From Bacteroidia bacterium (lineage in GTDB: Bacteria > Bacteroidota > Bacteroidia > UKL13-3), in the NCBI GenBank assembly GCA_021740845.1, contig JAIOYZ010000009.1:62001-126000 (forward strand): a DNA stretch of 64,000 nt. The letters run 5' to 3'. How positions within the stretch are numbered: position 1 is the first letter of the stretch; each line of letters opens with the position of its first letter. A program made the translations under genes and the position numbers. This document shows positions 1 through 64,000 of the stretch, piece by piece. Under the pieces are notes generated by a model. That model had not been told where the DNA came from, did no database searches, and saw nothing but the letters and a program-made list of their open reading frames with translations.

Positions 1-1167
1 ATCCTTAATGGAACCATACATATTGGCAATGGCCAAGTGATAGAAAAAGGAGTTCTAGTTTTTGAAGGAAACAAAATTGTAGAAGTGGGAAAAGAAATGA
101 AAACACTTTACAAAAACGCCCGTGTTATTGATGCACAAGGAAAGCATATTTACCCTGGTTTAGTTTGCATGAATAATATTATGGGCCTCAATGAAATTGA
201 TGCTGTTCGCGCAACCTTAGATTTTAACGAACAAGGTAGAATCAATCCCAATGTGCGTTCTTTAGTTGCTTACAATACTGATTCTAAAATATTGCCTACT
301 TCACTAATCAATGGAATTTTATATACGCAACCGGTTCCACAAGGTGGTTTGTTGAGTGGCACTAGTTGTGTAGTGCGCACCAAAGCTTGGAATTGGGAAG
401 ATGCTGCTGTAAGTAGCAACGACGGTGTTCATTTAAATTGGCCTTTTGTTGAACCAAACCAAGATGGAAAAGAAAATCAAGGTGAAAAGGACATTCAGGA
501 ATTGGAGCAATTTTTTGCACAAGCCAAACAATATTGCTCGCAAAAATCACCTGAGTTCAATGCCAAATTAGATGCCATGAGGCATTTATTTTCGGGAGAG
601 ATAAGTTTATATATTCATGCTCAAGATGCACAAAGCATTATTCGTTCGGTGAGTTTTTTTAAGGCCAAATACCCAGAATTGAAATTAGTTTTGGTGGGAG
701 CGAGGGAATCTTATTTAATTACAGATTTCATTAAAACCAATCAAGTACCAGTGGTTTTAGGAAACCTTCATCGCTTGCCAGCTTACAATGCAGAAGATAT
801 TGACCAACCTTATAAAACGCCTTTTCAATTGCAGGCTGCTGGAATTATATTTGCTATTTCTCAGGAAGGAAGTTGGGAAACAAGGAATCTCGCTTTCTTG
901 GCTGGAACCGCTGCTGCTTATGGCATGAGCAAAGAAGAGGCTTTAATGTCTATTACATTAACTCCTGCTAAACTAATGGGAGTCGACAAACAAATAGGAA
1001 GTTTAGAAGCAGGTAAAAACGCATCTATTCTTATCTCAGAAGGCGATTTGTTAGATATGAAAACCTGTGTTTTGGTTCAAGCCTTTTTAGATGGCCAAGA
1101 ATTAGATTTGAAGAACGAACAGGTTCAATTGTATGAAAAATACAAGAAGAAATACGGCTTAAAATAA
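1..1167 (+). CDS. Amidohydrolase-family protein lacking the metal-binding motif (5' partial)
   Basis: The reading frame is open from base 1, so the gene starts upstream of the window; the GTG at 37 is internal. The visible N-terminal part (ILNGTIHIGNG, then IYPGL) is the beta-sandwich edge of amidohydrolases. The C-terminal part (LTPAKLMGVD, GSLEAGKNASI) is the typical end of imidazolonepropionase-like members. Where active relatives have HxH after PGL, this protein reads CMNN. The later metal-site His and Asp positions also look replaced (VGARES, FAISQEG). I infer a non-catalytic or regulatory paralogue. In Bacteroidota such proteins are often encoded next to an intact amidohydrolase, which would lie upstream. 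A tandem lipoprotein pair follows on the opposite strand. Confidence 0.8.
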   Translation: MLNGTIHIGNGQVIEKGVLVFEGNKIVEVGKEMKTLYKNARVIDAQGKHIYPGLVCMNNIMGLNEIDAVRATLDFNEQGRINPNVRSLVAYNTDSKILPTSLINGILYTQPVPQGGLLSGTSCVVRTKAWNWEDAAVSSNDGVHLNWPFVEPNQDGKENQGEKDIQELEQFFAQAKQYCSQKSPEFNAKLDAMRHLFSGEISLYIHAQDAQSIIRSVSFFKAKYPELKLVLVGARESYLITDFIKTNQVPVVLGNLHRLPAYNAEDIDQPYKTPFQLQAAGIIFAISQEGSWETRNLAFLAGTAAAYGMSKEEALMSITLTPAKLMGVDKQIGSLEAGKNASILISEGDLLDMKTCVLVQAFLDGQELDLKNEQVQLYEKYKKKYGLK

Positions 1168-1171
1168 ACTG

Positions 1172-1909
1172 CTAAGGATAAATTACCGTATATGTTTCTT
1201 GGTTGGTTTTGAATTCTAGCAAACCATATTCCTTATCTATTATGAAATATTGGTAGTCTTTGGTATTGTTTACATCCACCAAGTCGTTTGTGATTTTATA
1301 AGCATTTTGGTAGGTTTTCCCGTTTCTGATTAAAGTTCCAATATATGTATAACGTTCTTTAGAATGGTTGATAGTAGTTGGTTTAAAGGAAGTAGAATAA
1401 TCCATAATGGTTTTAAAAGCCACCACATTTGTATCAAAGCTTGGCCAAAGAGGCAAGCCAAATTTTACTCTTTTCGATTTCCCGTTCAAATAATCTTCAT
1501 AGAAAGATTCAACTGCTACGTCAATTTTATCATTATACCTCAGGTGAAATGAGTTTCCATATTGATCAATTATATTAGAACCTCTATAGGCAACAGAGAG
1601 AATTATACTAGTTTCGTTAAAGCTATAGTAATAAGTTCTTTGACTGTAATTATAACTCGTGCAATTGCTAGAGGAATAATCAGTATAATTGGAATAATCT
1701 AAACTTCCTGGAGAGGTAATACCTGCTGAGCTTTTATAATGAATATAGGCAGTTCCAGATGATGTTGACATCTTTCCAAGCCAAGCATCAGTTTCACTTG
1801 GTAAGGTGTAATTTTCGGTAGTGTACTTGCATGGATTTTCAATAGTATTAAAACAACCCGAAAACAGCAATATTGCTAATGGTAGTAAAATAGTGAGTGT
1901 CTTTTTCAT
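1172..1909 (-). CDS. Exported lipoprotein, copy 2 of a tandem pair
   Basis: A 245-residue protein. The N-terminus has a lipoprotein signal with a lipobox (LLFSGC, Cys about residue 19), so it is probably anchored in the outer or inner membrane facing the periplasm. The mature part is rich in Tyr, Ser, Thr and Asn. It shares long matching blocks with the neighbour at 1937-2674: IENPC.YTTENYTLP, GLPLWPSFD, RYTYIGTL, ITNDLVD and the C-terminal YTVIYP. Both proteins are exactly 245 residues, so this is a recent tandem duplication. It lies 27 bp downstream of its paralogue and is probably co-transcribed. I recognise no family and assign no function. Confidence 0.8.
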   Translation of the reverse strand: MKKTLTILLPLAILLFSGCFNTIENPCKYTTENYTLPSETDAWLGKMSTSSGTAYIHYKSSAGITSPGSLDYSNYTDYSSSNCTSYNYSQRTYYYSFNETSIILSVAYRGSNIIDQYGNSFHLRYNDKIDVAVESFYEDYLNGKSKRVKFGLPLWPSFDTNVVAFKTIMDYSTSFKPTTINHSKERYTYIGTLIRNGKTYQNAYKITNDLVDVNNTKDYQYFIIDKEYGLLEFKTNQETYTVIYP

Positions 1910-1936
1910 TAATACATTTTTGAGGCTAATAAGCTA

Positions 1937-2674
1937 CTACGGATAAATCACCGTATAAGTATCTTCATTGGTTTTATATTCAAGCAAACCATATTCTTTA
2001 TCTAAAATGAAGTATTGATAATCTTTGGGTTTATTAGAATCCACCAAATCATTGGTTATTTTATAAACATTTTCATAGGTTTTGCCATTTTTAACCAAGG
2101 TGCCAATATAGGTATAGCGGTTCTTTGATAAACTGATATCTGTTGGTTCGTCATTATAATAATATTGACCAATGGTTTTAAAAACCACCACATTAGAATC
2201 AAAACTAGGCCATAGTGGCAATCCAATTTTTACCTGTTTGGTTTTTGAATTGGTACTCTCGTATAAATTATAATTTATTCCTAAATCAATTTTATCATTG
2301 TATTTAAGTCGGAAGGTATTGCCAGAGTTATCTGTTATTTGTGCACCTCTATACCCAACAGAAAGTAAAATTGCAGCACCAACAAAGCTATAAGAATAGG
2401 TTCTTTGGCTATAATAATAGGTTTTGCAATTATCAGAATTATAATCAGAATTGTTGTAAAAATAAAGACTTCCAGAATTGATTGAACCTGCAGAATTTTT
2501 GTAGGTAATACTGGTTGTACCAGTTGTATTTGGTAATTTACCCAACCAAATATCCGTTTCGCCAGGTAAAGTATAATTTTCTGTTGTGTACTCACATGGG
2601 TTTTCAATGCTATCGAAACAGCCTGAGAACAAAAAAACCATTACTGGAATTAAAATAAATCGTATGTTTTTCAT
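1937..2674 (-). CDS. Exported lipoprotein, copy 1 of a tandem pair
   Basis: The frame is open up to 2764, but the ATG at 2674 places a clean lipoprotein signal at the N-terminus (MKNIRF..., lipobox FLFSGC) and gives 245 residues, the same length as its paralogue at 1172-1909, so I chose it. The mature protein contains the same blocks as the paralogue (TTENYTLPGETD.WLGK, GLPLWPSFDSNVV, NGKTYENVYKITNDLVD). Divergence is spread over the whole length. The 5' flank holds a copy of the dispersed ten-base motif GGTTCAAACC at 2718-2727. The function is unknown. Confidence 0.8.
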   Translation of the reverse strand: MKNIRFILIPVMVFLFSGCFDSIENPCEYTTENYTLPGETDIWLGKLPNTTGTTSITYKNSAGSINSGSLYFYNNSDYNSDNCKTYYYSQRTYSYSFVGAAILLSVGYRGAQITDNSGNTFRLKYNDKIDLGINYNLYESTNSKTKQVKIGLPLWPSFDSNVVVFKTIGQYYYNDEPTDISLSKNRYTYIGTLVKNGKTYENVYKITNDLVDSNKPKDYQYFILDKEYGLLEYKTNEDTYTVIYP

Positions 2675-2829
2675 GCTAATATTTTCAGAACGAATATAGG
2701 CAATCGCCTCAGATTTTGGTTCAAACCGAATTTTGAAAAACTTTAAATCTTCTCTTTCTGGCAACTCATCGAACTTTAGCGGGATTTCTGAGAATATTTT
2801 AGATATTTGTCATTCCCATACACCAGCGA

Positions 2830-4656
2830 ATGAACGGATTTATTAAATTACTCAGATATACCTTGCCCTTTAAAGGATTAGCCATCCTAAATGTGGTTTT
2901 CAATATTCTTTCCATTTTATTTAGCCTCTTTTCCATTGCTTTAATTTTACCTTTTCTAAAATTACTTTTTGGACAAAGTGCTTTGGTAACCGTTAAGCCA
3001 GAATTTTCTTTTTCTATAGAAGGTTTGTCCGGCTCTTTTAATTATTACCTTTCTAACCTTATTGTTACCGAAGGACATGAAGCAGCCCTAATTTTTATTT
3101 GCTTTGTTTTGGTAATAACCATTTTGTTGAAAAATGTGTTTCGCTACCTTGCCTTATTTGTAATGGTTTCTCTGAGAAATAATATTGTTAGCGATTTGCG
3201 CTCTTCCCTTTACCGCCACATTTTGGTTTTGCCTTTATCTTATTTCAGTGAAGAGAAAAAAGGCGATTTAATTAGTCGCATGAGTAGCGATATTTTACAA
3301 ATTGAGGTGGCAATTATGAGTTCGCTAGAAGCCTTATTTAAAGAACCTTTAACCATTGTAATTTATCTGGTATCCTTAATTTGGATTAGTCCAGTTTTGA
3401 CCCTAATAGTTTTTGTTACCTTGCCTTTGGTAGGAATATTAATTGGAAGAATAGGAAAATTATTGAAGAATTATTCCAAGCGTGGGCAGGCAAAATTTGG
3501 CGATTTAATTTCTCTTTACGAAGAAACTTTAATGGGAGTTCGAATCATCAAAGCCTATAATTCACAAGAATTTTTTATGCGTAGGTTCAAAACGGAAAAC
3601 GATTTGTATACCCGCATAAATATTGCCAGCAACCGCACTGGTGATAGCTCTTCACCAATTTCTGAGACCTTAAGTGTGGTGGTTTTGGCCTTTATTTTAT
3701 GGGTTGGCGGAAATATGGTTTTGTCTAATAACGATGCTCTTAATGCCGAATCTTTTATTGCTTTTATTGCCATTTTCTCGCAGCTTTTGCCTCCTGCAAA
3801 ATCTTTTTCTACTGCCTATAGCAATATGCAAAAAGGAATGGCTTCTTTGGATAGAGTTAATGAAGTAATTCAAAGCGAAGAGGTAATAACTCAAGCGCCA
3901 GATGCCTTGCCAATTGAGGGCCTAAACAGCAGCATTGAGTTTAAAAATGTAAGCTTTAAGTATGCCGATGAGTATGTTTTAAGAAACATCAATCTAAAAA
4001 TAGAAAAAGGAAAAACCGTTGCTTTGGTGGGTCCGTCGGGTAGTGGAAAATCTACCTTAACAGATTTAATTCCGCGTTTTTACGACCCAGTTGAAGGAGA
4101 AGTTTTAATTGATGGCGTAAATATTAAAAAATTAGAAATCCTGAAACTACGTGCATTAATGGCAGTTGTTGCCCAAGAATCTATTTTATTTAATGATACC
4201 ATTTACAACAATATTGCTTTTGGCAAAACACAAATTGCTGCCGGACAAGTTGAGCATGCTGCGCAAGTTGCCAATGCGCAAGAGTTTATTGTTACCACAG
4301 AAAAAGGGTATCAAACCAATATTGGAGATAGAGGGAATAAATTAAGTGGTGGTCAGCGCCAACGTTTAAGCATTGCTCGTGCCATACATACCAATCCAGA
4401 TATTTTGATTTTAGATGAAGCTACTTCTGCCTTAGATACTGCTAGTGAGCGTTTGGTTCAAGAAGCTTTAAACAATATCATGGAAAACCGCACTACCATT
4501 GTTATAGCGCACCGTTTAAGTACCATTCACAAAGCAGATTTAATAGTGGTTTTAGATAAAGGTAAGATTGTGCAAACGGGCAATCACCAAGAATTAATTA
4601 ACCAAACTGGCTTGTACAAACAGCTTCATGATATGCAACAAATTTTAGAGGGTTAA
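2830..4656 (+). CDS. ABC exporter, fused permease and ATPase (MsbA/lipid A exporter-like)
   Basis: A 608-residue half-transporter expected to work as a homodimer in the inner membrane. Residues about 15-320 hold the six-helix transmembrane domain. The ATPase domain follows with Walker A GPSGSGKST at about 401-409, signature LSGGQRQR at about 505-512, Walker B ILILDEATSALD at about 525-537 and the H-loop IVIAHRLST shortly after. The order and length match MsbA-type lipid or peptide exporters, but the substrate cannot be read from sequence. The gene diverges from the lipoprotein pair; the next gene starts 93 bp downstream on the same strand. Confidence 0.9.
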   Translation: MNGFIKLLRYTLPFKGLAILNVVFNILSILFSLFSIALILPFLKLLFGQSALVTVKPEFSFSIEGLSGSFNYYLSNLIVTEGHEAALIFICFVLVITILLKNVFRYLALFVMVSLRNNIVSDLRSSLYRHILVLPLSYFSEEKKGDLISRMSSDILQIEVAIMSSLEALFKEPLTIVIYLVSLIWISPVLTLIVFVTLPLVGILIGRIGKLLKNYSKRGQAKFGDLISLYEETLMGVRIIKAYNSQEFFMRRFKTENDLYTRINIASNRTGDSSSPISETLSVVVLAFILWVGGNMVLSNNDALNAESFIAFIAIFSQLLPPAKSFSTAYSNMQKGMASLDRVNEVIQSEEVITQAPDALPIEGLNSSIEFKNVSFKYADEYVLRNINLKIEKGKTVALVGPSGSGKSTLTDLIPRFYDPVEGEVLIDGVNIKKLEILKLRALMAVVAQESILFNDTIYNNIAFGKTQIAAGQVEHAAQVANAQEFIVTTEKGYQTNIGDRGNKLSGGQRQRLSIARAIHTNPDILILDEATSALDTASERLVQEALNNIMENRTTIVIAHRLSTIHKADLIVVLDKGKIVQTGNHQELINQTGLYKQLHDMQQILEG

Positions 4657-4748
4657 TTATCTAACTCGTTTCAAATTTTCCAATAGTCATAAATAGGTTA
4701 GGGTTCTGTTTGAACCAAATAAAAGAAAATAATAGAACTAATAAGCAA

Positions 4749-5807
4749 ATGAAAAAAGAAGATAAAATTGCACAATTTAATCCCAATGATATTGCGGATG
4801 CGGAGGGAAATTTATATGGTTTACCGTTTACACCTGCCGATGCAGAATTAGTAATTATTCCTGTGCCTTGGGAAGTAACAGTTTCGTATAGTGCAGGAAC
4901 AGCTGCTGGTCCGGAAGCCGTTTTGGAAGCTTCTTACCAAGTAGATTTATACGACCCAAATGTGGCCGATGCTTGGAAAATGGGTTTGGCGATGTTGCCC
5001 GTTGATAAGAAAGTAAAGGCTACTAGCAAACGTCTTCGTAAAAAAGCAGAGCAATACATTGATTTATATTCTTTGGGCAAAACTGCCGAAAAGAATAAAA
5101 CCATGAAGACCATTCAACAAGAAGTTAATGCGGCTTGTAAGGAGATGAATGCCTGGGTTAAGAAAGAAGCTGATAAGCAATTACGCAAAAACAAAGTTGT
5201 AGCCTTATTGGGTGGCGATCACAGCACACCACTTGGTTTAATGCAAGCCTTGGCTCAAACCTACCCAAGCTTTGGTATTTTGCAAATAGATGCTCATGCA
5301 GATTTGCGTGATGCTTATGAAGGTTTTGAATTCTCTCATGCTTCTATTATGTTTAATGCGCTTAAAATTCCTCAGGTTAGTAGTTTAACTCAAGTTGGTA
5401 TTAGAGATTATTGCGAAGACGAGAAGAACTTAATTGATGCAGATGCTCGCATTCATACCTTTTTTGATGCCGATTTAAAAGCGCAACAGTTCGAAGGAAA
5501 ATCATGGAAAAAACTCTGCGATGAAATCATTGCTACTTTGCCAAATCAAGTTTACCTAAGTTTTGATATTGATGGCTTGGATCCAAAATTATGTCCGAAT
5601 ACGGGCACGCCAGTACCGGGGGGATTTGAATTTGAGCAAGTTGTTTATTTGGTTCAACAATTGGTAAAGGCCAAGAAACAAATCATTGGTTTTGATATCA
5701 ACGAAGTGTCTCCTGGCCAAGACGAATGGGATGCGAATGTGGGCGCGAGATTGCTTTACAAAATGAGCAATTTGTGTTTGCTTTCCAACGGAAAAAACAA
5801 AGCCTAA
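4749..5807 (+). CDS. Ureohydrolase (arginase/agmatinase/formimidoylglutamase family)
   Basis: A binuclear-manganese hydrolase that splits a guanidino or formimino group from its substrate. Metal-binding signatures are all present: GGDHSTPLG, then DAHADLRDAY with FSHAS, then SFDIDGLDP with GTPVPGG. Between the N-terminal sheet and GGDHS there is a charged helical insertion of about 60 residues (KATSKRLRKKAEQY onward), which I have seen in Bacteroidota members annotated as agmatinase family. The frame also opens with a TTG at 4710, but the ATG at 4749 is preferred because the family begins shortly after it. The substrate is uncertain; arginine released from cyanophycin (genes at 26-35 kb) is a plausible but untested source. 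The 3' end overlaps the convergent receptor gene by 4 bp. Confidence 0.85.
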   Translation: MKKEDKIAQFNPNDIADAEGNLYGLPFTPADAELVIIPVPWEVTVSYSAGTAAGPEAVLEASYQVDLYDPNVADAWKMGLAMLPVDKKVKATSKRLRKKAEQYIDLYSLGKTAEKNKTMKTIQQEVNAACKEMNAWVKKEADKQLRKNKVVALLGGDHSTPLGLMQALAQTYPSFGILQIDAHADLRDAYEGFEFSHASIMFNALKIPQVSSLTQVGIRDYCEDEKNLIDADARIHTFFDADLKAQQFEGKSWKKLCDEIIATLPNQVYLSFDIDGLDPKLCPNTGTPVPGGFEFEQVVYLVQQLVKAKKQIIGFDINEVSPGQDEWDANVGARLLYKMSNLCLLSNGKNKA

Positions 5808-8188
5808 AATTCTATTCTATAACTTAATATTGGTATCAATGGTGCTTGATACCAATATTTAATAGCACCCGTATTGCTGTCGAAATATTGCCCGCCAACA
5901 TTCTTGCGGTTGCTTACATTTTGTATGTCTAAGGCAAGTGTGGTGGTTACTTTGTTATAGTTTCTTTTTACACTAATTCTAATATCGCTTCTAAAATAAT
6001 CGGGGTTTTTGAGCGTATAGGTTTTGCTAAAATCTTCCACCATTTCGCCTTTTTGTTGCGAAGCTGCTAAATCAATTGGTGTATTTCGCCAGCCTCCCAC
6101 ATAAAGGGTTTTTAGGTTCAAACCGATAACTCTATTTTTACTTTTACCTTTCCAATCCCACTCCTTGCCCAAGGTTAAAGTAAGTGCATGGTTGGTATTA
6201 AAGCGTGTGTTATACCATTCTTTATTAGGCGCCAAATACTGCGATTGATAAAAAGAACCCGACAACAAATAGTAAAAGTTATTGTGTAAAAAACGTTCTA
6301 CGGTTAACTCCAAACCATAATTTTTACCCAAACCTTTGTTCTCCAATTTTTCTGTTGGGTAACCATCCACATCGTTTAAAATAGAATAGGTACTTGTTGG
6401 GTCAGTGCTAATTGGTATTTGAAACAAATGCTGGTAATACAGCTCTGTTTTGATATGTGTATGTGAGTTGATTGAATGATCGAAACCCAAAACAAAATGC
6501 TGTGCTTTGCTTAAGCCAATTTGTTGGTTAATGAGATTATCCATTTGGTCCTTTGCAAAATACACTCCCATAGGTTGAATCTGGCTATGAATTCCGTAGC
6601 CAAAAGTAAATTGATTTTTTTGGTTGGCTTCGTATTTTAAGGCAAGTCTTGGTTCAAACGAACGACTGTTGTTTAAGAGTAGTTCTTGGTAGTGAAAACC
6701 TATATTAGAACTCAATTTTTCGCTAAAAGCATGGTTCCATTGAAAGTAAGATTGAGCACTATAAGTATTGCCTTTATTATTTATTTGGGTAATCCATTTC
6801 TGACTACTATCTGCTAACTGCGCTTGGTTCAAATTGAAACCAAAACGGTTCATGGTAAAGCCTGTGCGAATGGTATTTCTTGCATTTACTTTTTGAGTGT
6901 AAACAGATGTAAGTGTAATTCTTTTTTGATTGAAATCTTGTGCATAGGTTCTTTTTAAACTCGAGTAATCTTCTTCCAATTTTTCTTCTTCGTAACCATT
7001 TTGAGTGCCAGAAAATACCAAGCTCGTTTTTAAGTAAGAATGGTTTTTAAACTTAAACATGTGGTTAAATCCTGCCGCTCCAGTATTGGCAAAGAAATGA
7101 GATTTGTATTGGTAATAGGCATCTTCTTGCCATTTCAAACTATCTTTTAGGGGTTTAGTATCTTGGTAACTTAAGCCGCCAAAACCAAATGCTCCAAAGG
7201 TTCCAAACTTGCCAGCAGGCAAATAGAAATTGTATGCTAAATCTTGGAAATTAGTTACCGCATCGCCAAGTGGAACGCCCAACTGACCCAATACGCTCAA
7301 GGTAGAGTAGCGATAATTAATTAAGTAAGAACCTTCGTAACCTTTTTTAAGCGGACCTTCAACGGCGGCATCTAAACCTAAGAAGCCAGCTTGAAAAGTA
7401 TATTCTCTTTTTTGGTTGTTTCCTTTTCTTAGTTTTAAATCAAAAACACCAGAAAGTGCGTTGCCATATTCCGATGCAAAAGCGCCTGTTGAGAAATCGG
7501 AATTGCTAAGTAATTGAGAACTTAGAATAGAAATTCCACCGCCTGATGTTCCCACATTAGAGAAGTGATTTGGGTTTGGAATATCAACGCCTTCCATGCG
7601 CCATAACAATCCGTTTGGAGAGTTGCCACGAATAGAAATATGGTTGTTTCCATCGCCTGCTTGCACCACGCCAGCAAAGGAAGTTGCCATGCGCGCTGGG
7701 TCGTTAACAGCGGCAGCAAACTTTTGCGTTTCTTCAACAGAGAAGGTTCTTGTACTTACAGTGGACATGCTATTAAGTGGTTTGTTTTTTTCTTTGGCTC
7801 CCTTAACAACCACCTCATTTATTTTATTTATTTCTTCTTCCAAAGTGATGGTAAGCACCAATTCTTTTCCGGCATTAAGAGTTAAATTTGGCAATACCAA
7901 TTCTTTGTAACCTAAGTAGGTAATGCGCAAACCCACTTTACCAACTGAAATATTTTGGATAAGAAATTTACCATCGGCATCAGCGCTGCAACCTGTATTG
8001 CTATTAATAACACGAATAACGGCGCCACTCAAAGGTGCTTGAGAAACTTTGTCTTGAACCAAACCCCGTATATTTTGAGTTGAATTTTGAGCAGTAACTA
8101 AATTGAAAATAGAAGCTAAAAGTGAAAGCAGTAATAATAAAAATACGGCACCAAATCCTGTGCGTTTGTCAAATGTTGAAGAAGTCAT
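5804..8188 (-). CDS. TonB-dependent outer-membrane receptor with carboxypeptidase-like regulatory domain
   Basis: An outer-membrane active transporter. A hydrophobic signal sequence (FLLLLLSLLASI, ending VTAQ) is followed by a CarboxypepD_reg-like domain (IRGLVQDKVSQAPLSGAVIRV, about residues 38-120), a plug domain (SIRGNSPNGLLWRMEGVDIPNP) and a beta-barrel that ends ILSYRIEF with a terminal Phe, the usual barrel signal. The ATG at 8188 is preferred over 8218 because it shortens the pre-signal segment. No SusD partner is adjacent, which argues for a siderophore, cofactor or peptide substrate rather than a Sus-type glycan system. It is not adjacent to the sigma/FecR genes upstream; a 448-bp repeat-bearing gap separates them. 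Confidence 0.9.
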   Translation of the reverse strand: MTSSTFDKRTGFGAVFLLLLLSLLASIFNLVTAQNSTQNIRGLVQDKVSQAPLSGAVIRVINSNTGCSADADGKFLIQNISVGKVGLRITYLGYKELVLPNLTLNAGKELVLTITLEEEINKINEVVVKGAKEKNKPLNSMSTVSTRTFSVEETQKFAAAVNDPARMATSFAGVVQAGDGNNHISIRGNSPNGLLWRMEGVDIPNPNHFSNVGTSGGGISILSSQLLSNSDFSTGAFASEYGNALSGVFDLKLRKGNNQKREYTFQAGFLGLDAAVEGPLKKGYEGSYLINYRYSTLSVLGQLGVPLGDAVTNFQDLAYNFYLPAGKFGTFGAFGFGGLSYQDTKPLKDSLKWQEDAYYQYKSHFFANTGAAGFNHMFKFKNHSYLKTSLVFSGTQNGYEEEKLEEDYSSLKRTYAQDFNQKRITLTSVYTQKVNARNTIRTGFTMNRFGFNLNQAQLADSSQKWITQINNKGNTYSAQSYFQWNHAFSEKLSSNIGFHYQELLLNNSRSFEPRLALKYEANQKNQFTFGYGIHSQIQPMGVYFAKDQMDNLINQQIGLSKAQHFVLGFDHSINSHTHIKTELYYQHLFQIPISTDPTSTYSILNDVDGYPTEKLENKGLGKNYGLELTVERFLHNNFYYLLSGSFYQSQYLAPNKEWYNTRFNTNHALTLTLGKEWDWKGKSKNRVIGLNLKTLYVGGWRNTPIDLAASQQKGEMVEDFSKTYTLKNPDYFRSDIRISVKRNYNKVTTTLALDIQNVSNRKNVGGQYFDSNTGAIKYWYQAPLIPILSYRIEF

Positions 8189-8218
8189 TGTTATAGGTTT
8201 TCTCAATAGACAACCCAA

Positions 8219-8424
8219 AAAGCAATTACCCCTATTGCACTATTTTATTTTTTTCGGTTTGAACCGAGAGAGGACATTGGGAGAGGTCTTTAAGAGGTCT
8301 TTGGGTTTTTGTCTTTGGTCTTTAGTTGTCATCCTCAATGGCCATTAGCCATTAGCTCTTAGCCCTTGGCATTTAGCCTATATTAAAGGCAAATTGCTAC
8401 TATTCTATTTTGTTTGCCTTTTTT
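8219..8424. repeat. Intergenic region with short degenerate repeats
   Basis: This is the first half of the roughly 450-bp gap between the receptor and the STN-domain gene. It contains the motif GGTTTGAACC at 8256-8265. It also has a run of short direct repeats built on GAGGTCTTT and TTTGGTCTTTAG (about 8280-8330). A further run built on GCCATTAG, TTAGC and GGCATTTAGCC lies at about 8338-8382. Similar GCTAG/GCCAG-type words recur at 8600-8620, 22270-22500 and 23250-23330. I see no gene. Confidence 0.5.
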
Positions 8425-8525
8425 AACACAACGGACACAAAGAAAACACAAAGATTACAATGTGAAAGGAACACAAAATAAAACTTTGCGCTCTTTGTGA
8501 AACCCTTTGTGTTCTCTGTGTTTAA
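8425..8525. repeat. Imperfect long inverted repeat (ACACAAAG type)
   Basis: The left arm, about 8425-8453, reads AACACAACGGACACAAAG and then AAAACACAAAG. The right arm, about 8480-8525, read on the other strand gives AAACACAGAGAACACAAAG and then TTTCACAAAGAGCGCAAAG. The arms match imperfectly over about 30-40 bases around a short central spacer. It lies in a non-coding gap and could fold into a long hairpin. I infer a dispersed intergenic repeat rather than a terminator because no T-run follows the arms. Confidence 0.45.
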
Positions 8526-8636
8526 CTGTATTTTTCATTGAATTTCTAAACTTCAAATTAGAGCAGAATTTATTCACTCATAGCAAAATTTTCTAAACAG
8601 CTAGATGCCAGCAGCCAGTTGCCAAAACTCAGCACC

Positions 8637-10553
8637 CTAAAAAAACCTCACCCCAACTTTCACCCCAATCCAGCCACGTGAGGTGAAGTTTCCAAAATTA
8701 TTGGTATAGAAATAGGAAGGAGGGTAAGCCCTAAAATGACTTTTAAAATTATCTCCTGTTTTATCAAACAAAGAGAAATTAGCGGTAGGACCTAAAACAA
8801 TCTCAAATCTATTTCCTATTTGATAAACCACATGAACATCAAATTTTCCCAATAAATCTAAACTAGGTGTGCTGAGTGTATTTGGAATCAAATGCCTAAC
8901 TGTTAAGTCCATTCCAAATTTCCAATTATCACTCCAATCAGATTGTGTACCCACACCATAACCGTATGTCCAAACGGGATGATTGCCCCCAAATTGAGTT
9001 CCTAGAATAAAGATATTATGAAACATTTCTACACCAGTTCTGAAGGATACTGTAGTTAATAGTTTTTCGTCGGTGGCGAGTTCAAATTTATGGTAACCCT
9101 TGTTTACATAACTCATAAAGCCAACTGGAATGCCAATGCAAGTATCAGAGAAATTTAATAAACCAACCTGACTACCTTCCACTTTTTGAGCAAGGTTTAC
9201 AATTCCAGCTACTTGAGTTCCTTTAATGCATGGAGCTACATTTGCAATTCCGGCCACCTGAACACCACCAACATGTTTTTGAGTAAAATTACCTATGCCT
9301 GCAAATTGAAACCCTTGAAGGCTATCTAAAATGGAATTGGCAATACCTGCAACTTGAACACCTCGTGTAGTTTTTAAATTCATATTTACCAAGCCGCCAA
9401 CCTGCACTCCTTGAGTTTCTTTTTCGTTGTAATTAGCCAAACCACCTACTTGTACACCACTTACATTTCCCGAAACCCAATTGCCCAAGCCACCAACTTG
9501 CACATGACTAAAATCTCCATCAACCACATTGAATAATCCACCAACTTGCACGCCATGTGTTTCGGCACCATTGAAGTTTAATAAACCCGCTACTTGTGTT
9601 CCTTCCGTTTTTCCTTCAACTAAATTTGCTAGTCCAGCCACTTGAACATACTTAACATCTCCCGCAACTAGATTTGCTAAACCGCCAATTTCAAAAGCTT
9701 CCACGCCTTTGGAGTAGCCAGCCAAAATATTGAAACTGTATTTGTTTACAGTATTAAAACCTAAGCTTCCGTTGGTACTTAAAAATGGAATAAAAGAAAC
9801 AGAATATTCACTATGCAAAGTATCGTTGATATTCTTAAAGTTGAGATTTTTATCCTTTACACTCTTCCAATAATCAACTAAAAAATCAAATGGTTTACCT
9901 AAAACAATGGATGTATCATTATTTTCATTTGGTTCAGACAGAACCTCTTTTACTTTATTTTTTGGTGCAGGCTTTGGAACCACATGGAGGTATATACTAA
10001 TGGATTGATCGCCTGGGTTCAAAACTAAAAAATTGGTATCTAAATAGTTTTCCTTAGCAAAAGAAATTGGGTACGGGTTGAACCGATCCTTGTTTTCTAA
10101 TGAAAAAGAACCGTTACTTTCAGAAAAAGAAACTTCCTTACTGTATTTGTTGTAAACACTCACACCTTTTAATGGCAATAGCGTATGGGCATCGTAAACA
10201 TAACCTTTTAGCGATGGATAAATTCTAAAAGTAATATCTTCCTCCACTTCGTTGGCCACAGGTTTTGGGATTAAAATTATATAGCGTTCTGCTTGTTTGT
10301 AACTAGCATTTACTTGTGGCAACAACAGGTTCAAAACCTGCTTTAAAGGCATTTGGCTGCATTGAATGCTAACCTTTTGTTTATCGTTAAAACCCGAATA
10401 GGAAAACAAAACACCAGTTTGTTTAGCAATGGCATCTAAAATAAGTTGAATGCGAACTTCTTGGTAATTTAGAGTAACGGGTTTGGCTAAATAGTTTTGT
10501 GCGTTGGCATTCACAGTAAACAAAAAGGCTAGGGCAATTAGTAGTATTCTCAT
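8637..10553 (-). CDS. Exported STN-domain protein with LA_2272-type surface repeats
   Basis: The ATG at 10553 gives a clean signal peptide (MRILLIALAFLFTVNANAQ). Next comes an STN (secretin/TonB short N-terminal) domain at about residues 27-92 (ILDAIAKQTGVLFSY). This domain normally contacts FecR-type anti-sigma factors. It is followed by a CarboxypepD_reg-like segment (LKGYVYDAHTLLPLKGVSV). Residues about 285-480 carry ten or more repeats of 18-20 residues with core VQVGGLxN or VQVAGLAN, which I recognise as LA_2272 surface repeats. A Tyr/Phe-rich barrel-like end finishes GVRFF. The ATGA overlap with the FecR gene (10550-10553) shows translational coupling. No TonB plug or barrel consensus is visible, so this is not a standard FecA-like receptor. 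Confidence 0.8.
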   Translation of the reverse strand: MRILLIALAFLFTVNANAQNYLAKPVTLNYQEVRIQLILDAIAKQTGVLFSYSGFNDKQKVSIQCSQMPLKQVLNLLLPQVNASYKQAERYIILIPKPVANEVEEDITFRIYPSLKGYVYDAHTLLPLKGVSVYNKYSKEVSFSESNGSFSLENKDRFNPYPISFAKENYLDTNFLVLNPGDQSISIYLHVVPKPAPKNKVKEVLSEPNENNDTSIVLGKPFDFLVDYWKSVKDKNLNFKNINDTLHSEYSVSFIPFLSTNGSLGFNTVNKYSFNILAGYSKGVEAFEIGGLANLVAGDVKYVQVAGLANLVEGKTEGTQVAGLLNFNGAETHGVQVGGLFNVVDGDFSHVQVGGLGNWVSGNVSGVQVGGLANYNEKETQGVQVGGLVNMNLKTTRGVQVAGIANSILDSLQGFQFAGIGNFTQKHVGGVQVAGIANVAPCIKGTQVAGIVNLAQKVEGSQVGLLNFSDTCIGIPVGFMSYVNKGYHKFELATDEKLLTTVSFRTGVEMFHNIFILGTQFGGNHPVWTYGYGVGTQSDWSDNWKFGMDLTVRHLIPNTLSTPSLDLLGKFDVHVVYQIGNRFEIVLGPTANFSLFDKTGDNFKSHFRAYPPSYFYTNNFGNFTSRGWIGVKVGVRFF

Positions 10554-11500
10554 TTGCAAGGTTCACCTTTTAGTAAATACCCATCACGGGTGGTTTCGTA
10601 ACTTAAATTCATGGTTTCGGTAATCACAAGCAATACAGTTTCGAGCTCTTCTTTTTCAAATCTAGCTGTAAGTCGGCAATTGCCTAATAGCTGATTTTGC
10701 AAGGTTATATGGGTTCTATACGCTCGGTTCAACATAAAAATTACTTCAGATAAGCTTTGATCTGTAAACGTAAAAGATTGGTGCAAGGTATCAATCAACT
10801 GCGTGCCTACAAAGATTCTGCTTTTTTGAATATACTTTATTTCCTCGCCTGCTTTTAAGTGTTTTTCTGAACCAAGACTATCAAACAAAAATACCTGCCC
10901 TTCATCTACCTTCACCAAAATTGTATCTCCACCAGCTAGCGATTTCACCAAAAATTTTGTGCCAATATCGCGAACAAATAAGTTGCCTGTGTGAATGGTA
11001 AGAGGCAATGAATCGTGGTCTTGTACATTAAAATACGCAGAGCCTGTTAAGGTGAGCAAACGATTGGTTTTTCCATAGCCAGCATCAGCAAGCAATTTAC
11101 TATTGCCTTCTAATTTTACCTCGCTTTTAGTAGATAGGGCAAAGGCTTGAGCGGTATCTCCAGAAATAAATGCAAGTGGTTTTTCATCAATTTCGTTTGC
11201 TCTCCAAACAAACAACCAAGATAAGGTTGCAAGTAAAATAATTGAAGCAGCTGCACTCAGCCAAACGCGAGAAATGGATATTTTTTTAGCTTGTTTCAAT
11301 TGAGGTTTTACCCTTTGCCAAGCAGCCAAGGCATTTGGTTCAGACCGAGACAAGCCACCAAAAATTTGAGAAGCTTGTTCTAAATAAACTTTGTTTTGTG
11401 GGTCTTTGAGCAACCATTCTTCTACCTGCATGGCTTCCTCCGGAAGAGCATTCCCCAGCAAATATTTGCTAATTAATATGTCAATTTCTTCGCTTGTCAA
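10550..11500 (-). CDS. FecR-family anti-sigma factor
   Basis: A single-pass inner-membrane regulator of 316 residues. The cytoplasmic N-terminus (about residues 1-80, KYLLGNALPEEAMQVEEWL) would hold the ECF sigma factor. One membrane helix follows at about 82-100 (LSAAASIILLATLSWLFVW). The periplasmic part contains the FecR domain and a C-terminal DUF4974-like segment (LSEVIFMLNRAYRTHI). The start is a TTG, 3 bp after the sigma factor stop. The order sigma, FecR, STN protein on one strand is the classic transenvelope signalling layout. Confidence 0.88.
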   Translation of the reverse strand: MTSEEIDILISKYLLGNALPEEAMQVEEWLLKDPQNKVYLEQASQIFGGLSRSEPNALAAWQRVKPQLKQAKKISISRVWLSAAASIILLATLSWLFVWRANEIDEKPLAFISGDTAQAFALSTKSEVKLEGNSKLLADAGYGKTNRLLTLTGSAYFNVQDHDSLPLTIHTGNLFVRDIGTKFLVKSLAGGDTILVKVDEGQVFLFDSLGSEKHLKAGEEIKYIQKSRIFVGTQLIDTLHQSFTFTDQSLSEVIFMLNRAYRTHITLQNQLLGNCRLTARFEKEELETVLLVITETMNLSYETTRDGYLLKGEPCK

Positions 11501-11503
11501 AGT

Positions 11504-12058
11504 TTAGTTTATTAAAAGTAAAAATAGGGTAGGTAAATAATCTTTTAAATGAGAGCGCATCAGTTTAAGTGCTTTTCCCATTTGGTTTTCCACTGTTTTT
11601 ATAGATAGGTTCAATTCATTTGCAATCTCTTGGTATTTCATTTCTTGGAACCTACTTAGCTCAAAAATCCGTCTACATTGTTCTGGCAAAGTTTCCAAGC
11701 CCTTTTTTATTTCTTCGCCAATTTCTTTTAGGTGCCAAGCCTCTTCGTGCGTATTGAAATGCGGTTTAGCAAGTTGGGTATTGGCATAGCGCAGTCTAAC
11801 TTGTTCTTGTTTAATCTTGTTTAAACAGCCATTATGAACAGCGGTGTACAAAAGAGATTTAACAGAAGTATGCGCCTGCTGCCATTGGTTTTTCTCCCAA
11901 AAGTTTACAAATATTTGTTGCACCATGTCTTCAGCTTCGTCTCCATTTTTTAAAAAAGTAAAGGCATAGCGCGTTAAGCCACTATAATGTTCTTGAAATA
12001 AGGATTCAAATCTCTCCAATTCCGTTGCGGTTGCCTTTATTTTTGGGTTATTAATCAA
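11504..12058 (-). CDS. ECF sigma factor (sigma-70 family, FecI-like)
   Basis: A 184-residue protein with only regions 2 and 4. Region 2 is at about residues 18-85 (LFQEHYSGLTRYAFTFL, DMVQQIFVNFWE). Region 4 is at about 120-175 (LPEQCRRIFELSRFQEMKYQEIA, then the helix-turn-helix SIKTVENQMGKAL). The start is TTG at 12058. It is first in the sigma-FecR-STN operon and should direct transcription of the operon in response to an outer-membrane signal. The 130 bp upstream contains no obvious copy of a second regulator. Confidence 0.9.
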   Translation of the reverse strand: MINNPKIKATATELERFESLFQEHYSGLTRYAFTFLKNGDEAEDMVQQIFVNFWEKNQWQQAHTSVKSLLYTAVHNGCLNKIKQEQVRLRYANTQLAKPHFNTHEEAWHLKEIGEEIKKGLETLPEQCRRIFELSRFQEMKYQEIANELNLSIKTVENQMGKALKLMRSHLKDYLPTLFLLLIN

Positions 12059-12189
12059 GCTAGTTGGGTTGCCATTTCGGCCACTAAATTAGCATCTTTT
12101 CTTAAATGACAACTGAAACAAACCTTACCCCTATAGAAAGGAATAATATTTTTTTGAAATGAAAGAAATTGAGGTTAGTTTAAAGAACC

Positions 12190-13074
12190 CTAGTATTTAT
12201 AGCCAAAGGATTTAGTGGTTTGGAAAACAGACTTATTGAAGCTAGTATCCATTTGTGATTGCAGATAAACTAGTGTATCGGCAAAATTTGAAAAAGTTTT
12301 GGAGGAATGGATTAATTCATTCTGAAAAATCAGTTTATTATCCCTAAAAAGGCTACTTCGAGAATAGCAATGTATAGAGGAAATATCAGCAAAGTAAGTT
12401 TGATATTTTGGAAAGGTGGTATAGGGATTAAGTAGCGTAGTATCGTATTGGTAAATGGTTATATCTGTTCCAGAAACATGTCTAATTATGTCGCCTTGCG
12501 AATTGTATTGTAAACTATCAACCCGAGTAATAGAATGTGATGGTTCATCATAATAAATTCCAATAAGAGCTAGATTTTGATAAATAGGAATATAGGTCTG
12601 AGTTAGCTCCAAAACCATATTAGCATTTGGCTTATAATAATTAATTTTAGAGAGTCTTTCTTCTTCGTATTCAAAAGTGTTCATCCAATTTACACCACCC
12701 CGGCTCCATGTATCCGACCATAATTCTGAAATACTTAGCAGCTTATTTTTGCAGGTATCATAAATAATATCCTCGCGAGTGAAATATTTAGGGTAGGAGT
12801 GGTTGCTTCCACGGTAAATATTTTCACTCCAGTTGTAGTATTGCTTATAAGGACCATCATTGGTCTTTTTAATGGTATCGTAAAATAAATAGTTAACAGA
12901 ATAGAGTTTTGGTCCCAGGTTAACAATTCCATTTACTTTATCACAAACAATAATTGAATTTTTGGTTTGACTTTGGGGAAATGTATATGTTTTCTTGCAG
13001 GCGGAAAAACTTACCATGAAAAGTATACAATACAAAATTATTAAATGGGGTTGTTTTAGCTTACTAAGTTTCAT
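12190..13074 (-). CDS. Hypothetical lipoprotein
   Basis: A secreted, lipid-anchored protein of 294 residues starting at the ATG at 13074; an earlier in-frame ATG at 13098 would add eight residues before the signal. The lipobox is VSFSAC, Cys about residue 25. The mature part is Tyr-rich, with YNSQGDIIRHVSG and IYQYDTT segments resembling the Y-x-x-x-G pattern of wall-associated or RHS-like strand repeats, but no complete domain is recognisable. The terminal segment is KSFGYKY. The gene stands alone, 131 bp downstream (in transcription terms) of nothing but the sigma promoter region. The function is unknown. Confidence 0.65.
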   Translation of the reverse strand: MKLSKLKQPHLIILYCILFMVSFSACKKTYTFPQSQTKNSIIVCDKVNGIVNLGPKLYSVNYLFYDTIKKTNDGPYKQYYNWSENIYRGSNHSYPKYFTREDIIYDTCKNKLLSISELWSDTWSRGGVNWMNTFEYEEERLSKINYYKPNANMVLELTQTYIPIYQNLALIGIYYDEPSHSITRVDSLQYNSQGDIIRHVSGTDITIYQYDTTLLNPYTTFPKYQTYFADISSIHCYSRSSLFRDNKLIFQNELIHSSKTFSNFADTLVYLQSQMDTSFNKSVFQTTKSFGYKY

Positions 13075-13098
13075 TGAATAAAGGTAATCAAATTTCAT

Positions 13099-13574
13099 TA
13101 AGTTTCGGTTTGAACCAAAAATAAATGCAATTAAAAACCGATGGCGAAAATTGCTTTAGGTTGGCTCGGTTCAGACCGAAAATAAAATTGACTTTTTGAA
13201 AGTAAGGTGCAATAAATCTGCAAAAGTTTAACACACGTATTCTCCTCTATTTGCAAAACAAAAACTTGGGGTTTCTAATAAAGCTAAAGCGGAGGGGAAC
13301 ACGGTGTTAAACAATAAAAATTCAAGTACCTTCTTGGAAAAACTTTTGCCCGAAATTCCGATTGGTAAATGTGAAACAAAACTGAACAATTGCCCTTTGT
13401 TTTTTCTACCTATAATTAGGTATTTTTAGGTATAGTATAAATTGGTCTTATGCCTATTTAAAAGAAACGAGAGGCGAGAAACGAGATGCGAGATGCGAGA
13501 GAAGAGACAAGAATTGCGATGCGAGATTTTTTTTGATATTGTTGGGTGAAGATATTACGAAGGTGAAAGGTATT
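13099..13574. repeat. Intergenic region with GA-rich degenerate repeat and two dispersed motifs
   Basis: This is a 476-bp gap. It has GGTTTGAACC at 13107-13116 and the variant GGTTCAGACC at 13168-13177. At about 13465-13530 there is a purine-rich run of decayed direct repeats built on GCGAGA and GAGATGCGAGA. No open reading frame with a plausible start is visible, and I see nothing else in it. Confidence 0.5.
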
Positions 13575-14573
13575 TTAATTTGGTTCCACAAGTGGTGTTT
13601 CTGAGTAAAATGTTTGTGGTTCTATTGCTTGTCCTTCTAAAAGTTGAAATAAAATTTGTGTGGCCAAACTTCCTAAATCATAACCAGAGGTTTTTATATA
13701 AGGAATTTCTAAATTGAATAAGTTTGGTAAAAAGCCATCGCTCATGGCTATTAATTTTAGGTCTTTTGGTAATTTTATATTTAGTTCAAGGATAGCTTTT
13801 ACAACACCTTCCAAAATTTCATCACTCATTAAAAATAAACAATCGGGTTTGTTTTTACCAAGCCATATTTTTTCAAATATCTGTTTAGCTTCAATGCTAT
13901 TGTGTGCATAATGAATCATACCCGAAGTGGGTTTTATATGATGTTCAACCAAGGCTCTATAAAAGCCACTTAACCTATCTTGTGTGATAGATAAGCGTTC
14001 ATCGCCTAAAATGCCTGCAAAGTTTTTGCTTTTGGTGTTTTTACTTATTAAATATTTTACGGCATCAAAGGCTGCCTTTTCCCCAGGTATAGTAATTTTA
14101 TAGGCATTGGCCTCATGTAAAACCTTATCAAAAAAAACAATACGTGTTCCATTATTTAGTAATTCCTGAAAATGTTCTATGCTAGAACTTTCTCTAGTTA
14201 ATGAAACCAAAATTCCTTCTACACCCATGTGAGCGCATATCTCAGCATTTTGAATTTCTCTTTCTAAACTATCATTTGAATGCAGAATAAGCAAATTATA
14301 GCCTTTTAAATGCGTGGCTTCTTCAATAGCCTTAATAACATTTGGGAAAAAGTAACTGCCTATTTCTGGGATTATAAGTCCAATAATTCCACTTTTCCCC
14401 TTCCTTAAATTGATAGCTGCAAAATTGGGTTTATAGCCAAGCTTTTCTGCCAACTGGTTTACAGATTCCTTAACACGCTCACTTACATCTGGGTGATTGT
14501 GCAATGCCCTCGAAACCGTTGATGGATTTACATTCAGGTATTTTGCAAGATCCTTTATGGTTATTCTACTCAT
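13575..14573 (-). CDS. LacI-family transcriptional regulator
   Basis: A 332-residue repressor. The N-terminal helix-turn-helix and hinge are canonical (ITIKDLAKYLNVNPSTVSRALHNHPDVS, residues 3-30), followed by a periplasmic-binding-protein-like effector domain from about residue 60 (GIIGLIIPEIGSYFFPNVIKAIEE, GVEGILVSLT, GILGDERLSITQDRLSGF). The gene diverges from the TonB receptor/symporter/hydrolase/kinase set across a 426-bp spacer that carries a LacI-type dyad (14911-14922). It is therefore the probable regulator of that locus, with a sugar or sugar phosphate as effector. Confidence 0.92.
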   Translation of the reverse strand: MSRITIKDLAKYLNVNPSTVSRALHNHPDVSERVKESVNQLAEKLGYKPNFAAINLRKGKSGIIGLIIPEIGSYFFPNVIKAIEEATHLKGYNLLILHSNDSLEREIQNAEICAHMGVEGILVSLTRESSSIEHFQELLNNGTRIVFFDKVLHEANAYKITIPGEKAAFDAVKYLISKNTKSKNFAGILGDERLSITQDRLSGFYRALVEHHIKPTSGMIHYAHNSIEAKQIFEKIWLGKNKPDCLFLMSDEILEGVVKAILELNIKLPKDLKLIAMSDGFLPNLFNLEIPYIKTSGYDLGSLATQILFQLLEGQAIEPQTFYSETPLVEPN

Positions 14574-14910
14574 GATTTTTCAAACACAAGTTACTTGTAT
14601 AATTTCCTTAAATCCAAATTGTAGCAATTCTCAGTTAGTAGGGTATTGTTTATTTTTAAGTCAAATTTTATGGCCTTTCTTATTGTTGTAAAACATTCAA
14701 TTTTTGGTTCAAACAGGCTATTTTAAAAGATTTTTATATAAAATGTAATCTCTGTTTTATGCAAAAAATGTGGCCCAAAAAACGCTTGCAGTTGGGTTCG
14801 GTTTGAACCAAATAATTTACAGAAATTTTTAACTCAGTTTTTTTTAAACGATTGATTTTATGGCTAAAAACAGTCCAAAGAACATGTCGATTTTATAGAA
14901 TTTATCAACA

Positions 14911-14934
14911 GCAAACGTTTGCGCAATGGTTTGC
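14911..14934. promoter_or_regulatory. Probable LacI-family operator pair
   Basis: GCAAACGTTTGC at 14911-14922 is a perfect 12-bp palindrome with central CG, the form typical of LacI/GalR operators. A second, imperfect half-matching dyad, GCAATGGTTTGC, follows at once at 14923-14934. The pair lies 66-89 bp upstream of the receptor start at 15000 and 338 bp from the LacI-family gene start. A motif copy GGTTTGAACC lies at 14800-14809 in the same spacer. Confidence 0.7.
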
Positions 14935-14999
14935 AGAATTTTTGCAAATACAAGTAATACCCACTCCCAATAAATTCGATTTTACAAATCAACTAAACT

Positions 15000-17633
15000 A
15001 TGAGAAAAAATTACATGAAACTTTTATTGGTAGCGGTGCTCTCTATTGGATCATTAGTATCCATGGCGCAAACAAGAACTATTACCGGAGAAGTTAAAGA
15101 CGAATCAGGTGCTCCTTTAATTGGTGCAGTAGTAATGATTCAAGGAACACAAATTGGAAATTTATGCGATGAAAAGGGAAACTACAGTTTAAGTTTCGAC
15201 AATGAAGGATTAGAAAGTATAGTACTTATAGCCTCAATGGTGGGTTATGAAAAAAGTAAAGTTACCTTAACTGGTTCTGGCAATTTGGTTCAAAACTTTA
15301 CCTTAAAAGAAGACCAAATGGGATTAAAAGAATTGGTGGTAACTGGTGTTACTAATCCAAAATCTAAATTAGAATCCAGTGTTTCTATTTCTACCTTGCG
15401 GGCCGAAAACATTGCTCAATCTGCACCAAGAACTACTGCCGAAATTTTTAGAGCCATCCCAGGAATTCGTTCAGAGGCTTCTGCTGGCGATGGAAATACA
15501 AATATCACAGTGCGTGGAGTTCCAATTTCTTCTGGTGGTTCCAAGTACCTTCAGTTGCAAGAAGATGGTTTGCCTGTTTTGCAATTTGGAGACATCGCTT
15601 TTGCTACTTCTGATATTTTCTTGAGGGCAGATCAAACCGTTTCTAGAATTGAGGCTATTCGCGGAGGTTCAGCTTCCACTATGGCAAGTAACTCTCCTGC
15701 AGGCATCATAAATTTTATAAGCAAAACTGGTGAAATAGCTGGTGGTAGTGTTTCAAATACCATGGGTTTAGATTATCAATCTTTTAGAACAGATTTTGAT
15801 TATGGTAGCCCAATTAATAAAGATTTAAGCTTTCATATAGGTGGATTTTACCGCACAGGTGAAGGTGTAAGAACTGCTGGTTACAATGCTAATAACGGTG
15901 GTCAGGTGAAGGCTAGTTTAACTCGTAAATTTAAAACTGGTTACGCTCGCGTTTATGTTAAGTTTTTAAATGATAGAGCAGCGGCTTATATGCCAATGCC
16001 AATTGAAGTATCTGGCACCAATAGCAACCCTGTTTATAAATCTATGGCAAATTTTAATGCTTTATCTGGTACTCTTCATTCTCCTTATCTTCAACAAAAT
16101 GTAGGTTTTGGAAACAATGGGGAATTAAGAAGAGCAGATGTTTCGGATGGCATGCACCCTTTATCTAAAGCCATTGGAGCAGAATTTAATTTTGATTTAG
16201 GTAACGGTTGGTCGTTTTCAAATAAGGGAAGATTTTCTGCCAATAGTGGTCGTTTCATAGCTCCTTTTCCAGCATCGGTTGGTTCAACCAGTGCCATGGT
16301 AGATGCTATGAGCTCAGCTATGGGTTGGACCTTAACCAATCCAACTCTTACTTATGCCGATAATGGTGATGCGTTTACTGGTAACAATGCCATGTTGGTT
16401 CATATTTTTGATACCGAGTTGCGTAACTTTAATTTGTTTGCCAACGATTTTAAACTAAAGAAACAATTAAATGAAAAAGTAATTCTTAATGCAGGTGTTT
16501 ACAAATCTTACCAAACCGTTTCAATGGCATGGCTTTGGAATTCTTATTTAATGGATGTAAACGGAAATGGTGGTAGATTAATAAATGTAGATACTGGTGC
16601 CACTCGCTTAACTCAAAACGGTCAGTTTGCTTATGGAGTGCCTGTTTGGGGAAATTGCTGTACTAGAAGTTACGATACCAAATACGATATTACCGCACCT
16701 TATGTAGGTGCCAGCTTTGAAGTAAGTGATTTGTCGGTTGATGCTAGCATTCGCTACGATTTAGGTCATGTTACAGGCTCTTTTGCGGGTAGCTCCCAAT
16801 CTACTGTTGACATGAACAACGATGGAACCATTTCTGCTAATGAAATAAGTGTTTCTTCTATTGATTATGCCAAACCTTCCGCTGTAAATTACAAATACAA
16901 TTACTTGTCTTATTCGGTTGGTGCAAACTATAAGGTCAACGAAAAGAGTGCAGTATTTGGTCGTTATAGTACAGGTGCTTCTGCCAAAGCAGATCGAATA
17001 TTGTTTAGCTCTTCAATCCTTGCTGGTGGCGATGCACGTGCTACTTACGATGAAATTGCTCAAGGTGAATTTGGGTATAAATTGCAACATAAAAAAGGAG
17101 GTTTGTTTGTAACAGGTTTCTATGCAAACGTAAACGAACAAGGTGGTTACGAAGCTACCACACAAAAAGTAATTGAAAACGATTATAAGTCGATGGGTTT
17201 AGAATTGGAAGGCACTTATGGAATTTCTAGAAACCTAGATTTAAGAGCTAGCTTAACTTATACCAAAGCAGAAATTACCTCTGGTGCCAACAAGGGAAAT
17301 GCTCCTAGAAGACAAGCACCGATTATTTATAATTTCTTTGCCAACTATAAATTAGGAAAACATGCCGTGGGCTTAAACTTCTTTGGTACGTCTAAGTCAT
17401 TTGCACAAGACGATAATAAATTGGTGATGCCTGCTTATATGGTTACAAATGCTTATGTGAATTTTGGAATTGCCAAGAATTTAAATCTATCTGTTAACGC
17501 AAATAATATATTAAACACTTTGGGTATTACCGAATCTGAGGAAGGTTCAATTTTAGAAAATCAAACCAATATTATTAGAGCAAGATCTATTATGGGTCGT
17601 TCTATTTCTGCTACACTTCGCTTAACTTTCTAA
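15000..17633 (+). CDS. TonB-dependent receptor of a LacI-controlled sugar locus
   Basis: An 877-residue outer-membrane transporter. It has a signal peptide (MKLLLVAVLSIGSLVSMAQ), a CarboxypepD_reg domain (ITGEVKDESGAPLIGAVVMIQGT, about residues 27-110), a plug with the receptor signature (NITVRGVPISSGG, IEAIRGGSASTMASNSPAGIINF) and a barrel ending ISATLRLTF. No SusD gene is adjacent. The neighbours downstream are a symporter, a glycosidase and a sugar kinase, so the likely substrate is a small carbohydrate such as sucrose. Regulation by the divergent LacI-family protein is inferred from the operator upstream. A strong hairpin follows at 17679-17720. Confidence 0.9.
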   Translation: MRKNYMKLLLVAVLSIGSLVSMAQTRTITGEVKDESGAPLIGAVVMIQGTQIGNLCDEKGNYSLSFDNEGLESIVLIASMVGYEKSKVTLTGSGNLVQNFTLKEDQMGLKELVVTGVTNPKSKLESSVSISTLRAENIAQSAPRTTAEIFRAIPGIRSEASAGDGNTNITVRGVPISSGGSKYLQLQEDGLPVLQFGDIAFATSDIFLRADQTVSRIEAIRGGSASTMASNSPAGIINFISKTGEIAGGSVSNTMGLDYQSFRTDFDYGSPINKDLSFHIGGFYRTGEGVRTAGYNANNGGQVKASLTRKFKTGYARVYVKFLNDRAAAYMPMPIEVSGTNSNPVYKSMANFNALSGTLHSPYLQQNVGFGNNGELRRADVSDGMHPLSKAIGAEFNFDLGNGWSFSNKGRFSANSGRFIAPFPASVGSTSAMVDAMSSAMGWTLTNPTLTYADNGDAFTGNNAMLVHIFDTELRNFNLFANDFKLKKQLNEKVILNAGVYKSYQTVSMAWLWNSYLMDVNGNGGRLINVDTGATRLTQNGQFAYGVPVWGNCCTRSYDTKYDITAPYVGASFEVSDLSVDASIRYDLGHVTGSFAGSSQSTVDMNNDGTISANEISVSSIDYAKPSAVNYKYNYLSYSVGANYKVNEKSAVFGRYSTGASAKADRILFSSSILAGGDARATYDEIAQGEFGYKLQHKKGGLFVTGFYANVNEQGGYEATTQKVIENDYKSMGLELEGTYGISRNLDLRASLTYTKAEITSGANKGNAPRRQAPIIYNFFANYKLGKHAVGLNFFGTSKSFAQDDNKLVMPAYMVTNAYVNFGIAKNLNLSVNANNILNTLGITESEEGSILENQTNIIRARSIMGRSISATLRLTF

Positions 17634-17678
17634 TCAGCAAATTCGAAGGAATAAAATAAGAAACTGTTTTTTTCAACT

Positions 17679-17720
17679 AAAACTTTTGGGGGTCAATTTT
17701 TTTTTGACCCCCTTAGTTTT
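17679..17720 (+). terminator. Hairpin terminator or attenuator after the receptor gene
   Basis: The arms GGGGGTCAA (17688-17696) and TTGACCCCC (17704-17712) are perfect, and outer arms AAAACT (17679-17684) and AGTTTT (17715-17720) extend them. The loop is T-rich. It lies between the receptor and the symporter, so it may lower expression of the downstream genes relative to the receptor rather than end the transcript. Confidence 0.65.
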
Positions 17721-17747
17721 GGATTTCAATTTATTTAATTTACACCT

Positions 17748-19337
17748 ATGTTAAACATTAGCAATACCGACCTATTAATTATTCTGATTTACGTTACCGG
17801 AATAATTATTTATGGGATTAAATCTGGTAAGAAGTCTACTTCAGAAGAGTATTTTTTAGGAGGGAAATCCATGACATGGCCCGTAATTGGGCTTTCTATG
17901 TTTGCTGCTAATATCTCAAGCAATTCTTTGGTTGCCATTACCGGAGGCGCATACAATGGAGGTATTTCTGTGTTTAATTACGAGTGGATGGCCTCGGTGG
18001 TTTTGGTAGTTTTCTGTATTTTTATTCTTCCCTTTTACATCAAAACAGGCATTTATACCATGCCAGAATATTTTGAAAAACGCTTCGATTATAGAAGTAG
18101 ATTTTATTTTTCTATCATCACCTTAATTGGTAATATTTTTATTGATACAGCCGGAACACTTTATGCGGGTTACAAAACTATTTCGTTTTTTGCTGGTGAT
18201 TTAAACCCCTATTTAGTGGTTGGGTCTTTAGCCTTTTTTGCAGCTTCTTATACCGTTTTGGGAGGACTATCCTCAGTTATGAAAACAGAGGTGGTCAATA
18301 CACTAATCTTGTTGTTTTCTGCATGCGTTCTTGCCGTAATTGTGTTTAATGAGGCAGGTTCTTGGGAGGAGGTAAAGGCAGTTGCCAATTTAAAAGGTGA
18401 CCACATGATGCATTTAGTTTTGCCCAATTCTAATAAAAGTATGCCTTGGCTTGGTTTGGTTTTAGGTGTTCCATTATTAGGTTTTTATTTTTGGTGCAAC
18501 AATCAGTTTATTGTTCAAAGAGCCTTAAGTGCCAAAAACATTGATGAAGGCAGAAAGGGTGCTTTGTTTGCTGGTCTTCTAAAAATACCCGTATTATTCT
18601 TGCTGGTTTTTCCTGGCATAATAGCCATTTCACTTCTACCAAATTTAAAAGATAGCAGTGAGGCCTATCCTACTTTATTAGCCAATTATTTACCCAACGG
18701 ATTGGTTGGTTTAACCATTGCTGGTTTTCTAGCAGCTATGGCATCAGCAGTTAGTGCTACTCTTAATTCTGCCTCCACTTTGGTGAGTATGGATTTAATT
18801 AAAAAATTCAACCCCGAAATTAGCTCAAAAAAACTGGTTCTTAGCGGCCAAATTGCCACCTTAATTTTTATGGTAATAGCTGTATTGTGGGCTCCTCAAA
18901 TTTCAAAATCAGAATCCTTTATGGATTATATGCAAGGTGTTCTTGCCTTGATATCTCCTCCAGTTGTGGCTGTTTTCTTAGCAGGTTTGTTTTCAAAAAG
19001 AACTACCTCTAATGGTGCTTTTGCTGGGTTAATTACTGGCTTATTCATTGGCGTAAGTTTTATTATTCTTCAAATTTTTGATGTTTCGTGGGCCGCTGCC
19101 ATTCCTTTCTTAATTAAGGCTCCAATTATTTTTGGCACTTGTTTAAGCATAACCTATTTGGTTTCATTAAAGGGGAAACCTAAAGAGAATTCAGAATTAG
19201 AGAACTTAGTTTGGAGTCCTGTTTTATACCGCGAAGAAACCATAGAAATGAAGGGCATAAGTTGGTATAACAATTACAGAATCTTAAGTGCCTTATTGTT
19301 ACTTATCACCTTTACCGTTGTATTTATTTTTAGATAA
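17748..19337 (+). CDS. Sodium:solute symporter (SSS/SGLT family), probable sugar transporter
   Basis: A 529-residue inner-membrane protein with about 13-14 hydrophobic helices. The N-terminal YFLGGKSMTWPVIGLSMFAANIS is the SSS hallmark, and GFLAAMASAVSATLNSASTLVSMD around residues 325-350 is the conserved helix that contributes the sodium site. The closest recognisable branch is the SGLT-like sugar transporters. The stop overlaps the start of the glycosidase by one base (TAATG), so the two are translationally coupled. It would move the sugar delivered by the upstream receptor into the cytoplasm. Confidence 0.9.
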   Translation: MLNISNTDLLIILIYVTGIIIYGIKSGKKSTSEEYFLGGKSMTWPVIGLSMFAANISSNSLVAITGGAYNGGISVFNYEWMASVVLVVFCIFILPFYIKTGIYTMPEYFEKRFDYRSRFYFSIITLIGNIFIDTAGTLYAGYKTISFFAGDLNPYLVVGSLAFFAASYTVLGGLSSVMKTEVVNTLILLFSACVLAVIVFNEAGSWEEVKAVANLKGDHMMHLVLPNSNKSMPWLGLVLGVPLLGFYFWCNNQFIVQRALSAKNIDEGRKGALFAGLLKIPVLFLLVFPGIIAISLLPNLKDSSEAYPTLLANYLPNGLVGLTIAGFLAAMASAVSATLNSASTLVSMDLIKKFNPEISSKKLVLSGQIATLIFMVIAVLWAPQISKSESFMDYMQGVLALISPPVVAVFLAGLFSKRTTSNGAFAGLITGLFIGVSFIILQIFDVSWAAAIPFLIKAPIIFGTCLSITYLVSLKGKPKENSELENLVWSPVLYREETIEMKGISWYNNYRILSALLLLITFTVVFIFR

Positions 19338-20509
19338 TGAAAGCAAGTCCTTATCAATTAGCTTTACAACTTTTGCGCAAGGCCACTATCACAAATGGCT
19401 TTTTAGCTAGTGCACAACCTAGAGACAATTATGGTAGAATTTGGACAAGGGATGGTGTAATTTGTGGATTGGCTGCCCTTGCTAGCGGAGAACCCGATTT
19501 GATTTTTGTGTTCAAGAGCACCTTGGAAACTATTTTTCAATTTCAACACCAAGCAGGATACTTTCCATCCAATTGTATCCCTCTTAATAAAAGTGTTAGT
19601 TACGGCGGTGCAGTTGGAAGAGTAGACAATCCCAGTTGGGCAATTATTGGTTTGTGTTCCTATCTATTAAAAGAGAAAGATACGGAAATGAAAAACCGCT
19701 TGAAGCCAAATGTGGTAAGGGGTTTTGCCGTTTTAGAGGCCTGGGAGTTCAATGGTAAGCATTTGATTTATGTTCCTATGAGTGGAGATTGGGCAGATGA
19801 ATATGTGCATCATGGGTATATACTTTTTGATCAATTACTCCGAATATGGGCTTTGGAATTGGCTGCAAAAGTTTACGAGGAACCTGATTGGCAAGACAAG
19901 GCTAACCTAATTAGAAGTGTGATAGAAGCTAATTTTCACAAAAATCTTTTGGTTCAAAAAGCATATTTACCATTATTGAATAGGGAAAAAGAAAATTACC
20001 CCAAAGAGTTTTGGTTGATGGGTTTTAATCCAGGTGAACTGTATACCCAATTTGATTTACAAGCAAATGCTTTGGCCTTGTACCTCAATGTTGGTTCAGA
20101 TGAAACTAGAGGTTTAGTTTTAAATTATATCTTTCAATGGAATACATCCAATCAAAGGTTAATTCCTTCCCTATATCCAAGGATAGGAGAAAATGACCCC
20201 AGGATGAGTTTGTTATCAGAGAATTATGCCTATGGCTTCAGAAATCATCCTAACCAATTTCACAACGGGGGCTTATGGCCCGTTTGGAATGGTTTTTTCC
20301 TAGCTTGCATTCGTGGTCATATGAGCTCACTAGAAAAAGGCTGGAAGACAAAAATAGAATCCGCCTGTTCTTTGGGTTCAAGCAAGGGTTCTACTTGGGA
20401 ATTTAACGAGTGTTTAGACGGAATAACTGGCGAACCCAATGGATTGCCGCAATGCAGTTGGAGCGCCGCAGGCCTGATATTAGCGGAGAAAGGATTTTAT
20501 GAAAATTGA
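19337..20509 (+). CDS. Six-hairpin glycosidase (invertase/debranching-like)
   Basis: A 390-residue protein without signal peptide, therefore cytoplasmic. The segments NYGRIWTRDGVICGLAAL (about residues 29-46), GYFPSN, SYGGAVGRVDNPSWAIIGL and MSGDWADEYVHHGYILFDQLL are the pattern of (alpha/alpha)6-barrel glycosidases related to bacterial debranching enzymes and GH100 neutral invertases. The conserved acidic residues in TRDG and GDWAD are the probable catalytic region. Adjacency to a PfkB kinase and a sugar symporter makes a sucrose or fructoside hydrolase plausible. The exact activity cannot be fixed from sequence. It overlaps the kinase by 11 bp. Confidence 0.7.
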   Translation: MKASPYQLALQLLRKATITNGFLASAQPRDNYGRIWTRDGVICGLAALASGEPDLIFVFKSTLETIFQFQHQAGYFPSNCIPLNKSVSYGGAVGRVDNPSWAIIGLCSYLLKEKDTEMKNRLKPNVVRGFAVLEAWEFNGKHLIYVPMSGDWADEYVHHGYILFDQLLRIWALELAAKVYEEPDWQDKANLIRSVIEANFHKNLLVQKAYLPLLNREKENYPKEFWLMGFNPGELYTQFDLQANALALYLNVGSDETRGLVLNYIFQWNTSNQRLIPSLYPRIGENDPRMSLLSENYAYGFRNHPNQFHNGGLWPVWNGFFLACIRGHMSSLEKGWKTKIESACSLGSSKGSTWEFNECLDGITGEPNGLPQCSWSAAGLILAEKGFYEN

Positions 20510-21386
20510 TGTTGTAGCAATTGGAGAATTGTTGGCCGATTTAATTAGCGACGATTTTGTGAGTGACTTGTCACAGGTAAAAAAGTTTAACTTATTTCAA
20601 GGAGGGAGTCCTTCTAATTTATGTGCCAATTTAAAATGGTTGAACAAAGAAGTTGAATTGGTAGCAAGTGTAGGAAAAGATTCAATTGGTGAATTTCTTT
20701 TGGCTGAATTGGCCAAGATTGGGTTATCTACTCAATTTATTAATATTGACCAACAGCTTCCTAGTTCCCTAGTTTTGGTTGGCAAAAGTATAGGAACACC
20801 CGATTTTATTGCCTACCGCATGGCAGATACGCGCATCATGCCCATTGATAAGTATCTTCTAAATAACACTTCCATTATTCATACCAGTGCATTTGCATTA
20901 AGCAAAGAGCCTGCTAGAACACATATTTTAGAAGCAATGAAGTATGCTACTTTTTTGGGCAATGAAATATCCTGCGATTGGAATTTTGCCTCGGAAATAT
21001 GGTACCCAGAAAATGGCCAAGATGTTTTTAATGAATTATGTAAACTGAAGCCTTTGTTGAAATTAAGCTTGGATGATTATAGGCGTTTTACCAACAATCC
21101 AAATGCAAGCGCATTAACGGCCATAGATTTTTTAAACAACTGTTCAAGCAAATTTACTTGTTTAACTTGTGGTTCGGAGGGGGTTTGGTTTACTAATGAA
21201 GATAATAATTGGGTAAATTTGCCTGCCCGTAAAGTAGAGGTAAAAGACACAACTGGTGCAGGCGACGCTTTTTGGGCGGGATTTTTATCTAGCTATTTGG
21301 AAGAAAATTCAATTACACAATCGGTGGAGAGAGGCATCAAAATTGCGTCACAAAAAATTCAAAAACTGGGTCCTCTTTACGCTTAA
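20499..21386 (+). CDS. PfkB-family carbohydrate kinase (fructokinase-like)
   Basis: A 295-residue cytoplasmic ribokinase-fold kinase. The N-terminal signature region reads FQGGSPSNLCANLKWL (sugar-binding GG) and the C-terminal signature reads DTTGAGDAFWAGF, whose Asp is the catalytic base. It probably phosphorylates the monosaccharide released by the upstream glycosidase, with fructose the best guess from the GGSPSN form. It is the last gene of the LacI-regulated set, overlapping the glycosidase, and is followed by a 143-bp AT-rich spacer. Confidence 0.85.
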   Translation: MKIDVVAIGELLADLISDDFVSDLSQVKKFNLFQGGSPSNLCANLKWLNKEVELVASVGKDSIGEFLLAELAKIGLSTQFINIDQQLPSSLVLVGKSIGTPDFIAYRMADTRIMPIDKYLLNNTSIIHTSAFALSKEPARTHILEAMKYATFLGNEISCDWNFASEIWYPENGQDVFNELCKLKPLLKLSLDDYRRFTNNPNASALTAIDFLNNCSSKFTCLTCGSEGVWFTNEDNNWVNLPARKVEVKDTTGAGDAFWAGFLSSYLEENSITQSVERGIKIASQKIQKLGPLYA

Positions 21387-21480
21387 AACTATCTAAAATT
21401 TATAACATTTTTTTAAATGAAAAAATTTGAATTAGACGGCTTAACCCAATAGAATTAATAATTTATTAAAATATTTCATA

Positions 21481-21512
21481 TTGTTTTTTTGTGTTTTTAG
21501 GTGTTAATTTCG
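21481..21512 (+). promoter_or_regulatory. Possible Bacteroidota-type promoter of the FISUMP lipoprotein
   Basis: TAATTTCG at 21505-21512 resembles the -7 box TAnnTTTG with one mismatch, and a TTG at 21481-21483 sits 21 bases before it in the place of the -33 TTTG box. The start codon follows 18 bases later. The match is weak. Confidence 0.3.
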
Positions 21513-21529
21513 TGCTTAAATAAAATACT

Positions 21530-22219
21530 ATGAAAAAAACAATTAGCTACGCCTTAGCCTTATTTTTATTAGTGGGTGCATATTCATGCAAACCTAAAAA
21601 AGAAGATCCACCAGTTGATACCACTGTTACCGTAAAAGATATTGATGGAAATGTGTATAATGTTGTTACCATTGGTACGCAAACATGGTTAAAAGAGAAC
21701 CTAATGGTTACTAGATATAGAAATGGCGATCCAATACCATATCTATTGGATGGAACTGATTGGTGGGAGGCTACATACGGCGCTAGATGCTATCATACCA
21801 ATGATTCTTTGAGCAATAAAAAAATATATGGTTCACTTTATAATTACCATGCAGTTGTTGATTCAAGAAATATTTGTCCTGTAGGATACCATATTCCTAC
21901 TGTTGCAGAATGGAATACCCTAATTGCATTTTTAGGTGGTGAAGCTGCCGCGGGAGGTGCAATGAAAGCAACCACTATCTGGAATAGTCCAAATACAGGT
22001 GCAACAAATTCAAGCGGATTTACCGCCTTACCTGGAGGCGATAGATATGAAACTCTTGGAGGCTTTAATTATTTAGGTTTAAGGTCTGGGTTTTGGAGTA
22101 ATGTTTCTGTTTCTGAAAAGGAAGCAACTTCAATCTATATTGATCACGACGCAACTTACGCTAAGACCTATCCAAGTTTAAAAGGAAATGGATTTTCTGT
22201 TAGGTGTATAAAAGACTAA
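21530..22219 (+). CDS. FISUMP-domain lipoprotein
   Basis: A 229-residue protein with a lipoprotein signal (VGAYSCK, Cys about residue 20). The mature part is one FISUMP domain (Fibrobacter succinogenes major paralogous domain): DIDGNVYNVVTIGTQTWLKEN at the start, YNYHAVVDSRNICPVGYHIPT in the middle with PTVAEWNTL, and GNGFSVRCIKD at the end. These proteins are cell-surface anchored in Bacteroidota, and their biochemical role is not known. It is monocistronic, with its own terminator at 22233-22261. Its extreme 3' end and terminator are duplicated about 280 bp downstream. Confidence 0.85.
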   Translation: MKKTISYALALFLLVGAYSCKPKKEDPPVDTTVTVKDIDGNVYNVVTIGTQTWLKENLMVTRYRNGDPIPYLLDGTDWWEATYGARCYHTNDSLSNKKIYGSLYNYHAVVDSRNICPVGYHIPTVAEWNTLIAFLGGEAAAGGAMKATTIWNSPNTGATNSSGFTALPGGDRYETLGGFNYLGLRSGFWSNVSVSEKEATSIYIDHDATYAKTYPSLKGNGFSVRCIKD

Positions 22220-22232
22220 AATTGTTTAAAAA

Positions 22233-22261
22233 GGCTATCTTAGAAAGGTAGCCTTTTTTTT
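22233..22261 (+). terminator. Intrinsic terminator of the FISUMP gene
   Basis: GGCTATCTT / AAGGTAGCC stem with a three-base loop and one G-T pair, preceded by an A-run and followed by eight Ts. Confidence 0.85.
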
Positions 22262-22500
22262 GCCTTATTAGATTATTTGCTGCTGGCTACTGGCCTCTAG
22301 CTTCTGGCAAATATTTGTAGAAAGAATCATTGCAATTAAAGCTAGTGGCCTGGAAATAACATTATTATTTATAGGCATCAGTATCTTACTATAAAAACAT
22401 CAAGCCAAGTTTGTTTAAATCGGATTGCAAATCCAAACCAGCGGCATAACACATTAAAGCCAGCGGCTAGCTGCCAGATGCCAACGGCAGTGTAAAAAAG
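22262..22500. repeat. Dispersed intergenic repeat, copy 1
   Basis: The order of blocks is a CTAGCTTCTGGCA word, then AATTAAAGCTAGTGGC, then CAGTATC, then AAGCCAAGTTTG followed by CGGATTGCAAATCCAAACCAG, then a second GCTAG/GCCAG-rich stretch. The same order recurs at about 23245-23440. The word GGATTGCAAATCC is itself a dyad. No gene is visible in this copy. Confidence 0.6.
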
Positions 22501-22518
22501 ACTAAAATTGTTTAAAAA

Positions 22519-22547
22519 GGCTATCTTAAAAAGGTAGCCTTTTTTTT
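22519..22547 (+). terminator. Duplicate of the FISUMP terminator
   Basis: The stem GGCTATCTT/AAGGTAGCC with T-run repeats the hairpin at 22233-22261. The upstream bases (GACTAAAATTGTTTAAAAA) and downstream bases (GCCTTATTAGA) are also the same, so the tail of the lipoprotein gene was duplicated with the hairpin. Confidence 0.75.
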
Positions 22548-22603
22548 GCCTTATTAGAATCGAGTTATAATTTCTCTGTCTAGTAATGGTTTATTGGGTA
22601 GGA

Positions 22604-22647
22604 ATATAAAAAAATAAGGAAGCTGTGCCTATAAAACTTCCTTATTT
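22604..22647 (-). terminator. Terminator of the toxin-antitoxin operon
   Basis: The arms AAATAAGGAAG (22612-22622) and CTTCCTTATTT (22637-22647) match perfectly. Read on the minus strand the stem is followed by a run of Ts, 23 bp after the toxin stop codon. Confidence 0.7.
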
Positions 22648-22669
22648 CGAATACTGTTTTTTTATGATT

Positions 22670-22963
22670 TTAGAACTTCTTTTTCTTTGGGTGTTGTCTA
22701 GTATCATAAAACACCAGCAATTCAAAATACGACTTACTGACCTTATAAATTAAAAGGTTGTGCTTTGTTATCAAGACTTCAAACACCTCCTTTTTTCCTG
22801 AACTTCTATGTGTTACAACGCCCGATTGTATTAAGTCAATTGTTTTAGTAGTTTGATTAACGAACTTTATTATTTCTTTTTCCGACCAGTCTTTTTGTAA
22901 GTATGCAATAACCCGGTCGAAACTACTTTTTGCCCTGTTCGACCAAATTACTTTTTTAACCAT
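22670..22963 (-). CDS. ParE/RelE-superfamily toxin
   Basis: A 97-residue basic protein. The N-terminal half (VIWSNRAKSSFDRVIAYLQKDWS) has the ParE helix pair, and the C-terminal strands (HNLLIYKVSKSYFELLVFYDTRQHP) carry the final Arg/His cluster typical of this fold. ParE toxins act on DNA gyrase and RelE toxins on ribosome-bound mRNA; the ParE branch fits better. The start overlaps the antitoxin by 16 bp. The tail is a run of lysines (PKKKKF). Confidence 0.85.
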   Translation of the reverse strand: MVKKVIWSNRAKSSFDRVIAYLQKDWSEKEIIKFVNQTTKTIDLIQSGVVTHRSSGKKEVFEVLITKHNLLIYKVSKSYFELLVFYDTRQHPKKKKF

Positions 22964-23187
22964 TTCTCGTAATCCTTCATTACTTCCTCATGTGGTGTAT
23001 ATTTGCCTTCTTGTATTTCGGTTAAAGCAACCTTTACTTCCGCTTTAATATCATCATGAAGTTCATCCCAAAAGTCTACAGTATCTGTTTCTTCTTTAAT
23101 TACGGCTTTCAGTCTTGAAATCAATTTCTCGCTGTTTATACCAGCTATCTTTTCTAATAACCAGGTTTTTTCTAATTCTATATTCAT
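22948..23187 (-). CDS. Antitoxin of a type II toxin-antitoxin pair
   Basis: A small acidic helical protein of 79 residues from the ATG at 23187; the in-frame ATG at 23211 would add eight residues. It has an Ala/Glu/Lys-rich helix (EVKVALTEIQEGKYTPHEEVMKDYEKWL) whose final part, with the HEEV.K...W pattern, is common in antitoxins paired with ParE toxins. It lies upstream of and overlapping the toxin, the normal antitoxin-first order. Autoregulation by the complex is expected but no operator is evident. Confidence 0.75.
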   Translation of the reverse strand: MNIELEKTWLLEKIAGINSEKLISRLKAVIKEETDTVDFWDELHDDIKAEVKVALTEIQEGKYTPHEEVMKDYEKWLKK

Positions 23188-23244
23188 AACAGAATGTTTT
23201 TGCTGTTTCAAAGGTACAAAACTTCTTTATTTTATACATATTAC

Positions 23245-23440
23245 CTTGGAAGCAACTAGACTCTGGCATCTAGCTTCTAGCAGAATTTATTAAAAGGATG
23301 TAAAGTAATTAAAGCTAGTTGCTAGCTGCCTTCTTCCACCAGAGACAAACAGTATCGAACAAAAAACATAAAGCCAAGTTTGGTTAAGTCGGATTGCAAA
23401 TCCTCAGTTAAATAGTTTGGATTGCAAATCCAAACCAGTA
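23245..23440. repeat. Dispersed intergenic repeat, copy 2
   Basis: This copy repeats the block order of 22262-22500: GGCATCTAGCTTCTAGCAG, AATTAAAGCTAGTTGCTAGC, CAGTATCGAAC, AAGCCAAGTTTGGTTAAG, CGGATTGCAAATCC. Here the last word is present twice (about 23390-23402 and 23418-23430). The 3' end of a short minus-strand ORF (23404-23568) runs into it. Confidence 0.6.
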
Positions 23441-23568
23441 TGTTTACCTTCAATTACTACATGAACCAATTTACCTTCATTTTTTACGATTATCTCATTA
23501 TAATCTTGTTTAACTCCAATTAAAAAAAAATATATGAGAACTATCCCTAAAATTCTATACTTCATCAT
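23404..23568 (-). CDS. Short membrane-anchored ORF ending in a repeat
   Basis: A 54-residue ORF starting MMKYRILGIVLIYFFL, a hydrophobic signal or anchor, then a short hydrophilic part (QDYNEIIVKNEGKLVHVVIEGK). The last dozen residues (GLDLQSKLF) are encoded by the dispersed repeat. The protein may therefore have been truncated when the repeat was inserted. It is the third of three closely packed minus-strand ORFs, 7 bp after the previous one. The function is unknown, and it may not be a functional gene. Confidence 0.4.
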   Translation of the reverse strand: MMKYRILGIVLIYFFLIGVKQDYNEIIVKNEGKLVHVVIEGKHTGLDLQSKLFN

Positions 23569-23574
23569 AATAGT

Positions 23575-23691
23575 TTATTTCTTCTGTGCAACATAAGCAT
23601 GGTCCTTCCGATTTTCATTGATTTTCATGCCTCCTAATGAAGTACGATTATGTTCACCCTCAACTTGTGCTGCACAACATCCTATTTCCAT
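23575..23691 (-). CDS. Very short hypothetical ORF
   Basis: A 38-residue ORF (MEIGCCAAQVEGEHNRT onward, ending AYVAQKK) that overlaps the end of the 167-residue gene by 10 bp. It lies between that gene and the next short ORF in the same direction. No signal peptide or domain is visible. The packing suggests an operon, but the reading may be a remnant of a longer protein. Confidence 0.35.
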   Translation of the reverse strand: MEIGCCAAQVEGEHNRTSLGGMKINENRKDHAYVAQKK

Positions 23692-24185
23692 TTACATTCT
23701 AGAAAATCACCTTTATTCATTTTAAATTGTAAGAGATTTATTAACCTTCTGCTCCTCCTTGGAATGGTTTTATTAATCATTTCAATAATATAATTGAGTT
23801 CTTTATTATAACAATTAAAATATTTTATTTCTTTTGAAATACACCCTTCACTATTTAAAAGTTGAATAGTAATTTGTGTTCCACCAAAACCATCTACGAT
23901 AGGTGTTTTTTTTAACAATGAAACGCTATCTAAATAGTGTTTAACAAACTCCTTAAGCATAACAACTCTTTTCGTATTTAATTGATCAATGTCCCAAAAA
24001 AACGCTCTTTTTTTGTTGTTCTTAATTGATCGGCAATAAATACCTTCGCTAGTTAGCCTATAAAATGTCAATCCACTAATAAATGTCAATCCATAATCTT
24101 CCTTTATATTTTGGCACTTTAAATTAGCTGATAGAAAATTTAGAACCAAAAGTATTATTGCTATTCTTAAAAATATACTTTTCAT
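23682..24185 (-). CDS. Hypothetical exported protein next to an RHS remnant
   Basis: A 167-residue protein with a signal peptide (IAIILLVLNFLSANLKCQ). The mature part contains mixed strands and helices, a Cys pair (SEGCISKEIKYFNCYNKEL) and a basic C-terminus (RRSRRLINLLQ). I do not recognise the family. It lies directly downstream of the RHS remnant on the same strand, the place where RHS systems carry immunity or orphan cargo genes, but nothing in the sequence proves such a role. Confidence 0.55.
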   Translation of the reverse strand: MKSIFLRIAIILLVLNFLSANLKCQNIKEDYGLTFISGLTFYRLTSEGIYCRSIKNNKKRAFFWDIDQLNTKRVVMLKEFVKHYLDSVSLLKKTPIVDGFGGTQITIQLLNSEGCISKEIKYFNCYNKELNYIIEMINKTIPRRSRRLINLLQFKMNKGDFLECKWK

Positions 24186-24233
24186 CTATTAATTTACTTA
24201 ATGTTGTACCCAATCTACTTTACAAAATCATAT

Positions 24234-24671
24234 TCAACATAACCACAAGTGAAGCTTACAATCATAAACCCTCGACCTAAAATCATGGGCGTTACTTTCA
24301 CCATAAGTCTCAGTTTCACGTTCCTGCCCCTTGAAACCGAATCTATATTCACTCGCTTGATAGGTTCTACTTGCCAATGGTGCACCATAAGGAGAATAGT
24401 CAGTAGCTGAAATAATATCCGCTTCGGCTTTTAGGAAGGAATCAACTGTTAGATCTTCCAAATAGATATTATCTAAATTAAATTCAATATCCTGAGCTGT
24501 GTTGGAATGTAAGAATCTAATTCTCCATATATACCCTGGAGCACTAAAATTAAATATATTATGTCCTGGACTTGCAGTGTAATAAACCATATTTCCTTGG
24601 TATGCATTTTCTACAGACGAAAATACGATTCCTATTTGCCAATTATCATCCCCTTTAATTTTTTCTAAATG
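24234..24671 (-). pseudogene. Remnant of an RHS-repeat protein (core-domain end)
   Basis: The frame is open from 24671, just after an in-frame stop, and lacks a convincing start for a full gene. The C-terminal part (DYSPYGAPLA, YRFGFKGQERETET, NAHDFRSRVYD) matches the RHS repeat-associated core, whose usual form is GFNGKE...YDYG.RIYDP. The fragment stops right after RVYDCKLHLWLC, where intact proteins read RLGRFLSVDP. A jelly-roll-like stretch precedes it (DNWQIGIVFSSVENA, YTASPGHNIFNF). Both ends are broken, so this is the debris of a large RHS or wall-associated protein. Confidence 0.75.
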
Positions 24672-24735
24672 CTAAAAATTGATTAATAATTATGGCCAAA
24701 AAAGAACTGGTAAATGTCAAAACTACAACTAATTA

Positions 24736-24981
24736 TTATTCTGCTATTTTGGTTTTAATAAATCTTCTCCCAGAGGCAGATTTAAAATACTTTTCTCTAC
24801 TTATTGCTTCTTCTCGAGTATCAAATTCTTCGTGATAAATTATAATAAATGGTGTTTTCGATTTAATGGATATTGTTTCTCCATCATTGTGTTGTTTAAG
24901 TCGTTTCTCCAAATCTTGGCAATGGCCTTTATAAAAGGTTCCATCCTTAAGACTTTTGAGCACATAGGTGTAAAATGCCAT
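24736..24981 (-). CDS. GIY-YIG nuclease domain protein
   Basis: An 81-residue single-domain protein from the ATG at 24981; the frame is open to 25023, but that stretch overlaps the tRNA terminator hairpin, so the shorter start is preferred. The motifs are YTYVLKS and TFYKGHCQDLEKRLKQHN (the GIY-YIG pair with the catalytic Arg), then EEFDTREEAISREKYFKS with the catalytic Glu region. Small proteins of this type (UPF0213-like) are frequent in Bacteroidota and often multi-copy. No partner methylase or restriction subunit is adjacent. Confidence 0.85.
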   Translation of the reverse strand: MAFYTYVLKSLKDGTFYKGHCQDLEKRLKQHNDGETISIKSKTPFIIIYHEEFDTREEAISREKYFKSASGRRFIKTKIAE

Positions 24982-25010
24982 AAATACTATTTTAAACCCA
25001 ATTATAACAA

Positions 25011-25040
25011 AAAAACCAATCATAAATTGATTGGTTTTTT
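25011..25040 (-). terminator. Terminator of the tRNA-Arg transcript
   Basis: The arms AAAAACCAATCA (25011-25022) and TGATTGGTTTTT (25028-25039) are perfect over 12 bp with a five-base loop. They lie 2 bp after the CCA end of the tRNA on the minus strand, and a T-run follows. Confidence 0.85.
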
Positions 25041-25041
25041 G

Positions 25042-25116
25042 TGGTAGTCTCGACGAGAATCGAACTCATATCAAATGTTTAGGAAACATCTATTCTATCC
25101 ATTGAACTACGAGACC
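25042..25116 (-). tRNA. tRNA-Arg (anticodon CCU)
   Basis: 75 nt including an encoded CCA. On the minus strand the acceptor is GGTCTCG paired with CGAGACT (first pair G-T). The D-arm is GTTC/GAAT-like with loop AATGGATA. The anticodon arm is GATGT TTCCTAA ACATT with anticodon CCT, and the T-arm is ATGAG TTCGATT CTCGT. It decodes AGG. The transcript ends at the hairpin 25011-25040. The DNA 5' of the gene contains three tandem partial copies of its first 40 nt (25126-25350). Confidence 0.95.
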
Positions 25117-25125
25117 ATTTTTTTT

Positions 25126-25350
25126 GTTTAGGAAACATCTATTCTATCCCCGCCCGACTGAGCGTTGTTCGGGCGGGCATTGAACTACGAGACCATTTTT
25201 TTTGTTTAGGAACCATCTATTCTATCCCCGCCCGACTGAACGTCGTTCGGGCAGGCATTGAACTACGAGACCATTTTTTTTGTTTAGGAACCATCTATTC
25301 TATCCCCGCCCGACTGAACGTCGTTCGGGCGGGCATTGAACTACGAGACC
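25126..25350 (-). repeat. Tandem array of three truncated tRNA-Arg 5' halves with D-loop hairpin inserts
   Basis: Copies lie at 25126-25194, 25204-25272 and 25282-25350, with an exact 78-bp period. Each contains the first 40 nt of the adjacent tRNA-Arg (acceptor 5' strand, D-arm, anticodon loop with CCT) and lacks the 3' half. Each has the same 29-nt insertion in the D-loop, between ATG and GATAG. The insert folds as CCCGCCCGA...TCGGGCGGG around a short AACG-AC-GTT core. The copies are joined by an eight-base A/T run. The two outer copies share a T-to-G change before TTCCTAA. The intact gene lacks the insert. Confidence 0.9.
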
Positions 25351-25462
25351 AACAATTCACAGAAATTTCTTTGGTTCAAACCGCCAAAACCCCTAAAATC
25401 TGCGCGAAGGTAAGGATATTTTCCTTTTTGTAAATGCTTCTTTTGGTTCAAACCGAATTATT

Positions 25463-26116
25463 TTAAAATCTATACCATAAGTCTATTTCTAAACTGGCAT
25501 AAACCCTTTGGCCGCCAATGCCTAACATGGGGTAACGGTTATAACCATCCAAACTTGGGTTAGGCCATCGGTGCTTTAGTCCTAGCAAGCCAGTTGTACT
25601 CATTTCAAAACGTTTAAAAAACAAGAAACTGCCACCAATTTGTGCCGCCAAATTTGCTGCATTGGATTTCTCTGAAACCTCAACTAATTTGTAAGTATAG
25701 AAATTTTGCTCCTGCAAAGTATAAGCATAATTAAGTTGATTTTTGGCAAACCCAACTTGTAAACCAAATAGTATTTTTATCTTTTGATAGTCCTCAGAAT
25801 TAAGCAAATATTGCAGACTAAATTTTACCTGATTTCCTTCAATTTGATATTTTGTATAGTTGGGTGCCTGCCTTGTTAATGGGTAGGAGAGTCCATAATT
25901 ATTATAGGTAAGCACCCCTCTGGTTTTAGGGTTTATCCGCATTCCTATTGCCAATCCAAATCCTTGTTTAAATTGAGTAAAGGGTTTAAAATAAGTTAAT
26001 AAGGGCAAGCCTATTTGAAACCTTGGAACCGTGACACTGTCTTTTACTTGGCCTAAAATGGGCGACCAACAGAATAGAAACCCAATAACAAAACTTGTTA
26101 TGAACTGCTTTTTCAT
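25463..26116 (-). CDS. Outer-membrane beta-barrel protein of unknown function
   Basis: A 217-residue protein with a signal peptide (MKKQFITSFVIGFLFCWSPILGQ). The rest alternates hydrophobic and polar residues in amphipathic strands and ends EIDLWYRF, with a C-terminal Phe as the barrel assembly signal. I recognise no specific family. Its start touches the stop of the upstream lipoprotein gene (shared base 26116), so the pair form an operon. A motif copy GGTTCAAACC lies just past the stop at 25445-25454. Confidence 0.65.
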   Translation of the reverse strand: MKKQFITSFVIGFLFCWSPILGQVKDSVTVPRFQIGLPLLTYFKPFTQFKQGFGLAIGMRINPKTRGVLTYNNYGLSYPLTRQAPNYTKYQIEGNQVKFSLQYLLNSEDYQKIKILFGLQVGFAKNQLNYAYTLQEQNFYTYKLVEVSEKSNAANLAAQIGGSFLFFKRFEMSTTGLLGLKHRWPNPSLDGYNRYPMLGIGGQRVYASLEIDLWYRF

Positions 26117-26571
26117 TAATGGAATTTTAGCACCTTAAACATGGTTCCCTGGGTGGAAATATTTTTTACCAAGGCCTTTGGAATTAGCTGTGCATCGTTG
26201 CATATATCTCCTTCGAAATAAGTGGAGCCAACTTCATATTCTATGGTTAAGGTATCAAATTGATTGCTTGAATTGCTAAGCCCAATTACTACTTTTTCTA
26301 CATCTGCCATCAATGGAAACAATATTCTCTCACCCGAAAAACTTAGGTTATATTTTTTACCATAATATAGTTTGGGACTAATTAGGGTGAAATTTATTTG
26401 CTGCATATCGTGCCAATTTATATTGGTTGAGTCTAAATATGCAAACATTTTGGAGGCTTCAATGGGCGACCAAACCCCATCTGGTCCCATGCACCTGCTG
26501 CGGGATAAATTCTTGCAAGCACTTAATAACAGTGCTTGCAAGAATAAAATAAAGAGTATTTTCCTAATCAA
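26116..26571 (-). CDS. Small hypothetical lipoprotein
   Basis: A 151-residue protein. The signal ends with the lipobox LLLSAC (Cys about residue 19). The mature part has CMGPDGVWSP near the start and several short beta strands. It contains four Cys residues including the lipid-modified one. It is translationally coupled to the beta-barrel gene downstream, so the two may act together at the outer membrane. The function is unknown. Confidence 0.6.
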   Translation of the reverse strand: MIRKILFILFLQALLLSACKNLSRSRCMGPDGVWSPIEASKMFAYLDSTNINWHDMQQINFTLISPKLYYGKKYNLSFSGERILFPLMADVEKVVIGLSNSSNQFDTLTIEYEVGSTYFEGDICNDAQLIPKALVKNISTQGTMFKVLKFH

Positions 26572-26627
26572 AATAGCTTGATTTTATTGTGCAAAATCAA
26601 TATTTAGGAAAATGAAATTGGAGAGAA

Positions 26628-29261
26628 TTACATTGTTCCAAATTCCATTTCTCCGGCATCGTCCATTTCTTTTAGCTTCATAATTTGATCCAATGCATCT
26701 GGAACAACATCACTACAAATGGTAATGAAACTATGTTTGGCGGCGTTCTTAATTGCAAAGTCAATTGCTTCTGTTTCTTTCTTTATCACCGTAACTTTCT
26801 TATCAGGATCCACTGCCTTTATGCCTGTCATCATTAAATCAATGATTTCTTGCTCTGTTTTTCCGCGTAAGTTTTTGTCTTGTCTAATAATAATTTCATC
26901 AAACATTTTAGCGGCCAAAGTGCCTAAAGCAATGGTATCTTCATCACGTCTATCTCCAACGCCGGCAATAATTCCCACATGCTTGGCTTCAATCTTGTTT
27001 AACATTTCAGCAATGGCTTCAAAACCTGCTGCATTGTGAGCATAATCTACCATTACCTCAAAATTTCTAAACCTAAAGATATTCATCCTGCCCGGTGTTT
27101 GTGCAGGACCAGGGATAAACGTTTGCAAAGCAATGCGCATATCGTCTATCTTAAATTCGCGCACAAAACCTGCTAATAATGTTGGCAATATATTTTGAAT
27201 ATTATAGCTAGCTCTTCCGCCAAATGTCAAAGGAATATTTACTGCTTTTTCTACTCTAATTTTCCAAGTTCCTTTGCAAATGGTAACGTATCCGTTTTCA
27301 AACATGGCAGCCAATCCGCCAGCTTTCATGTGTGCTTGAACCAAAGGATTGTTTTCGTCCATGGTAAAATAAGCCACCTTACATTTAAGGCTACTTGCCA
27401 TTCCTGCAGTATATTTATTATCTGCATTTAAGATGGCATAACCGCCAGGTAAAACGCTATTAGGCACCACTGCTTTTACACGTGCCAATTGCTCAATGGT
27501 ATCAATATCTTGCAAGCCCAAATGGTCTTCTGCAATATTGGTAACAATGGCCATATCGCAATTGTGAAAGCCCAATCCAGAACGTAAAATCCCTCCACGT
27601 GCACATTCCAAAACAGCAAAATTAACAGTTGGATCTTTCAACACAAACTCAGCACTAACTGGTCCTGTACAATCTCCACGCATCATCATTTGGTTTTGAA
27701 TATATACACCATCTGTGGTGGTATAACCTACCTTATAGCCCATGGTTTTTACCATATGCGCCATTAAGCGAGTAGTAGTAGTTTTTCCATTGGTACCGGT
27801 AACGGCAATGATAGGAATACGTGCTGTGCTTCCCGGAGGATACAACATATCAATAACTGGTTCTGCAACATTGCGTGGCAAACCTTCTGCTGGGTCGATA
27901 TGCATTCTAAAACCAGGAGCTGCATTTACTTCTAAAATTGCACCCCCATTTTTTTGCACCGGCTCGCTTAAGCTTTCAGCCATAATATCAATACCGCAGA
28001 TATCCAAACCAATAATACGAGCGATGCGCTCGCACATAAAAATATTATCTGGGTGAACATAATCTGTAACATCTGTAGCGGTTCCACCTGTGCTAAGATT
28101 TGCTGTTGGTTTCAGCCAAAGTTCTTCTCCTGCTGGCAATACACTTTCTAAGCTCAAATTTTTCTGAGCCAACATGTCCATAGTAAAGGTATCAATCTTA
28201 ATACTGGTCAATGTTTTTTCATGACCAAAGCCTCTCCTTGGATCTAAATTGGTTATGTCTATTAATTCTTGAATTGTATGTTTTCCATCACCCATTACTG
28301 CGGCGGGTTTACGAATAGCAGCAGCAACAAATTTGTAATTAATTACCAAAACTCTGTGGTCAAGTCCTGTTATATAACGCTCAACAATAATGGCACGACC
28401 ATATTTTTTAGCGGCTTCAAATCCTTTTAAAGCATCTTCGTAATTGGTAATATTGGTGGTAGCTCCCTTGCCATGATTTCCATCAACTGGCTTGGTAACA
28501 ATTGGATATTTTATGCTTTCAATAGCAGCTTGCAATCCTTCTTCGGTATATACAATTCTTCCTTTAGGAACCGGAATTTCTGCAGCTTCTAATAAGTTTT
28601 TTGTTTCTTCTTTATCGCATGCAATATCAACAGCAATGCTTCCTGTGGTGCTCGCAATCGTAGCTCTAATACGGCGTTGGTTCATACCGTACCCTAACTG
28701 TACCAAAGAGTGTCTGTTTAAGCGGATATAGGGAATGCCTCTTGCCACAGCTTCATCTACAATGCAACCTGTACTCGGACCTAAGCGATCGTCTTCTCTA
28801 ATCTCGCGCAAGTTTTGAATGTCCTCTGTTAAATCATAGGGAATTCCTTCTATCAAAGCTTCTGCAATTTTAACAGATGCTTTGGCAGTATAAATTCCGG
28901 CCTTCTCTTCCATATAGCTAAACACCACGTTGTAAACGCCGTGTTTTCCGGTGCTACGTGTTCTTCCAAAACCACATTCCATGCCTGCAAGCGTTTGCAG
29001 TTCTAGGGCAATATGTTCTATTACATGACCCATCCATGTTCCTTCTTGCACGCGGTGGAAAAAGCCTCCTGGCGTGCCAACAGAACATCTATGAGAAAAC
29101 ATACTCGGAAATAAAGCAGCTAGGTTTTCCTTGAAATTAGGAATTTTATTGGTTGGCCTTTCTTCCATCTCCTCCAAATCGAGGCGCATTTGAATGAGTT
29201 TATGACGGCGAACGCTCCAATAATTTGGACCACGCATTACTTTAATGTCGAGAATTTTCAT
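26628..29261 (-). CDS. cphA: Cyanophycin synthetase
   Basis: This 877-residue enzyme polymerises Asp and Arg into multi-L-arginyl-poly-L-aspartate, a nitrogen reserve, using ATP for each addition. The length and architecture are those of CphA. There is an N-terminal domain (MKILDIKVMRGPNYWSVRR at the start). An ATP-grasp domain at about residues 215-475 adds Arg or Asp (KPVDGNHGKGATTNI, DICGIDIM, EVNAAPGFRMH). A Mur-ligase-like domain follows from about 480, with P-loop GTNGKTTTT near 489-497, LECARGGILRSGLG and VDYAHNAAGFEAI. All hallmark segments are intact. It is transcribed alone, diverging from the MBOAT gene; the matching hydrolase gene cphB lies 3 kb away. Confidence 0.95.
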   Translation of the reverse strand: MKILDIKVMRGPNYWSVRRHKLIQMRLDLEEMEERPTNKIPNFKENLAALFPSMFSHRCSVGTPGGFFHRVQEGTWMGHVIEHIALELQTLAGMECGFGRTRSTGKHGVYNVVFSYMEEKAGIYTAKASVKIAEALIEGIPYDLTEDIQNLREIREDDRLGPSTGCIVDEAVARGIPYIRLNRHSLVQLGYGMNQRRIRATIASTTGSIAVDIACDKEETKNLLEAAEIPVPKGRIVYTEEGLQAAIESIKYPIVTKPVDGNHGKGATTNITNYEDALKGFEAAKKYGRAIIVERYITGLDHRVLVINYKFVAAAIRKPAAVMGDGKHTIQELIDITNLDPRRGFGHEKTLTSIKIDTFTMDMLAQKNLSLESVLPAGEELWLKPTANLSTGGTATDVTDYVHPDNIFMCERIARIIGLDICGIDIMAESLSEPVQKNGGAILEVNAAPGFRMHIDPAEGLPRNVAEPVIDMLYPPGSTARIPIIAVTGTNGKTTTTRLMAHMVKTMGYKVGYTTTDGVYIQNQMMMRGDCTGPVSAEFVLKDPTVNFAVLECARGGILRSGLGFHNCDMAIVTNIAEDHLGLQDIDTIEQLARVKAVVPNSVLPGGYAILNADNKYTAGMASSLKCKVAYFTMDENNPLVQAHMKAGGLAAMFENGYVTICKGTWKIRVEKAVNIPLTFGGRASYNIQNILPTLLAGFVREFKIDDMRIALQTFIPGPAQTPGRMNIFRFRNFEVMVDYAHNAAGFEAIAEMLNKIEAKHVGIIAGVGDRRDEDTIALGTLAAKMFDEIIIRQDKNLRGKTEQEIIDLMMTGIKAVDPDKKVTVIKKETEAIDFAIKNAAKHSFITICSDVVPDALDQIMKLKEMDDAGEMEFGTM

Positions 29262-29570
29262 AAGATAAAATGTTTGTTTTTTAACCCCCCAATTACACGT
29301 TTATTATTGGTTCAAACCAAGTAGTCGCGCGCAAAACAATTATACTTATTAATTTCTGTAAAAACCAAACTTGTTTTAAATCAATAGTTTTGGGTTTCGG
29401 TTTGAACCAAAAGAATTTCAATAGTTGTTATGGAAATTTGCACTATAGGGAATTGCTATTGATAAACTTGAAGTAAAGAGGAATAATTTTTCTGTCAAAA
29501 GTCCTTCGCTAGAATTCATAAAATTTGATACATTCGCTTTATCAACCAATAGTTAATTTATAGTTCAAAT
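29262..29570. promoter_or_regulatory. Divergent promoter region between cphA and the MBOAT gene
   Basis: 309 bp without an ORF. It carries GGTTCAAACC at 29309-29318 and GGTTTGAACC at 29399-29408, two oppositely oriented copies of the dispersed motif 90 bp apart. I find no convincing operator or terminator besides these. Confidence 0.4.
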
Positions 29571-30980
29571 TTGCTTTTCAATTCATTACAATTTCTGCTC
29601 TTTTTTGTAATAGTCACCTTGAGCTATTTCTCTATCCAGCATAAATATAGATGGGCACTCTTATTGGTATCTAGCTGTTTTTTCTACATGTCTTTTATTC
29701 CAGTTTATATTCTCATTCTTGGGTTTACCATCGTCATCGATTTCTATGCGGGAATATTATTAGAAGGAGCTAAGGGTAAAACAAAAAAGCTATTTCTTAT
29801 TTTTAGTCTTATAGCCAATATTGGTGTCTTAGCGGTTTTTAAATATTATAATTTCTTACTTGAGAATTTTACTAGCCTTGTTTATTCTTTTAATTGGACA
29901 AACCCTTTGCCTGCATTAAAAATTATTTTACCAATAGGCTTATCCTTTCACACTTTTCAGGCCATGAGTTATACCATAGAGGTGTATAGAGGGCATCAAA
30001 AAGCAGAAAGAAATTTTGGGATATATTCCTTGTATGTTATGTTTTATCCGCAATTAGTTGCTGGTCCAATTGAGCGTCCACAAAATTTATTACCACAATT
30101 TCGTGAAGAGCATTTTTTTGATTTCGAACGCTTCAAAAGTGGTTTTACTCAAATGGCTTTTGGCTTATTTAAGAAGGTTGTTATTGCAGATAGATTATCC
30201 TTAGCTGTTGATTATTCTTATGCGAATATTGGCACCCAATCTGGTTTGTCACTTATCATCGCAACAACTTTCTATGCTTTCCAAATTTACTGCGATTTTT
30301 CTGGTTACTCAGACATGGCAATTGGTGCAGCTCGCATTATGGGGTTTAAGTTAATGGATAATTTTAATACGCCCTATTTTTCAAAATCAGTATCTGAGTT
30401 TTGGAAAAGATGGCATATTTCCCTCTCTACTTGGTTCAAAGATTATTTGTATATCAGCTTGGGTGGAAACCGAGTTAAAATGCCTCGATGGTTTCTAAAT
30501 ATTTTTATAGTGTTTACTGTAAGTGGACTTTGGCATGGTGCCAATTGGACCTTTATTTTATGGGGTGCCATTCATGGTTTGTTTTTAATATTTGCTGTTT
30601 TAAAAGATAAACTGATTGATAGGTTAAATTGGTCTTTTTTAACCCACCGTTTTTTCGACATTCCCAATACCTTAATTACCTTTTCACTTGTTTGTTTGGC
30701 TTGGGTCTTTTTTAGAGCAACTTCAGTTAGTGATGGTTTTGAGATTATTAAAAAAATGGCGCAGTTCAGCTTTCATGATAAGGTTAGTCTTTATTTTTAT
30801 CGCTACGAACTCCTCTTTTGCTTTTTCCTAATTGCATTTTTAATGCTAAAGGAAAAGTATTTCTTACAGATAAATACGACTAAAAACAGTTATTTTTATG
30901 TGATTACAAGTTTGATACTTTTTTCAAGTTATCTATTTGGTGTTTTTAATCAGAAGCAATTTATTTATTTCCAATTTTAA
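29571..30980 (+). CDS. MBOAT O-acyltransferase (AlgI-like)
   Basis: A 469-residue polytopic inner-membrane protein that moves acyl groups, usually acetyl, across the membrane to an extracytoplasmic polysaccharide. The start is a TTG, giving the family N-terminus MLFNSLQFLLFF. The core contains PIGLSFHTFQAMSYTIEVYRG, PQLVAGPIERP, FWKRWHISLSTWFKDYLYI and SGLWHGANW, whose His falls at residue 322, the catalytic His of the family. An AlgJ-like partner follows 1 bp later. No alginate or cellulose genes are adjacent, so the acceptor is unknown. Confidence 0.9.
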   Translation: MLFNSLQFLLFFVIVTLSYFSIQHKYRWALLLVSSCFFYMSFIPVYILILGFTIVIDFYAGILLEGAKGKTKKLFLIFSLIANIGVLAVFKYYNFLLENFTSLVYSFNWTNPLPALKIILPIGLSFHTFQAMSYTIEVYRGHQKAERNFGIYSLYVMFYPQLVAGPIERPQNLLPQFREEHFFDFERFKSGFTQMAFGLFKKVVIADRLSLAVDYSYANIGTQSGLSLIIATTFYAFQIYCDFSGYSDMAIGAARIMGFKLMDNFNTPYFSKSVSEFWKRWHISLSTWFKDYLYISLGGNRVKMPRWFLNIFIVFTVSGLWHGANWTFILWGAIHGLFLIFAVLKDKLIDRLNWSFLTHRFFDIPNTLITFSLVCLAWVFFRATSVSDGFEIIKKMAQFSFHDKVSLYFYRYELLFCFFLIAFLMLKEKYFLQINTTKNSYFYVITSLILFSSYLFGVFNQKQFIYFQF

Positions 30981-30981
30981 C

Positions 30982-32061
30982 ATGAGAAAACTAATCTCTT
31001 TTTCAATAATTGTTATTTGCTGTGGAATATATTATGCCAGTAATAGTGCTAAAATAACTGAAAAATATACCGATTTCAGAGAAAGGGGAATGCTTTTAGG
31101 TTCAGATAAAATTGGTTACGGTGGATTATATGGTATGTGTTATCTTTCAGATTATCGCCAGCCCTTTTTTTACGATATTAAAGAGTCTGATGATACCCTT
31201 GTAAAAAACATAAACCTTTATCTTTTTTGTGATAGCTATTTGTATTATAGGGTTACTCCTAAACATTTTAGTTATAACGATAAGCTTTATAAAATGAAAT
31301 GGTTTGAAACAGAAACCTTTCTTTCGCAAGAATCTTTGGATACAACAAAAAAGAATGTTCTTGTTTTTGAAATGACCGAAAGATATGTGCGCTCTTTGCT
31401 TGATTCTTATGAGGGAGCCACCAATATGCTCAAATTTGAAAAAGAACAGAATGAGAATTTGAAGCAACAAGAAAACACCAATTCAAAATCACTTATCGAT
31501 AAATTTCAAGAGCCGTTTATTAATCCAAATATCAATTCCAATTTAGAATTGAACCTATTCGATTATAAACTATTTAGGCCCCTAAAAGAGCTAAAAGCAA
31601 ATTTGAATTTTCACATATTTAATAGAGTGTATGATGGCGTATTTGTAGATACTGCTAAACAGCAATTGTATTATAAACCAACGGTGGAAGGTGAACAAAA
31701 AATGAATGCATTTTATCCTTTGGATTCAGGTGAAATATCCACTCTTATCGACAATATAAATAAGTTGAATGATTTCTATCATTCAAAAGGATTTGATGAA
31801 ATTTATTTGGCCATTATTCCTAATCCGGTAACCATGATTAATCCTAGTTTAGGCCACTATAATAATCTAATTCCTTTGCTAAACTCCAACGATTCACTTC
31901 GAATGAATCTGATAGATTCTTATAGCCTTTTTAAACAAAATCCCACTTTATTCTATTCTAAGAGCGATTCGCATTGGAATTCTATTGGACTGCAACGTTG
32001 GCTAGATGAGTTCAATAGAAAGTTAAAACTGCTTTCACAACAAAATAAGGTTCCTTCTTAA
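30982..32061 (+). CDS. AlgJ/AlgX-like SGNH-fold acetylation partner
   Basis: The ATG at 30982, directly after the MBOAT stop, gives a signal-anchor (MRKLISFSIIVICCGIYYA); an upstream in-frame ATG at 30937 lies inside the MBOAT gene and is rejected. About 359 residues. FCDSYLYY supplies the Ser of the SGNH block I region, and KSDSHWNSIGLQ near the C-terminus is the DxHW motif of AlgX/AlgJ/DHHW proteins. Such proteins work in the periplasm with an MBOAT to O-acetylate an exopolysaccharide. A long Asn/Gln/Lys-rich insert occupies the middle. Confidence 0.75.
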   Translation: MRKLISFSIIVICCGIYYASNSAKITEKYTDFRERGMLLGSDKIGYGGLYGMCYLSDYRQPFFYDIKESDDTLVKNINLYLFCDSYLYYRVTPKHFSYNDKLYKMKWFETETFLSQESLDTTKKNVLVFEMTERYVRSLLDSYEGATNMLKFEKEQNENLKQQENTNSKSLIDKFQEPFINPNINSNLELNLFDYKLFRPLKELKANLNFHIFNRVYDGVFVDTAKQQLYYKPTVEGEQKMNAFYPLDSGEISTLIDNINKLNDFYHSKGFDEIYLAIIPNPVTMINPSLGHYNNLIPLLNSNDSLRMNLIDSYSLFKQNPTLFYSKSDSHWNSIGLQRWLDEFNRKLKLLSQQNKVPS

Positions 32062-32224
32062 TTCAGCATAAGAAAATCTTTAACCTTAGTTTAACTTTCG
32101 TATTTGCTTGTATTATTGACACTTGTAAATTATTTGATAGGTATAGTTTTCAAAAAATGACAACAAAAGTTTGCGAGAATGCTCATGAGGATTATATTGC
32201 GCACCACATCATATAAATTTAACA

Positions 32225-33103
32225 TTGGAAAAACCAAAAGGAAAGCTCATCTCCATTGGCGGGGCAGAGGATAAAGGAACGGATTTAGAGCAAGGCTTGG
32301 TTACACGTAACCGACTTAATTTTTTCGAACTCGGAATATTAAAAAGAATTGTGGATGAGGTTGGAGGCACAGAAAAGCGAATTGAAGTTATAACCACCGC
32401 CTCATCAATTCCAGAGGAAGTAGGTGAAAATTATATTGAAGCTTTTGGAAAGATTGGTTGTACCAATATTGGTATTATTCCAATTCGCAATAGGCAAGAT
32501 GCCATGTTGCCAGAATACATAGAGCGCGTAAAAAATTGCGATGGCGTTATGTTTAGTGGTGGCGATCAACTTCGCTTAACTAGCATTTTTGGTGGTACAG
32601 AAATTTACACCATTCTTCATGATAGATTAGCCCACGAAGAAGGATTTGTTATTGCAGGAACAAGTGCAGGCGCTATGGCCATGAGCAATACCATGATTTA
32701 CCAAGGTAAAAGTGATTTGGCTCATTTAAAAGGTGAAGTAAAAATTACAACAGGATTGGCTTTTATTGCCAATGTCATAATTGACTCCCATTTCGATAAG
32801 CGTGGTCGTTTTAATCGTTTGGCGCAAGCTGTTGCAAGTAATCCGCAATGCATTGGAATTGGTTTAGGTGAAGATACAGGCGTTGTTATAAGTGAAGACA
32901 ATCAATTAGAAGTAGTAGGTTCGGGTGCTGTTGTTATTGTGGATGGAAAAGATATTCGCCATTCTAATATTACAGATATTTCGGAAGGTGCTCCCATCTC
33001 TATTGAAGGCTTAAAAGTGAATATTTTAGTAAAGGGAAATGGTTATTTGTTGAAGGAAAGAATCTTTCAAACAATTGCCTCCCAAACAATGGCTATCCAT
33101 TAA
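32225..33103 (+). CDS. cphB: Cyanophycinase
   Basis: A 292-residue serine-type exopeptidase (family S51) that releases beta-Asp-Arg dipeptides from cyanophycin. The catalytic Ser sits in GTSAGAMAMS (Ser at about residue 147). Other family segments are LISIGGAEDKG, FSGGDQLRLTSIFGGT and VIIDSHFDKRGRFNRL. No signal peptide is present, so it acts on cytoplasmic granules. The start is TTG at 32225. It lies 3 kb from cphA and 1.3 kb from the isoaspartyl peptidase that would finish the breakdown. Confidence 0.93.
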   Translation: MEKPKGKLISIGGAEDKGTDLEQGLVTRNRLNFFELGILKRIVDEVGGTEKRIEVITTASSIPEEVGENYIEAFGKIGCTNIGIIPIRNRQDAMLPEYIERVKNCDGVMFSGGDQLRLTSIFGGTEIYTILHDRLAHEEGFVIAGTSAGAMAMSNTMIYQGKSDLAHLKGEVKITTGLAFIANVIIDSHFDKRGRFNRLAQAVASNPQCIGIGLGEDTGVVISEDNQLEVVGSGAVVIVDGKDIRHSNITDISEGAPISIEGLKVNILVKGNGYLLKERIFQTIASQTMAIH

Positions 33104-33117
33104 TTTTATAATAAAAA

Positions 33118-33279
33118 ATGCAACATCAAATTAACGAAAGCGATTTCGAAATAAGAGAAGAATTTCAGTCCTTTATTGCCGAGGTGCCAGAAATTCCTGG
33201 TTGTTCTGCAAGTGGCTTAACCGCCAAAGAAGCTGTTGAAAATTTAAAGCAAATTTTAAACGAGTTGAATCTTAATTAA
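33118..33279 (+). CDS. Short HicB-like protein
   Basis: A 53-residue ORF starting 14 bp after cphB. The segment VPEIPGCSASGLTAKEAVENLKQIL is the HicB core (E.PG....G.T..EA..N). Solitary HicB-fold proteins often occur without the HicA toxin; no HicA is adjacent here. There is no C-terminal DNA-binding domain. The short distance to cphB suggests co-transcription. Confidence 0.6.
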   Translation: MQHQINESDFEIREEFQSFIAEVPEIPGCSASGLTAKEAVENLKQILNELNLN

Positions 33280-33350
33280 AAAAATAGTTCGGTTTGAACC
33301 AAATTTTTCGCAAGAGTTTACTTATATTCGAGTAAGCAAATCTCTTGAGG

Positions 33351-33575
33351 ATGAAAGGCTTGGTTCAAACCGTGTTTTTACTTTTGTTAGCGCCTTGGGC
33401 CTATGCTAGCGGAATAACAGGCTCTTCTGGCAATGAACTCTTATACATTTATATACTTTTATTTTCATTGGCCGCGGTACTTTTGGGTGCCGACAAATTG
33501 TATAAATTTATTAAAAGAAAAATTGGTGACTGGCGTTTCAAAAGAAAATATCCAGAGTTGGATGATATAGTTTAA
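33351..33575 (+). CDS. Small membrane protein
   Basis: The ATG at 33351 is preferred over TTG at 33345. 74 residues: an N-terminal signal or helix (LVQTVFLLLLAPWAYASG), a second hydrophobic helix (LYIYILLFSLAAVLLGA) and a basic cytoplasmic tail (KFIKRKIGDWRFKRKYPELDD). The dispersed motif GGTTCAAACC lies inside the gene (33362-33371, encoding VQT), and another copy is 50 bp upstream (33291-33300). The 3' end overlaps the convergent glucosaminidase by 4 bp. The function is unknown. Confidence 0.6.
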   Translation: MKGLVQTVFLLLLAPWAYASGITGSSGNELLYIYILLFSLAAVLLGADKLYKFIKRKIGDWRFKRKYPELDDIV

Positions 33576-34111
33576 ATAGTATGAAGCCAGTTCATTTTTG
33601 GAGAGCATGCTAATTGCTCTCTCTTTTCATCGTATTTGGTGAGGTGATAAATTTCAATGGCTCTTTTAATTTTATTTACCCAAACCATTCCTGCTTCAGA
33701 ATAATAACCAGAGTTAATTTTCAAAAGCCAGATGTGGTAATCTAAATTTCCCTTAAGTTTTGGATAGTACAATTTACGTTGAATTATTGTACAAAAATGA
33801 CCGTATGAGGCTTCATCACAGCTATAACTCCTATAAACTGAGTGGTAATTTATTCCTTGAGATGGTAAATGATTGGTGCCTTTTATACCAAAGTGATTTT
33901 TTAGCATGATGCTATTCATGCTTGTTCCGTGGCCAGATTCTATTATAGCTACTCCTAAAATTACACTTGCAGGAATACCTGTTTTAGCCTGCATACTTTG
34001 TGCAATTGGCGCATAATGTGTTATATAAGATTTAGCACTGTGTGTTTGACCCAAACTTATTGAGGAAAATACAGCACATAGAAGTCCTGTGGCTATTCCT
34101 TGTTTGGCCAT
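33572..34111 (-). CDS. Glucosaminidase-type peptidoglycan hydrolase (GH73-like)
   Basis: Starting at the ATG at 34111 the protein has a signal peptide (GIATGLLCAVFSSISLGQ) and about 179 residues. The domain contains IPASVILGVAIIESGHGTS, with the catalytic Glu in IESG, then KNHFGIKG and YRSYSCDEASYGHFCTII, the pattern of endo-beta-N-acetylglucosaminidases such as FlgJ and autolysins. It would cleave cell-wall glycan in the periplasm. An in-frame start at 34168 would add 19 residues before the signal and is rejected. Confidence 0.8.
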   Translation of the reverse strand: MAKQGIATGLLCAVFSSISLGQTHSAKSYITHYAPIAQSMQAKTGIPASVILGVAIIESGHGTSMNSIMLKNHFGIKGTNHLPSQGINYHSVYRSYSCDEASYGHFCTIIQRKLYYPKLKGNLDYHIWLLKINSGYYSEAGMVWVNKIKRAIEIYHLTKYDEKREQLACSPKMNWLHTI

Positions 34112-34402
34112 TTTCCAGCTTGGGGTTAGTACTGGAAGATTGCGATATGTTAATCCAACTGCTCTCAAAACTATGGGAATTAGTTTCCCGTTCTCGAGTA
34201 CAAAGGTGGATTAAATTGGAATTAACACAATGCACACAAATTCATGAGTGTCTTGTAAAGTGTTCAAAATGAAAATGTTATAATTTTGTCGCAATGCGGA
34301 TTCTCTTTGACTCTAGGGTAATTGAAGTGCTATTAAAATTTGCGATATGCCAATTAAGGTCATTTGTTTTTCCCTATTTGGGTCGAAACTTTACGCTTTT
34401 TT

Positions 34403-35341
34403 TTATTTATAGATAGCCACAAAGGGGTTTTCCCCTTCTTTTAAGCTGGCTCTATACATGCCATCAGAGTTAAATGGGAGTTCAATATTGCCTAATGAAT
34501 CAATAGCAATTAGGCCACCTTCGCCACCAAGTTTTACTAGCTTATCATTTACTACAAAATCACAAGCTTCCTTTAAAGAAAGTCCTTTGTATTCCATTAA
34601 GCAAGAAATATCATAGGCCACCACTGCTCTAATAAAATACTCACCATGACCAGTGCAAGAAATAGCACAAGTAGCATTGTTAGCATAAGTTCCGGCACCT
34701 ATCATTGGGCTATCGCCAACCCTGCCAAATCGCTTGTTGGTCATACCGCCAGTGCTTGTTGCAGCAGCTAAATTTCCGTGTTGATCCAAAGCCACTGCGC
34801 CAACTGTTCCAAACTTCTTTTCTCCTTGCTCTAATTTATCGCTATGATCCATTTGATAGATATCACTATCCTTTACATCTAACCATTGCTTATATCTTTC
34901 TTCCGAGTAAAAATAAGCATCTTCTTCTGTAGCAATATTGTGCATTTTTCCAAAAGCTTCTGCTTCTTTACCACACAGAAAAACATGACCTGATTTTTCT
35001 TTAATTAATCGTGCTAGTTGAACTGGGTTTTTGATAGTACTAATTCCACTAACTGCGCCTGCTTCTAATGTATTTCCATCCATAATGGATGCATCCATTT
35101 CATGAGTTCCTTTATTGGTAAAAACTGCTCCTTTGCCTGCATTAAATAATGGGAAATCTTCTAAAGAACTTACTGCTATTTCCACCGCATCCAAACTGCT
35201 TCCACCTTTTTGTAAAATGCTTGAACCAGCTTCTAAGGCAGCTTGCAAGCCTCGGCGGTATTGCAACTCTTTTTCTGGTGTCATAAACATGGGTAAAATA
35301 GTACCGGCTCCACCGTGTATGGCAATTGAAAATTTCTTCAT
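34403..35341 (-). CDS. iaaA: Isoaspartyl peptidase / plant-type L-asparaginase
   Basis: A 312-residue Ntn-hydrolase precursor that autocleaves into two chains. The N-terminus is IAIHGGAGT, and the cleavage-site nucleophile Thr is in KKFGTVGAVALD at about residue 179, the same position as in the E. coli enzyme. GRVGDSPMIGAGTYA and CTGHGEYFIR form the substrate pocket. It hydrolyses beta-aspartyl dipeptides, including the beta-Asp-Arg product of cyanophycinase, which is encoded 1.3 kb away. No signal peptide, so cytoplasmic. Confidence 0.9.
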   Translation of the reverse strand: MKKFSIAIHGGAGTILPMFMTPEKELQYRRGLQAALEAGSSILQKGGSSLDAVEIAVSSLEDFPLFNAGKGAVFTNKGTHEMDASIMDGNTLEAGAVSGISTIKNPVQLARLIKEKSGHVFLCGKEAEAFGKMHNIATEEDAYFYSEERYKQWLDVKDSDIYQMDHSDKLEQGEKKFGTVGAVALDQHGNLAAATSTGGMTNKRFGRVGDSPMIGAGTYANNATCAISCTGHGEYFIRAVVAYDISCLMEYKGLSLKEACDFVVNDKLVKLGGEGGLIAIDSLGNIELPFNSDGMYRASLKEGENPFVAIYK

Positions 35342-35382
35342 GCGGCAAATGTATTTTTTTTGAACCTAAATTTTGGAGAATA

Positions 35383-35420
35383 AAAAAACGGGAACCTTTG
35401 TTATAAGATTCCCGTTTTTA
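35383..35420 (-). terminator. Terminator of the paa operon
   Basis: The arms CGGGAA (35389-35394) and TTCCCG (35409-35414) are flanked by A7 and T5 runs. It lies 18 bp past the paaC stop on the minus strand and separates it from iaaA. The flanking runs also allow function in the other direction. Confidence 0.75.
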
Positions 35421-35437
35421 ATTTTACGTATAAACTA

Positions 35438-36193
35438 CTACCATTCTGCGGTAGGGTCATACCTAAATACTTCGCTCATTTCTTCTACTAAAGGACCTAA
35501 ATGTTCGGTATGAGTTCCTCTTCTTCCTCCCAAAACAGGTGCCCAAGTATTGCCATCAGGAATGCTAAGACCAGCTTTTAAAAATAGTGGAGTAATATTG
35601 GCCAACCATTTTTCTTTAAGTTTAGCTTCACCTTCAAATACTCCATCTGCAATTAGCTCGTCTTCAAACTTACTTTCTTCAAACATGCCTAATGCATAAT
35701 TCCATGCTAGGTTAACTGCATCTTGCATGCGCTTATGGCTTTCTTCATTAGCTGAACCTAATTTTACAAACCAGGTATTGGCATGAAAAACATGGTATTT
35801 CAATTCGCCTTTCACCTTGCGAGCAACTTTAGCCAAAGGCTCATAGCTTGAGTTTGCCAAAGCCTCAAAACGCAATTGATCGGCATGGTCGTATAAGAAA
35901 TGACGTACCAAGCTAAAATCGTATTCTCCATTTGGTAATTCTACCAATTGAGAGCTATGAAATTGATTGGCGTTGCGTGTAAAAGCAACGGTGTCTGGCT
36001 CTTGCTCGCCTAAGTCGTTTAACAAAACATAAAGTGCTTGCGCTTGGCCAATCTTATCTTGAGCCATACTGCTAAAAGAAATATCCTCTTCTAAAATTGG
36101 TCCTAAGCCAGTCCATTCGCTGTTGCGGTGACCAATAATTAAAAGGTCATCGGCCATTTTATATAACAATTCTTTGATTGCTTCAGTATTCAT
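35438..36193 (-). CDS. paaC: Phenylacetyl-CoA epoxidase structural subunit PaaC
   Basis: A 251-residue ferritin-like helical protein that holds PaaA in the PaaABCE multicomponent oxygenase. Recognisable segments are MADDLLIIGHRNSEWTGLGP, EEDISFSSMAQDKIGQAQALY, YDFSLVRHFLYDHAD and GGRRGTHTEHLGPLVEEMSEV. It is the last gene of the tetR-paaABC run. The usual next genes paaD (Fe-S maturation) and paaE (reductase) are absent: a terminator follows. Confidence 0.93.
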   Translation of the reverse strand: MNTEAIKELLYKMADDLLIIGHRNSEWTGLGPILEEDISFSSMAQDKIGQAQALYVLLNDLGEQEPDTVAFTRNANQFHSSQLVELPNGEYDFSLVRHFLYDHADQLRFEALANSSYEPLAKVARKVKGELKYHVFHANTWFVKLGSANEESHKRMQDAVNLAWNYALGMFEESKFEDELIADGVFEGEAKLKEKWLANITPLFLKAGLSIPDGNTWAPVLGGRRGTHTEHLGPLVEEMSEVFRYDPTAEW

Positions 36194-36229
36194 ATTACTT
36201 GATATTAGTGATTAATTTAAAAGGAGTTT

Positions 36230-36595
36230 TTACAATCCTTTTTTATACTTATTAATTTTATCCATTACTTTATAACCACCAGCTTCGCGGTATTGCTTTT
36301 CTGGAACAGTTTCAAAAATATCAGAATCATCGTAATCAGAAGCAAAAACGTCGCGGGTTTTTACTACCCAAAGGTTAACACTTAAGCCTCTTCTACCATA
36401 TTGTTCTTTACCAAAAATCAAGGCCATTTCTGCATTGGGTGCATGTACTATTCCCACGTGCATGTGCTGGTCGCCACGACGTTTTTGATGGAATACTTCA
36501 TAGGTTTCCCATTGGTCCAAATCGCGTAAAGGTTCAATATTATTTTCAAGGTCTATTTCCGCACGAGTAATGCGTGGATCGAGTGATTTAATCAT
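36230..36595 (-). CDS. paaB: Phenylacetyl-CoA epoxidase subunit PaaB
   Basis: The ATG at 36595 is preferred over TTG at 36601. 121 residues. The core WETYEVFHQKRRGDQHMHVGIVHAPNAEMAL, then YGRRGLSVNLWVV, is diagnostic of PaaB, a small subunit that bridges PaaAC dimers. The gene lies 10 bp before the paaA stop-side gene boundary and 36 bp ahead of paaC. The C-terminal tail is a little longer than usual (YKVMDKINKYKKGL). Confidence 0.92.
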   Translation of the reverse strand: MIKSLDPRITRAEIDLENNIEPLRDLDQWETYEVFHQKRRGDQHMHVGIVHAPNAEMALIFGKEQYGRRGLSVNLWVVKTRDVFASDYDDSDIFETVPEKQYREAGGYKVMDKINKYKKGL

Positions 36596-36605
36596 TTTCA
36601 ACTTA

Positions 36606-37592
36606 TTATGCTAATGGAACAATGTATTTAGAATCTGCTGTATTCAAGGCTTCACGTACCCAACGGCCACGCTCTTCTGCATCTCTTCTAACTGCCAAAC
36701 GTTCGGCATTACAAGGGCCACCACCATTGATTACACGTTTAAACTCTTCCCAATCTGGCTCAGTATATTCCCATTTGCCTTCAGCGTTTTTCTTTAAGTT
36801 TTTATCAGGAAGTGTTAAGCCTAAATCCCAAATTTTTGGAACATACATGTTCAAGAATTGCTGACGCATATCGTCGTTACTTGCCATTTTTACTTTCCAA
36901 CGCATTAAGATTTCTGTATGGTTAGAAATTTTATCAGAAGGACCAAAGAAATGCATAATTGGAGGCCACCAACGAGTTAAAGCAGCTTGAACCATTTCGC
37001 GTTGCTTAGGTGTTCCTGTTGCTAAGGTAACCACATTATCATGACCATATTTTAAGTGGAAAGATTCCTCTGTGCAAATCCTGTCTAAGGCTCTGCAATA
37101 AGGGCCATAACTACCTTTGGCATTTGCTACTTGGTTGATAATTGCACCTGCGTCAATTAACCAAGCGATTATACAAGCATCTGCCCAAGTATATGCTGGG
37201 TAATTAAATACATTAGAATATTTAGATTTTCCAGTAATCAAATCGTTGATCATGGCTTCTCTACTTTTTCCTAATGTTTCTGCAGCACTGTATAATAATT
37301 GTGCATGACCAACTTCATCTTGAACCTTAGCCATTAAAGCTAATTTTCTTCTAAAGCCAGGTGCACGGGTAATCCAAGTTCCTTCTGGCAAAGCACCAAT
37401 AATTTCGCTATGACCATGTTGTTCAATCATACGAATTAATTGTTTGCGATACTCTTTTGGCATCCAATCTTTTGGTTCAATTTTTTCACCTCTAGCGATG
37501 CGAGCTTCAAATGCTGCTAATTTATCTGGATCTTCTCCAGCAATCATCATTGCAGCCTTGTCATTTGGGTCGATGTAAGCGTTTCCGTACAT
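36606..37592 (-). CDS. paaA: Phenylacetyl-CoA epoxidase catalytic subunit PaaA
   Basis: A 328-residue di-iron oxygenase subunit that epoxidises the aromatic ring of phenylacetyl-CoA. The iron ligands are carried by four helices: [22 protein letters not shown] and neighbours (E..H pairs), in the order expected for the family. [21 protein letters not shown] near the N-terminus and [20 protein letters not shown] near the end are typical. First gene of the paaABC operon, 46 bp downstream of the TetR regulator. Confidence 0.94.
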
Positions 37593-37638
37593 ATATTTTT
37601 TGATTTATTATTTTTTTAGATTTGGGTCAAACCAAATA

Positions 37639-38250
37639 TTATGGTTTATAATTTGGATCAGTAACAAATTTTTTGCGCAGGCCACCCATTACAAAATCAG
37701 ATATTTTTTGGGCAATTTCTGTAGGGTTCATTTTTCCTTCTGGACGGTACCATTCATTAATCCAATTTACACTACTTAAAATACTTAGTACTGCAAATTT
37801 AGTATCCACATGTTCAAAAATATCTTCGTCCATACCATGCGAAATAATATGAGTAAATTCTTGTTCGTAGTGATTTCTCAATTGAGTAAAATCTAATAAA
37901 GACTTTTCAGGTAAACTTCTCCATTCACGCAAGAAAACGGCACTCTTGTCTATGTCTTCTGTAATTATTTCTACGTGGTGAAGAATTGCTTTGCGTAATT
38001 TTTCTTCAGAATTAAAATAGATATCATTTACTTCTGCAATTGCTGCTAAAAACTTTTGAGCCATTGTAAAACAAATCATTTCCAGTATTTCCTCTTTCGA
38101 TTTAATATGGTGGTATAAACTTGCTGCTTCCATGTTTAAAGCGGTGGCAATATCTCTCATCGAAGTTGCCTCGTATCCTTTTTGTCTAAAAAGCTGAGCA
38201 GCAGTTGCAATAACCTGCTCTTTCCTGCTCATTGTTGAATTGTCTACCAT
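37639..38250 (-). CDS. TetR-family regulator of the paa genes
   Basis: A 203-residue repressor. The N-terminal helix-turn-helix is clear (VIATAAQLFRQKGYEATSMRDIATALNMEAASLYHHIKSKEEIL, residues about 13-56), and the rest is the helical ligand domain. A dyad at 38256-38271 lies directly upstream of its start. Its place at the head of paaABC suggests a PaaR-like repressor released by phenylacetyl-CoA; that effector is inferred. A spacer copy of the motif (GGGTCAAACC variant) lies between it and paaA. Confidence 0.85.
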   Translation of the reverse strand: MVDNSTMSRKEQVIATAAQLFRQKGYEATSMRDIATALNMEAASLYHHIKSKEEILEMICFTMAQKFLAAIAEVNDIYFNSEEKLRKAILHHVEIITEDIDKSAVFLREWRSLPEKSLLDFTQLRNHYEQEFTHIISHGMDEDIFEHVDTKFAVLSILSSVNWINEWYRPEGKMNPTEIAQKISDFVMGGLRKKFVTDPNYKP

Positions 38251-38255
38251 TTTTA

Positions 38256-38271
38256 CCTAACGTTAGTTAGG
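38256..38271. promoter_or_regulatory. Probable TetR-family operator
   Basis: CCTAACGTTAGTTAGG combines a perfect inner palindrome CTAACGTTAG (38257-38266) with outer arms CCTAA/TTAGG. It sits 6 bp upstream of the TetR start codon, so bound repressor would block the promoter of the tetR-paaABC run. Confidence 0.7.
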
Positions 38272-38395
38272 CAAAATTATTCATTTCTATTAAAAATCCA
38301 AATAGTGCTTATAAAATACAGATATAGAATGACCTAAATCATACAATTGCCTATAAATTATGGCCTTTTAGTATTCGGTTTGAACCAAAAATAAT

Positions 38396-39106
38396 TTAAG
38401 TGCCCAAAACAAATACGCAGGGAATTTTATGCATTTCGGGTTTTTGGGTTTTCCATTGCGCAATGGTTTTGGTTTGAACCCAAGATTTATCAGAACTCAT
38501 ATTGCAGGCGATACACAATTTAGTTTGTGCATTTAGGTTCAAAACGAGATCTTCTAATAATTGCCTATTGCGGTAAGGAGTTTCCATAAATATTTGCGAA
38601 ACACCTTTGTGGGCAAGACTTTCGAGTTCTTTAATTTTTTTTGCGCGAGGTGTTTTATCTATTGGCAAATACCCCGAAAAGGTAAATTGTTGTCCACTAA
38701 AACCACTTCCCATTAAAGCCATCATTAAACTAGAGGCGCCGGGTAGCGGAATTACCTCAATTTTTTTGGTTTGAGCCAAAGCAACTAAAGCAGACCCAGG
38801 ATCTGCAACACAAGGTAAGCCTGCATCGCTAATTATTCCAGCGTCGTTTCCTTCTAATGCTTTTAGCAATCCTGGAATTTCTTGTGGATTGGTATGCTCA
38901 TTTAAAAGCCAAATTTGAATTTCTTGTTGGGTATGCTGAATTCTGAGTTTTTTAATGAGTGCTCTTGCTTCCTTCTCATTTTCAACTACAAAATGTTTGA
39001 GATGATTTACCATTCTGCGCACCATTTCTGCGATGAAATCTTCCTGATTATCATCGCTGAGGAAGTTAGGAATGAGGTATAATTTGCCGTAAGAAGGAGT
39101 TGACAT
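38396..39106 (-). CDS. SAM-dependent methyltransferase related to RsmI (tetrapyrrole-methylase fold)
   Basis: A 236-residue cytoplasmic enzyme. GIISDAGLPCVADPGSALV and PLPGASSLMMALMGSGFSGQQFTFSGYLP are the hallmark motifs of RsmI-type 16S rRNA 2'-O-methyltransferases. The N-terminus differs from standard RsmI (GKLYLIPNFLSDDNQEDF in place of LYLVPTPIGN), and this is the second, shorter type common in Bacteroidota next to true RsmI. The target is therefore uncertain. It diverges from ppiD across 98 bp. Confidence 0.85.
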   Translation of the reverse strand: MSTPSYGKLYLIPNFLSDDNQEDFIAEMVRRMVNHLKHFVVENEKEARALIKKLRIQHTQQEIQIWLLNEHTNPQEIPGLLKALEGNDAGIISDAGLPCVADPGSALVALAQTKKIEVIPLPGASSLMMALMGSGFSGQQFTFSGYLPIDKTPRAKKIKELESLAHKGVSQIFMETPYRNRQLLEDLVLNLNAQTKLCIACNMSSDKSWVQTKTIAQWKTQKPEMHKIPCVFVLGT

Positions 39107-39204
39107 ACTTTAATCGCTTGATTGATTGTGTTTTAAAACAAAAAAAATAAAGGTTGATTTTTGCGTTTTCCCCCCTTATTTTCGCCGTCTCTAAATTTTT
39201 ATAG

Positions 39205-41325
39205 ATGGCAATATTAACAAAAATAAGAAACAGATCCGGTTTAGCAATTGGCGTAGTAGGCGTAGCACTCGGATTATTTGTAGTTTCTGATGCCCTTAAT
39301 TCCAATATGGGCCTATTCGGTGGCGGTAGTCAGGTGAATAATGTGGGTGAAATTGATGGTGAAACAATAGGTATCAAACAATTTGATGATAAATTGCAAT
39401 ACAACCTTACTAATTTTCAAAAACGTACTCAAAATGAAAATTTAGACGAGGCAACTCGTGGGCAGGTGCGCGATCAAACTTGGAACCAAATGTTGAACGA
39501 TTTCTTGATGATGAAAGAATACGATCAATTGGGTTTACAAATGAGTGAAGAAGAATTAGCCGATATGATTTACGGTAATAATGTTCATGCTCAAATCAAA
39601 CAATCATTTACAGATCCTAATACAGGAATGTTTGATGTAAACAATGTAAAGCGTTACCTAAAACAAATGAACGAAGGTACCGACGAGGCAACTAAAGCTC
39701 AGTGGAAAGAATTTGAAGATTACTTGGTTACTGAAACTTTGCAACGTAGATATGCTACTTTGTTAAAGAAAGGTTTGTATGCAACAACTTTAGAAGCGAA
39801 GAATTTAAATATAGGAAGAACACAATCTGCAGAGGTTAACTTTGTAGCTTTATCTTACAATACCATTGCAGATTCATCTATTGCTGCAGAAGATGGTGAT
39901 TTGAAATCTTACTTTAAAAAGAATATTGAAAAATACAAAGAGCGTGAAAACTCTCGTAAAGTTGAATTTGTGGTATGGGATTTTGCTCCTACCTCAGAAG
40001 ATACTGCTGTTGTTCAAAAATGGGCATTCGATCAGGTTGCACAGTTTCAAGCTGCGGATAACGATACCGCTTATGTGGATTTAAATAGCGATACTAAGTT
40101 TGACCCAACTCCTAAGAAAAGAAGTGACTTTCCTGAATCGGTTCAAAATACTTTATTTAACTCACCAGTTGGTGCAGTAGTTGGGCCAGTATTTGAAAAC
40201 GGTAAATTTAGTATTTACAAAGTTTCTGGTATTAAAGACGATTCAGTTTACTCTATGCGTGCAAGTCATATCTTAATTCGTGTAGAAGGCGCAACTGATG
40301 CAGATACTGCTGAAGCAAAAAGAAAGGCAACAGATGTTTTGAACCGTATTCGTGGTGGTGAAGATTTTGAAGCAATGGCTTCTCAATTTGGAACTGATGG
40401 TACTAAAGACCGTGGTGGTGATTTAGGTTGGTTTGCCGAAGGATCTATGGTTAAAGAATTTAACGATGCAGTTCTAAAAGGTAAAAAAGGGGATTTGTCT
40501 ATTGTTAAAACACAATTTGGTTTCCATGTAATTAAAGTAACTGGCGATAAAACAAAGAAAACAGTTTGTGCTGGTGTTTTAGAACGTGCTGTTGAAGCTA
40601 GTGATAAAACTACTTCTGCTGCTTATAATGATGCTTCTCAATTTGCTGCCAATAGCAGAAATGAAGAAGATTTTAACAAGAATATTGAAGAAAAGAAAAT
40701 GTCGAAACGTGTGGCAGAATTTGTACGTGAGACAGATAATTTCTTGCCAGGCTATAGCGATGCTCGCGAAGCAGTGCGTTGGGCATTTAATGCTAAAGTG
40801 GGTGATGTAAGCGAGGTTATGAATGTAGGTAATGATAAATATGTTATTGCTATGTTAACCTTAATTCGCGAAAAAGGTAAATCTAACTTTGAAGCAGCTA
40901 AAGACCGTGTTACTGCTGATTACCGTAAAGATAAAAAAGCAGAACAATTGATGGAAAATTTAAAAACTGCCATGGAAGGTGCTACTACCTTAGATGCAGT
41001 TAGTAGAAAGTTAAATCAAGCGGTTACTCCAGTTGCTGCTCAAACGTTTGAAAATGCAAGTGTTCCTTATGTTGGTTTTGATCCTGCATTTGCTGGTGCT
41101 GTTTCTGGTACTAGCGCTGTAAATACTTTGGTTGGACCTACAAAAGGAGATGCCGCTGTTTATGCTTATCAAATTAGCAAAATCACTCCTGCTCCAGAAA
41201 TGACTGATTATTCTCAAATCAAAGCAGAATTAAGTGGTTCATTGCAACAAAGAGTTGAATATGGCTACTTTGAAATTTTAAAGGATATTAAGAACGTAAA
41301 AGATAACCGTTACTTATTCTATTAA
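39205..41325 (+). CDS. ppiD: PpiD/SurA-type periplasmic peptidyl-prolyl isomerase
   Basis: A 706-residue folding helper anchored in the inner membrane by an N-terminal helix (GLAIGVVGVALGLFVVSDAL). A SurA_N-like chaperone domain follows (residues about 45-200), then a parvulin rotamase domain at about 350-450 (MRASHILIRV, GEDFEAMASQFGTDGTKDRGGDLGWFAEGSMV, FGFHVIKVT), and a long C-terminal chaperone extension. It assists outer-membrane protein maturation. The alpha/beta hydrolase gene begins 4 bp after its stop, so the two are co-transcribed. Confidence 0.9.
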   Translation: MAILTKIRNRSGLAIGVVGVALGLFVVSDALNSNMGLFGGGSQVNNVGEIDGETIGIKQFDDKLQYNLTNFQKRTQNENLDEATRGQVRDQTWNQMLNDFLMMKEYDQLGLQMSEEELADMIYGNNVHAQIKQSFTDPNTGMFDVNNVKRYLKQMNEGTDEATKAQWKEFEDYLVTETLQRRYATLLKKGLYATTLEAKNLNIGRTQSAEVNFVALSYNTIADSSIAAEDGDLKSYFKKNIEKYKERENSRKVEFVVWDFAPTSEDTAVVQKWAFDQVAQFQAADNDTAYVDLNSDTKFDPTPKKRSDFPESVQNTLFNSPVGAVVGPVFENGKFSIYKVSGIKDDSVYSMRASHILIRVEGATDADTAEAKRKATDVLNRIRGGEDFEAMASQFGTDGTKDRGGDLGWFAEGSMVKEFNDAVLKGKKGDLSIVKTQFGFHVIKVTGDKTKKTVCAGVLERAVEASDKTTSAAYNDASQFAANSRNEEDFNKNIEEKKMSKRVAEFVRETDNFLPGYSDAREAVRWAFNAKVGDVSEVMNVGNDKYVIAMLTLIREKGKSNFEAAKDRVTADYRKDKKAEQLMENLKTAMEGATTLDAVSRKLNQAVTPVAAQTFENASVPYVGFDPAFAGAVSGTSAVNTLVGPTKGDAAVYAYQISKITPAPEMTDYSQIKAELSGSLQQRVEYGYFEILKDIKNVKDNRYLFY

Positions 41326-41329
41326 TACG

Positions 41330-42085
41330 ATGTTGCATTACACACGAGAAGGCTCGGGTGATACTACTCTAGTACTTCTTCATGGATATTGCGAAAACAA
41401 CACCTGCTTCCACAAGCAGGTGTTGTTTTTTAGGGACCATGCCATTGTTATTTCCATTGATTTGCCAGGCTTTGGCAAAAGTGCTACAAAGATAAATGTG
41501 AGCATAGATGATATGGCGCGTTCTGTTAAAGAAGTTTTGGATGCAGAAGCCATTAATTCTTGTATAGTTTTTGGTCATAGCATGGGTGGATATGTTGCTC
41601 TGGCCTTTGCAGATTTATTTCCTAGCTACTTAAAAGGTTTTGGTTTGATCCATAGCACTGCTGTGGCCGATAATGAAGATAGAAAAGAGAAACGAAAGCA
41701 AGTAATCGCCTTTATTGAAAAGCATGGCAAAGAGCCCTATGTCAAGAATTTTATCCCTACCTTATTTAAGGAGCCTGCCAATGCCCAAGACGTTGCTGAT
41801 TCTGTTCAGCAAGGATTTGATAGCGACCAGCAAGGAATAATTGAAGCAGCAAAGGCTATGATGAATAGGCCAGATAGAACTGAATTCTTAAAGGAAACTA
41901 ACTTGCCAGTGTTTTTTGCAATTGGAAAACACGATGCCTTGATTCCTGAAATAGCTTTATTTGATTTGGCAGCAAGTTGCCAACGTTCTCAAATTGCCTA
42001 CTTAAAAGAATCGGCACATATGGGATATTTGGAAGAAGCAGATTTGCTGAACCAAGAAATGCAGAAATTTATAAATTGGATTTAG
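41330..42085 (+). CDS. Alpha/beta hydrolase
   Basis: A 251-residue cytoplasmic hydrolase. LVLLHGYCENN forms the oxyanion region, DLPGFGKS follows, and the nucleophile elbow is GHSMGGY with Ser at residue 84. The acid is the Asp in GKHDALIP, and the His is in ESAHMGYLEE. The substrate is unknown. Codons about 22-34 coincide with a perfect 16-bp hairpin followed by a T-run (41394-41431), which looks like an intrinsic terminator placed in the coding sequence. The 3' end overlaps the convergent glycosyltransferase by 4 bp. Confidence 0.88.
   Translation: MLHYTREGSGDTTLVLLHGYCENNTCFHKQVLFFRDHAIVISIDLPGFGKSATKINVSIDDMARSVKEVLDAEAINSCIVFGHSMGGYVALAFADLFPSYLKGFGLIHSTAVADNEDRKEKRKQVIAFIEKHGKEPYVKNFIPTLFKEPANAQDVADSVQQGFDSDQQGIIEAAKAMMNRPDRTEFLKETNLPVFFAIGKHDALIPEIALFDLAASCQRSQIAYLKESAHMGYLEEADLLNQEMQKFINWI
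41394..41431 (+). terminator. Terminator-like hairpin inside the hydrolase coding region
   Basis: The arms at 41394-41409 (AAAACAACACCTGCTT) and 41414-41429 are perfectly complementary over 16 bp with a CCAC loop, and the T-run continues to 41431. It starts 64 bp into the hydrolase gene. The encoded residues (NNTCFHKQVLFF) align in place within the conserved N-terminal fold, so the hairpin is part of the real gene. Confidence 0.75.
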
Positions 42086-44046
42086 GCCGCGTGGTTGCCT
42101 ACACTTCTGATAGATTTTAATACAATCAACAAATCCTTTTCTATGGAATAATCTTTGGCGTAAAGAAAATTCAATTTTTGTATCGTAACGGGATTTAATA
42201 ATTTACCACCTTCAGCATCTAGTGGGCTCACCACTCCAGTACGAATACTAGGAAGCAGTTTAATATTATCGGCATTGGCATAACCAACCCAAGTTTTTTG
42301 CCCACCCAATACTTCTAAAATATTGCTAAATAAATGCGCTCTTTGTTTTACAAATAGGAGTAGAATAGGAGAAAAAAGCAGCATTAAGAAACTTGCAGCC
42401 ACATCAAAGGCACGTTTTTTCTGAAGCTCAAAAGCCTTAGAAAGTTTAAGGTTAATCTCAATGGTATAGAAATCTCCAGGAGTATTTTTATTGTTTGAAC
42501 CAATAATAAACAAGCTTTCCTCAGGCACAATTTTATACAAGATATCTTTTTGGCTATTGCTACCCATCCACTCAATAATCTGACTAGCAGCAAGGTCTTT
42601 ACTGCAGAAAATAATTTCTTCTACACCAAAAAACTGCACCAACTCGCCAAGTTCATTCACTTGGCCTAGGTAATGGTTATCTTCTTTGTTGGGTTCAACC
42701 GAAACATATCCCAAATAATCGCTTTTAGATTTTGATTTAATGAGTAAGTTTTGCACTCTCTCAACCTCAGACTTATTACCAACAATAATGGTTTTTAGGT
42801 TTGAACCCATAGAGAATGTCCAGCTACGGTATTTGATAAAATACAAAACCACCCGAAGCAAATAGGCATCGATGACGGCTGCGATGGCACCAAGAAGAAT
42901 GATGGCTCTAGAAAAACGATACTCTTCGCCAATAAATGCGTAGAATACTGCAATGGCTAAGGTTCCAAAACTAATTCCTTTAACCACACTTAGGAAGGTT
43001 TTTCGTTTGTTATAAGCACCGGCTAAATAAAGACCACAAAGCCAAAGGAGGGTATAAACAATGCTATTGGAATAAACAATTTCTGGTGAATATGCTTTTG
43101 GAGTATCGTATTTTAGGTTCGACCAAAAACTTACAATTAGTGCAAGGGAACTAAAGATTACACTAAAATCTAAGAGTGGGACAAATATTTTGCTGGCAAA
43201 CCTACTTACAATAGCGGCAAAAGCTCTTAAGTATATAGCAATATGAATTAGTGCACTAAAATTACGAGCATGCCTTTGCGAGTAGTGTTTCTTAGCAAAA
43301 ATAACCATGGCTTTGTAAAAGGTAAATACAAAGTTAACACTGGTTTTTTTGGTGCTCTCGCCTTTATAGTGAATGATAGTAGTATCTGGGAAATAGTAAT
43401 TTTTGAAACCTGCCTTGTTAATGCAATAACTCAAATCAATGTCTTCACCATACATAAAGTAATCTTCATCTAGAAGACCAACTTGTTTAAGAACATCGTG
43501 CCTAAGCATCATAAAAGCACCTGCTAAAACATCTACTTCATTAATTTGATCTTTGCTTAAGAATCCTAAATGGTATTTTCCAAATTTCTTAGATTTAGGG
43601 AAAATTGCTGCTAAGCCAGAAATCTTATAAAAGGCCACTTCAGGCGTTGGCAATCCCCGTTTAGATTCGGGTAAAAATTTCCCAGAGCCATCGATCATTT
43701 TTACACCAACTGCTCCTGCGTCTGGAGTTTGGTCCATAAAGTGAACTACCTTTTTGAAGCAATCCTCTTCAATTACAGTATCTGGGTTAAGGAGCAAAAC
43801 ATATTTTCCTTTGGATTGGCGAATGGCTTGGTTATTTGCTTTGGCAAAACCAACATTTTCTTTGTTTTCAATTAAGATAACTTCTGGAAAAAGGCTGCGA
43901 ACCATTTCGTTGCTACCATCAAAAGAATGGTTGTCAACCACAAACACTTCAGCATCAATGCCATTGCAAGCCTTTCGAACGGCATGAAGCGCCTGTTCGA
44001 GGAAATACTTTACATTATAATTAACTATTACTACCGAAAGCTGCAT
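42082..44046 (-). CDS. GT2 glycosyltransferase fused to a degenerate sugar-phosphate transferase
   Basis: The ATG at 44046 starts MQLSVVIVNYN, the normal GT2 beginning; a TTG at 44055 adds three residues. Residues about 1-260 are a GT2 domain of the rhamnosyltransferase type (FVVDNHSFDGS, NVGFAKANNQAI, LLLNPDTVI, FMYGEDIDLSY). Several membrane helices follow, then a nucleotide-binding CoA_binding_3-like domain (LKTIIVGNKSEVERV, EEIIFCSK). The end (LQKKRAFDVAASFLMLLFSP) starts like a polyprenyl-phosphate sugar transferase but lacks the usual F.Q.R.G..G..F...KFRSM and the DE catalytic dyad. It probably acts in surface polysaccharide synthesis. Confidence 0.8.
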   Translation of the reverse strand: MQLSVVIVNYNVKYFLEQALHAVRKACNGIDAEVFVVDNHSFDGSNEMVRSLFPEVILIENKENVGFAKANNQAIRQSKGKYVLLLNPDTVIEEDCFKKVVHFMDQTPDAGAVGVKMIDGSGKFLPESKRGLPTPEVAFYKISGLAAIFPKSKKFGKYHLGFLSKDQINEVDVLAGAFMMLRHDVLKQVGLLDEDYFMYGEDIDLSYCINKAGFKNYYFPDTTIIHYKGESTKKTSVNFVFTFYKAMVIFAKKHYSQRHARNFSALIHIAIYLRAFAAIVSRFASKIFVPLLDFSVIFSSLALIVSFWSNLKYDTPKAYSPEIVYSNSIVYTLLWLCGLYLAGAYNKRKTFLSVVKGISFGTLAIAVFYAFIGEEYRFSRAIILLGAIAAVIDAYLLRVVLYFIKYRSWTFSMGSNLKTIIVGNKSEVERVQNLLIKSKSKSDYLGYVSVEPNKEDNHYLGQVNELGELVQFFGVEEIIFCSKDLAASQIIEWMGSNSQKDILYKIVPEESLFIIGSNNKNTPGDFYTIEINLKLSKAFELQKKRAFDVAASFLMLLFSPILLLFVKQRAHLFSNILEVLGGQKTWVGYANADNIKLLPSIRTGVVSPLDAEGGKLLNPVTIQKLNFLYAKDYSIEKDLLIVLKSIRSVGNHAA

Positions 44047-44402
44047 AGGAAACAAAGAACGAATATAAGGTTTGCATATTGTTTTACCAATCTGAAGTTA
44101 AATGACAATATAATTGGTTCGAAAAATTACATTGAATTAATCTCAAGAATTTTATTTTTAAACTTTTTTGGTTCAAACCGAACCCTAAAAATATAGCCTA
44201 AAAACTAGGAGCCGTTAGACTAAGTATTTTTACCTCTTATTATTTTTTTGAGCCGTTTAATTTTTGCGATGCCTGAAGATGGCTTATTTTACTGGATGTT
44301 TGAGCTAAAGGTAAGATTTTATAAATATTTTCTTAATAAACCTTTTATCAACCATTTGAATAAGTTCATCCATAAAAAAATGGAGTTCGTCTAAAAAAAC
44401 AT

Positions 44403-44431
44403 TTTGCCCTATGTAACAAATTGCACCTTTG
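44403..44431 (+). promoter_or_regulatory. Bacteroidota-type promoter candidate
   Basis: TTTG at 44403-44406 (-33 box) and CACCTTTG at 44424-44431 (-7 box, one change from TAnnTTTG), separated by 17 bases. They lie 44 bp ahead of the ATG at 44475. Confidence 0.4.
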
Positions 44432-44474
44432 TATCGTCCTAAGAGCGAAAACAAAATTAAACACACATAAAACC

Positions 44475-44831
44475 ATGAGACTATTTAATGTAATTCTTGT
44501 TAATATCCTATTGATTGGAGGATTAACAGTATCAACATGTAACAAAGCAAAAGCAGGTGAGTTACCACAAAACCAAAAGGCAAAGGCCATTAGCACAGAA
44601 ATTAGGGAGAAGGTGAATTTTCCTGATGAGTTGCTAGATACAGAAATAAATGAAAAGGTAACCGTAGAATTTAAGGTGAAAACAGATAAAACTATTGAGG
44701 TAGTAAGCGTAAATTCTGCTAATGAATTTTTGAAAACATACGTTAAAAAACAAATTGAATCTTTGAACCTAATAAGTGCAGAAGGGTTTGAAGGAAAAGT
44801 ACTAGAAATAAGCTTGCTTTTTTCTAATTAA
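44475..44831 (+). CDS. Small exported protein with TonB C-terminal-like domain
   Basis: The ATG at 44475 gives a signal peptide (MRLFNVILVNILLIGGLTVST); the frame opens at 44421, but that part precedes the signal. 118 residues. The mature part (DTEINEKVTVEFKVKTDKTIEVVSVNSANEFLKTYVKKQIESL) resembles the strand-helix-strand fold of TonB C-terminal energy-transducer domains, in which short Bacteroidota proteins with this pattern are common. No transmembrane anchor remains after cleavage, so it is not a complete TonB. A terminator follows. Confidence 0.6.
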   Translation: MRLFNVILVNILLIGGLTVSTCNKAKAGELPQNQKAKAISTEIREKVNFPDELLDTEINEKVTVEFKVKTDKTIEVVSVNSANEFLKTYVKKQIESLNLISAEGFEGKVLEISLLFSN

Positions 44832-44867
44832 GAATCTAGAACTAAGGGGTTTTAGGCTTGTATTCTC

Positions 44868-44906
44868 AAAGGTTGGCCTACTTTTCATTTGTTGGGCCAA
44901 CCTTTT
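44868..44906 (+). terminator. Intrinsic terminator
   Basis: AAAGGTTGGCC (44868-44878) pairs with GGCCAACCTTT (about 44895-44905) across a 16-base loop, followed by T and then ACTA. It lies 37 bp after the stop of the small exported protein gene. Confidence 0.7.
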
Positions 44907-44991
44907 ACTAAGACTTCTTGTCTATCCTACTGAGGTGCCAGGGTACATCTCATTTTCTCATAAGCATTTTACATTTACAAATTACCTTAGA

Positions 44992-45024
44992 AGCCACCGC
45001 CTAAAGCGGTGGCTTTCGTTTTTT
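44992..45024 (+). terminator. Second intrinsic terminator upstream of the 375-residue barrel gene
   Basis: AGCCACCGC / GCGGTGGCT perfect 9-bp stem with a five-base loop, followed by TTCGTTTTTT. It ends 36 bp before the next start codon, so the barrel gene needs its own promoter or read-through. Confidence 0.75.
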
Positions 45025-45059
45025 GGGGCTAGCCAAGATTTTTTGTTATACTTGAAAGT

Positions 45060-46187
45060 ATGTTTAGAAAAATCTTTTTTTTGGTAACAAGTGGTTTGCT
45101 TTTTGGATTGCGTGTTTTTGCTCAATTACCCAATGAAGTAATCTCAGATAAGATTACAATTCACGAACAAGATTCGGGCAGGTTTGGATTTTCAATAATC
45201 AATACCAATTACATGCGCAATACCGAATACTTTAACCCAATAGAAGAAGGTAGAACCCTTTTTGGGTATCAATTACAACCAAAATTCAGCTACCAACCAG
45301 CTAGAAATATAAAGTTGGAGGCAGGTGTTTGGCTTCGTCATGATTTTGGGGGCGACAATCCTTTTACCACTGCTATTCCTACTTTTTCTTTGAAAGCAAA
45401 AGGCAAAAAATCGGAACTAATTTTTGGGACTTTAGAAGGAGCTTTAAGCCATGGCATGTTAGAGCCCATGATGAATATTGCAAGTGTTATTGATAAGCGA
45501 ATTGAAAATGGTTTTGAGTATAAAAAGACCGTGGAAAATGGAGGCAGCATGGATTTGTGGATCAATTGGGAAAATTTTATTCAGCCCAATGAATTTGATA
45601 AGGAAAGATTTTCTGCCGGAATGCACGTAAGAGCTGTTTTAAGGAAGAAGGAAAAGGATAAATTAGAAATGTATGTTCAATGGATAGCCTCTCATCAAGG
45701 TGGGCAAATTGATAAGGATACCATAAACCCATTTATGATGCAATTTAATACCGCTATGGGATTGCGATATGAAAGGAAATTGACGGGAAAAGTGAAATCA
45801 ATATATGCGGATTTGGCCATGTTGGATTATATAGAAACAAGTGATAGTAAGGTTTATCCAAAAGATATGGGAAACGGCTTTATGGGAAATTTGGGAGCTG
45901 TTGTTGGTTCAACCAATTTTATGCTTTCTTATTGGAATGCCAAGGATTATATAGCACCAAGAGGAACTTATATTTATCAAAGTGTGAGCACTGTTGATGC
46001 AAAAAATTATGAAAAAAATAGGCAGTTGCTTTTCTTTAGAGTGATTCAAAACAAAGCCTTGTTTCATTCGCCAATCATAGCTTCGGCTAGGTTTGAGCCT
46101 GTTTATGATTTGAATAATGGCATTTTTGATTTTAGCTATTCGCTTTATTTGGTTTATAGGGGTGATTTTAGGTTTGGGAAGAAGTAG
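45060..46187 (+). CDS. Outer-membrane protein of unknown function
   Basis: A 375-residue exported protein (signal LVTSGLLFGLRVFAQ). The rest is a series of amphipathic beta strands with turns, as in a porin (KLEAGVWLRHDFGGDNPF, LMLSYWNAKDYIAPRGTYIYQSVS), and ends YLVYRGDFRFGKK. The terminal residue is not aromatic, but an aromatic-rich strand precedes it. I do not recognise a named family. It is probably monocistronic, between a terminator upstream and a palindrome-bearing gap downstream. Confidence 0.6.
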   Translation: MFRKIFFLVTSGLLFGLRVFAQLPNEVISDKITIHEQDSGRFGFSIINTNYMRNTEYFNPIEEGRTLFGYQLQPKFSYQPARNIKLEAGVWLRHDFGGDNPFTTAIPTFSLKAKGKKSELIFGTLEGALSHGMLEPMMNIASVIDKRIENGFEYKKTVENGGSMDLWINWENFIQPNEFDKERFSAGMHVRAVLRKKEKDKLEMYVQWIASHQGGQIDKDTINPFMMQFNTAMGLRYERKLTGKVKSIYADLAMLDYIETSDSKVYPKDMGNGFMGNLGAVVGSTNFMLSYWNAKDYIAPRGTYIYQSVSTVDAKNYEKNRQLLFFRVIQNKALFHSPIIASARFEPVYDLNNGIFDFSYSLYLVYRGDFRFGKK

Positions 46188-46488
46188 TTTTTTTCTTGGG
46201 TCTTGAATTGGCTTTATTGAAGCTTTTCTATAAGGCATGATTTTTACTTTTTTGCGTGCCCAAAAAATCCCGATAGCTATCGGGAAAAAAAGGGCACCAC
46301 CGGAGCCAACTTGAAAGAATTTTTTGTCGCACAGGCCCACGCCACGCTGGCCAAAATCTTTCCAGTTCGCACCACCGTTGGATCACCACCGCACCCCTTT
46401 ATTCAGTTTTTTTTCTAATGGCCTACTTATAAGGGGGCCAAATTTTCTTTAGTTTGCCCGTTCAATAGATTATTGCAGCATAGTTTTT
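46188..46488. repeat. Intergenic region with 18-bp perfect palindrome
   Basis: TCCCGATAGCTATCGGGA at 46268-46285 is a perfect palindrome with A-runs on both sides, so it is not a conventional terminator for the plus strand. The following stretch, 46290-46405, is richer in C and G than the surroundings (words CACCACCG and ACCACCGCACC recur). No gene is visible. Confidence 0.5.
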
Positions 46489-47970
46489 TTAATCTTTAGA
46501 ATCAGTTACCATTTCTGCAACCAATTTGCCGGAGTTGATGCAAAGGGGAATTCCACCGCCGGGGTGCACGCTGCCACCGCAGAAATAAAGGCCTTTTATT
46601 TTTTTGCTAAAGTTGGCATGTCTTAGAAAGGCAGCATATTTATTGTTGCTGGCATTGCCATACAAGGAGCCTCCAAAACTCGAGGTTTTTTGCTCTATCA
46701 ACCGTGGGTCGAGCACCGATTCATTTTCAATTAATGCGCCTATATCTGTTTTTAAGATTCTTGAAAGTTTGTTTAAAATTCTTTCTCGGGTTTGTGCAAT
46801 CCAAGCATCCCAATCCTGACCAATATTTGTGGGTGCATTAATCATTACAAACCAGTTTTCGCAATTTTCTGGCGCATCGCTTGGCAGGTATTTGCTACTG
46901 ATGTTAACATAAACAGTTGGGTCGGGATGAAGTGTTTTTTGCTTAAAAATTGCCTCAAACTCTCCTTTATAATCTTTGCTAAAAAATATATTGTGAAGGT
47001 CTAATTCTGGAAAATGTTTCTTGATTCCCCAATAGAAAATAATGGCAGAAGAAGATTTTTCTTGAACCAATAAATTTTCGGGCGCCTCCTGTTCTTGCAA
47101 TAGTTTGCGGTAGGTGGGGTGCACATCCATATTAGAAATAACTGTATCAAAAAGTTTTCGGTTTGAACCAATTTGAATTCCGATTGCCTGTTTGTTTTCT
47201 ACCAAAATCTTATCCACTTTTTGATTGAAATGAAATTGAACACCCAGTTTTTTAGCGGCCTCAACTAAGGAATTGGTGATTTGTATCATTCCGTTTTTTG
47301 GGAAGAAGGTTCCAATGCCATGTTCCAAATGTGGGATCATGTTTAGGATGGCAGGTGCTTGGTATGGGTTGGAGCCATTATAAGTTGCATAACGGTTGAA
47401 GAACTGCACCAAATGTGGTTCTTTGAGTTCTCTTTGGTTTTGCTGGTGCATGGTTTCAAAGAGATTGAGTTTGGGAATTGCAGCTAAACCTTTTAGCGTT
47501 TTTTTGCTGGTAAATGTTTTTAGTTGGTGCAAACTCGATTCTATAAACAAAGGTGAAGTTGCTTGGTATTTAAATTTTGCTTTTTCTAAATAGTCTAAAA
47601 CAGGTTTTGGGTCAAGCCCAAGTTTGGCCTCTAATTCTTGTCCAAATTTCTCAGAGTTGTGATAGGCAATTAATCGAGTTCCATCTTCGTAAAAATAATG
47701 GCAACCTTTTTCTAATTGGATATAAGGGAATTCTTTTTCAGACATTCCCGCCAAGGCCAAAAGGTCTAAAACCAATTGAGGCAAAGTAAACAAGGAAGGA
47801 CCCGCATCAAATCGGTATAGGCCTTGAGAAAACTCACTTAGTTTGCCGCCAGGATAGGAGTTGGCTTCAAAAACATCAACAGAATTTCCAGCATGAGCTA
47901 ATCTTATGGCAGCCGCTAAACCTGCCATTCCTGAACCAATGATGGCTATGTTTTTGTTCAAATTTTTCAT
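46489..47970 (-). CDS. crtD: Carotenoid desaturase of the CrtI/CrtD family
   Basis: A 493-residue FAD enzyme. The N-terminal Rossmann motif is IAIIGSGMAGLAAAIRLAHAG with VFEANSYPGGKL, and the C-terminal carotenoid desaturase signature is GLYFCGGSVHPGGGIPLCINSGKLVAEM. It is a paralogue of crtI at 51282. Its PHPGGG-like variant SVHPGGG is typical of CrtD (1-hydroxycarotenoid 3,4-desaturase), so the CrtD call is preferred over a second CrtI, but not certain. It is coupled by a 4-bp overlap to the MarR gene upstream. Confidence 0.8.
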   Translation of the reverse strand: MKNLNKNIAIIGSGMAGLAAAIRLAHAGNSVDVFEANSYPGGKLSEFSQGLYRFDAGPSLFTLPQLVLDLLALAGMSEKEFPYIQLEKGCHYFYEDGTRLIAYHNSEKFGQELEAKLGLDPKPVLDYLEKAKFKYQATSPLFIESSLHQLKTFTSKKTLKGLAAIPKLNLFETMHQQNQRELKEPHLVQFFNRYATYNGSNPYQAPAILNMIPHLEHGIGTFFPKNGMIQITNSLVEAAKKLGVQFHFNQKVDKILVENKQAIGIQIGSNRKLFDTVISNMDVHPTYRKLLQEQEAPENLLVQEKSSSAIIFYWGIKKHFPELDLHNIFFSKDYKGEFEAIFKQKTLHPDPTVYVNISSKYLPSDAPENCENWFVMINAPTNIGQDWDAWIAQTRERILNKLSRILKTDIGALIENESVLDPRLIEQKTSSFGGSLYGNASNNKYAAFLRHANFSKKIKGLYFCGGSVHPGGGIPLCINSGKLVAEMVTDSKD

Positions 47971-48590
47971 ATTCCAAGCAAGGCGTCTTTTTGTTTGTTT
48001 TGTTGGTAGATAGGTTTATGAAAATCATCCAACTTGCTCAGCAAAGTAAGTAAGGTTTCTTTTTCTTTTTGGTTCAAACCGCCACAAACTATATTGGAAA
48101 GGATATCTAGTTTTGGAAAAGTTTCTTGCATAAACAAAATGCCATTGGGTGTAATTTCCACCATTTTACTTCGCTTGTCGTTGGGGTTATCAAAGCTATG
48201 AATGAAGCCAATTTTTTCTAGGCGTTTCATAATTTCCATTCCAGTGGTTTTTTCTTGAATGGCTTTTTGAAAAAGTTCTGTCTTGGTCATTTTGCCTTCA
48301 ATAAGCAAAATCATGATGAAGATAACCTCATCTGAATTTTGTATGGGCGCATTTTCTAATATAACTTTAAAATAGAGCTTGGCATATTTGTTCATTGAAA
48401 CCACCAACTGAGAAATTAAGGACTCGATAGCTCTACCTTTTACTTTTTGTTCAGATTTTGGTGGGCTATTTTTGGCCACTAAATATTGCGAAAAACCTGC
48501 CATATCCATTTTTGAACCCATTTGATTTTCATATTCTTCTACTTCGAGGAACAGTTGTTTTACTAAATCAAATTTTTCCATTTCTGCCAA
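47967..48590 (-). CDS. MarR-family regulator of the carotenoid locus
   Basis: A 207-residue winged-helix protein; ATG alternatives at 48590 and 48581. The wing region reads FIHSFDNPNDKRSKMVEITPNGILFM (the D.RSK.V.LT pattern), preceded by the recognition part TKTELFQKAIQEKTTGMEIMKRLEKIGFI. It lies divergent from the receptor-crtI-crtB-idi genes and overlaps crtD by ATGA, so it may control both sides. A 12-bp dyad at 48633-48644 in the spacer is the probable target. Confidence 0.85.
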   Translation of the reverse strand: MAEMEKFDLVKQLFLEVEEYENQMGSKMDMAGFSQYLVAKNSPPKSEQKVKGRAIESLISQLVVSMNKYAKLYFKVILENAPIQNSDEVIFIMILLIEGKMTKTELFQKAIQEKTTGMEIMKRLEKIGFIHSFDNPNDKRSKMVEITPNGILFMQETFPKLDILSNIVCGGLNQKEKETLLTLLSKLDDFHKPIYQQNKQKDALLGI

Positions 48591-48632
48591 ATTTTAGGTT
48601 TACAATGCTAGTACTAATTCGTCTTTAATTCA

Positions 48633-48644
48633 TACAATATTGTA
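48633..48644. promoter_or_regulatory. Probable MarR operator
   Basis: TACAATATTGTA is a perfect 12-bp palindrome in the 214-bp spacer between the MarR gene and the carotenoid-side receptor, 43 bp upstream of the MarR start. A further TACAAT half-site lies at about 48601-48606. Confidence 0.55.
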
Positions 48645-48804
48645 CTAAAATCGTTTTTGAAATATTTGCCTAAAAATTTTTATACTTGAAAATCAGAGTT
48701 ATAATTTTTTATTTGGTATTTTTTTGTATAAAAATGACAGAAAGTAAAACAAATATGGACCATAATTCTTTTAAGAGAATAATCGTTTCGAAAAATATAT
48801 AACC

Positions 48805-51243
48805 ATGAAAAAAGCATATTTACTCTTACTCCTTTTGGGTTTAATTTCAGTTTCAAGTTCTTTGTTCGCTCAAAATTTGGGACAAATAGCGGGAAAGGTA
48901 CAGGATAAAAATTCTCAAGAATTATTGATTGGAGCCACTGTTATTTTGGAAGGAACTTCCTTAGGAGCTCAAACCGATGCTGAGGGAAAATTTCAGATAA
49001 AAAGTATTCCTCCTAAATCGTATAATCTTAAAATTCAATACATAGGTTATGAGAGCAAGACCATTTATAATATAGTGGTCACAACTGGTAATATCTTAAC
49101 CTTTACGGTAGAATTGGAGCCGCAAACAAAAGGCTTAAACGAGGTTTTGGTTCAAACCAGAACTTTTGGTAAAAAGACAGAAACACCTTTGTCTATTCAA
49201 AGTTTAACGGCCGAAGAAATTAGGAGTAATCCAGGTGGTAACTTTGATATTTCTAGGGTAATTCAAGCCTTGCCAGGAGTTGGTGGAAATACTGGTGGCG
49301 CCAGTTTTAGAAACGATATTATTATAAGAGGTGGTGGTCCGAATGAGAATGTTTTTTATATTGATGGAATTGAAATTCCTGTAATCAATCACTTTTCCAC
49401 TCAAGGTAGCTCGGGCGGACCACAAGGTATTTTGAATGTAAGTTTTATTCAAGATGTTACTTTGGCTTCGAGCAGTTTTGGCGCACGCGTAGACAATACA
49501 CTTAGCTCTGTTTTTACCTTTAAGCAAAAAGAGGGAAACTCACAACGCTTGCAAGGAAATGTTCGTTTAAGTGCATCTGAATTTGCGCTAACTTTGGATG
49601 GACCTTTAACAAAAAACACCACCTTTTTAGCATCTGCAAGGAGAAGTTATTTGCAGTTTTTGTTTATGGCATTGGATATTCCAATTCGCCCAAATTATTG
49701 GGATTTTCAGTACAAAACCAGCACTAAAATAAATGATAAATTAACGCTTACCACATTGGGCGTTGGTGCTATTGATCAGTTTAGTTTTTCAGTTCCAAAA
49801 GAATCTTCACCAGAAAAAGAATATGCTATAAGAAGTAGTCCGAATGTGAACCAATGGAACTATACTTTAGGAACTGTTTTGAAACAAAAAGTAAACAGAG
49901 GTTTTGTGAATTATAGTGCAAGTAGAAACATGTTTAATAACCGATTGGATAGGTATGAGGATGGCAAAGAAAAGGATGAGAATTTTAGAACTTTGAAAAT
50001 AGAATCACAGGAGATTGAGAATAAATTTAGGGTAGATGTAAACAAGTATTTGGGCAAATGGAAATACTCGTATGGAGCTATGATGCAGTATGTGAAGTAC
50101 AATAACCAAACTTATAATAAAGTTAGCAATGGCATTTATGATACTTTGGGTAATTTACTATCTCCACCATTAACCATTCAGTTTGCCTCTGCCATTGAAT
50201 ATTTTAAAGGAGGCGTTTTTGGAGAGCTTTCTAGAAGAATGTTAAACGATAGGTTGAACCTAAATTTTGGATTGCGCACCGACGTAAATTCCTTTACCAA
50301 AACAGGCAGAAATCCATTAAAAACTTTGTCGCCAAGAATATCTGGAAGTTATGCGTTAACAGAAAAATGGTCGGTAAATGCTACAGTTGGAAGGTATTTT
50401 AAAATTCCAATTTATACCGTTTTGGGATTTAGAGATGCGCAAGGAGAGTTTGTAAATAAAGATAACGAATACATTGCATGTAACCATTTTGTGACAGGTT
50501 TTGAGTATTTGCCAACGAGTAGTTCACGAATAACTTTAGAAGGATTTTACAAGCAGTATAGCAATTATCCGGTAAGTTCTTATTCTGGAATTTCATTGGC
50601 AAATCAAGGAGCAGATTTTAATATTTTGGGAAATGAAAAAACCAATTCAACTGGTAAAGGAAGAGCGTATGGATTTGAGTTCTTTTTTCAGCAAAAGTTG
50701 AGTAAGAATATTTTTGCAACCTTATCGTATACTTGGTTTGTAAGTGAATTTAGTGGAGTGGATGGTGTTTTAAAGCCAAGTGCTTGGGACAATAGGAATT
50801 TGATTTCGGCTATTCTAGGTTATAAATTTAAGAAAGGCTGGGAATTGGGTATGAAATATAGATATGCTGGAGGTGCACCCTACACCCCATTTGATATGGA
50901 TGCTTCTAGAAGCAATTACTTAACCACTGGCAACGGCGTTTATAATTATACTCAATTGAATACTTTGCGTGTGGGTTCATTTAACCAATTTGATATTCGT
51001 GTTGATAAGAAAATGAATTTCTCCAAAGTGACGCTTGATATTTTTGTAGATATACAAAATGCCCTATTGATTTCATCAGAATCCTTTCCTTCGTATACCT
51101 TTGAGCGGAAAGCAGATAATTCTGATTGGCAAAGTACCGATGGAAAACCTGTTCAAACCAATGGCTCCAATGCTACTCCTGTAATTTTAGAGAATGTAAG
51201 TAATACGGTAATCCCTACTTTTGGATTTATTCTTGAATTCTAA
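48805..51243 (+). CDS. TonB-dependent receptor in the carotenoid locus
   Basis: An 812-residue outer-membrane transporter. It has a signal peptide (LLLLLLGLISVSSSLFAQ), a CarboxypepD_reg-like domain (IAGKVQDKNSQELLIGATVILEGT, about residues 28-110), a plug (NDIIIRGGGPNENVFYIDGIEIPVINHF) and a barrel ending VIPTFGFILEF. No SusD partner. The crtI start follows 38 bp after the stop with no terminator between, so the receptor and carotenoid genes are likely co-transcribed. The substrate is unknown. Confidence 0.88.
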   Translation: MKKAYLLLLLLGLISVSSSLFAQNLGQIAGKVQDKNSQELLIGATVILEGTSLGAQTDAEGKFQIKSIPPKSYNLKIQYIGYESKTIYNIVVTTGNILTFTVELEPQTKGLNEVLVQTRTFGKKTETPLSIQSLTAEEIRSNPGGNFDISRVIQALPGVGGNTGGASFRNDIIIRGGGPNENVFYIDGIEIPVINHFSTQGSSGGPQGILNVSFIQDVTLASSSFGARVDNTLSSVFTFKQKEGNSQRLQGNVRLSASEFALTLDGPLTKNTTFLASARRSYLQFLFMALDIPIRPNYWDFQYKTSTKINDKLTLTTLGVGAIDQFSFSVPKESSPEKEYAIRSSPNVNQWNYTLGTVLKQKVNRGFVNYSASRNMFNNRLDRYEDGKEKDENFRTLKIESQEIENKFRVDVNKYLGKWKYSYGAMMQYVKYNNQTYNKVSNGIYDTLGNLLSPPLTIQFASAIEYFKGGVFGELSRRMLNDRLNLNFGLRTDVNSFTKTGRNPLKTLSPRISGSYALTEKWSVNATVGRYFKIPIYTVLGFRDAQGEFVNKDNEYIACNHFVTGFEYLPTSSSRITLEGFYKQYSNYPVSSYSGISLANQGADFNILGNEKTNSTGKGRAYGFEFFFQQKLSKNIFATLSYTWFVSEFSGVDGVLKPSAWDNRNLISAILGYKFKKGWELGMKYRYAGGAPYTPFDMDASRSNYLTTGNGVYNYTQLNTLRVGSFNQFDIRVDKKMNFSKVTLDIFVDIQNALLISSESFPSYTFERKADNSDWQSTDGKPVQTNGSNATPVILENVSNTVIPTFGFILEF

Positions 51244-51281
51244 ACCAAAAAGGGGAATGAATTGTTGAAGGCAAACAAGGT

Positions 51282-52763
51282 ATGAAAAGGAAAAAGGCAA
51301 TAGTTATTGGTTCTGGTGTTGCGGGATTGGCCGCAGCCAGCTATTTGGGAAAGGCAGGATATGAAGTTGACCTATTAGAAAAAAACGATTCTATTGGCGG
51401 AAGAGCTCGCCAGTTTAAAGAAAAAGGTTTTGTTTTTGATATGGGCCCCAGTTGGTATTGGATGCCCGATGTGTTTGAAAAATTCTACCAAGATTTTGGT
51501 CATACTACGGCAGATTTTTATGAGTTGATTCGCCTTTCGCCAAGTTACCGTGTAATTGCTAAAAACGGAGATGCAGTGGATATTCCTGCCGATATGAAAG
51601 GCTTGGAAGAGTTGTTTGAAAAATATGAACCGGGCAGTGCTATTCGCTTGCGTAAATTCTTAAAAGAAGCAGAATATAAGTACGAAGTAGGCATCAATGA
51701 TTTGGTGTATAAGCCAAGCTTGAGTTTACTGGAATTTGCCGATATGCGATTGCTGAAAGGCCTTTTAAAAATGGATGTTTTAACCAGTATGCGAAAACAT
51801 GTTGGTGATTTATTTACACATCCATTTTTAATAGAATTATTGGAGTTTCCGGTATTGTTTTTAGGTGCATTACCACAAAACACACCCGCTTTGTATAGCC
51901 TAATGAATTATGCAGATATGCAATTGGGAACTTGGTATCCTCAAGGCGGCATGTTTGGTTTTATTGAGGCATTTAGTAAAATAGCAAAAGAGCAGGGGGT
52001 AAATATCTGTTTGAACCAAGAGGTGATTTCAGTAGAAACTGAAAACGGAATAATACGTTCGGTTCAAACCAAAACCGATAGGCTAGAAGCAGATGTAATA
52101 ATTGCCGCTGGCGACTACCACCACTTTGAACAAAAGGTATTGAAAAAAGAAGACCGCATGTATTCTGAAAGCTATTGGGATAAGCGCAAAATGGCACCTT
52201 CTTGTATTTTATTTTATATTGGTTTGGACAAGAAATTGCCAAATATGTTGCACCATACTTTGTTTTTTGATACAGATTTTAACCTGCATTCAAAAGAAAT
52301 TTATACCAATCCACAGTGGCCAAGTAATCCCTTGTTTTATGTTTCGGTGCCAAGTAAAACAGACCCCTCAGTTGCGCCAGAAGATTGTGAGAATTTATTT
52401 TTATTGATACCCATTGCGCCCGGTTTGGAAAACGATAGCGAGGAAATTAGAGAGAAATATCTAAAATTAATGGACGAGCGATTGAAGAAATATATAGGTT
52501 TTTCTATTCTGCCGCATATAATTTACAAGCGCAGTTATAGCGTTAGTGATTTTAAAAACGATTACCATGCCTTCAAGGGAAATGCCTACGGACTGGCTAA
52601 TACTTTGGATCAAACCGCTATATTAAAACCTAGATTAAAAAGCAAAAAGTTGAAAAATTTGTATTTTGCTGGACAGTTAACGGTGCCAGGGCCAGGAGTG
52701 CCACCAAGCATTATTAGTGGGAAAGTAGCGGCCATGCAAGTTTTAAAGGATTTTGAAAATTAG
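51282..52763 (+). CDS. crtI: Phytoene desaturase
   Basis: A 493-residue FAD-dependent enzyme that introduces double bonds into phytoene to give lycopene or neurosporene. It has the dinucleotide motif AIVIGSGVAGLAAASYLGKAG, the family block GFVFDMGPSWYWMP, and the C-terminal signature NLYFAGQLTVPGPGVPPSIISGKVAA. It is followed after 120 bp by crtB on the same strand. The length is normal and no key segment is missing. It is membrane associated. Confidence 0.92.
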   Translation: MKRKKAIVIGSGVAGLAAASYLGKAGYEVDLLEKNDSIGGRARQFKEKGFVFDMGPSWYWMPDVFEKFYQDFGHTTADFYELIRLSPSYRVIAKNGDAVDIPADMKGLEELFEKYEPGSAIRLRKFLKEAEYKYEVGINDLVYKPSLSLLEFADMRLLKGLLKMDVLTSMRKHVGDLFTHPFLIELLEFPVLFLGALPQNTPALYSLMNYADMQLGTWYPQGGMFGFIEAFSKIAKEQGVNICLNQEVISVETENGIIRSVQTKTDRLEADVIIAAGDYHHFEQKVLKKEDRMYSESYWDKRKMAPSCILFYIGLDKKLPNMLHHTLFFDTDFNLHSKEIYTNPQWPSNPLFYVSVPSKTDPSVAPEDCENLFLLIPIAPGLENDSEEIREKYLKLMDERLKKYIGFSILPHIIYKRSYSVSDFKNDYHAFKGNAYGLANTLDQTAILKPRLKSKKLKNLYFAGQLTVPGPGVPPSIISGKVAAMQVLKDFEN

Positions 52764-52883
52764 CTGTTTTAAAGGTTAATTTTACAAGAATTGAATTAAA
52801 AACAGGAAATAACTAAAACAAAAAGAATCTTTAATTGATTATAAGCATAGATTAATGATGTAATTAATTAGTGATACGCAAAT

Positions 52884-53720
52884 ATGAAAGAATTATTCGA
52901 CAAGATTGCGATAAAGAATAGCAGATCGGTTACCCAAACCTATAGCACTTCTTTTTCTATGGGAATCCGTTTCTTGGCAAAACGATTTCAGGATCCAATC
53001 TATGCGGTATATGGTTTTGTGCGCCTTGCGGATGAAATTGTAGATAGTTTTCATGGGTATCCTAAAAAACAAATGCTGGATGAGTTAAAAGAAGAAACTT
53101 ACCGTGCCATTGATAGGGGAATTAGTACCAATCCGCTTTTACATAGTTTTCAAGATGTAGTTAATACCTATACTATTGACAGGTATTGTATAGATACTTT
53201 TTTGAAGAGTATGGAGATGGATTTGTTTAAACAAGAATATAATCAAAAAGGATACGAAGAATATATTTTAGGTTCTGCAGAAGTAGTGGGTTTGATGTGT
53301 TTACGTGTATTTACCGAAAACAACAATTCATTATTTGAAGAGCTAAAACCTTATGCAATGAAGTTGGGTTCGGCCTTTCAAAAAATTAATTTCTTAAGAG
53401 ATTTTAAGGCAGATAAGGATGGATTGGGTAGAATGTATTTTCCTCAAATGCAGGAAAATTCTTTTAACGAAGAAACCAAAAGAGAAATAGAATTGGATAT
53501 TTTGGCCGATTTTGAAATGGGTTTTGAAGGCATTAAGAAATTGCCAAAAGACGCACGTTTTGGGGTTTATGTTGCCTATATTTATTACTCTCGTTTATTG
53601 CATAAAATTATGCAAATACCTGCTTCAGAAATTTTAGAATCGCGTATACGTATTAGTGATAAACAAAAATTTGCATTATTTTTTGGTTCCTACTTACGTC
53701 ATAGTTTTAATTTGTTGTAG
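52884..53720 (+). CDS. crtB: Phytoene synthase
   Basis: A 278-residue enzyme that joins two geranylgeranyl diphosphates to phytoene. The two Asp-rich magnesium-binding motifs are RLADEIVD (about residues 49-56) and FLRDFKADKDG (about 168-178). The N-terminus SVTQTYSTSFSMGIRFL and the segment GSAEVVGLMCLRVF are also typical. It forms the core of the pathway with crtI. No lycopene cyclase or hydroxylase gene is present in the window. Confidence 0.92.
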   Translation: MKELFDKIAIKNSRSVTQTYSTSFSMGIRFLAKRFQDPIYAVYGFVRLADEIVDSFHGYPKKQMLDELKEETYRAIDRGISTNPLLHSFQDVVNTYTIDRYCIDTFLKSMEMDLFKQEYNQKGYEEYILGSAEVVGLMCLRVFTENNNSLFEELKPYAMKLGSAFQKINFLRDFKADKDGLGRMYFPQMQENSFNEETKREIELDILADFEMGFEGIKKLPKDARFGVYVAYIYYSRLLHKIMQIPASEILESRIRISDKQKFALFFGSYLRHSFNLL

Positions 53721-53731
53721 ATTTAGGTTTC

Positions 53732-54220
53732 ATGAAATTATTAATTCTCTTTTTATTTGGCGTATTTACAGGAGCAAACAACCAAGAAATTGCATCTATT
53801 AGAGAGCAGTACCACCAAGCCATTTATGAAGAAAAAGCTGCTGTAGATTTATCAAAAGCAATGGGCTTGATACAAAATAAAAGCACATTAGAATTAGCCT
53901 ACCAAGGTGCCACCCAAATGTTATTGGCAAAATATGCCTTTTTACCCAACCAAAAATATTCTAATTTTATTTCGGGCAAGGCTCTTTTAGAGCAAGCCAT
54001 CTTAAAAGAGCCAAGCAATATTGAATTGATTTATTTGAGATATGGAATCCAATTAAATGCACCAAGTTTTTTGAGTTATCAGCAAAATTTAGAAGCAGAT
54101 AAAATGTTTTTAATTGAGCATGTAAAAGCGGTTGCCGATAAAGATTTACACAAACGAATTTTAGTATTATTATTAGCGCAAGGCAAACTCACCGATGCAG
54201 AAAGGAAATTACTTCAATGA
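53732..54220 (+). CDS. Hypothetical exported helical protein in the carotenoid operon
   Basis: A 162-residue protein with a short N-terminal signal (MKLLILFLFGVFTGA). The rest is predicted helical with repeated Ala/Leu/Gln patterns (LELAYQGATQMLLAKYAFL, GKALLEQAILKEPSNIELIYLRYG), similar to a TPR pair without a clear consensus. It begins 11 bp after crtB and overlaps idi by ATGA, so it belongs to the carotenoid operon. I do not recognise a family with known function. Confidence 0.65.
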   Translation: MKLLILFLFGVFTGANNQEIASIREQYHQAIYEEKAAVDLSKAMGLIQNKSTLELAYQGATQMLLAKYAFLPNQKYSNFISGKALLEQAILKEPSNIELIYLRYGIQLNAPSFLSYQQNLEADKMFLIEHVKAVADKDLHKRILVLLLAQGKLTDAERKLLQ

Positions 54221-54729
54221 GCTTAGAGATGGTGATTTTGGTAGATGAGAACGACCAAGAAATTGGTTTGATGGAGAAACAGGAAGCTCATGAAAAGGCT
54301 TTATTGCACCGCGCATTTTCTGTTATGGTTTTTAACCAAAAAGGCGAAATGCTTTTGCAACAACGTGCTTTAAACAAATACCATAGCGGTGGTCTTTGGA
54401 CTAATACTTGTTGCTCGCATCCAAGAGCTGGAGAAACAACGTTGGAGGCTGCCCACAGAAGGCTTAAAGAAGAAATGGGTTTTGATTGCGAATTGCATTT
54501 GCACCAATCGTTTATTTACAAAGCGCCTTTTGAAAACGGATTAACAGAACACGAATTTGACCATGTTTTTGTTGGAAATTATAATTTGAATCCAGATTAC
54601 AATTTGGAGGAAGTAGCCAGTTATAAATGGATTTCTTTAGAAGATTTGAACCAACAATTAGCTGAGGATCCAAGCCAGTTTACAGTTTGGTTTAAGATGA
54701 TTATGGACAATTACGTTCATTTGCCTTAG
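54217..54729 (+). CDS. idi: Isopentenyl-diphosphate delta-isomerase (type I, Nudix)
   Basis: A 170-residue enzyme that interconverts isopentenyl and dimethylallyl diphosphate and so feeds carotenoid synthesis. The active-site Cys is in LWTNTCCSHPRAGE, followed by the Nudix helix EAAHRRLKEEMGF and the metal-site ligands in TEHEFDHVFVG. Coupled by 4 bp to the preceding gene. It is the last gene of the carotenoid operon; a motif copy (54753-54762) lies just past its stop. Confidence 0.93.
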   Translation: MSLEMVILVDENDQEIGLMEKQEAHEKALLHRAFSVMVFNQKGEMLLQQRALNKYHSGGLWTNTCCSHPRAGETTLEAAHRRLKEEMGFDCELHLHQSFIYKAPFENGLTEHEFDHVFVGNYNLNPDYNLEEVASYKWISLEDLNQQLAEDPSQFTVWFKMIMDNYVHLP

Positions 54730-54964
54730 GCATTGCTTATTTTTATTTGGTCGGTTTGAACCAAAAATGTTATGTAAGCTTAGATGTTAGTTGGTTTTTG
54801 TATAGAGGTTTAAATGGGATTCATTAATACCCTTTTTTGCAAATAGGATATAAGGAGAGGTTTTTCGTAAAAATTTATTTTTAGTTTAAAATTAAGAATG
54901 TATTTTACCTCAATCCAAATTGTTAACCTGATTAACCTAATCTACACACTAATTAAAAATTAAC

Positions 54965-55405
54965 ATGTTATTAAACTTAACGGTATCAAAAACCATTGCC
55001 ATAACGGCCAATTCCCAGAGAGTTTGGGAAGTATTAACTCAACCAGAATTAATTAAGGAATACTTATATGGTACCCATACCGAAACCACTTGGGCAGTAG
55101 GGACACCCATTGTTTTTTCAGGAGAATACGAAGGTACCAGCTATAGAGACCATGGAACTATTTTGGAGAATACACCATTTCAACAAATACGCTATAGTTA
55201 TTGGAGTGGGTTTTCTGGCTTAGAGGATTTGCCTGAAAACTATATGGAAATTCGCTATACTTTGCATACAGAGACAAATTTAGTTACCGATCTTACTTGG
55301 TCGCAAATTGGTTTTAGCACGCAAGAGGCATACGAGCATTCTGAAGCTGGTACCTTGCAATTGTTAGAAGCAATTAAGGCACTCGCAGAAGTAAAGGCCG
55401 ACTAA
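54965..55405 (+). CDS. SRPBCC (AHSA1-like) domain protein
   Basis: A 146-residue protein forming the START/Bet v1-like helix-grip fold. ITANSQRVWEVLTQPELIKEYLYGT at the start and SYWSGFSGLEDLPENY in the middle match the AHSA1 group, and the C-terminal helix EAGTLQLLEAIKAL closes the pocket. Members bind hydrophobic ligands or act as chaperone activators. It is cytoplasmic and stands alone 235 bp after idi, so a link to carotenoids is not shown. Confidence 0.8.
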   Translation: MLLNLTVSKTIAITANSQRVWEVLTQPELIKEYLYGTHTETTWAVGTPIVFSGEYEGTSYRDHGTILENTPFQQIRYSYWSGFSGLEDLPENYMEIRYTLHTETNLVTDLTWSQIGFSTQEAYEHSEAGTLQLLEAIKALAEVKAD

Positions 55406-55475
55406 TTTTGGCATTTGACCATTTTATGGGTAACTTGGTAAAACTTTATTAATGTTAAATTAATGTATATTTAAA

Positions 55476-57446
55476 ATGGAAAATAATTTTACCCAAAAAA
55501 GCACCCTACTAATTAGGAAGGCATTTATTCTGCTTCTTATTACATTTATAGGTGCAACTAATTTTGTTTCGGCTCAAAGTCCTGGCAAATTAGGTACAAC
55601 TAATTTAACCGCTTGGTTCAAACCGGATTCTTTAGTTAATGGCGATGTTTTGGCATTTCCTAGTAGTTACCCTAATGGCTCAAATACACTTACATTTACA
55701 GATACATCTGGCGCTCCATACCCTCAGGCTACAGATACAAGTAACGGAGTTTTAAACTATAATACTGTTATCTCATTTGCAGGTAACTCTGCCTCCAACG
55801 TTTTGTCGTTGGGGAAATTAGGAGCAGTTAATTTATTAAACAATAATACCTCAACAGGTGCAAGTACGGTTGTTATGGTTTATTATTTACCAAGTTATAC
55901 TGCTACTGGAGGCCACTTAATCCATTACAGAGAAAGTGGGGGAGATGGTATTCAATACCGCCATTTGGGAACAGTTATGCGTTGTGCAATTGGTACTTCC
56001 AACAGCGTAAATGGCTCAAGAGATTATACCGAAGATTATAAGCCAATGTTGTTTTCTTATACTGGAAACAAATCTGGTGCAGCTACCATGACAGCTTACA
56101 AACGTGCTAAGAGTTTTACTACATCCGTTGCGTCTGCATCAACCGGAGACAATGGTGTAATTATTGGTGCTCGATTAAATGCTTCCAATTGGGCTGGATT
56201 TTATGAAGGTTATATTGGTGAATTTATGTTTTTTAATAGCACGCTTAGCGCTGCTAATTTAAACAAAGTTCATTCTTACCTTGCCTTAAAATACGGAATT
56301 ACCTTAGACAATACAGGTGGTGGTGCACAAGGAGATTATACAGCTCCAAATGGTGCTTTGCTTTGGGATGCATCTGATAATCCTACTTACCACAACCATA
56401 TTATTGGCATTGGAAGAGAAGATGGTGAGGGTTACGAACACCGCCAATCACATACAATTGACGATAGTGTTAGGTTGTATGTTGGAACACTTGCTAGCAC
56501 AAATTTGAGTAATTATTCTCCTATTTTTAACGACAGTAGTTATATTGTTATGGGTTCTAATTTGGGCGAATTGGCAGGGAATGCATCTTCTAATTCTGAG
56601 AAGCCAAGCTCTGGCGTTGTTACAAGAATTGAACGGGAATGGAAAATTAAGAACACTAATTTTTACGATTATTTTTCTATAGATATCAAATTGGATGCGA
56701 GTGCGGGATTATCTACGATATCTTCTTCTGATTTGGTTTTGCTTGTAGATAACGATGGCGATTTTTCTGATGCTACAGTTTTGGATTATACCTCGGGCAT
56801 TGGCTTTAGTTATTCTAGTGGAATAGTAACTCTATCTAATTTGAGTTATATTCAATTTCCATTTGATTCTACCCGCTATTTAACCCTTGGCTCTAAAAGT
56901 GCAAATACACCTTTGCCTGTTAATTTTGCAAGCTTTAATGCAAGTAGAAATGAGGATTTGGTGAAAATAGATTGGTCTACAGCAACAGAAACCAATAGCG
57001 ATTATTTTACAATTGAACGCGCAACCAATTCTAACAATTGGGAAGATATTGGAAAAGTAAAAGCTGCTGGCAACAGTGGACGTTTGTTGAACTATTCTTT
57101 TATAGACAACAATCCTCCAAGAACCTTGGTTTATTATAGATTAAGGCAAACCGACTTAGATGGAAAATTTACTCATACACAAAAAGTGGCTGTAAATATG
57201 CTTGAACCAAGAGAAGATATTTTGGTGGTTTATCCAAGTATAAGCACAGGCGAAATTCATGTGAATATGAATGTGTCATCTGCGAATGAACATCAAATTT
57301 TTAATGCATTGGGTCAGGAATTAACTATGCAAATTAAGGTAATTAGCAGCAAGGAACATGAAACTACTTTTGATATCAGTAGGTTGTCGCCTGGTAGTTA
57401 TTACTTTGTAAACGGAACTAGAAAGGCTTTCTTTATTAAGAAATAA
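55476..57446 (+). CDS. Secreted protein with T9SS type A sorting domain
   Basis: A 656-residue exported protein (signal ILLLITFIGATNFVSAQ). The N-terminal half is LamG-like or a concanavalin-type jelly-roll (LTAWFKPDSL, SYTATGGHLIHYRESG, GFYEGYIGEFMFF, LALKYGIT), followed by a DUF8202-like part ending IEREWKI. The end has a fibronectin-like stretch (WSTATETNSDYFTIERATN, YYRLRQTDLDGK) and a C-terminal domain with the YPS...G.I....A..H..FNALGQ and SPGSYYFVN pattern of type A sorting signals, though degenerate. It is delivered to the cell surface by the type IX system, whose core genes are not here. Confidence 0.8.
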   Translation: MENNFTQKSTLLIRKAFILLLITFIGATNFVSAQSPGKLGTTNLTAWFKPDSLVNGDVLAFPSSYPNGSNTLTFTDTSGAPYPQATDTSNGVLNYNTVISFAGNSASNVLSLGKLGAVNLLNNNTSTGASTVVMVYYLPSYTATGGHLIHYRESGGDGIQYRHLGTVMRCAIGTSNSVNGSRDYTEDYKPMLFSYTGNKSGAATMTAYKRAKSFTTSVASASTGDNGVIIGARLNASNWAGFYEGYIGEFMFFNSTLSAANLNKVHSYLALKYGITLDNTGGGAQGDYTAPNGALLWDASDNPTYHNHIIGIGREDGEGYEHRQSHTIDDSVRLYVGTLASTNLSNYSPIFNDSSYIVMGSNLGELAGNASSNSEKPSSGVVTRIEREWKIKNTNFYDYFSIDIKLDASAGLSTISSSDLVLLVDNDGDFSDATVLDYTSGIGFSYSSGIVTLSNLSYIQFPFDSTRYLTLGSKSANTPLPVNFASFNASRNEDLVKIDWSTATETNSDYFTIERATNSNNWEDIGKVKAAGNSGRLLNYSFIDNNPPRTLVYYRLRQTDLDGKFTHTQKVAVNMLEPREDILVVYPSISTGEIHVNMNVSSANEHQIFNALGQELTMQIKVISSKEHETTFDISRLSPGSYYFVNGTRKAFFIKK

Positions 57447-57470
57447 GAGACAAATTAGTTTCTTAAAAAA

Positions 57471-57505
57471 ACGCCACATTTGTTTAAAAGCAATTGTGGC
57501 GTTTT
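57471..57505 (+). terminator. Terminator overlapping a dispersed motif copy
   Basis: ACGCCACA pairs with TGTGGCGT across a 16-base loop, preceded by A7 and followed by TTTGG. The motif GGTTTGAACC at 57506-57515 follows at once. Confidence 0.7.
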
Positions 57506-57551
57506 GGTTTGAACCAAAATTCATTTTTATTTTTGGTTCAAAACGATATAC

Positions 57552-58280
57552 TTGTATAAAAAAGTGAAAAAAATCTACTTCTTTTTAGTTTGTTGGATGC
57601 TAGCTTTTTCTAGTGGGGCTCAAATAGGTTTGAACCTATCTGGTGGTGTTGTGATAAGCACGATAGATAATAAATACCTTACATTTAATCCAACAGTATC
57701 GAATAGTTTGGGGCTTGGCATTTATTTTAGAACCTCAGAGCACATGGAGTTTTCTTTGGATTTTGTTTCCACAGGTGGCACCATGAGCACCACAGCTTAT
57801 AGTTTTGCTAGCGATGATATAAGTGAGTTTAATTTAGGAACCAAACAAAATGTAGTTTACTTTTTAGGCTATATTAGCACTACTTTTAATACACGTGTCT
57901 ACATTATACCAGATTTTCTTTCTTTGAGTGCTGGTTTAAGTTTAATTGGATTAAGTCCCAATATAGCTGAAGGCTCCTTTGGATATTACCTTTCTAAAGA
58001 GGATAGCGACAACAAACCGTTTACTGGTCATGAAAGTTATTTGCCTGCCATGAAAGGAAATATTCTTGGAGGGGAATTGGCTTTGTATATTCAGCCTTTT
58101 CAGCATGTGCAAGTTTATGCCAAATACATGCAAGGTTTTGGAAGTATATTTGAGATGGGCGAAGAGGGTAGAAGAGTTTATAGAAACTTAGACGAAGGCT
58201 TTGGAAGTGTTACTTTAAGCCAAATTCAGGCAGGCTTGCTTATTAAATTGTTTCGAGGGGGAAAAGCAAAACGGTTTTAA
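57552..58280 (+). CDS. Outer-membrane beta-barrel protein
   Basis: A 242-residue exported protein; the start is non-ATG (TTG at 57552 or GTG at 57564), before the signal (YFFLVCWMLAFSSGAQ). The mature part resembles small porin-family barrels, with QIGLNLSGGVVISTIDNKYLTFN at the start, VSTGGTMSTTAY, and the terminal strand LSQIQAGLLIKLF followed by a basic tail. The C-terminal aromatic is followed by RGGKAKRF. The next gene begins 3 bp later, so an operon is likely. No specific function. Confidence 0.6.
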   Translation: MYKKVKKIYFFLVCWMLAFSSGAQIGLNLSGGVVISTIDNKYLTFNPTVSNSLGLGIYFRTSEHMEFSLDFVSTGGTMSTTAYSFASDDISEFNLGTKQNVVYFLGYISTTFNTRVYIIPDFLSLSAGLSLIGLSPNIAEGSFGYYLSKEDSDNKPFTGHESYLPAMKGNILGGELALYIQPFQHVQVYAKYMQGFGSIFEMGEEGRRVYRNLDEGFGSVTLSQIQAGLLIKLFRGGKAKRF

Positions 58281-58283
58281 TTT

Positions 58284-59825
58284 ATGAAGCAGCTTTTATT
58301 GGGTTTATTTTCATTGGTGTTTTCAGTTCAAATTGCAGTTTCACAACTTCCAAAGAAAACTGCGGTAGAAAAAAGTTTGAACCTACCTTACAATGCAGAT
58401 ATTGTTTCTATTAACGTGGTGAAGGATAAGTTTTTTGTAGTAAAAACAGCATCCAATTATTTGAGGAAAACAAAGAATGGCTCCTTACATTATTTTTCTG
58501 CTGATTTAAAAAAGACTTGGTCGGCAAATATTGATGCTAAATCTAAGGAAACAATTGTAGTAGCTAGTGAATTCACGCCCTATATCTACCACATTGATGG
58601 AAATTCTATTTTTATTGATACCAAGGTTACACGCTTAGATAGCAATGGAAAAATTACCCAATTTAAATTAAGTAGTAAATACGATTTTGAGCGAGGTGAA
58701 CGTAAAATAGCCTATTTTTCTACTAGCAGTAAGCTATGTATGCTTTCTGTTTCTGATTATGAATCTACAAGAAAAGTAAGTGTTACCGTAAACAAAAAGA
58801 AAACAAAGGTAACCTTAGCCAAGAGTTATTTGGTTTTAAGCATGATTAATCATAATGAAAAAAGGATGTATGCCAAAAAGATAAAAATTCCTTTTGAATC
58901 TAGAATAAGTAATGCTCCCGTTCATTTTGAATTATTGGCCCAACAAGATTCTATTTTTTATGTTCTTAAAAAGGAACGTGGAAGCACACCCAATCTTATA
59001 AATTTATGTGTGTATGTATTTAATGAATTAGGAGATTTAAAAGATACCAAAGAATGGGTAGTTGATGCTAAAAATTATGTTGTTCCTATTTTTAATGTTA
59101 GGGAAGCCAATGGAGCTTATGTTTGTAATTTGGATTACGACAAACAGGTTTCGAGCAGCAGTAATGCAAGTGGAGGCACCACCACTACAACAACCGTAAC
59201 CATTTCCGCTGGTTCTTATGGTTCTTGTTATTTGGATTTGGACAAGGACCATTTTTATTTGCTAAGTTTTACCTCTGATAAGTCGAATGCTACCAAACGA
59301 ATTGTGACCTCCACCTATGATTTTTTGAAGGAAGATTTAAAACAAATACGCCTTCAGAAATACCAATATTCCACTGGAAAATTGTTGGAAGAAATGGAGA
59401 GTAATTTGCCAGATGATATAAGCAAAGATGCTTATTGGTCGAAGGTGAAATTACTGGGTGTGCACTTAATGGATATGGGCGACAAAAATTTTAAAGTGGC
59501 ATTATTGGGTTTGAAAGATTCCTATGTTTTTTATTTCAATACCAAGAAACAAGATATTAATTATTATGTGAAGGCTGTACCGGAAGGCTCGGGTTTCAAG
59601 GAGCTAAATGATAGGTATGAGCGTAAGACCTACCAGACCAATTTGTTGTTGAGCCGGGCATTTTCAAAATCGGATTACCTCAGGTATTTGCAGAGTTTCC
59701 CTAGTTGGAGAGAAAAAGAGTGTAGTATCAATGGAATCGATTTGGGGAAGAGCATGGTGGTGATTAGGAATTCGGCATTTGCGCCCAAAAATCCTAGCAT
59801 TAGTTTTAGGCTTTTTGCCAAATAA
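58284..59825 (+). CDS. Large exported hypothetical protein
   Basis: A 513-residue protein with a signal peptide (LLLGLFSLVFSVQIAVSQ). The body shows regular short beta strands with a WSANID/HYFSAD and DGNSIFIDTK pattern suggestive of a beta-propeller or similar repeat fold, but I recognise no domain. A low-complexity Ser/Gly/Thr linker (SSSSNASGGTTTTTTVTIS) lies at about residues 289-307. It is probably co-transcribed with the barrel gene upstream. The function is unknown. Confidence 0.6.
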   Translation: MKQLLLGLFSLVFSVQIAVSQLPKKTAVEKSLNLPYNADIVSINVVKDKFFVVKTASNYLRKTKNGSLHYFSADLKKTWSANIDAKSKETIVVASEFTPYIYHIDGNSIFIDTKVTRLDSNGKITQFKLSSKYDFERGERKIAYFSTSSKLCMLSVSDYESTRKVSVTVNKKKTKVTLAKSYLVLSMINHNEKRMYAKKIKIPFESRISNAPVHFELLAQQDSIFYVLKKERGSTPNLINLCVYVFNELGDLKDTKEWVVDAKNYVVPIFNVREANGAYVCNLDYDKQVSSSSNASGGTTTTTTVTISAGSYGSCYLDLDKDHFYLLSFTSDKSNATKRIVTSTYDFLKEDLKQIRLQKYQYSTGKLLEEMESNLPDDISKDAYWSKVKLLGVHLMDMGDKNFKVALLGLKDSYVFYFNTKKQDINYYVKAVPEGSGFKELNDRYERKTYQTNLLLSRAFSKSDYLRYLQSFPSWREKECSINGIDLGKSMVVIRNSAFAPKNPSISFRLFAK

Positions 59826-59946
59826 AATTGAGCATTAAGAACGTTTGGAGATAGATGTTTTGGTTTGAACAAGTATCCTTAAGCCAAACAATTAAATGGA
59901 TGGACCTTGTTGTTTTGAGATTGTAACAAATCATTTATATTTGACT

Positions 59947-60870
59947 GTGCGATTAAAATTAGCCTATATCCTAATTGGAATTTCTATCCTTCCTCCTGTT
60001 TTGCATGCGCAAGATAGAATGGTTCTAGTACCCAATTTAGATACCCTTTTTGTGCAGGTAAAAGAGATTGGTTCAGACCAAATTTTTTATTACACTTGGA
60101 ATGAACGCGAGCAACAAAATTTGTTGAGCATAGAGAAGAACAAAATAGGAAGGTTACTATTGGAAGATGGCAGGGTATATAGGTTTGCAGAGATTAAGAA
60201 CCTTCCTGTTTACAAAGAAATTTACCCCAAATCTGCTTTTAAATTTGATTTTTTTTCTACCTTTTATGGAAGTACTCATTTGGCTTACGAGCATAGGTAT
60301 AAACCAAGAAATTCCTACGAGTTTGGTATTGGATTTTTAGGTTTGGGATTTAATAAAGACCTAAGCGGAAATATAGAAGGATTAATGTTAAGGGCGTCCT
60401 ATAAGCACTATTTAAAACCTTATAACCTTAGAAAACGAGATTTTCCACAGCAACTAAAAGGCTGGTATTACCGAGCAGATTTTTCTGCACATGGATATGT
60501 GCAAGATGAATTTGTTTTGCATATTGATAAATACACCTATATCCCAGGAACGACCATCTTTTCACTACACCGTACCGACAAACATTACCGGAGGTATGGC
60601 TCTGCTTTGGTTCTTAATTTTGGGAGACAATTTCTAATTAAAGAAAAGATTTGTTTGGATTTATTTTATGGAATGGGTTGTGGATTTGGTGGACAAAAAG
60701 TACTTCACCGAAGCGAATCTTATTATGAGGAAACGGGATATAAGTGGATGGATACAGCAGATGATTTAGGCGATTCTTCTCTTGGTGCGGGCTTTAGTAT
60801 TAACCATGCCAAAGCTGTTTCATTTGCTTTCCAAATTGGGTTTAAGGTGGGGTATTGTTTTGATTGGTAG
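59947..60870 (+). CDS. Exported outer-membrane-like hypothetical protein
   Basis: The start is uncertain: GTG at 59947 or TTG at 59941 directly precedes the signal (LKLAYILIGISILPPVLHAQ), and the frame is open from 59896. About 307 residues. The N-terminal part contains LDTLFVQVKEIGSDQIFYYTW and LLLEDGRVYRFAEI, a pattern also present in the small protein at 62396-62890 (a strand pair describing a response to an allele-like signal). The rest is Tyr/Phe-rich with a final barrel-type strand (FAFQIGFKVGYCFDW). A hairpin array starts 37 bp downstream. The function is unknown. Confidence 0.55.
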   Translation: MRLKLAYILIGISILPPVLHAQDRMVLVPNLDTLFVQVKEIGSDQIFYYTWNEREQQNLLSIEKNKIGRLLLEDGRVYRFAEIKNLPVYKEIYPKSAFKFDFFSTFYGSTHLAYEHRYKPRNSYEFGIGFLGLGFNKDLSGNIEGLMLRASYKHYLKPYNLRKRDFPQQLKGWYYRADFSAHGYVQDEFVLHIDKYTYIPGTTIFSLHRTDKHYRRYGSALVLNFGRQFLIKEKICLDLFYGMGCGFGGQKVLHRSESYYEETGYKWMDTADDLGDSSLGAGFSINHAKAVSFAFQIGFKVGYCFDW

Positions 60871-60907
60871 GGGGGCATTTGGCTTCGGGGGGAGAGAGAG
60901 GCCATTT

Positions 60908-61160
60908 GGGGGATTTGCCTTCATGGGAGAGAGGGGGTCGGTCTAGCCCGACCCGTACGGGTGCAATGTGGGGGATTTGGCTTCATGGGAGAAGGGGTTG
61001 GTCTGGGCCGACCCGTACGGGTGCAATGTGGGGGATTTGGTTTCATGGGAGAAGGGGTTGGTCTGGGCAGACCCTTGCGGGTGCCTATTGGGGGATTTGG
61101 TTTCATGGGAGAAGGGGTTGGTCTTGGCAGACTCTTGCGGGTGCCGATTGGGGGATTTTG
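60908..61160. repeat. GC-rich hairpin repeat array 1 (about 60-bp units)
   Basis: Units begin with GGGGGATTTG at 60908, 60970, 61030, 61090 and 61150, so the period is 60 bp after a first spacing of 62. The unit ends with hairpin-forming sequence: GGGTCGG...CCGACCC, then ACCCGTACGGGT. Later units drift toward TTGG, CAGACC and CCTTGC. A decayed start of another unit lies at about 60871. The run is much richer in G than its surroundings. It stays open in several frames because the units are stop-free and their length is a multiple of three. Confidence 0.8.
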
Positions 61161-61257
61161 GTTGGGTGGAAAATGATTAGGGATGGAATTTCATTTTGCT
61201 GGATTTTTTTCTGTGTTACAATAAAAGTGAATATAATTTGTAATTTGCCTCTACAAT

Positions 61258-61731
61258 ATGAAATATAGTCGTCTAATTGTATTTGCCTCATTCCTATCCA
61301 TACTCTTTGCAATGAGCTCTTGTGTTGGCCTTGATGATGGGCCTAGGACTTACTATACCTATGAGCAATATGTCCGTTTTGATGATACCAATGAAGTTAT
61401 TCATGCCATCTATTATCCTCAAGCCAATTTGATGGATTCCATTAAGGGTAAGCAAGGAATGTTGAAAGTATCAGAAAACTTTCCTACCAAAGCAGTGGTT
61501 TATAGCGAGCATTTCACTTATACTTTTACGTTTAATAAGAAATTTACTTTCTCCAAATCTTCCTACAACGGTCCAAGAAGAAATGATTATGAAAAAACCT
61601 ATGATGGGTTTGAAGTGCAAGAAAGCAATGCCATAGAAACAAAGCTTATCAAATCGCAATTTGAGGATACAAAGAATTATAGTGGTTGGGGTTATCATTA
61701 TTTTGTACAAGACATAGTTGTGGTAAAATGA
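61258..61731 (+). CDS. Small lipoprotein, first gene of a four-gene operon
   Basis: A 157-residue protein with a lipobox (FAMSSC, Cys about residue 22). The mature part is Tyr- and Lys-rich with no recognised domain (YYTYEQYVRFDDTNEVIHAIYY). It overlaps the next gene by ATGA, and the next two junctions are also ATGA, so 61258-63456 is one operon of four envelope genes. The array of hairpin repeats lies 100 bp upstream. The function is unknown. Confidence 0.6.
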   Translation: MKYSRLIVFASFLSILFAMSSCVGLDDGPRTYYTYEQYVRFDDTNEVIHAIYYPQANLMDSIKGKQGMLKVSENFPTKAVVYSEHFTYTFTFNKKFTFSKSSYNGPRRNDYEKTYDGFEVQESNAIETKLIKSQFEDTKNYSGWGYHYFVQDIVVVK

Positions 61732-62399
61732 AAAGAATCCTGTTGTTTTTATGTCTTGGTTTAAGCTTGCATTTTTCATCCCAAGCTCAATCTTTAATGG
61801 ATACCACTTCCAAAAATTATTATGGTGTACATTTAATTAGTAATTGGAGTTTACCTGTATATTTTTCGTTTACCAAGTTGAACCCACATTGGCATAGTTA
61901 TGGAGTAAAGGCAGGATTATTTAGAGGGAAAGAATATGGAACCGTTTATACCACCTACCCCTATTCAACCTCCAATCAGAAAAGTTCGGATTATGAACAA
62001 AGGTCTTTCTTTGCTTTTGTTACACCCGTTTACATTCCAAAAGTTTTTAGGCAAGATGGTAAGTTGTATTACTTTAGTTTGGGTGCACCATTTGGATATT
62101 CCAACGACCATTTAGTTAAAACTTATAACAACGATGTTCTGCTAGGAAATTATTCTACCGAATTTTATGAACAGCATATTTACCAAGCCATAGAATTGGG
62201 CTTTGCATACTGGATAGATTTAGGCAAGAACTTAAGCTTTTCTATGGGAGCCAATACGGGTTTGCGTTTGCTTAAGCCCATTCCTTTTAAAGAACAGTTT
62301 AATGATTTAAATACTAACCATACTTATTTTCCTGGCACCTCTAAAGGGCTATATTTTTCAATTCATTTAGGTATTTTATTTTCCAAGTTCAAAAAATGA
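61728..62399 (+). CDS. Exported beta-barrel-like protein, second gene of the operon
   Basis: The ATG at 61728 overlaps the previous stop and gives a signal peptide (ILLFLCLGLSLHFSSQAQ). 223 residues. Strand-rich, with SNWSLPVYFSFTKLNP, YYFSLGAPFGYSNDHL, LSFSMGANTGLRLL and a terminal strand LYFSIHLGILFSKF. It looks like a small outer-membrane barrel, but I recognise no family. Coupled by ATGA to the next gene. Confidence 0.55.
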   Translation: MKRILLFLCLGLSLHFSSQAQSLMDTTSKNYYGVHLISNWSLPVYFSFTKLNPHWHSYGVKAGLFRGKEYGTVYTTYPYSTSNQKSSDYEQRSFFAFVTPVYIPKVFRQDGKLYYFSLGAPFGYSNDHLVKTYNNDVLLGNYSTEFYEQHIYQAIELGFAYWIDLGKNLSFSMGANTGLRLLKPIPFKEQFNDLNTNHTYFPGTSKGLYFSIHLGILFSKFKK

Positions 62400-62890
62400 A
62401 AGCAAAAGTACTATTCCTGTTTCTTGTGGTTCTTTGGTTCAGCCCGAATCTATTTTGCCAGGTGCTTATAATGGATAATTTGTTTACCAATAAAACCTAT
62501 TACCTAAAGCCTGGTGTATCGGTTTGGGTTCAAACCAAAGACGATCCCGCGGCAACCTATACCCAAGCCAAGTATGTATCTTTTGATGGCACTAATCTTC
62601 ATTTTACACGAGGCATGGGAAAACGCCGAGTGGAAATTAGTGTACCCATGCAACATATAAGCAATTTGTATATTCCAAAGAATGGAAAATATGTTGGGAA
62701 AATAGTTTTGTTGTGGCTGGGTAATGTATTTTTTGCTTCGGGCATTGCAATTATGGCGGAGGGATATACGCCTGGAGGAACCATAATGTTACTTGGAAGT
62801 TTTCCTTTGCTGATGCAAAGCATTGTAATTCCAACCAAGCAACGCATTTATTTTCCCAATTACGATATTTATTCAGGTAAAGGACGATGA
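62396..62890 (+). CDS. Small exported protein with membrane hairpin, third gene of the operon
   Basis: A 164-residue protein with a signal (FLFLVVLWFSPNLFCQ). LKPGVSVWVQTKDD and ATYTQAKYVSFDGTNLHF resemble a regulatory strand pair, followed by two hydrophobic stretches (KIVLLWLGNVFFASGIAIMA and GGTIMLLGSFPLLMQSIVI). The N-terminal half shares its type of pattern with the protein at 59947 and the next gene. The dispersed motif GGTTCAAACC at 62527-62536 encodes the VQT here. The function is unknown. Confidence 0.5.
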   Translation: MKAKVLFLFLVVLWFSPNLFCQVLIMDNLFTNKTYYLKPGVSVWVQTKDDPAATYTQAKYVSFDGTNLHFTRGMGKRRVEISVPMQHISNLYIPKNGKYVGKIVLLWLGNVFFASGIAIMAEGYTPGGTIMLLGSFPLLMQSIVIPTKQRIYFPNYDIYSGKGR

Positions 62891-63456
62891 AACTTCTTTT
62901 AATCCTATTCGTTTTGCTAAGTTGTGGTTTGGAAGCCCAAATTTTAACAGTGCCCAAGGTGCATTTTACCAACCAAAAAACAGGAGAGGAGCGTGCGTTT
63001 TTATTGGGCAGAAATGCGTTGGTGAGTCTTAAAAAGGTGCCAGCTAAGAAAGATAAATTTCCTTCCTCTTTGGATGCAGAAGGAAAATTGTACACACTTA
63101 AATTGACCCAACAAAATGGAACGGATCTAATTTTTAATGATAGTATTTATTTGTCGATTGACGCTATTGACTACTTGGTTTTGAAACAAAATAGAAATGC
63201 GGCGAGGTACACTTTTGGAGTTTTAAGTGTGGCAGGATTGGGAGTTGTGGTGGCAATGGATTCTAGAGTTGCTTTTTTTACAATGGCGTTTTATCCCTTA
63301 TCCATTTTGTATTTTAATGCTATTACCAAAGATAAGTTGTATACCCATACCTGGAAATTGGAAATTCAGCATTCGCCGGAGTTGCTTTTTCCAGAAAAGA
63401 ACACCTTGAATTATGGGTGGTGGCCGGATTTGTTTGAGAGATATTCTAATAAATGA
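62887..63456 (+). CDS. Small exported protein, fourth gene of the operon
   Basis: A 189-residue protein with a signal (LLILFVLLSCGLEAQ). KTGEERAFLLGRNALVSLKK and YLSIDAIDYLVLKQNRNAA form the soluble part, followed by two hydrophobic segments (FGVLSVAGLGVVVAM and VAFFTMAFYPLSILYF). The layout parallels the third gene and suggests distant paralogy. It is coupled by ATGA. The second hairpin array begins 20 bp after the stop. Confidence 0.5.
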   Translation: MKLLLILFVLLSCGLEAQILTVPKVHFTNQKTGEERAFLLGRNALVSLKKVPAKKDKFPSSLDAEGKLYTLKLTQQNGTDLIFNDSIYLSIDAIDYLVLKQNRNAARYTFGVLSVAGLGVVVAMDSRVAFFTMAFYPLSILYFNAITKDKLYTHTWKLEIQHSPELLFPEKNTLNYGWWPDLFERYSNK

Positions 63457-63476
63457 TGAAGCATTTGCTTTTTTTG

Positions 63477-63867
63477 TGGGGGATTTGCCTTCAGGGGAGA
63501 AGGGGGTCGGTCTAGCCCGACCCGTACGGCTGCCATATGATTGATTTGGCTGGGAGGGGGAATGGGTCGGGCGAGCCGAGCCTTACGGCTGCTATATGAT
63601 TGATTTGCTTTGAGGGGGAATGGCTCGGGCGAGCCGAGCTTTGCCATTGCCATATGGGGGATTTGGCTGGTAGGGAGAATGCTTTGGGTTGTGGCGTGAT
63701 TTGCGTTTGGTGGGGGATTTGCCTTGGGGCATGAGAAGGGGTCGGTCTAGACCGACCCTTACCATTGCCATATGATTGATTTGCCTTGAGGGGAGAATTG
63801 CTCGGGCGAGCCGAGCTTTGCAGGTGCTATATGGGGGATTTGGCTTTGGGGGAGAGATTCTAATTTT
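63477..63867. repeat. GC-rich hairpin repeat array 2 with compensating arm changes
   Basis: Seven imperfect units of the same family as array 1, starting GGGGGATTTG or ATTGATTTG, most ending CCATAT or CTATAT. The stem takes two matched forms: GTCGG/CCGAC (63506-63525 and 63739-63758) and CTCGG/CCGAG (63623-63639 and about 63800-63816). At 63739-63758 the stem is a perfect 20-bp palindrome, GGGTCGGTCTAGACCGACCC. A second small hairpin follows in some units (ACCCGTACGGGT or AGCCTTACGGCT). One unit around 63655-63710 has lost the hairpin. Confidence 0.8.
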
Positions 63868-63909
63868 TTGGGAAGTATTTTGTATTTTGGCTGAACCAAT
63901 AAATCAATT

Positions 63910-64000
63910 ATGAAATTATTTACTCCGCTTCTTAGCTTGCTGCTTTTTTCTAGTTTGTTTTCTTTTGGACTTAGGTTCGAACCAAAACATACCTCAGCTA
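63910..64000 (+). CDS. Exported protein (3' partial)
   Basis: An ATG at 63910 opens a frame that continues past the window end. Only about 30 residues are visible: a signal peptide (FTPLLSLLLFSSLFSFG) and the first residues of the mature protein, LRFEPKHTSA. The motif variant GGTTCGAACC, a perfect palindrome, lies at 63974-63983 and encodes RFEP. Nothing can be said about function. Confidence 0.5.
   Translation, partial: MKLFTPLLSLLLFSSLFSFGLRFEPKHTSA

Follow-up and report, generated by a model that had tools for sequence, protein, structure and literature searches.

SegB is a free-standing GIY-YIG enzyme of T-even phages that is enriched beside tRNA genes and cuts inside them, with RAWTSGAAC as its preferred motif (PMC13096335). 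The tandem amplification of a tRNA segment requires SegB, and how free-standing homing endonucleases avoid the destruction of their own locus is regarded as an open question in the same study (PMC13096335). In the open-access literature, we found no description of hairpin-split tRNA copies arranged with a GIY-YIG gene. Such an arrangement is present in a 64,000-nt stretch of a Bacteroidia genome (4.09 Mb, draft, 66 contigs), hereafter the window, where an array of broken tRNA copies lies next to an intact tRNA-Arg(CCU) gene. We propose, with a probability of about one half, that this array is the remnant of a selfish, tRNA-resident unit of a homing-type nuclease comparable to phage SegB.

The array comprises three pseudo-copies upstream of the tRNA gene (Table 1), with start-to-start distances of 78 and 78 and identities of 96-97%, and TRF reported a period of 78, 3.2 copies and a score of 476. 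This agrees with a sequence-only reading of the locus, which had described three tandem 5'-half copies with an exact 78-bp period and a hairpin in the D-loop, but had counted 40 tRNA nucleotides per copy instead of 41. In the direction of the tRNA, each unit consists of positions 1-17, the 29-nt palindrome, positions 18-41 and then A7 + T. Positions 42-73 are missing from all three pseudo-copies, and the intact gene carries no insert. The palindrome pattern had three matches in the window and none in 100 shuffles of it. The two distal pseudo-copies share the change of GATGTTTCC to GATGGTTCC, the base change that the same reading had noticed in the outer copies, as well as hairpin letters, both of which are absent from the proximal copy, and the proximal unit is more similar in sequence to the intact gene than the distal units are. 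An error of assembly, or a local tandem duplication unique to this locus, is very improbable, given that the units differ from each other, that their flanks are unique and that the same architecture occurs in independent genomes, isolates included. Tandem repeats are easily miscounted in a draft assembly of 66 contigs, and the unit number alone could be off. Separately, the palindrome TTTGGTTCAAACCG occurs twice between the promoter region and the array (25370-25383 and 25442-25455) and again on contigs C62 and C40 of the same genome, and looks like another dispersed repeat. GC-rich tandem arrays with units of about 58-60 bp (TRF) lie at 60901-61158 and 63477-63855 of the window.

Table 1 Features of the tRNA-Arg(CCU) locus, in window coordinates.
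Feature	Position	Strand	Evidence or remark
Intact tRNA-Arg(CCU)	25042..25116	minus	ARAGORN; Rfam RF00005, 62.8 bits
Pseudo-copy 1 (proximal): tRNA positions 1-17, hairpin, 18-41	25125..25194	minus	
29-nt hairpin of pseudo-copy 1, CCCGCCCGAACAACGCTCAGTCGGGCGGG	25149..25177	minus	
Pseudo-copy 2: tRNA positions 1-17, hairpin, 18-41	25203..25272	minus	
29-nt hairpin of pseudo-copy 2, one stem mismatch	25227..25255	minus	
Pseudo-copy 3 (distal): tRNA positions 1-17, hairpin, 18-41	25281..25350	minus	
29-nt hairpin of pseudo-copy 3	25305..25333	minus	
Bacteroidota-type promoter -7 box, TACCTTCG	25405..25412	minus	Candidate, consensus match
Terminator-like hairpin 3' of the tRNA	25010..25040	minus	z -4.5; also in array-free relatives (L141, L144)
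Stand-alone GIY-YIG endonuclease gene, 81 aa; longer start at 25023 possible	24736..24981	minus	PF01541, E 5e-15

The GIY-YIG gene, which had gone unmentioned in the sequence-only reading, lies 60 nt downstream of the tRNA on the same strand, just past the terminator of the tRNA. The nearest solved chains to its product are UPF0213 proteins, and Y6, Y17, G19, R27 and E63 are invariant across five aligned relatives. With a significant profile match and the conserved GIY/YIG tyrosines, arginine and glutamate, the product belongs to PF01541. This was the sole domain found in the protein, and a separate DNA-binding part was not detected. The gene is under purifying selection, with a median dN/dS of about 0.10 over 72 pairs, a few of which are affected by frame errors in the codon alignment. 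Searches for relatives of the protein gave one distant match among phage records and one among viral contigs; with this single weak phage match, the one viral contig and five distant plasmid matches, a phage or plasmid origin was not adopted. The nuclease tree was likewise not taken as a demonstration of transfer between tRNA types or between genomes, as the tRNA labels cluster on it (13 changes versus 28 in shuffles) and few of its forks are resolved. In the window, two small overlapping minus-strand ORFs (22670-23211) have, by eye, the look of a RelE/ParE-type toxin-antitoxin pair.

Comparison within the genus showed that GIY-YIG genes, fragments and hairpins are all absent from the 13 loci with a single intact tRNA-Arg(CCU), and that both loci with a GIY-YIG gene at tRNA-Arg(CCU), those of the window and of G017, have fragments and hairpins. 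Two further genomes (G018 and G004) have a plain 5' tRNA fragment without hairpin or nuclease, and the second tRNA-Arg(CCU) of G003 also has fragments. The sequence-only reading was to be given up if the array and its insert were absent from every relative and no transcript was seen; hairpin-bearing copies do occur in relatives. The intact tRNA-Arg(CCU) of the window matches that of relatives without the array in 73 of 73 letters, and six relatives share all 73 letters with it, which indicates that the intact gene is native to the lineage. In a search of 19 genomes of the genus, all matches to the strict palindrome (CCCGCCCG...CGGGCGGG) lay at tRNA-Arg(CCG) or tRNA-Arg(CCU). Stand-alone GIY-YIG genes of the genus are also found at tRNA-Met, Ala, Asn, Leu and Asp, where the altered tRNA copies carry other hairpins, such as TCCCGATAGCTATCGGGA. 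The system extends beyond tRNA-Arg.

In 13 relatives, a TANNTTYG box lies 20-39 nt before the tRNA, whereas in the window the array separates the tRNA from the nearest such box, at a distance of 296 nt. This supports the earlier suggestion that the copies lie within the region of the tRNA precursor, and the array is probably placed in what should be a transcribed leader. Such a position raises the possibility that the array works as RNA, either as a structured leader controlling processing, as a decoy for an anticodon nuclease or as a neutraliser of the GIY-YIG protein, in the manner of type III toxin-antitoxin systems, whose RNA antitoxins are repeated. The sequence-only reading had likewise suggested a structured leader, decoy half-tRNAs or substrates for RNase P as possible roles. 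The units have stable folds (z = -3.5 to -4.5 versus shuffles), and tandem arrays before an intact tRNA recur at other loci (L124, L106 and L107) and, with three units, at a tRNA-Ser gene of the same genome. However, the copies differ widely from locus to locus in where they lie, how many there are and how they are truncated, and many are downstream of the tRNA, the pairing of the hairpin stems shows no excess of compensatory change over shuffles, and an Rfam search of the array and eight related loci found tRNA as the sole structured RNA. We consider a function of the array as RNA improbable.

The proposal of a nuclease unit draws on the recurrence of the same association across the phylum. 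We scanned named genomes with an alignment of five GIY-YIG proteins and kept the best 80 of 176 loci, nearly all of them from Bacteroidota. Of these best 80, 75 have a tRNA gene on the same strand no more than about 400 bp away, and in three of the five loci without a tRNA, the contig begins less than 140 bp ahead of the gene. Like SegB, which is reported to be enriched beside tRNA genes, the gene lies within 1 kb of such genes much more often than expected. The tRNA is tRNA-Arg at 73 of the 75 linked loci (39 CCU, 31 CCG and 3 TCG), with one Gln and one Leu making up the rest. Moreover, extra tRNA fragments are present near the gene at 70 of these 75 loci. In 30 of 41 measurable cases, the nuclease gene ends no more than 5 nt from the next tRNA-like 5' end, and in most of 55 it starts 7-20 nt past the 3' end of the preceding tRNA. 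The interval between two tRNA copies is thus taken up by the nuclease gene. The commonest order is tRNA-gene-copy (26 loci), followed by copy-tRNA-gene-copy (20), copy-gene-tRNA (13) and the copy-tRNA-gene order of the window (5), with other orders at the remainder. Across loci, the fragments share 97% identity with the tRNA beside them and 82% with the same isoacceptor elsewhere, which indicates that they formed in place or have been kept alike by conversion.

The fragments are broken at recurrent positions, which are in the D-loop 17/18 (between positions 17 and 18) and 21/22 (22/23 in TCG), in the anticodon arm 35/36 and 39, and in the T-arm 50/51 and 55/56. The inserts at these breaks are nearly all GC-rich palindromes, mostly of 27-32 nt. 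A strict palindrome search was positive in 84 of the 110 fragment groups, and several of the remaining groups have longer or degenerate palindromes, as judged by eye. Palindrome density is 2.95/kb within 40 nt of tRNA-derived stretches and 0.034/kb in the rest of the loci. Fixed breakpoints at the ends of truncated copies were also considered and were not seen, the ends being scattered across loci. In addition, a search for split tRNA-Arg D-arms in 395 genomes of the class recovered hairpin-split copies in unrelated families, and several of these loci hold a stand-alone GIY-YIG gene. Hairpin-bearing copies without a nearby GIY-YIG gene also exist (L015, L011 and the tRNA-Ser array in L270).

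The genome of the window contains further copies. With up to three mismatches allowed, the palindrome has six sites, all at tRNA-Arg sequences: the three array copies, and three more around tRNA-Arg(CCG) on contig C62. One of the latter occupies the same D-loop position in a 5' fragment just upstream of the intact tRNA-Arg(CCG), and the other two bound a 1.8-kb segment that encodes a 500-aa KAP-type NTPase and is inserted in the anticodon loop of another broken copy. The anticodon-loop hairpin of that copy (L011:5283-7377) is thus duplicated around the segment, whose NTPase gene is a possible cargo or defence gene. Besides tRNA-Arg(CCU), hairpin-bearing copies in this genome are found at tRNA-Arg(CCG), Ser, Asp and Asn. 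On contig C57 (L270:731-1250), three tandem 5' parts of tRNA-Ser(GCU) lie upstream of the intact gene and form a second array of the same design. The anticodon arm of each part contains a TCTCGTCA...TGACGAGA hairpin that differs from that of the tRNA-Arg(CCU) array, and next to this second array are tRNA-Asn copies with a hairpin and a GIY-YIG gene. Two other stretches were noted. On C17 (L014:1-430), tRNA-Asp(GTC) is followed by a GIY-YIG gene and then a hairpin-bearing tRNA-Asp copy, inside which the contig ends. On C40 (L012:700-2650), a tmRNA gene is followed by many copies of the short repeat tcaccgaagccttggcgtaggtga, with a GIY-YIG gene about 1 kb on.

The hairpins themselves could have another source. 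They may be REP-like palindromes that insert themselves, perhaps via a Y1 (RAYT-type) transposase, with a preference for tRNA loops and with spare copies tolerating them, in which case the nuclease would explain the copies and not the hairpins. The hairpins are imperfect palindromes in the 20-40 nt range of REP sequences, their stem cells are paired in 83% of cases versus 23-49% when slid by 1-3 columns, and their arms hold a conserved mismatch, as in many REPs. The palindrome family is dispersed between genes in several other Bacteroidia genomes, for example G113 and G218, which favours a REP-like origin and disfavours a sequence exclusive to tRNA. It also splits tRNA-Leu copies and another tRNA (L226, L230), and Y1 transposase genes are present in nine of ten genomes checked, with four in that of the window, none of them near the array. 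Yet one genome with the insert (G330) had no Y1 gene that we could find, and elsewhere in the genus, other tRNAs have hairpins of different families in this role. Furthermore, the many intergenic copies typical of REPs, which normally spread between genes, are not seen in the window's genome, where all six copies lie at tRNA-Arg. On balance, we consider this origin of the hairpins unlikely. The earlier idea of a palindromic element that targets D-loops agrees with these data in that the palindromes form a REP-like family, and departs from them in that the T-loop, the anticodon and other positions are used too and that the hairpins are tied to a GIY-YIG gene. In the two other Bacteroidia genomes, the D-arm splits lie in two tRNA-Leu copies 543 bp apart and in another tRNA (L226:608-1200, L230:690-1106).

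We compared the hairpin positions with the motif of SegB. The reverse complement of RAWTSGAAC corresponds to the T-loop GTTC-SAWTY, which is found in tRNA-Arg as GTTCGATTC. With the break placed between S and G, position 55/56 of the window tRNA scored nine of nine, and the D-loop positions 17/18 and 21/22 each scored 6, sharing second place with a few others. At 55/56 the strand of the motif is opposite to that at 17/18, and hairpin orientation follows this: the unique asymmetric inserts in the D-loop all point one way (24:0), and those in the T-loop mostly point the other way (3:7; P = 2e-5, for inserts that are not independent). Sites 39, 49/50 and 50/51 fit the motif poorly. The break phase was picked after seeing the data, and shuffled motifs choosing their own phase reached the observed fit in 18 of 500 trials. 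We regard the match between hairpin sites and the SegB motif as no more than suggestive.

Based on these data, we propose how a nuclease unit of this kind could give rise to the array. A stand-alone GIY-YIG gene would sit between or beside copies of a tRNA gene, and its product most likely cuts the tRNA gene. Recombinational repair would then leave tandem tRNA copies around the nuclease gene, as the anatomy of the loci suggests and as others have shown for SegB, and one copy would stay intact and serve the cell. Hairpins placed in the spare copies at the presumed cutting motif may both disable the tRNA and remove the site; their position and orientation are as described above, and this purpose is our interpretation of them. 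In the window, a 3'-truncated hairpin copy between the promoter and the tRNA may have been amplified to three by slippage or unequal exchange, and such units may also move between genomes. Several findings speak against a nuclease unit. Both motif sites are retained in the intact tRNA, so hairpins would protect the unit incompletely; the putative cutter consists of a catalytic domain alone; the fit to the SegB motif is poor at three sites and is reached by some shuffled motifs; some hairpin-bearing copies have no GIY-YIG gene close by; and the palindromes occur away from tRNA genes in other Bacteroidia.

A stronger version, which we put forward tentatively as possible but somewhat unlikely, is that the hairpin-split copies themselves have a function within the selfish unit. 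The hairpins would mark the cleavage sites of the nuclease, or the copies would act as RNA decoys that restrain it, and an essential tRNA gene could thus be exploited without killing the cell. If so, these loci would form a chromosome-borne, phylum-wide class of tRNA-gene parasites with their own immunity marks. For the nuclease unit as such, an apparently isolated oddity becomes a recurrent and testable system, in which a minimal nuclease gene and hairpin-disabled tRNA copies would colonise essential tRNA genes across the phylum. The loci offer natural material for studying how free-standing homing endonucleases spare their own locus and could be one origin of changes in chromosomal tRNA copy number. 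For annotators, half-tRNA copies beside Bacteroidota tRNA genes may be products of this system.

Several known systems share single features with these loci. The layout of type III toxin-antitoxin systems is similar to that of some loci only. REP sequences (PMC3733652) are likewise GC-rich and imperfectly palindromic, with a length of 20-40 nt, a dispersed distribution in some genomes and a conserved arm mismatch, but in the window's genome the hairpins are limited to tRNA-Arg and no linked RAYT gene was seen. The repetitive hairpin elements of sponge and fungal mitochondria (PMC2800124) are also short, mobile-looking hairpins inside RNA genes; they reside mostly in spacers or variable parts of rRNA genes that are still functional, whereas those described here reside in dispensable tRNA copies beside a nuclease gene. 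Group I introns in bacterial tRNA genes (PMC3984707) are selfish DNA in tRNA genes too, some with homing endonucleases. In contrast to them, the functional tRNA is uninterrupted here and no intron RNA family was found; an insert of 29 nt, with no ribozyme core and no Rfam match, was not classed as a group I intron. The free-standing GIY-YIG homing endonucleases of T-even phages, SegB among them (PMC13096335, PMC2988022), share with these loci a stand-alone GIY-YIG gene beside tRNA genes, and the SegB motif RAWTSGAAC is the T-loop site that holds hairpins in the present loci. We did not assign the protein to SegB, which is phage-encoded and has a separate DNA-binding region. Unlike SegB, the present gene is chromosomal and encodes 81 aa with the catalytic domain only, its subfamily is tightly bound to tRNA-Arg, and the spare tRNA copies beside it carry hairpins.

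Follow-up and report, generated by a model that had tools for sequence, protein, structure and literature searches.

Tandem hairpin arrays near putative exported-protein genes

What are the G+C-rich hairpin units that stand in tandem near the end of the 64-kb window (i.e., the whole stretch of DNA analysed here, 64,000 nucleotides), and to which kind of element do they belong? Six units with a spacing of 56–62 nt, here called array B, occupy 63477–63867 of the window sequence, in the gap between an ORF that ends at 63456 and the next ORF, which starts at 63911. Both N termini are signal-peptide-like when read by eye, in agreement with an earlier, sequence-only reading of this locus that had placed the units between exported-protein genes and had described them as far richer in G+C than the rest of the window. 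Their G+C is 55%, vs. 36% for the window. The ORF upstream of array B has no Pfam match, and the upstream 189-aa gene has no relative in the genome collection. A sister array, array A, which that reading had overlooked, lies 2.6 kb upstream of array B and is flanked on both sides by degenerate half units. The features are as follows, where the strand is that of the foot (GTAN-hairpin) and the units of array B are described from their sequence.

60908–61149, minus strand: array A, sister of array B, four units (A1–A4) of 60–62 nt; hairpins at 60935–60954, 60995–61014, 61055–61074 and 61115–61134, with feet GTAC, GTAC, GCAA and GCAA, respectively
63477–63867, minus strand: array B, six tandem REP-like units (B1–B6) with G-rich linkers
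63504–63527, minus strand: B1, hairpin GGGTCGGTCTAGCCCGACCC at 63504–63523, foot GTAC
63564–63586, minus strand: B2, mixed stem GGGTCGG/CCGAGCC with one G–G mismatch, foot GTAA
63622–63644, minus strand: B3, stem form CTCGG/CCGAG, degenerate foot GCAA
63657–63712, no strand assigned: B4, unit with a decayed hairpin
63739–63762, minus strand: B5, perfect 20-nt palindrome GGGTCGGTCTAGACCGACCC at 63739–63758, foot GTAA; top match in the window of a model built from REPs outside it
63799–63821, minus strand: B6, stem form CTCGG/CCGAG, degenerate foot GCAA

On the minus strand, each unit presents a foot followed by a palindrome, which is the layout of a GTAG-type REP. The foot is GTAC in A1, A2 and B1 (GTAC-GGGTCGGGCTAGACCGACCC being the foot and hairpin of A1 and B1), GTAA in B2 and B5, and GCAA in A3, A4, B3 and B6, while GTAG and GTGG occur in none. 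The perfect stems of 6–8 bp fall within the 20–40 nt hairpin-forming palindromes of GTAG-type REPs. Array B contains four perfect hairpins with arms of at least 6 bp, a number that not one of 300 dinucleotide shuffles attained (mean 0.39), and B5 folded as single-stranded DNA yields −9.1 kcal/mol (z −3.4). The earlier description of two paired stem forms within one array was confirmed, with GTCGG/CCGAC in B1 and B5 vs. CTCGG/CCGAG in B3 and B6, the stem of B2 being mixed and that of B4 lost, as was its perfect 20-bp palindrome, which is B5. The most similar pair of units across the two arrays is formed by their first units, A1 and B1. All units of both arrays point in the same direction, and the two inverted REPs of a REPIN are thus not found in them.

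An ORF at 60864–61268 spans array A, since a period of 60 nt, being divisible by three, preserves the reading frame, which would allow the array to be read as a coding repeat of 20-aa units. However, this repeat has no Pfam match and the 56–62 nt units of array B break any frame, leaving such a reading with a practically negligible probability.

Two further observations concern repeats near the arrays. Just past the window end (L001:2500-3150) lies an intergenic region rich in imperfect AAGCTTCGGCCTGCGAAGC-like palindromes. At 25042–25351, behind a minus-strand tRNA-Arg (CCT) gene, the 5′ half of this gene is partially repeated about three times in tandem with a unit of 78 nt, and a G+C-rich palindrome (CCCGCCCGA...TCGGGCGGG) splits every copy; it looks as if the palindrome entered a tRNA fragment before this was multiplied.

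Pairing of the stems and the second hairpin

The sequence-only reading had proposed that paired changes keep the fold. Within the ten units of arrays A and B the support is thin and concerns a single base pair of the main stem (alignment columns 30–45), the only one changed on both sides, a count equalled by 418 of 500 shuffles. The paired cells of the main stem nevertheless amount to 90%, vs. 83.5% in the shuffles (reached in 3/500), and the covariation score was reached in 9/500. It is in the wider family, described below, that this proposal finds its support.

Seven one-sided stem changes, which represent about four events, all replace C with T when read on the plus strand. These changes bear on the possibility that the hairpins are kept as RNA, i.e., as 3′-UTR or attenuator structures of plus-strand transcripts of the exported-protein genes: all seven produce G–U pairs on the plus strand, where the minus strand would carry A–C, and both arrays follow closely behind a stop codon on the coding strand. 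However, mutational bias could explain the same changes, which are too few to separate such a bias from RNA pairing. Moreover, Rfam gave no match, the hairpins are not followed by a T-run, and the hairpin class recurs at unrelated sites, i.e., inside a coding gene (C63), beside groEL and beside a RAYT gene. We therefore regard selection as RNA as quite improbable.

A second hairpin had been described in ACCC/GGGT and AGCC/GGCT forms, a claim that stands in part. Array B nowhere contains a perfect ACCC/GGGT form, whereas array A does (e.g., ACCCGTACGGGT at 61011), and the AGCC/GGCT form was located in one unit of array B (63579–63590). The second hairpin is fully paired only in A1–A4 (with a G–U pair in A4) and in B2, and is imperfect elsewhere; in the alignment, three of its pairs are changed on both sides. 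Its 5′ arm is the 3′ arm of the main hairpin, and because the arms overlap, the two are mutually exclusive. The second hairpin is best read as a conserved flank, GTACGGGTGC, that abuts the G–C-rich stem, and the case for REPs made here does not rest on it, nor on the similarity of the G-rich linkers between the arrays.

Kindred palindromes elsewhere in the genome

Searches for the whole unit, by BLAST of its own genome and by a covariance model of the arrays (R1), matched only arrays A and B. BLAST of 18 relatives from the genus returned none, R1 over 63 relatives found nothing convincing, an exact search for the flank CCCGTACGGGTGC across the order (64 genomes) found it in its own genome only, and viral contigs, plasmids and phages gave no match. 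Based on BLAST and R1, the arrays were at first read as a purely local minisatellite, a reading overturned by palindromes on contigs C53 and C40. These had appeared as two sub-threshold R1 matches, which, when judged by eye, proved to be kindred palindromes. C53 carries two copies, in which GCAGTAA or GCAGTAT (feet GTAA and GTAT) precedes GGACAGGTCTAGACCTGTCC. At C40:30839, GCACCCGTAC is followed by GGGAGGGTCTCGACCCTCCC, and the 13-nt flank CCCGTACGGGTGC is identical to that of A1 and A2, whereas several pairs of the stem are different, as would be expected for hairpins under structural constraint.

A further kindred palindrome lies at C63:45144, and the pattern GGTCNNGACC occurs 19 times in the genome, vs. 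8 for the reversed pattern. Sites with long arms are at C40:100330-100507 (three), C53 (two), C40:30854, C63:45149 and B5, and a shorter one is at C29:179410. In total, a search-based census, which may miss diverged copies, counted about 18 hairpins distributed over 6 or 7 places, and whole array units are not dispersed. Uniqueness to this spot, which the earlier reading had named as evidence against itself, is half true: whole units are confined to the two neighbouring arrays, and the hairpin class is not.

Two of these sites have neighbourhoods of their own. The palindrome at C63:45144-45163 (L159:1145-1164) is inserted in frame within a gene, close to its N-terminal end, and adds a TGLDLPLP-like peptide; the gene product looks beta-propeller or S9-peptidase-like and exported. 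On C40 (L052:4640-4840), the single REP has a further, distinct tandem array beside it, made of short AGCCTTCGGCT hairpins and a GGACAGATTATGC linker; a transhydrogenase-like gene precedes this array.

The G-rich linkers raise the question of whether a G-quadruplex, rather than the hairpin, was selected. Runs of GGG reach 49–72 per kb on one strand, compared with 5.8 in the rest, and with loops of up to 12 no part of the window has G4 motifs except arrays A and B, while the REP clusters of C40 and C53 have such motifs as well. However, restricting the loops to 7 leaves one motif (63552–63571), the single REPs at C40:30839 and C63 have no G4 motif, and G-rich tandem DNA is expected to hold G-rich tracts in any case. 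A G-quadruplex element is thus very unlikely.

A RAYT gene beside a palindrome cluster

RAYTs belong to the HUH/Y1 endonucleases; in single-stranded DNA, their target is a hairpin together with the guide tetranucleotide at its foot, and the movement or amplification of REPs is ascribed to them (PMC6006769, PMC2817692). The sequence-only reading had suggested looking for a RAYT gene elsewhere in the genome, and such a gene does accompany the kindred palindromes: a 208-aa RAYT ORF at C40:100695-101318 lies about 190 nt from the three-palindrome cluster (GGACAGGTCGAGACCTGTCC) upstream of it at C40:100330-100507. The Pfam scan of the genome missed this ORF, which was located by reading downstream of the palindromes. 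Its product matches Y1_Tnp with 25.1 bits (cut-off 23) and NCBIfam REP_Tyr_transpos with an E-value of 4e-12 and 46 bits, the latter under the cut-off of 80, and matches no solved structure by sequence. It contains PDHVH at 76, WQ at 164 and YITDNP at 185, corresponding to the HUH, WQ and YIxNNP motifs of subclass 2.4, with the long HUH–Y distance of that subclass and, as in some relatives, a D in place of N before the first H of HUH. Judged from these motifs, the protein appears to resemble subclass 2.4, or RAYT group 4.

The RAYT-adjacent GGACAGGTCGAGACCTGTCC palindromes belong to the same class as B5, with a different distal stem; at least three distal pairs differ between the stems of the arrays (GGGTC, GCTCGG) and the RAYT-linked stem (GGACA). 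The expected substrate of the C40 RAYT is GTAA-GGACAGGTCTCGACCTGTCC. Four more Y1 transposases, on C54 and C32 (L005, L006, L007, L008), have palindrome types of their own nearby (CCCAGGGTTAAAAACCCTGGG, GACCCCGATGGGGTC, GGTGCGGATTTGCAATCCGCACC and GGCGAAGTCTGTGACTTCGCC), which are quite different, and these enzymes were ruled out as partners.

The palindrome family in the genus and beyond

A search of about 85,000 genomes found GGRYMGGTCTAGACCKRYCC in 61 stretches, many in Patescibacteria and Omnitrophota and some in Bacteroidetes, with a GTAG foot at 61 of 120 positions vs. 0.3% in nearby sequence; some matches (Sphingomonas, Streptomyces) are without the foot and probably unrelated. Proteins about 40% identical to the C40 RAYT occur in Patescibacteria and one further bacterium, and there the palindrome lies in frame between HUH and Y. 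This in-frame REP within the RAYT gene is present in the homologues L098, L111 and L070 and absent from the C40 gene.

Within the genus, the closest RAYTs (41–46% identical) are flanked by GGACAGGTCGCGACCTGTCC and, in G009, by GGACAAGTCGCGACTTGTCC; the feet of these flanking REPs are GTAG, GTAA or GTAC, and in many cases both sides carry one. Around distant RAYTs (24–36%), other palindromes or none were detected, e.g., GGGCGGATAATTATCCGCCC with TTACGG (L177). Of the eight genomes that have a close RAYT, seven hold 8, 24, 17, 5, 11, 19 and 5 palindromes, and the eighth, G002, whose best RAYT match is partial, holds none, whereas all 11 genus genomes without a close RAYT hold 0 or 1. The Fisher p of 1.6e-4 for this link treats related genomes as independent and relies on a definition of "close" (E below 1e-19) that was chosen after the data were seen. 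The number of palindromes thus tracks the RAYT across the genus, and the REP/RAYT suggestion of the earlier reading is partly supported and right in direction. G002 also carries, at C172 (L179:2156-2322), a more distant RAYT gene with an internal stop and four tandem palindromes upstream at 46-nt spacing; tandem REP-like arrays therefore recur in the genus.

Evidence for compensated stems comes from the same family. Sites with two mismatches are fully paired in 15 of 21 cases (7 of 12 distinct forms), vs. about 2% for random substitution pairs, although the sites are non-independent, and in G009 the same compensated change is found in all five copies found. In the REPs from outside the window, both partners have changed at four of the nine stem pairs; these REPs were chosen by palindromic pattern, which makes the percent paired uninformative for them. 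A model built from 28 REPs, zero of them from the window (R2), ranked B5 first in the 64-kb window with 22.3 bits and an E-value of 2.2e-4, where R2 E-values are rough because of a short calibration. The second and third matches also lie in arrays A and B (E 1.2 and 2.6) and are not significant alone.

These results weigh on the alternative of a plain G-rich minisatellite, i.e., slippage of a 60-nt unit that has a palindrome by chance and no link to a RAYT. The confinement of whole units to two arrays 2.6 kb apart, the strongly G-rich linkers and the clear involvement of tandem copying all agree with this alternative. However, the palindrome and foot recur in the genome with other linkers and with compensated stem changes, and B5 is recovered by a model built from elsewhere, making a plain minisatellite improbable.

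Comparison with known REP systems

The closest known system is TnpA-REP, or RAYT subclass 2.4 (group 4; PMC6006769). The C40 RAYT and its homologues share the [ND]H[IFV]H, WQ and YIxNP motifs with a variable insert between HUH and Y; the hairpins are likewise long with a G–C base, and double feet (GTAG...CTAC) surround the RAYTs of the relatives. The in-frame REPs inside Patescibacteria RAYT genes are a further likeness, as in-frame insertion of a REP in the RAYT gene is a unique feature of subclass 2.4 (PMC6006769). Unlike the REPs of that subclass, the window units have weakened feet and diverged stems, and form direct tandem arrays far from the RAYT.

With GTAG-tagged REPs (PMC3733652) and RAYT-flanking REPs (PMC2817692), the units share a palindrome of the 20-nt class, an unpaired GTAG-like end, a position after coding regions and the co-variation of RAYT and REP, and REP clusters in tandem with flanking DNA have been described in this literature. 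The window units differ in copy number (about 18 here vs. often more than 100) and in the GTAC/GTAA/GCAA feet of the arrays, and match none of the sequence families in these studies. For REPINs (PMC3116915), the proposed class of mobilising enzyme is the same, whereas a REPIN is an inverted REP pair and the direct repeats of arrays A and B lack an inverted partner. The feet, the divergence of the array stems from the RAYT-linked stem, the significance of B5 alone with R2, the low copy number, the NCBIfam score of the RAYT below the cut-off and the lack of an inverted REP pair count against the assignment of the arrays to REPs of this kind.

Origin of the arrays

The unit anatomy, the kindred genomic REPs, the RAYT gene beside one REP cluster and the genus-wide link between RAYT and palindromes are established, and we consider it probable that arrays A and B represent tandem REP clusters, local in extent and in part decayed, of the GTAG-foot kind tied to RAYT subclass 2.4 (group 4). 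The action of a RAYT on these exact units and the step of tandem multiplication are what we infer. The unit, read on the minus strand, consists of a guide-like foot, ancestrally GTAN, and a hairpin with a G–C-rich base, with a GGTC/GACC core in the best preserved unit. A RAYT, i.e., an HUH/Y1 single-strand DNA endonuclease for which C40:100695-101318 is the candidate, would once have cut and moved such hairpins, and a REP of the C40-RAYT-type family may have been seeded between the exported-protein genes. The REP and its G-rich linker would then have multiplied in tandem, probably through slippage or unequal recombination, one array deriving from the other, and point mutation would now be eroding feet and stems.

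A second, possible though unlikely, reading takes the arrays for an older sub-type of REP that tandem copying keeps alive, its RAYT having disappeared or acquired another specificity. It is suggested because the REP stem and the RAYT change together within the genus and because one compensated change is carried by each of the five copies found in one genome. If true, the arrays would document, in nature, a switch of targets by a RAYT.

The kind of system is already known, and the RAYT–REP example here is new; this REP family was not found in the limited open literature and may nonetheless be described. While the window arrays themselves are minor relics, they lead to a RAYT–REP system in a little-studied lineage, beyond the well-known proteobacterial cases. 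Its natural stem variants, GGACAGGTC, GGACAAGTC, GGGAGGGTC, GGGTCGGTC and GCTCGG, together with the matching RAYTs, form a set that suits tests of how a RAYT reads its hairpin and of how REP families diverge.
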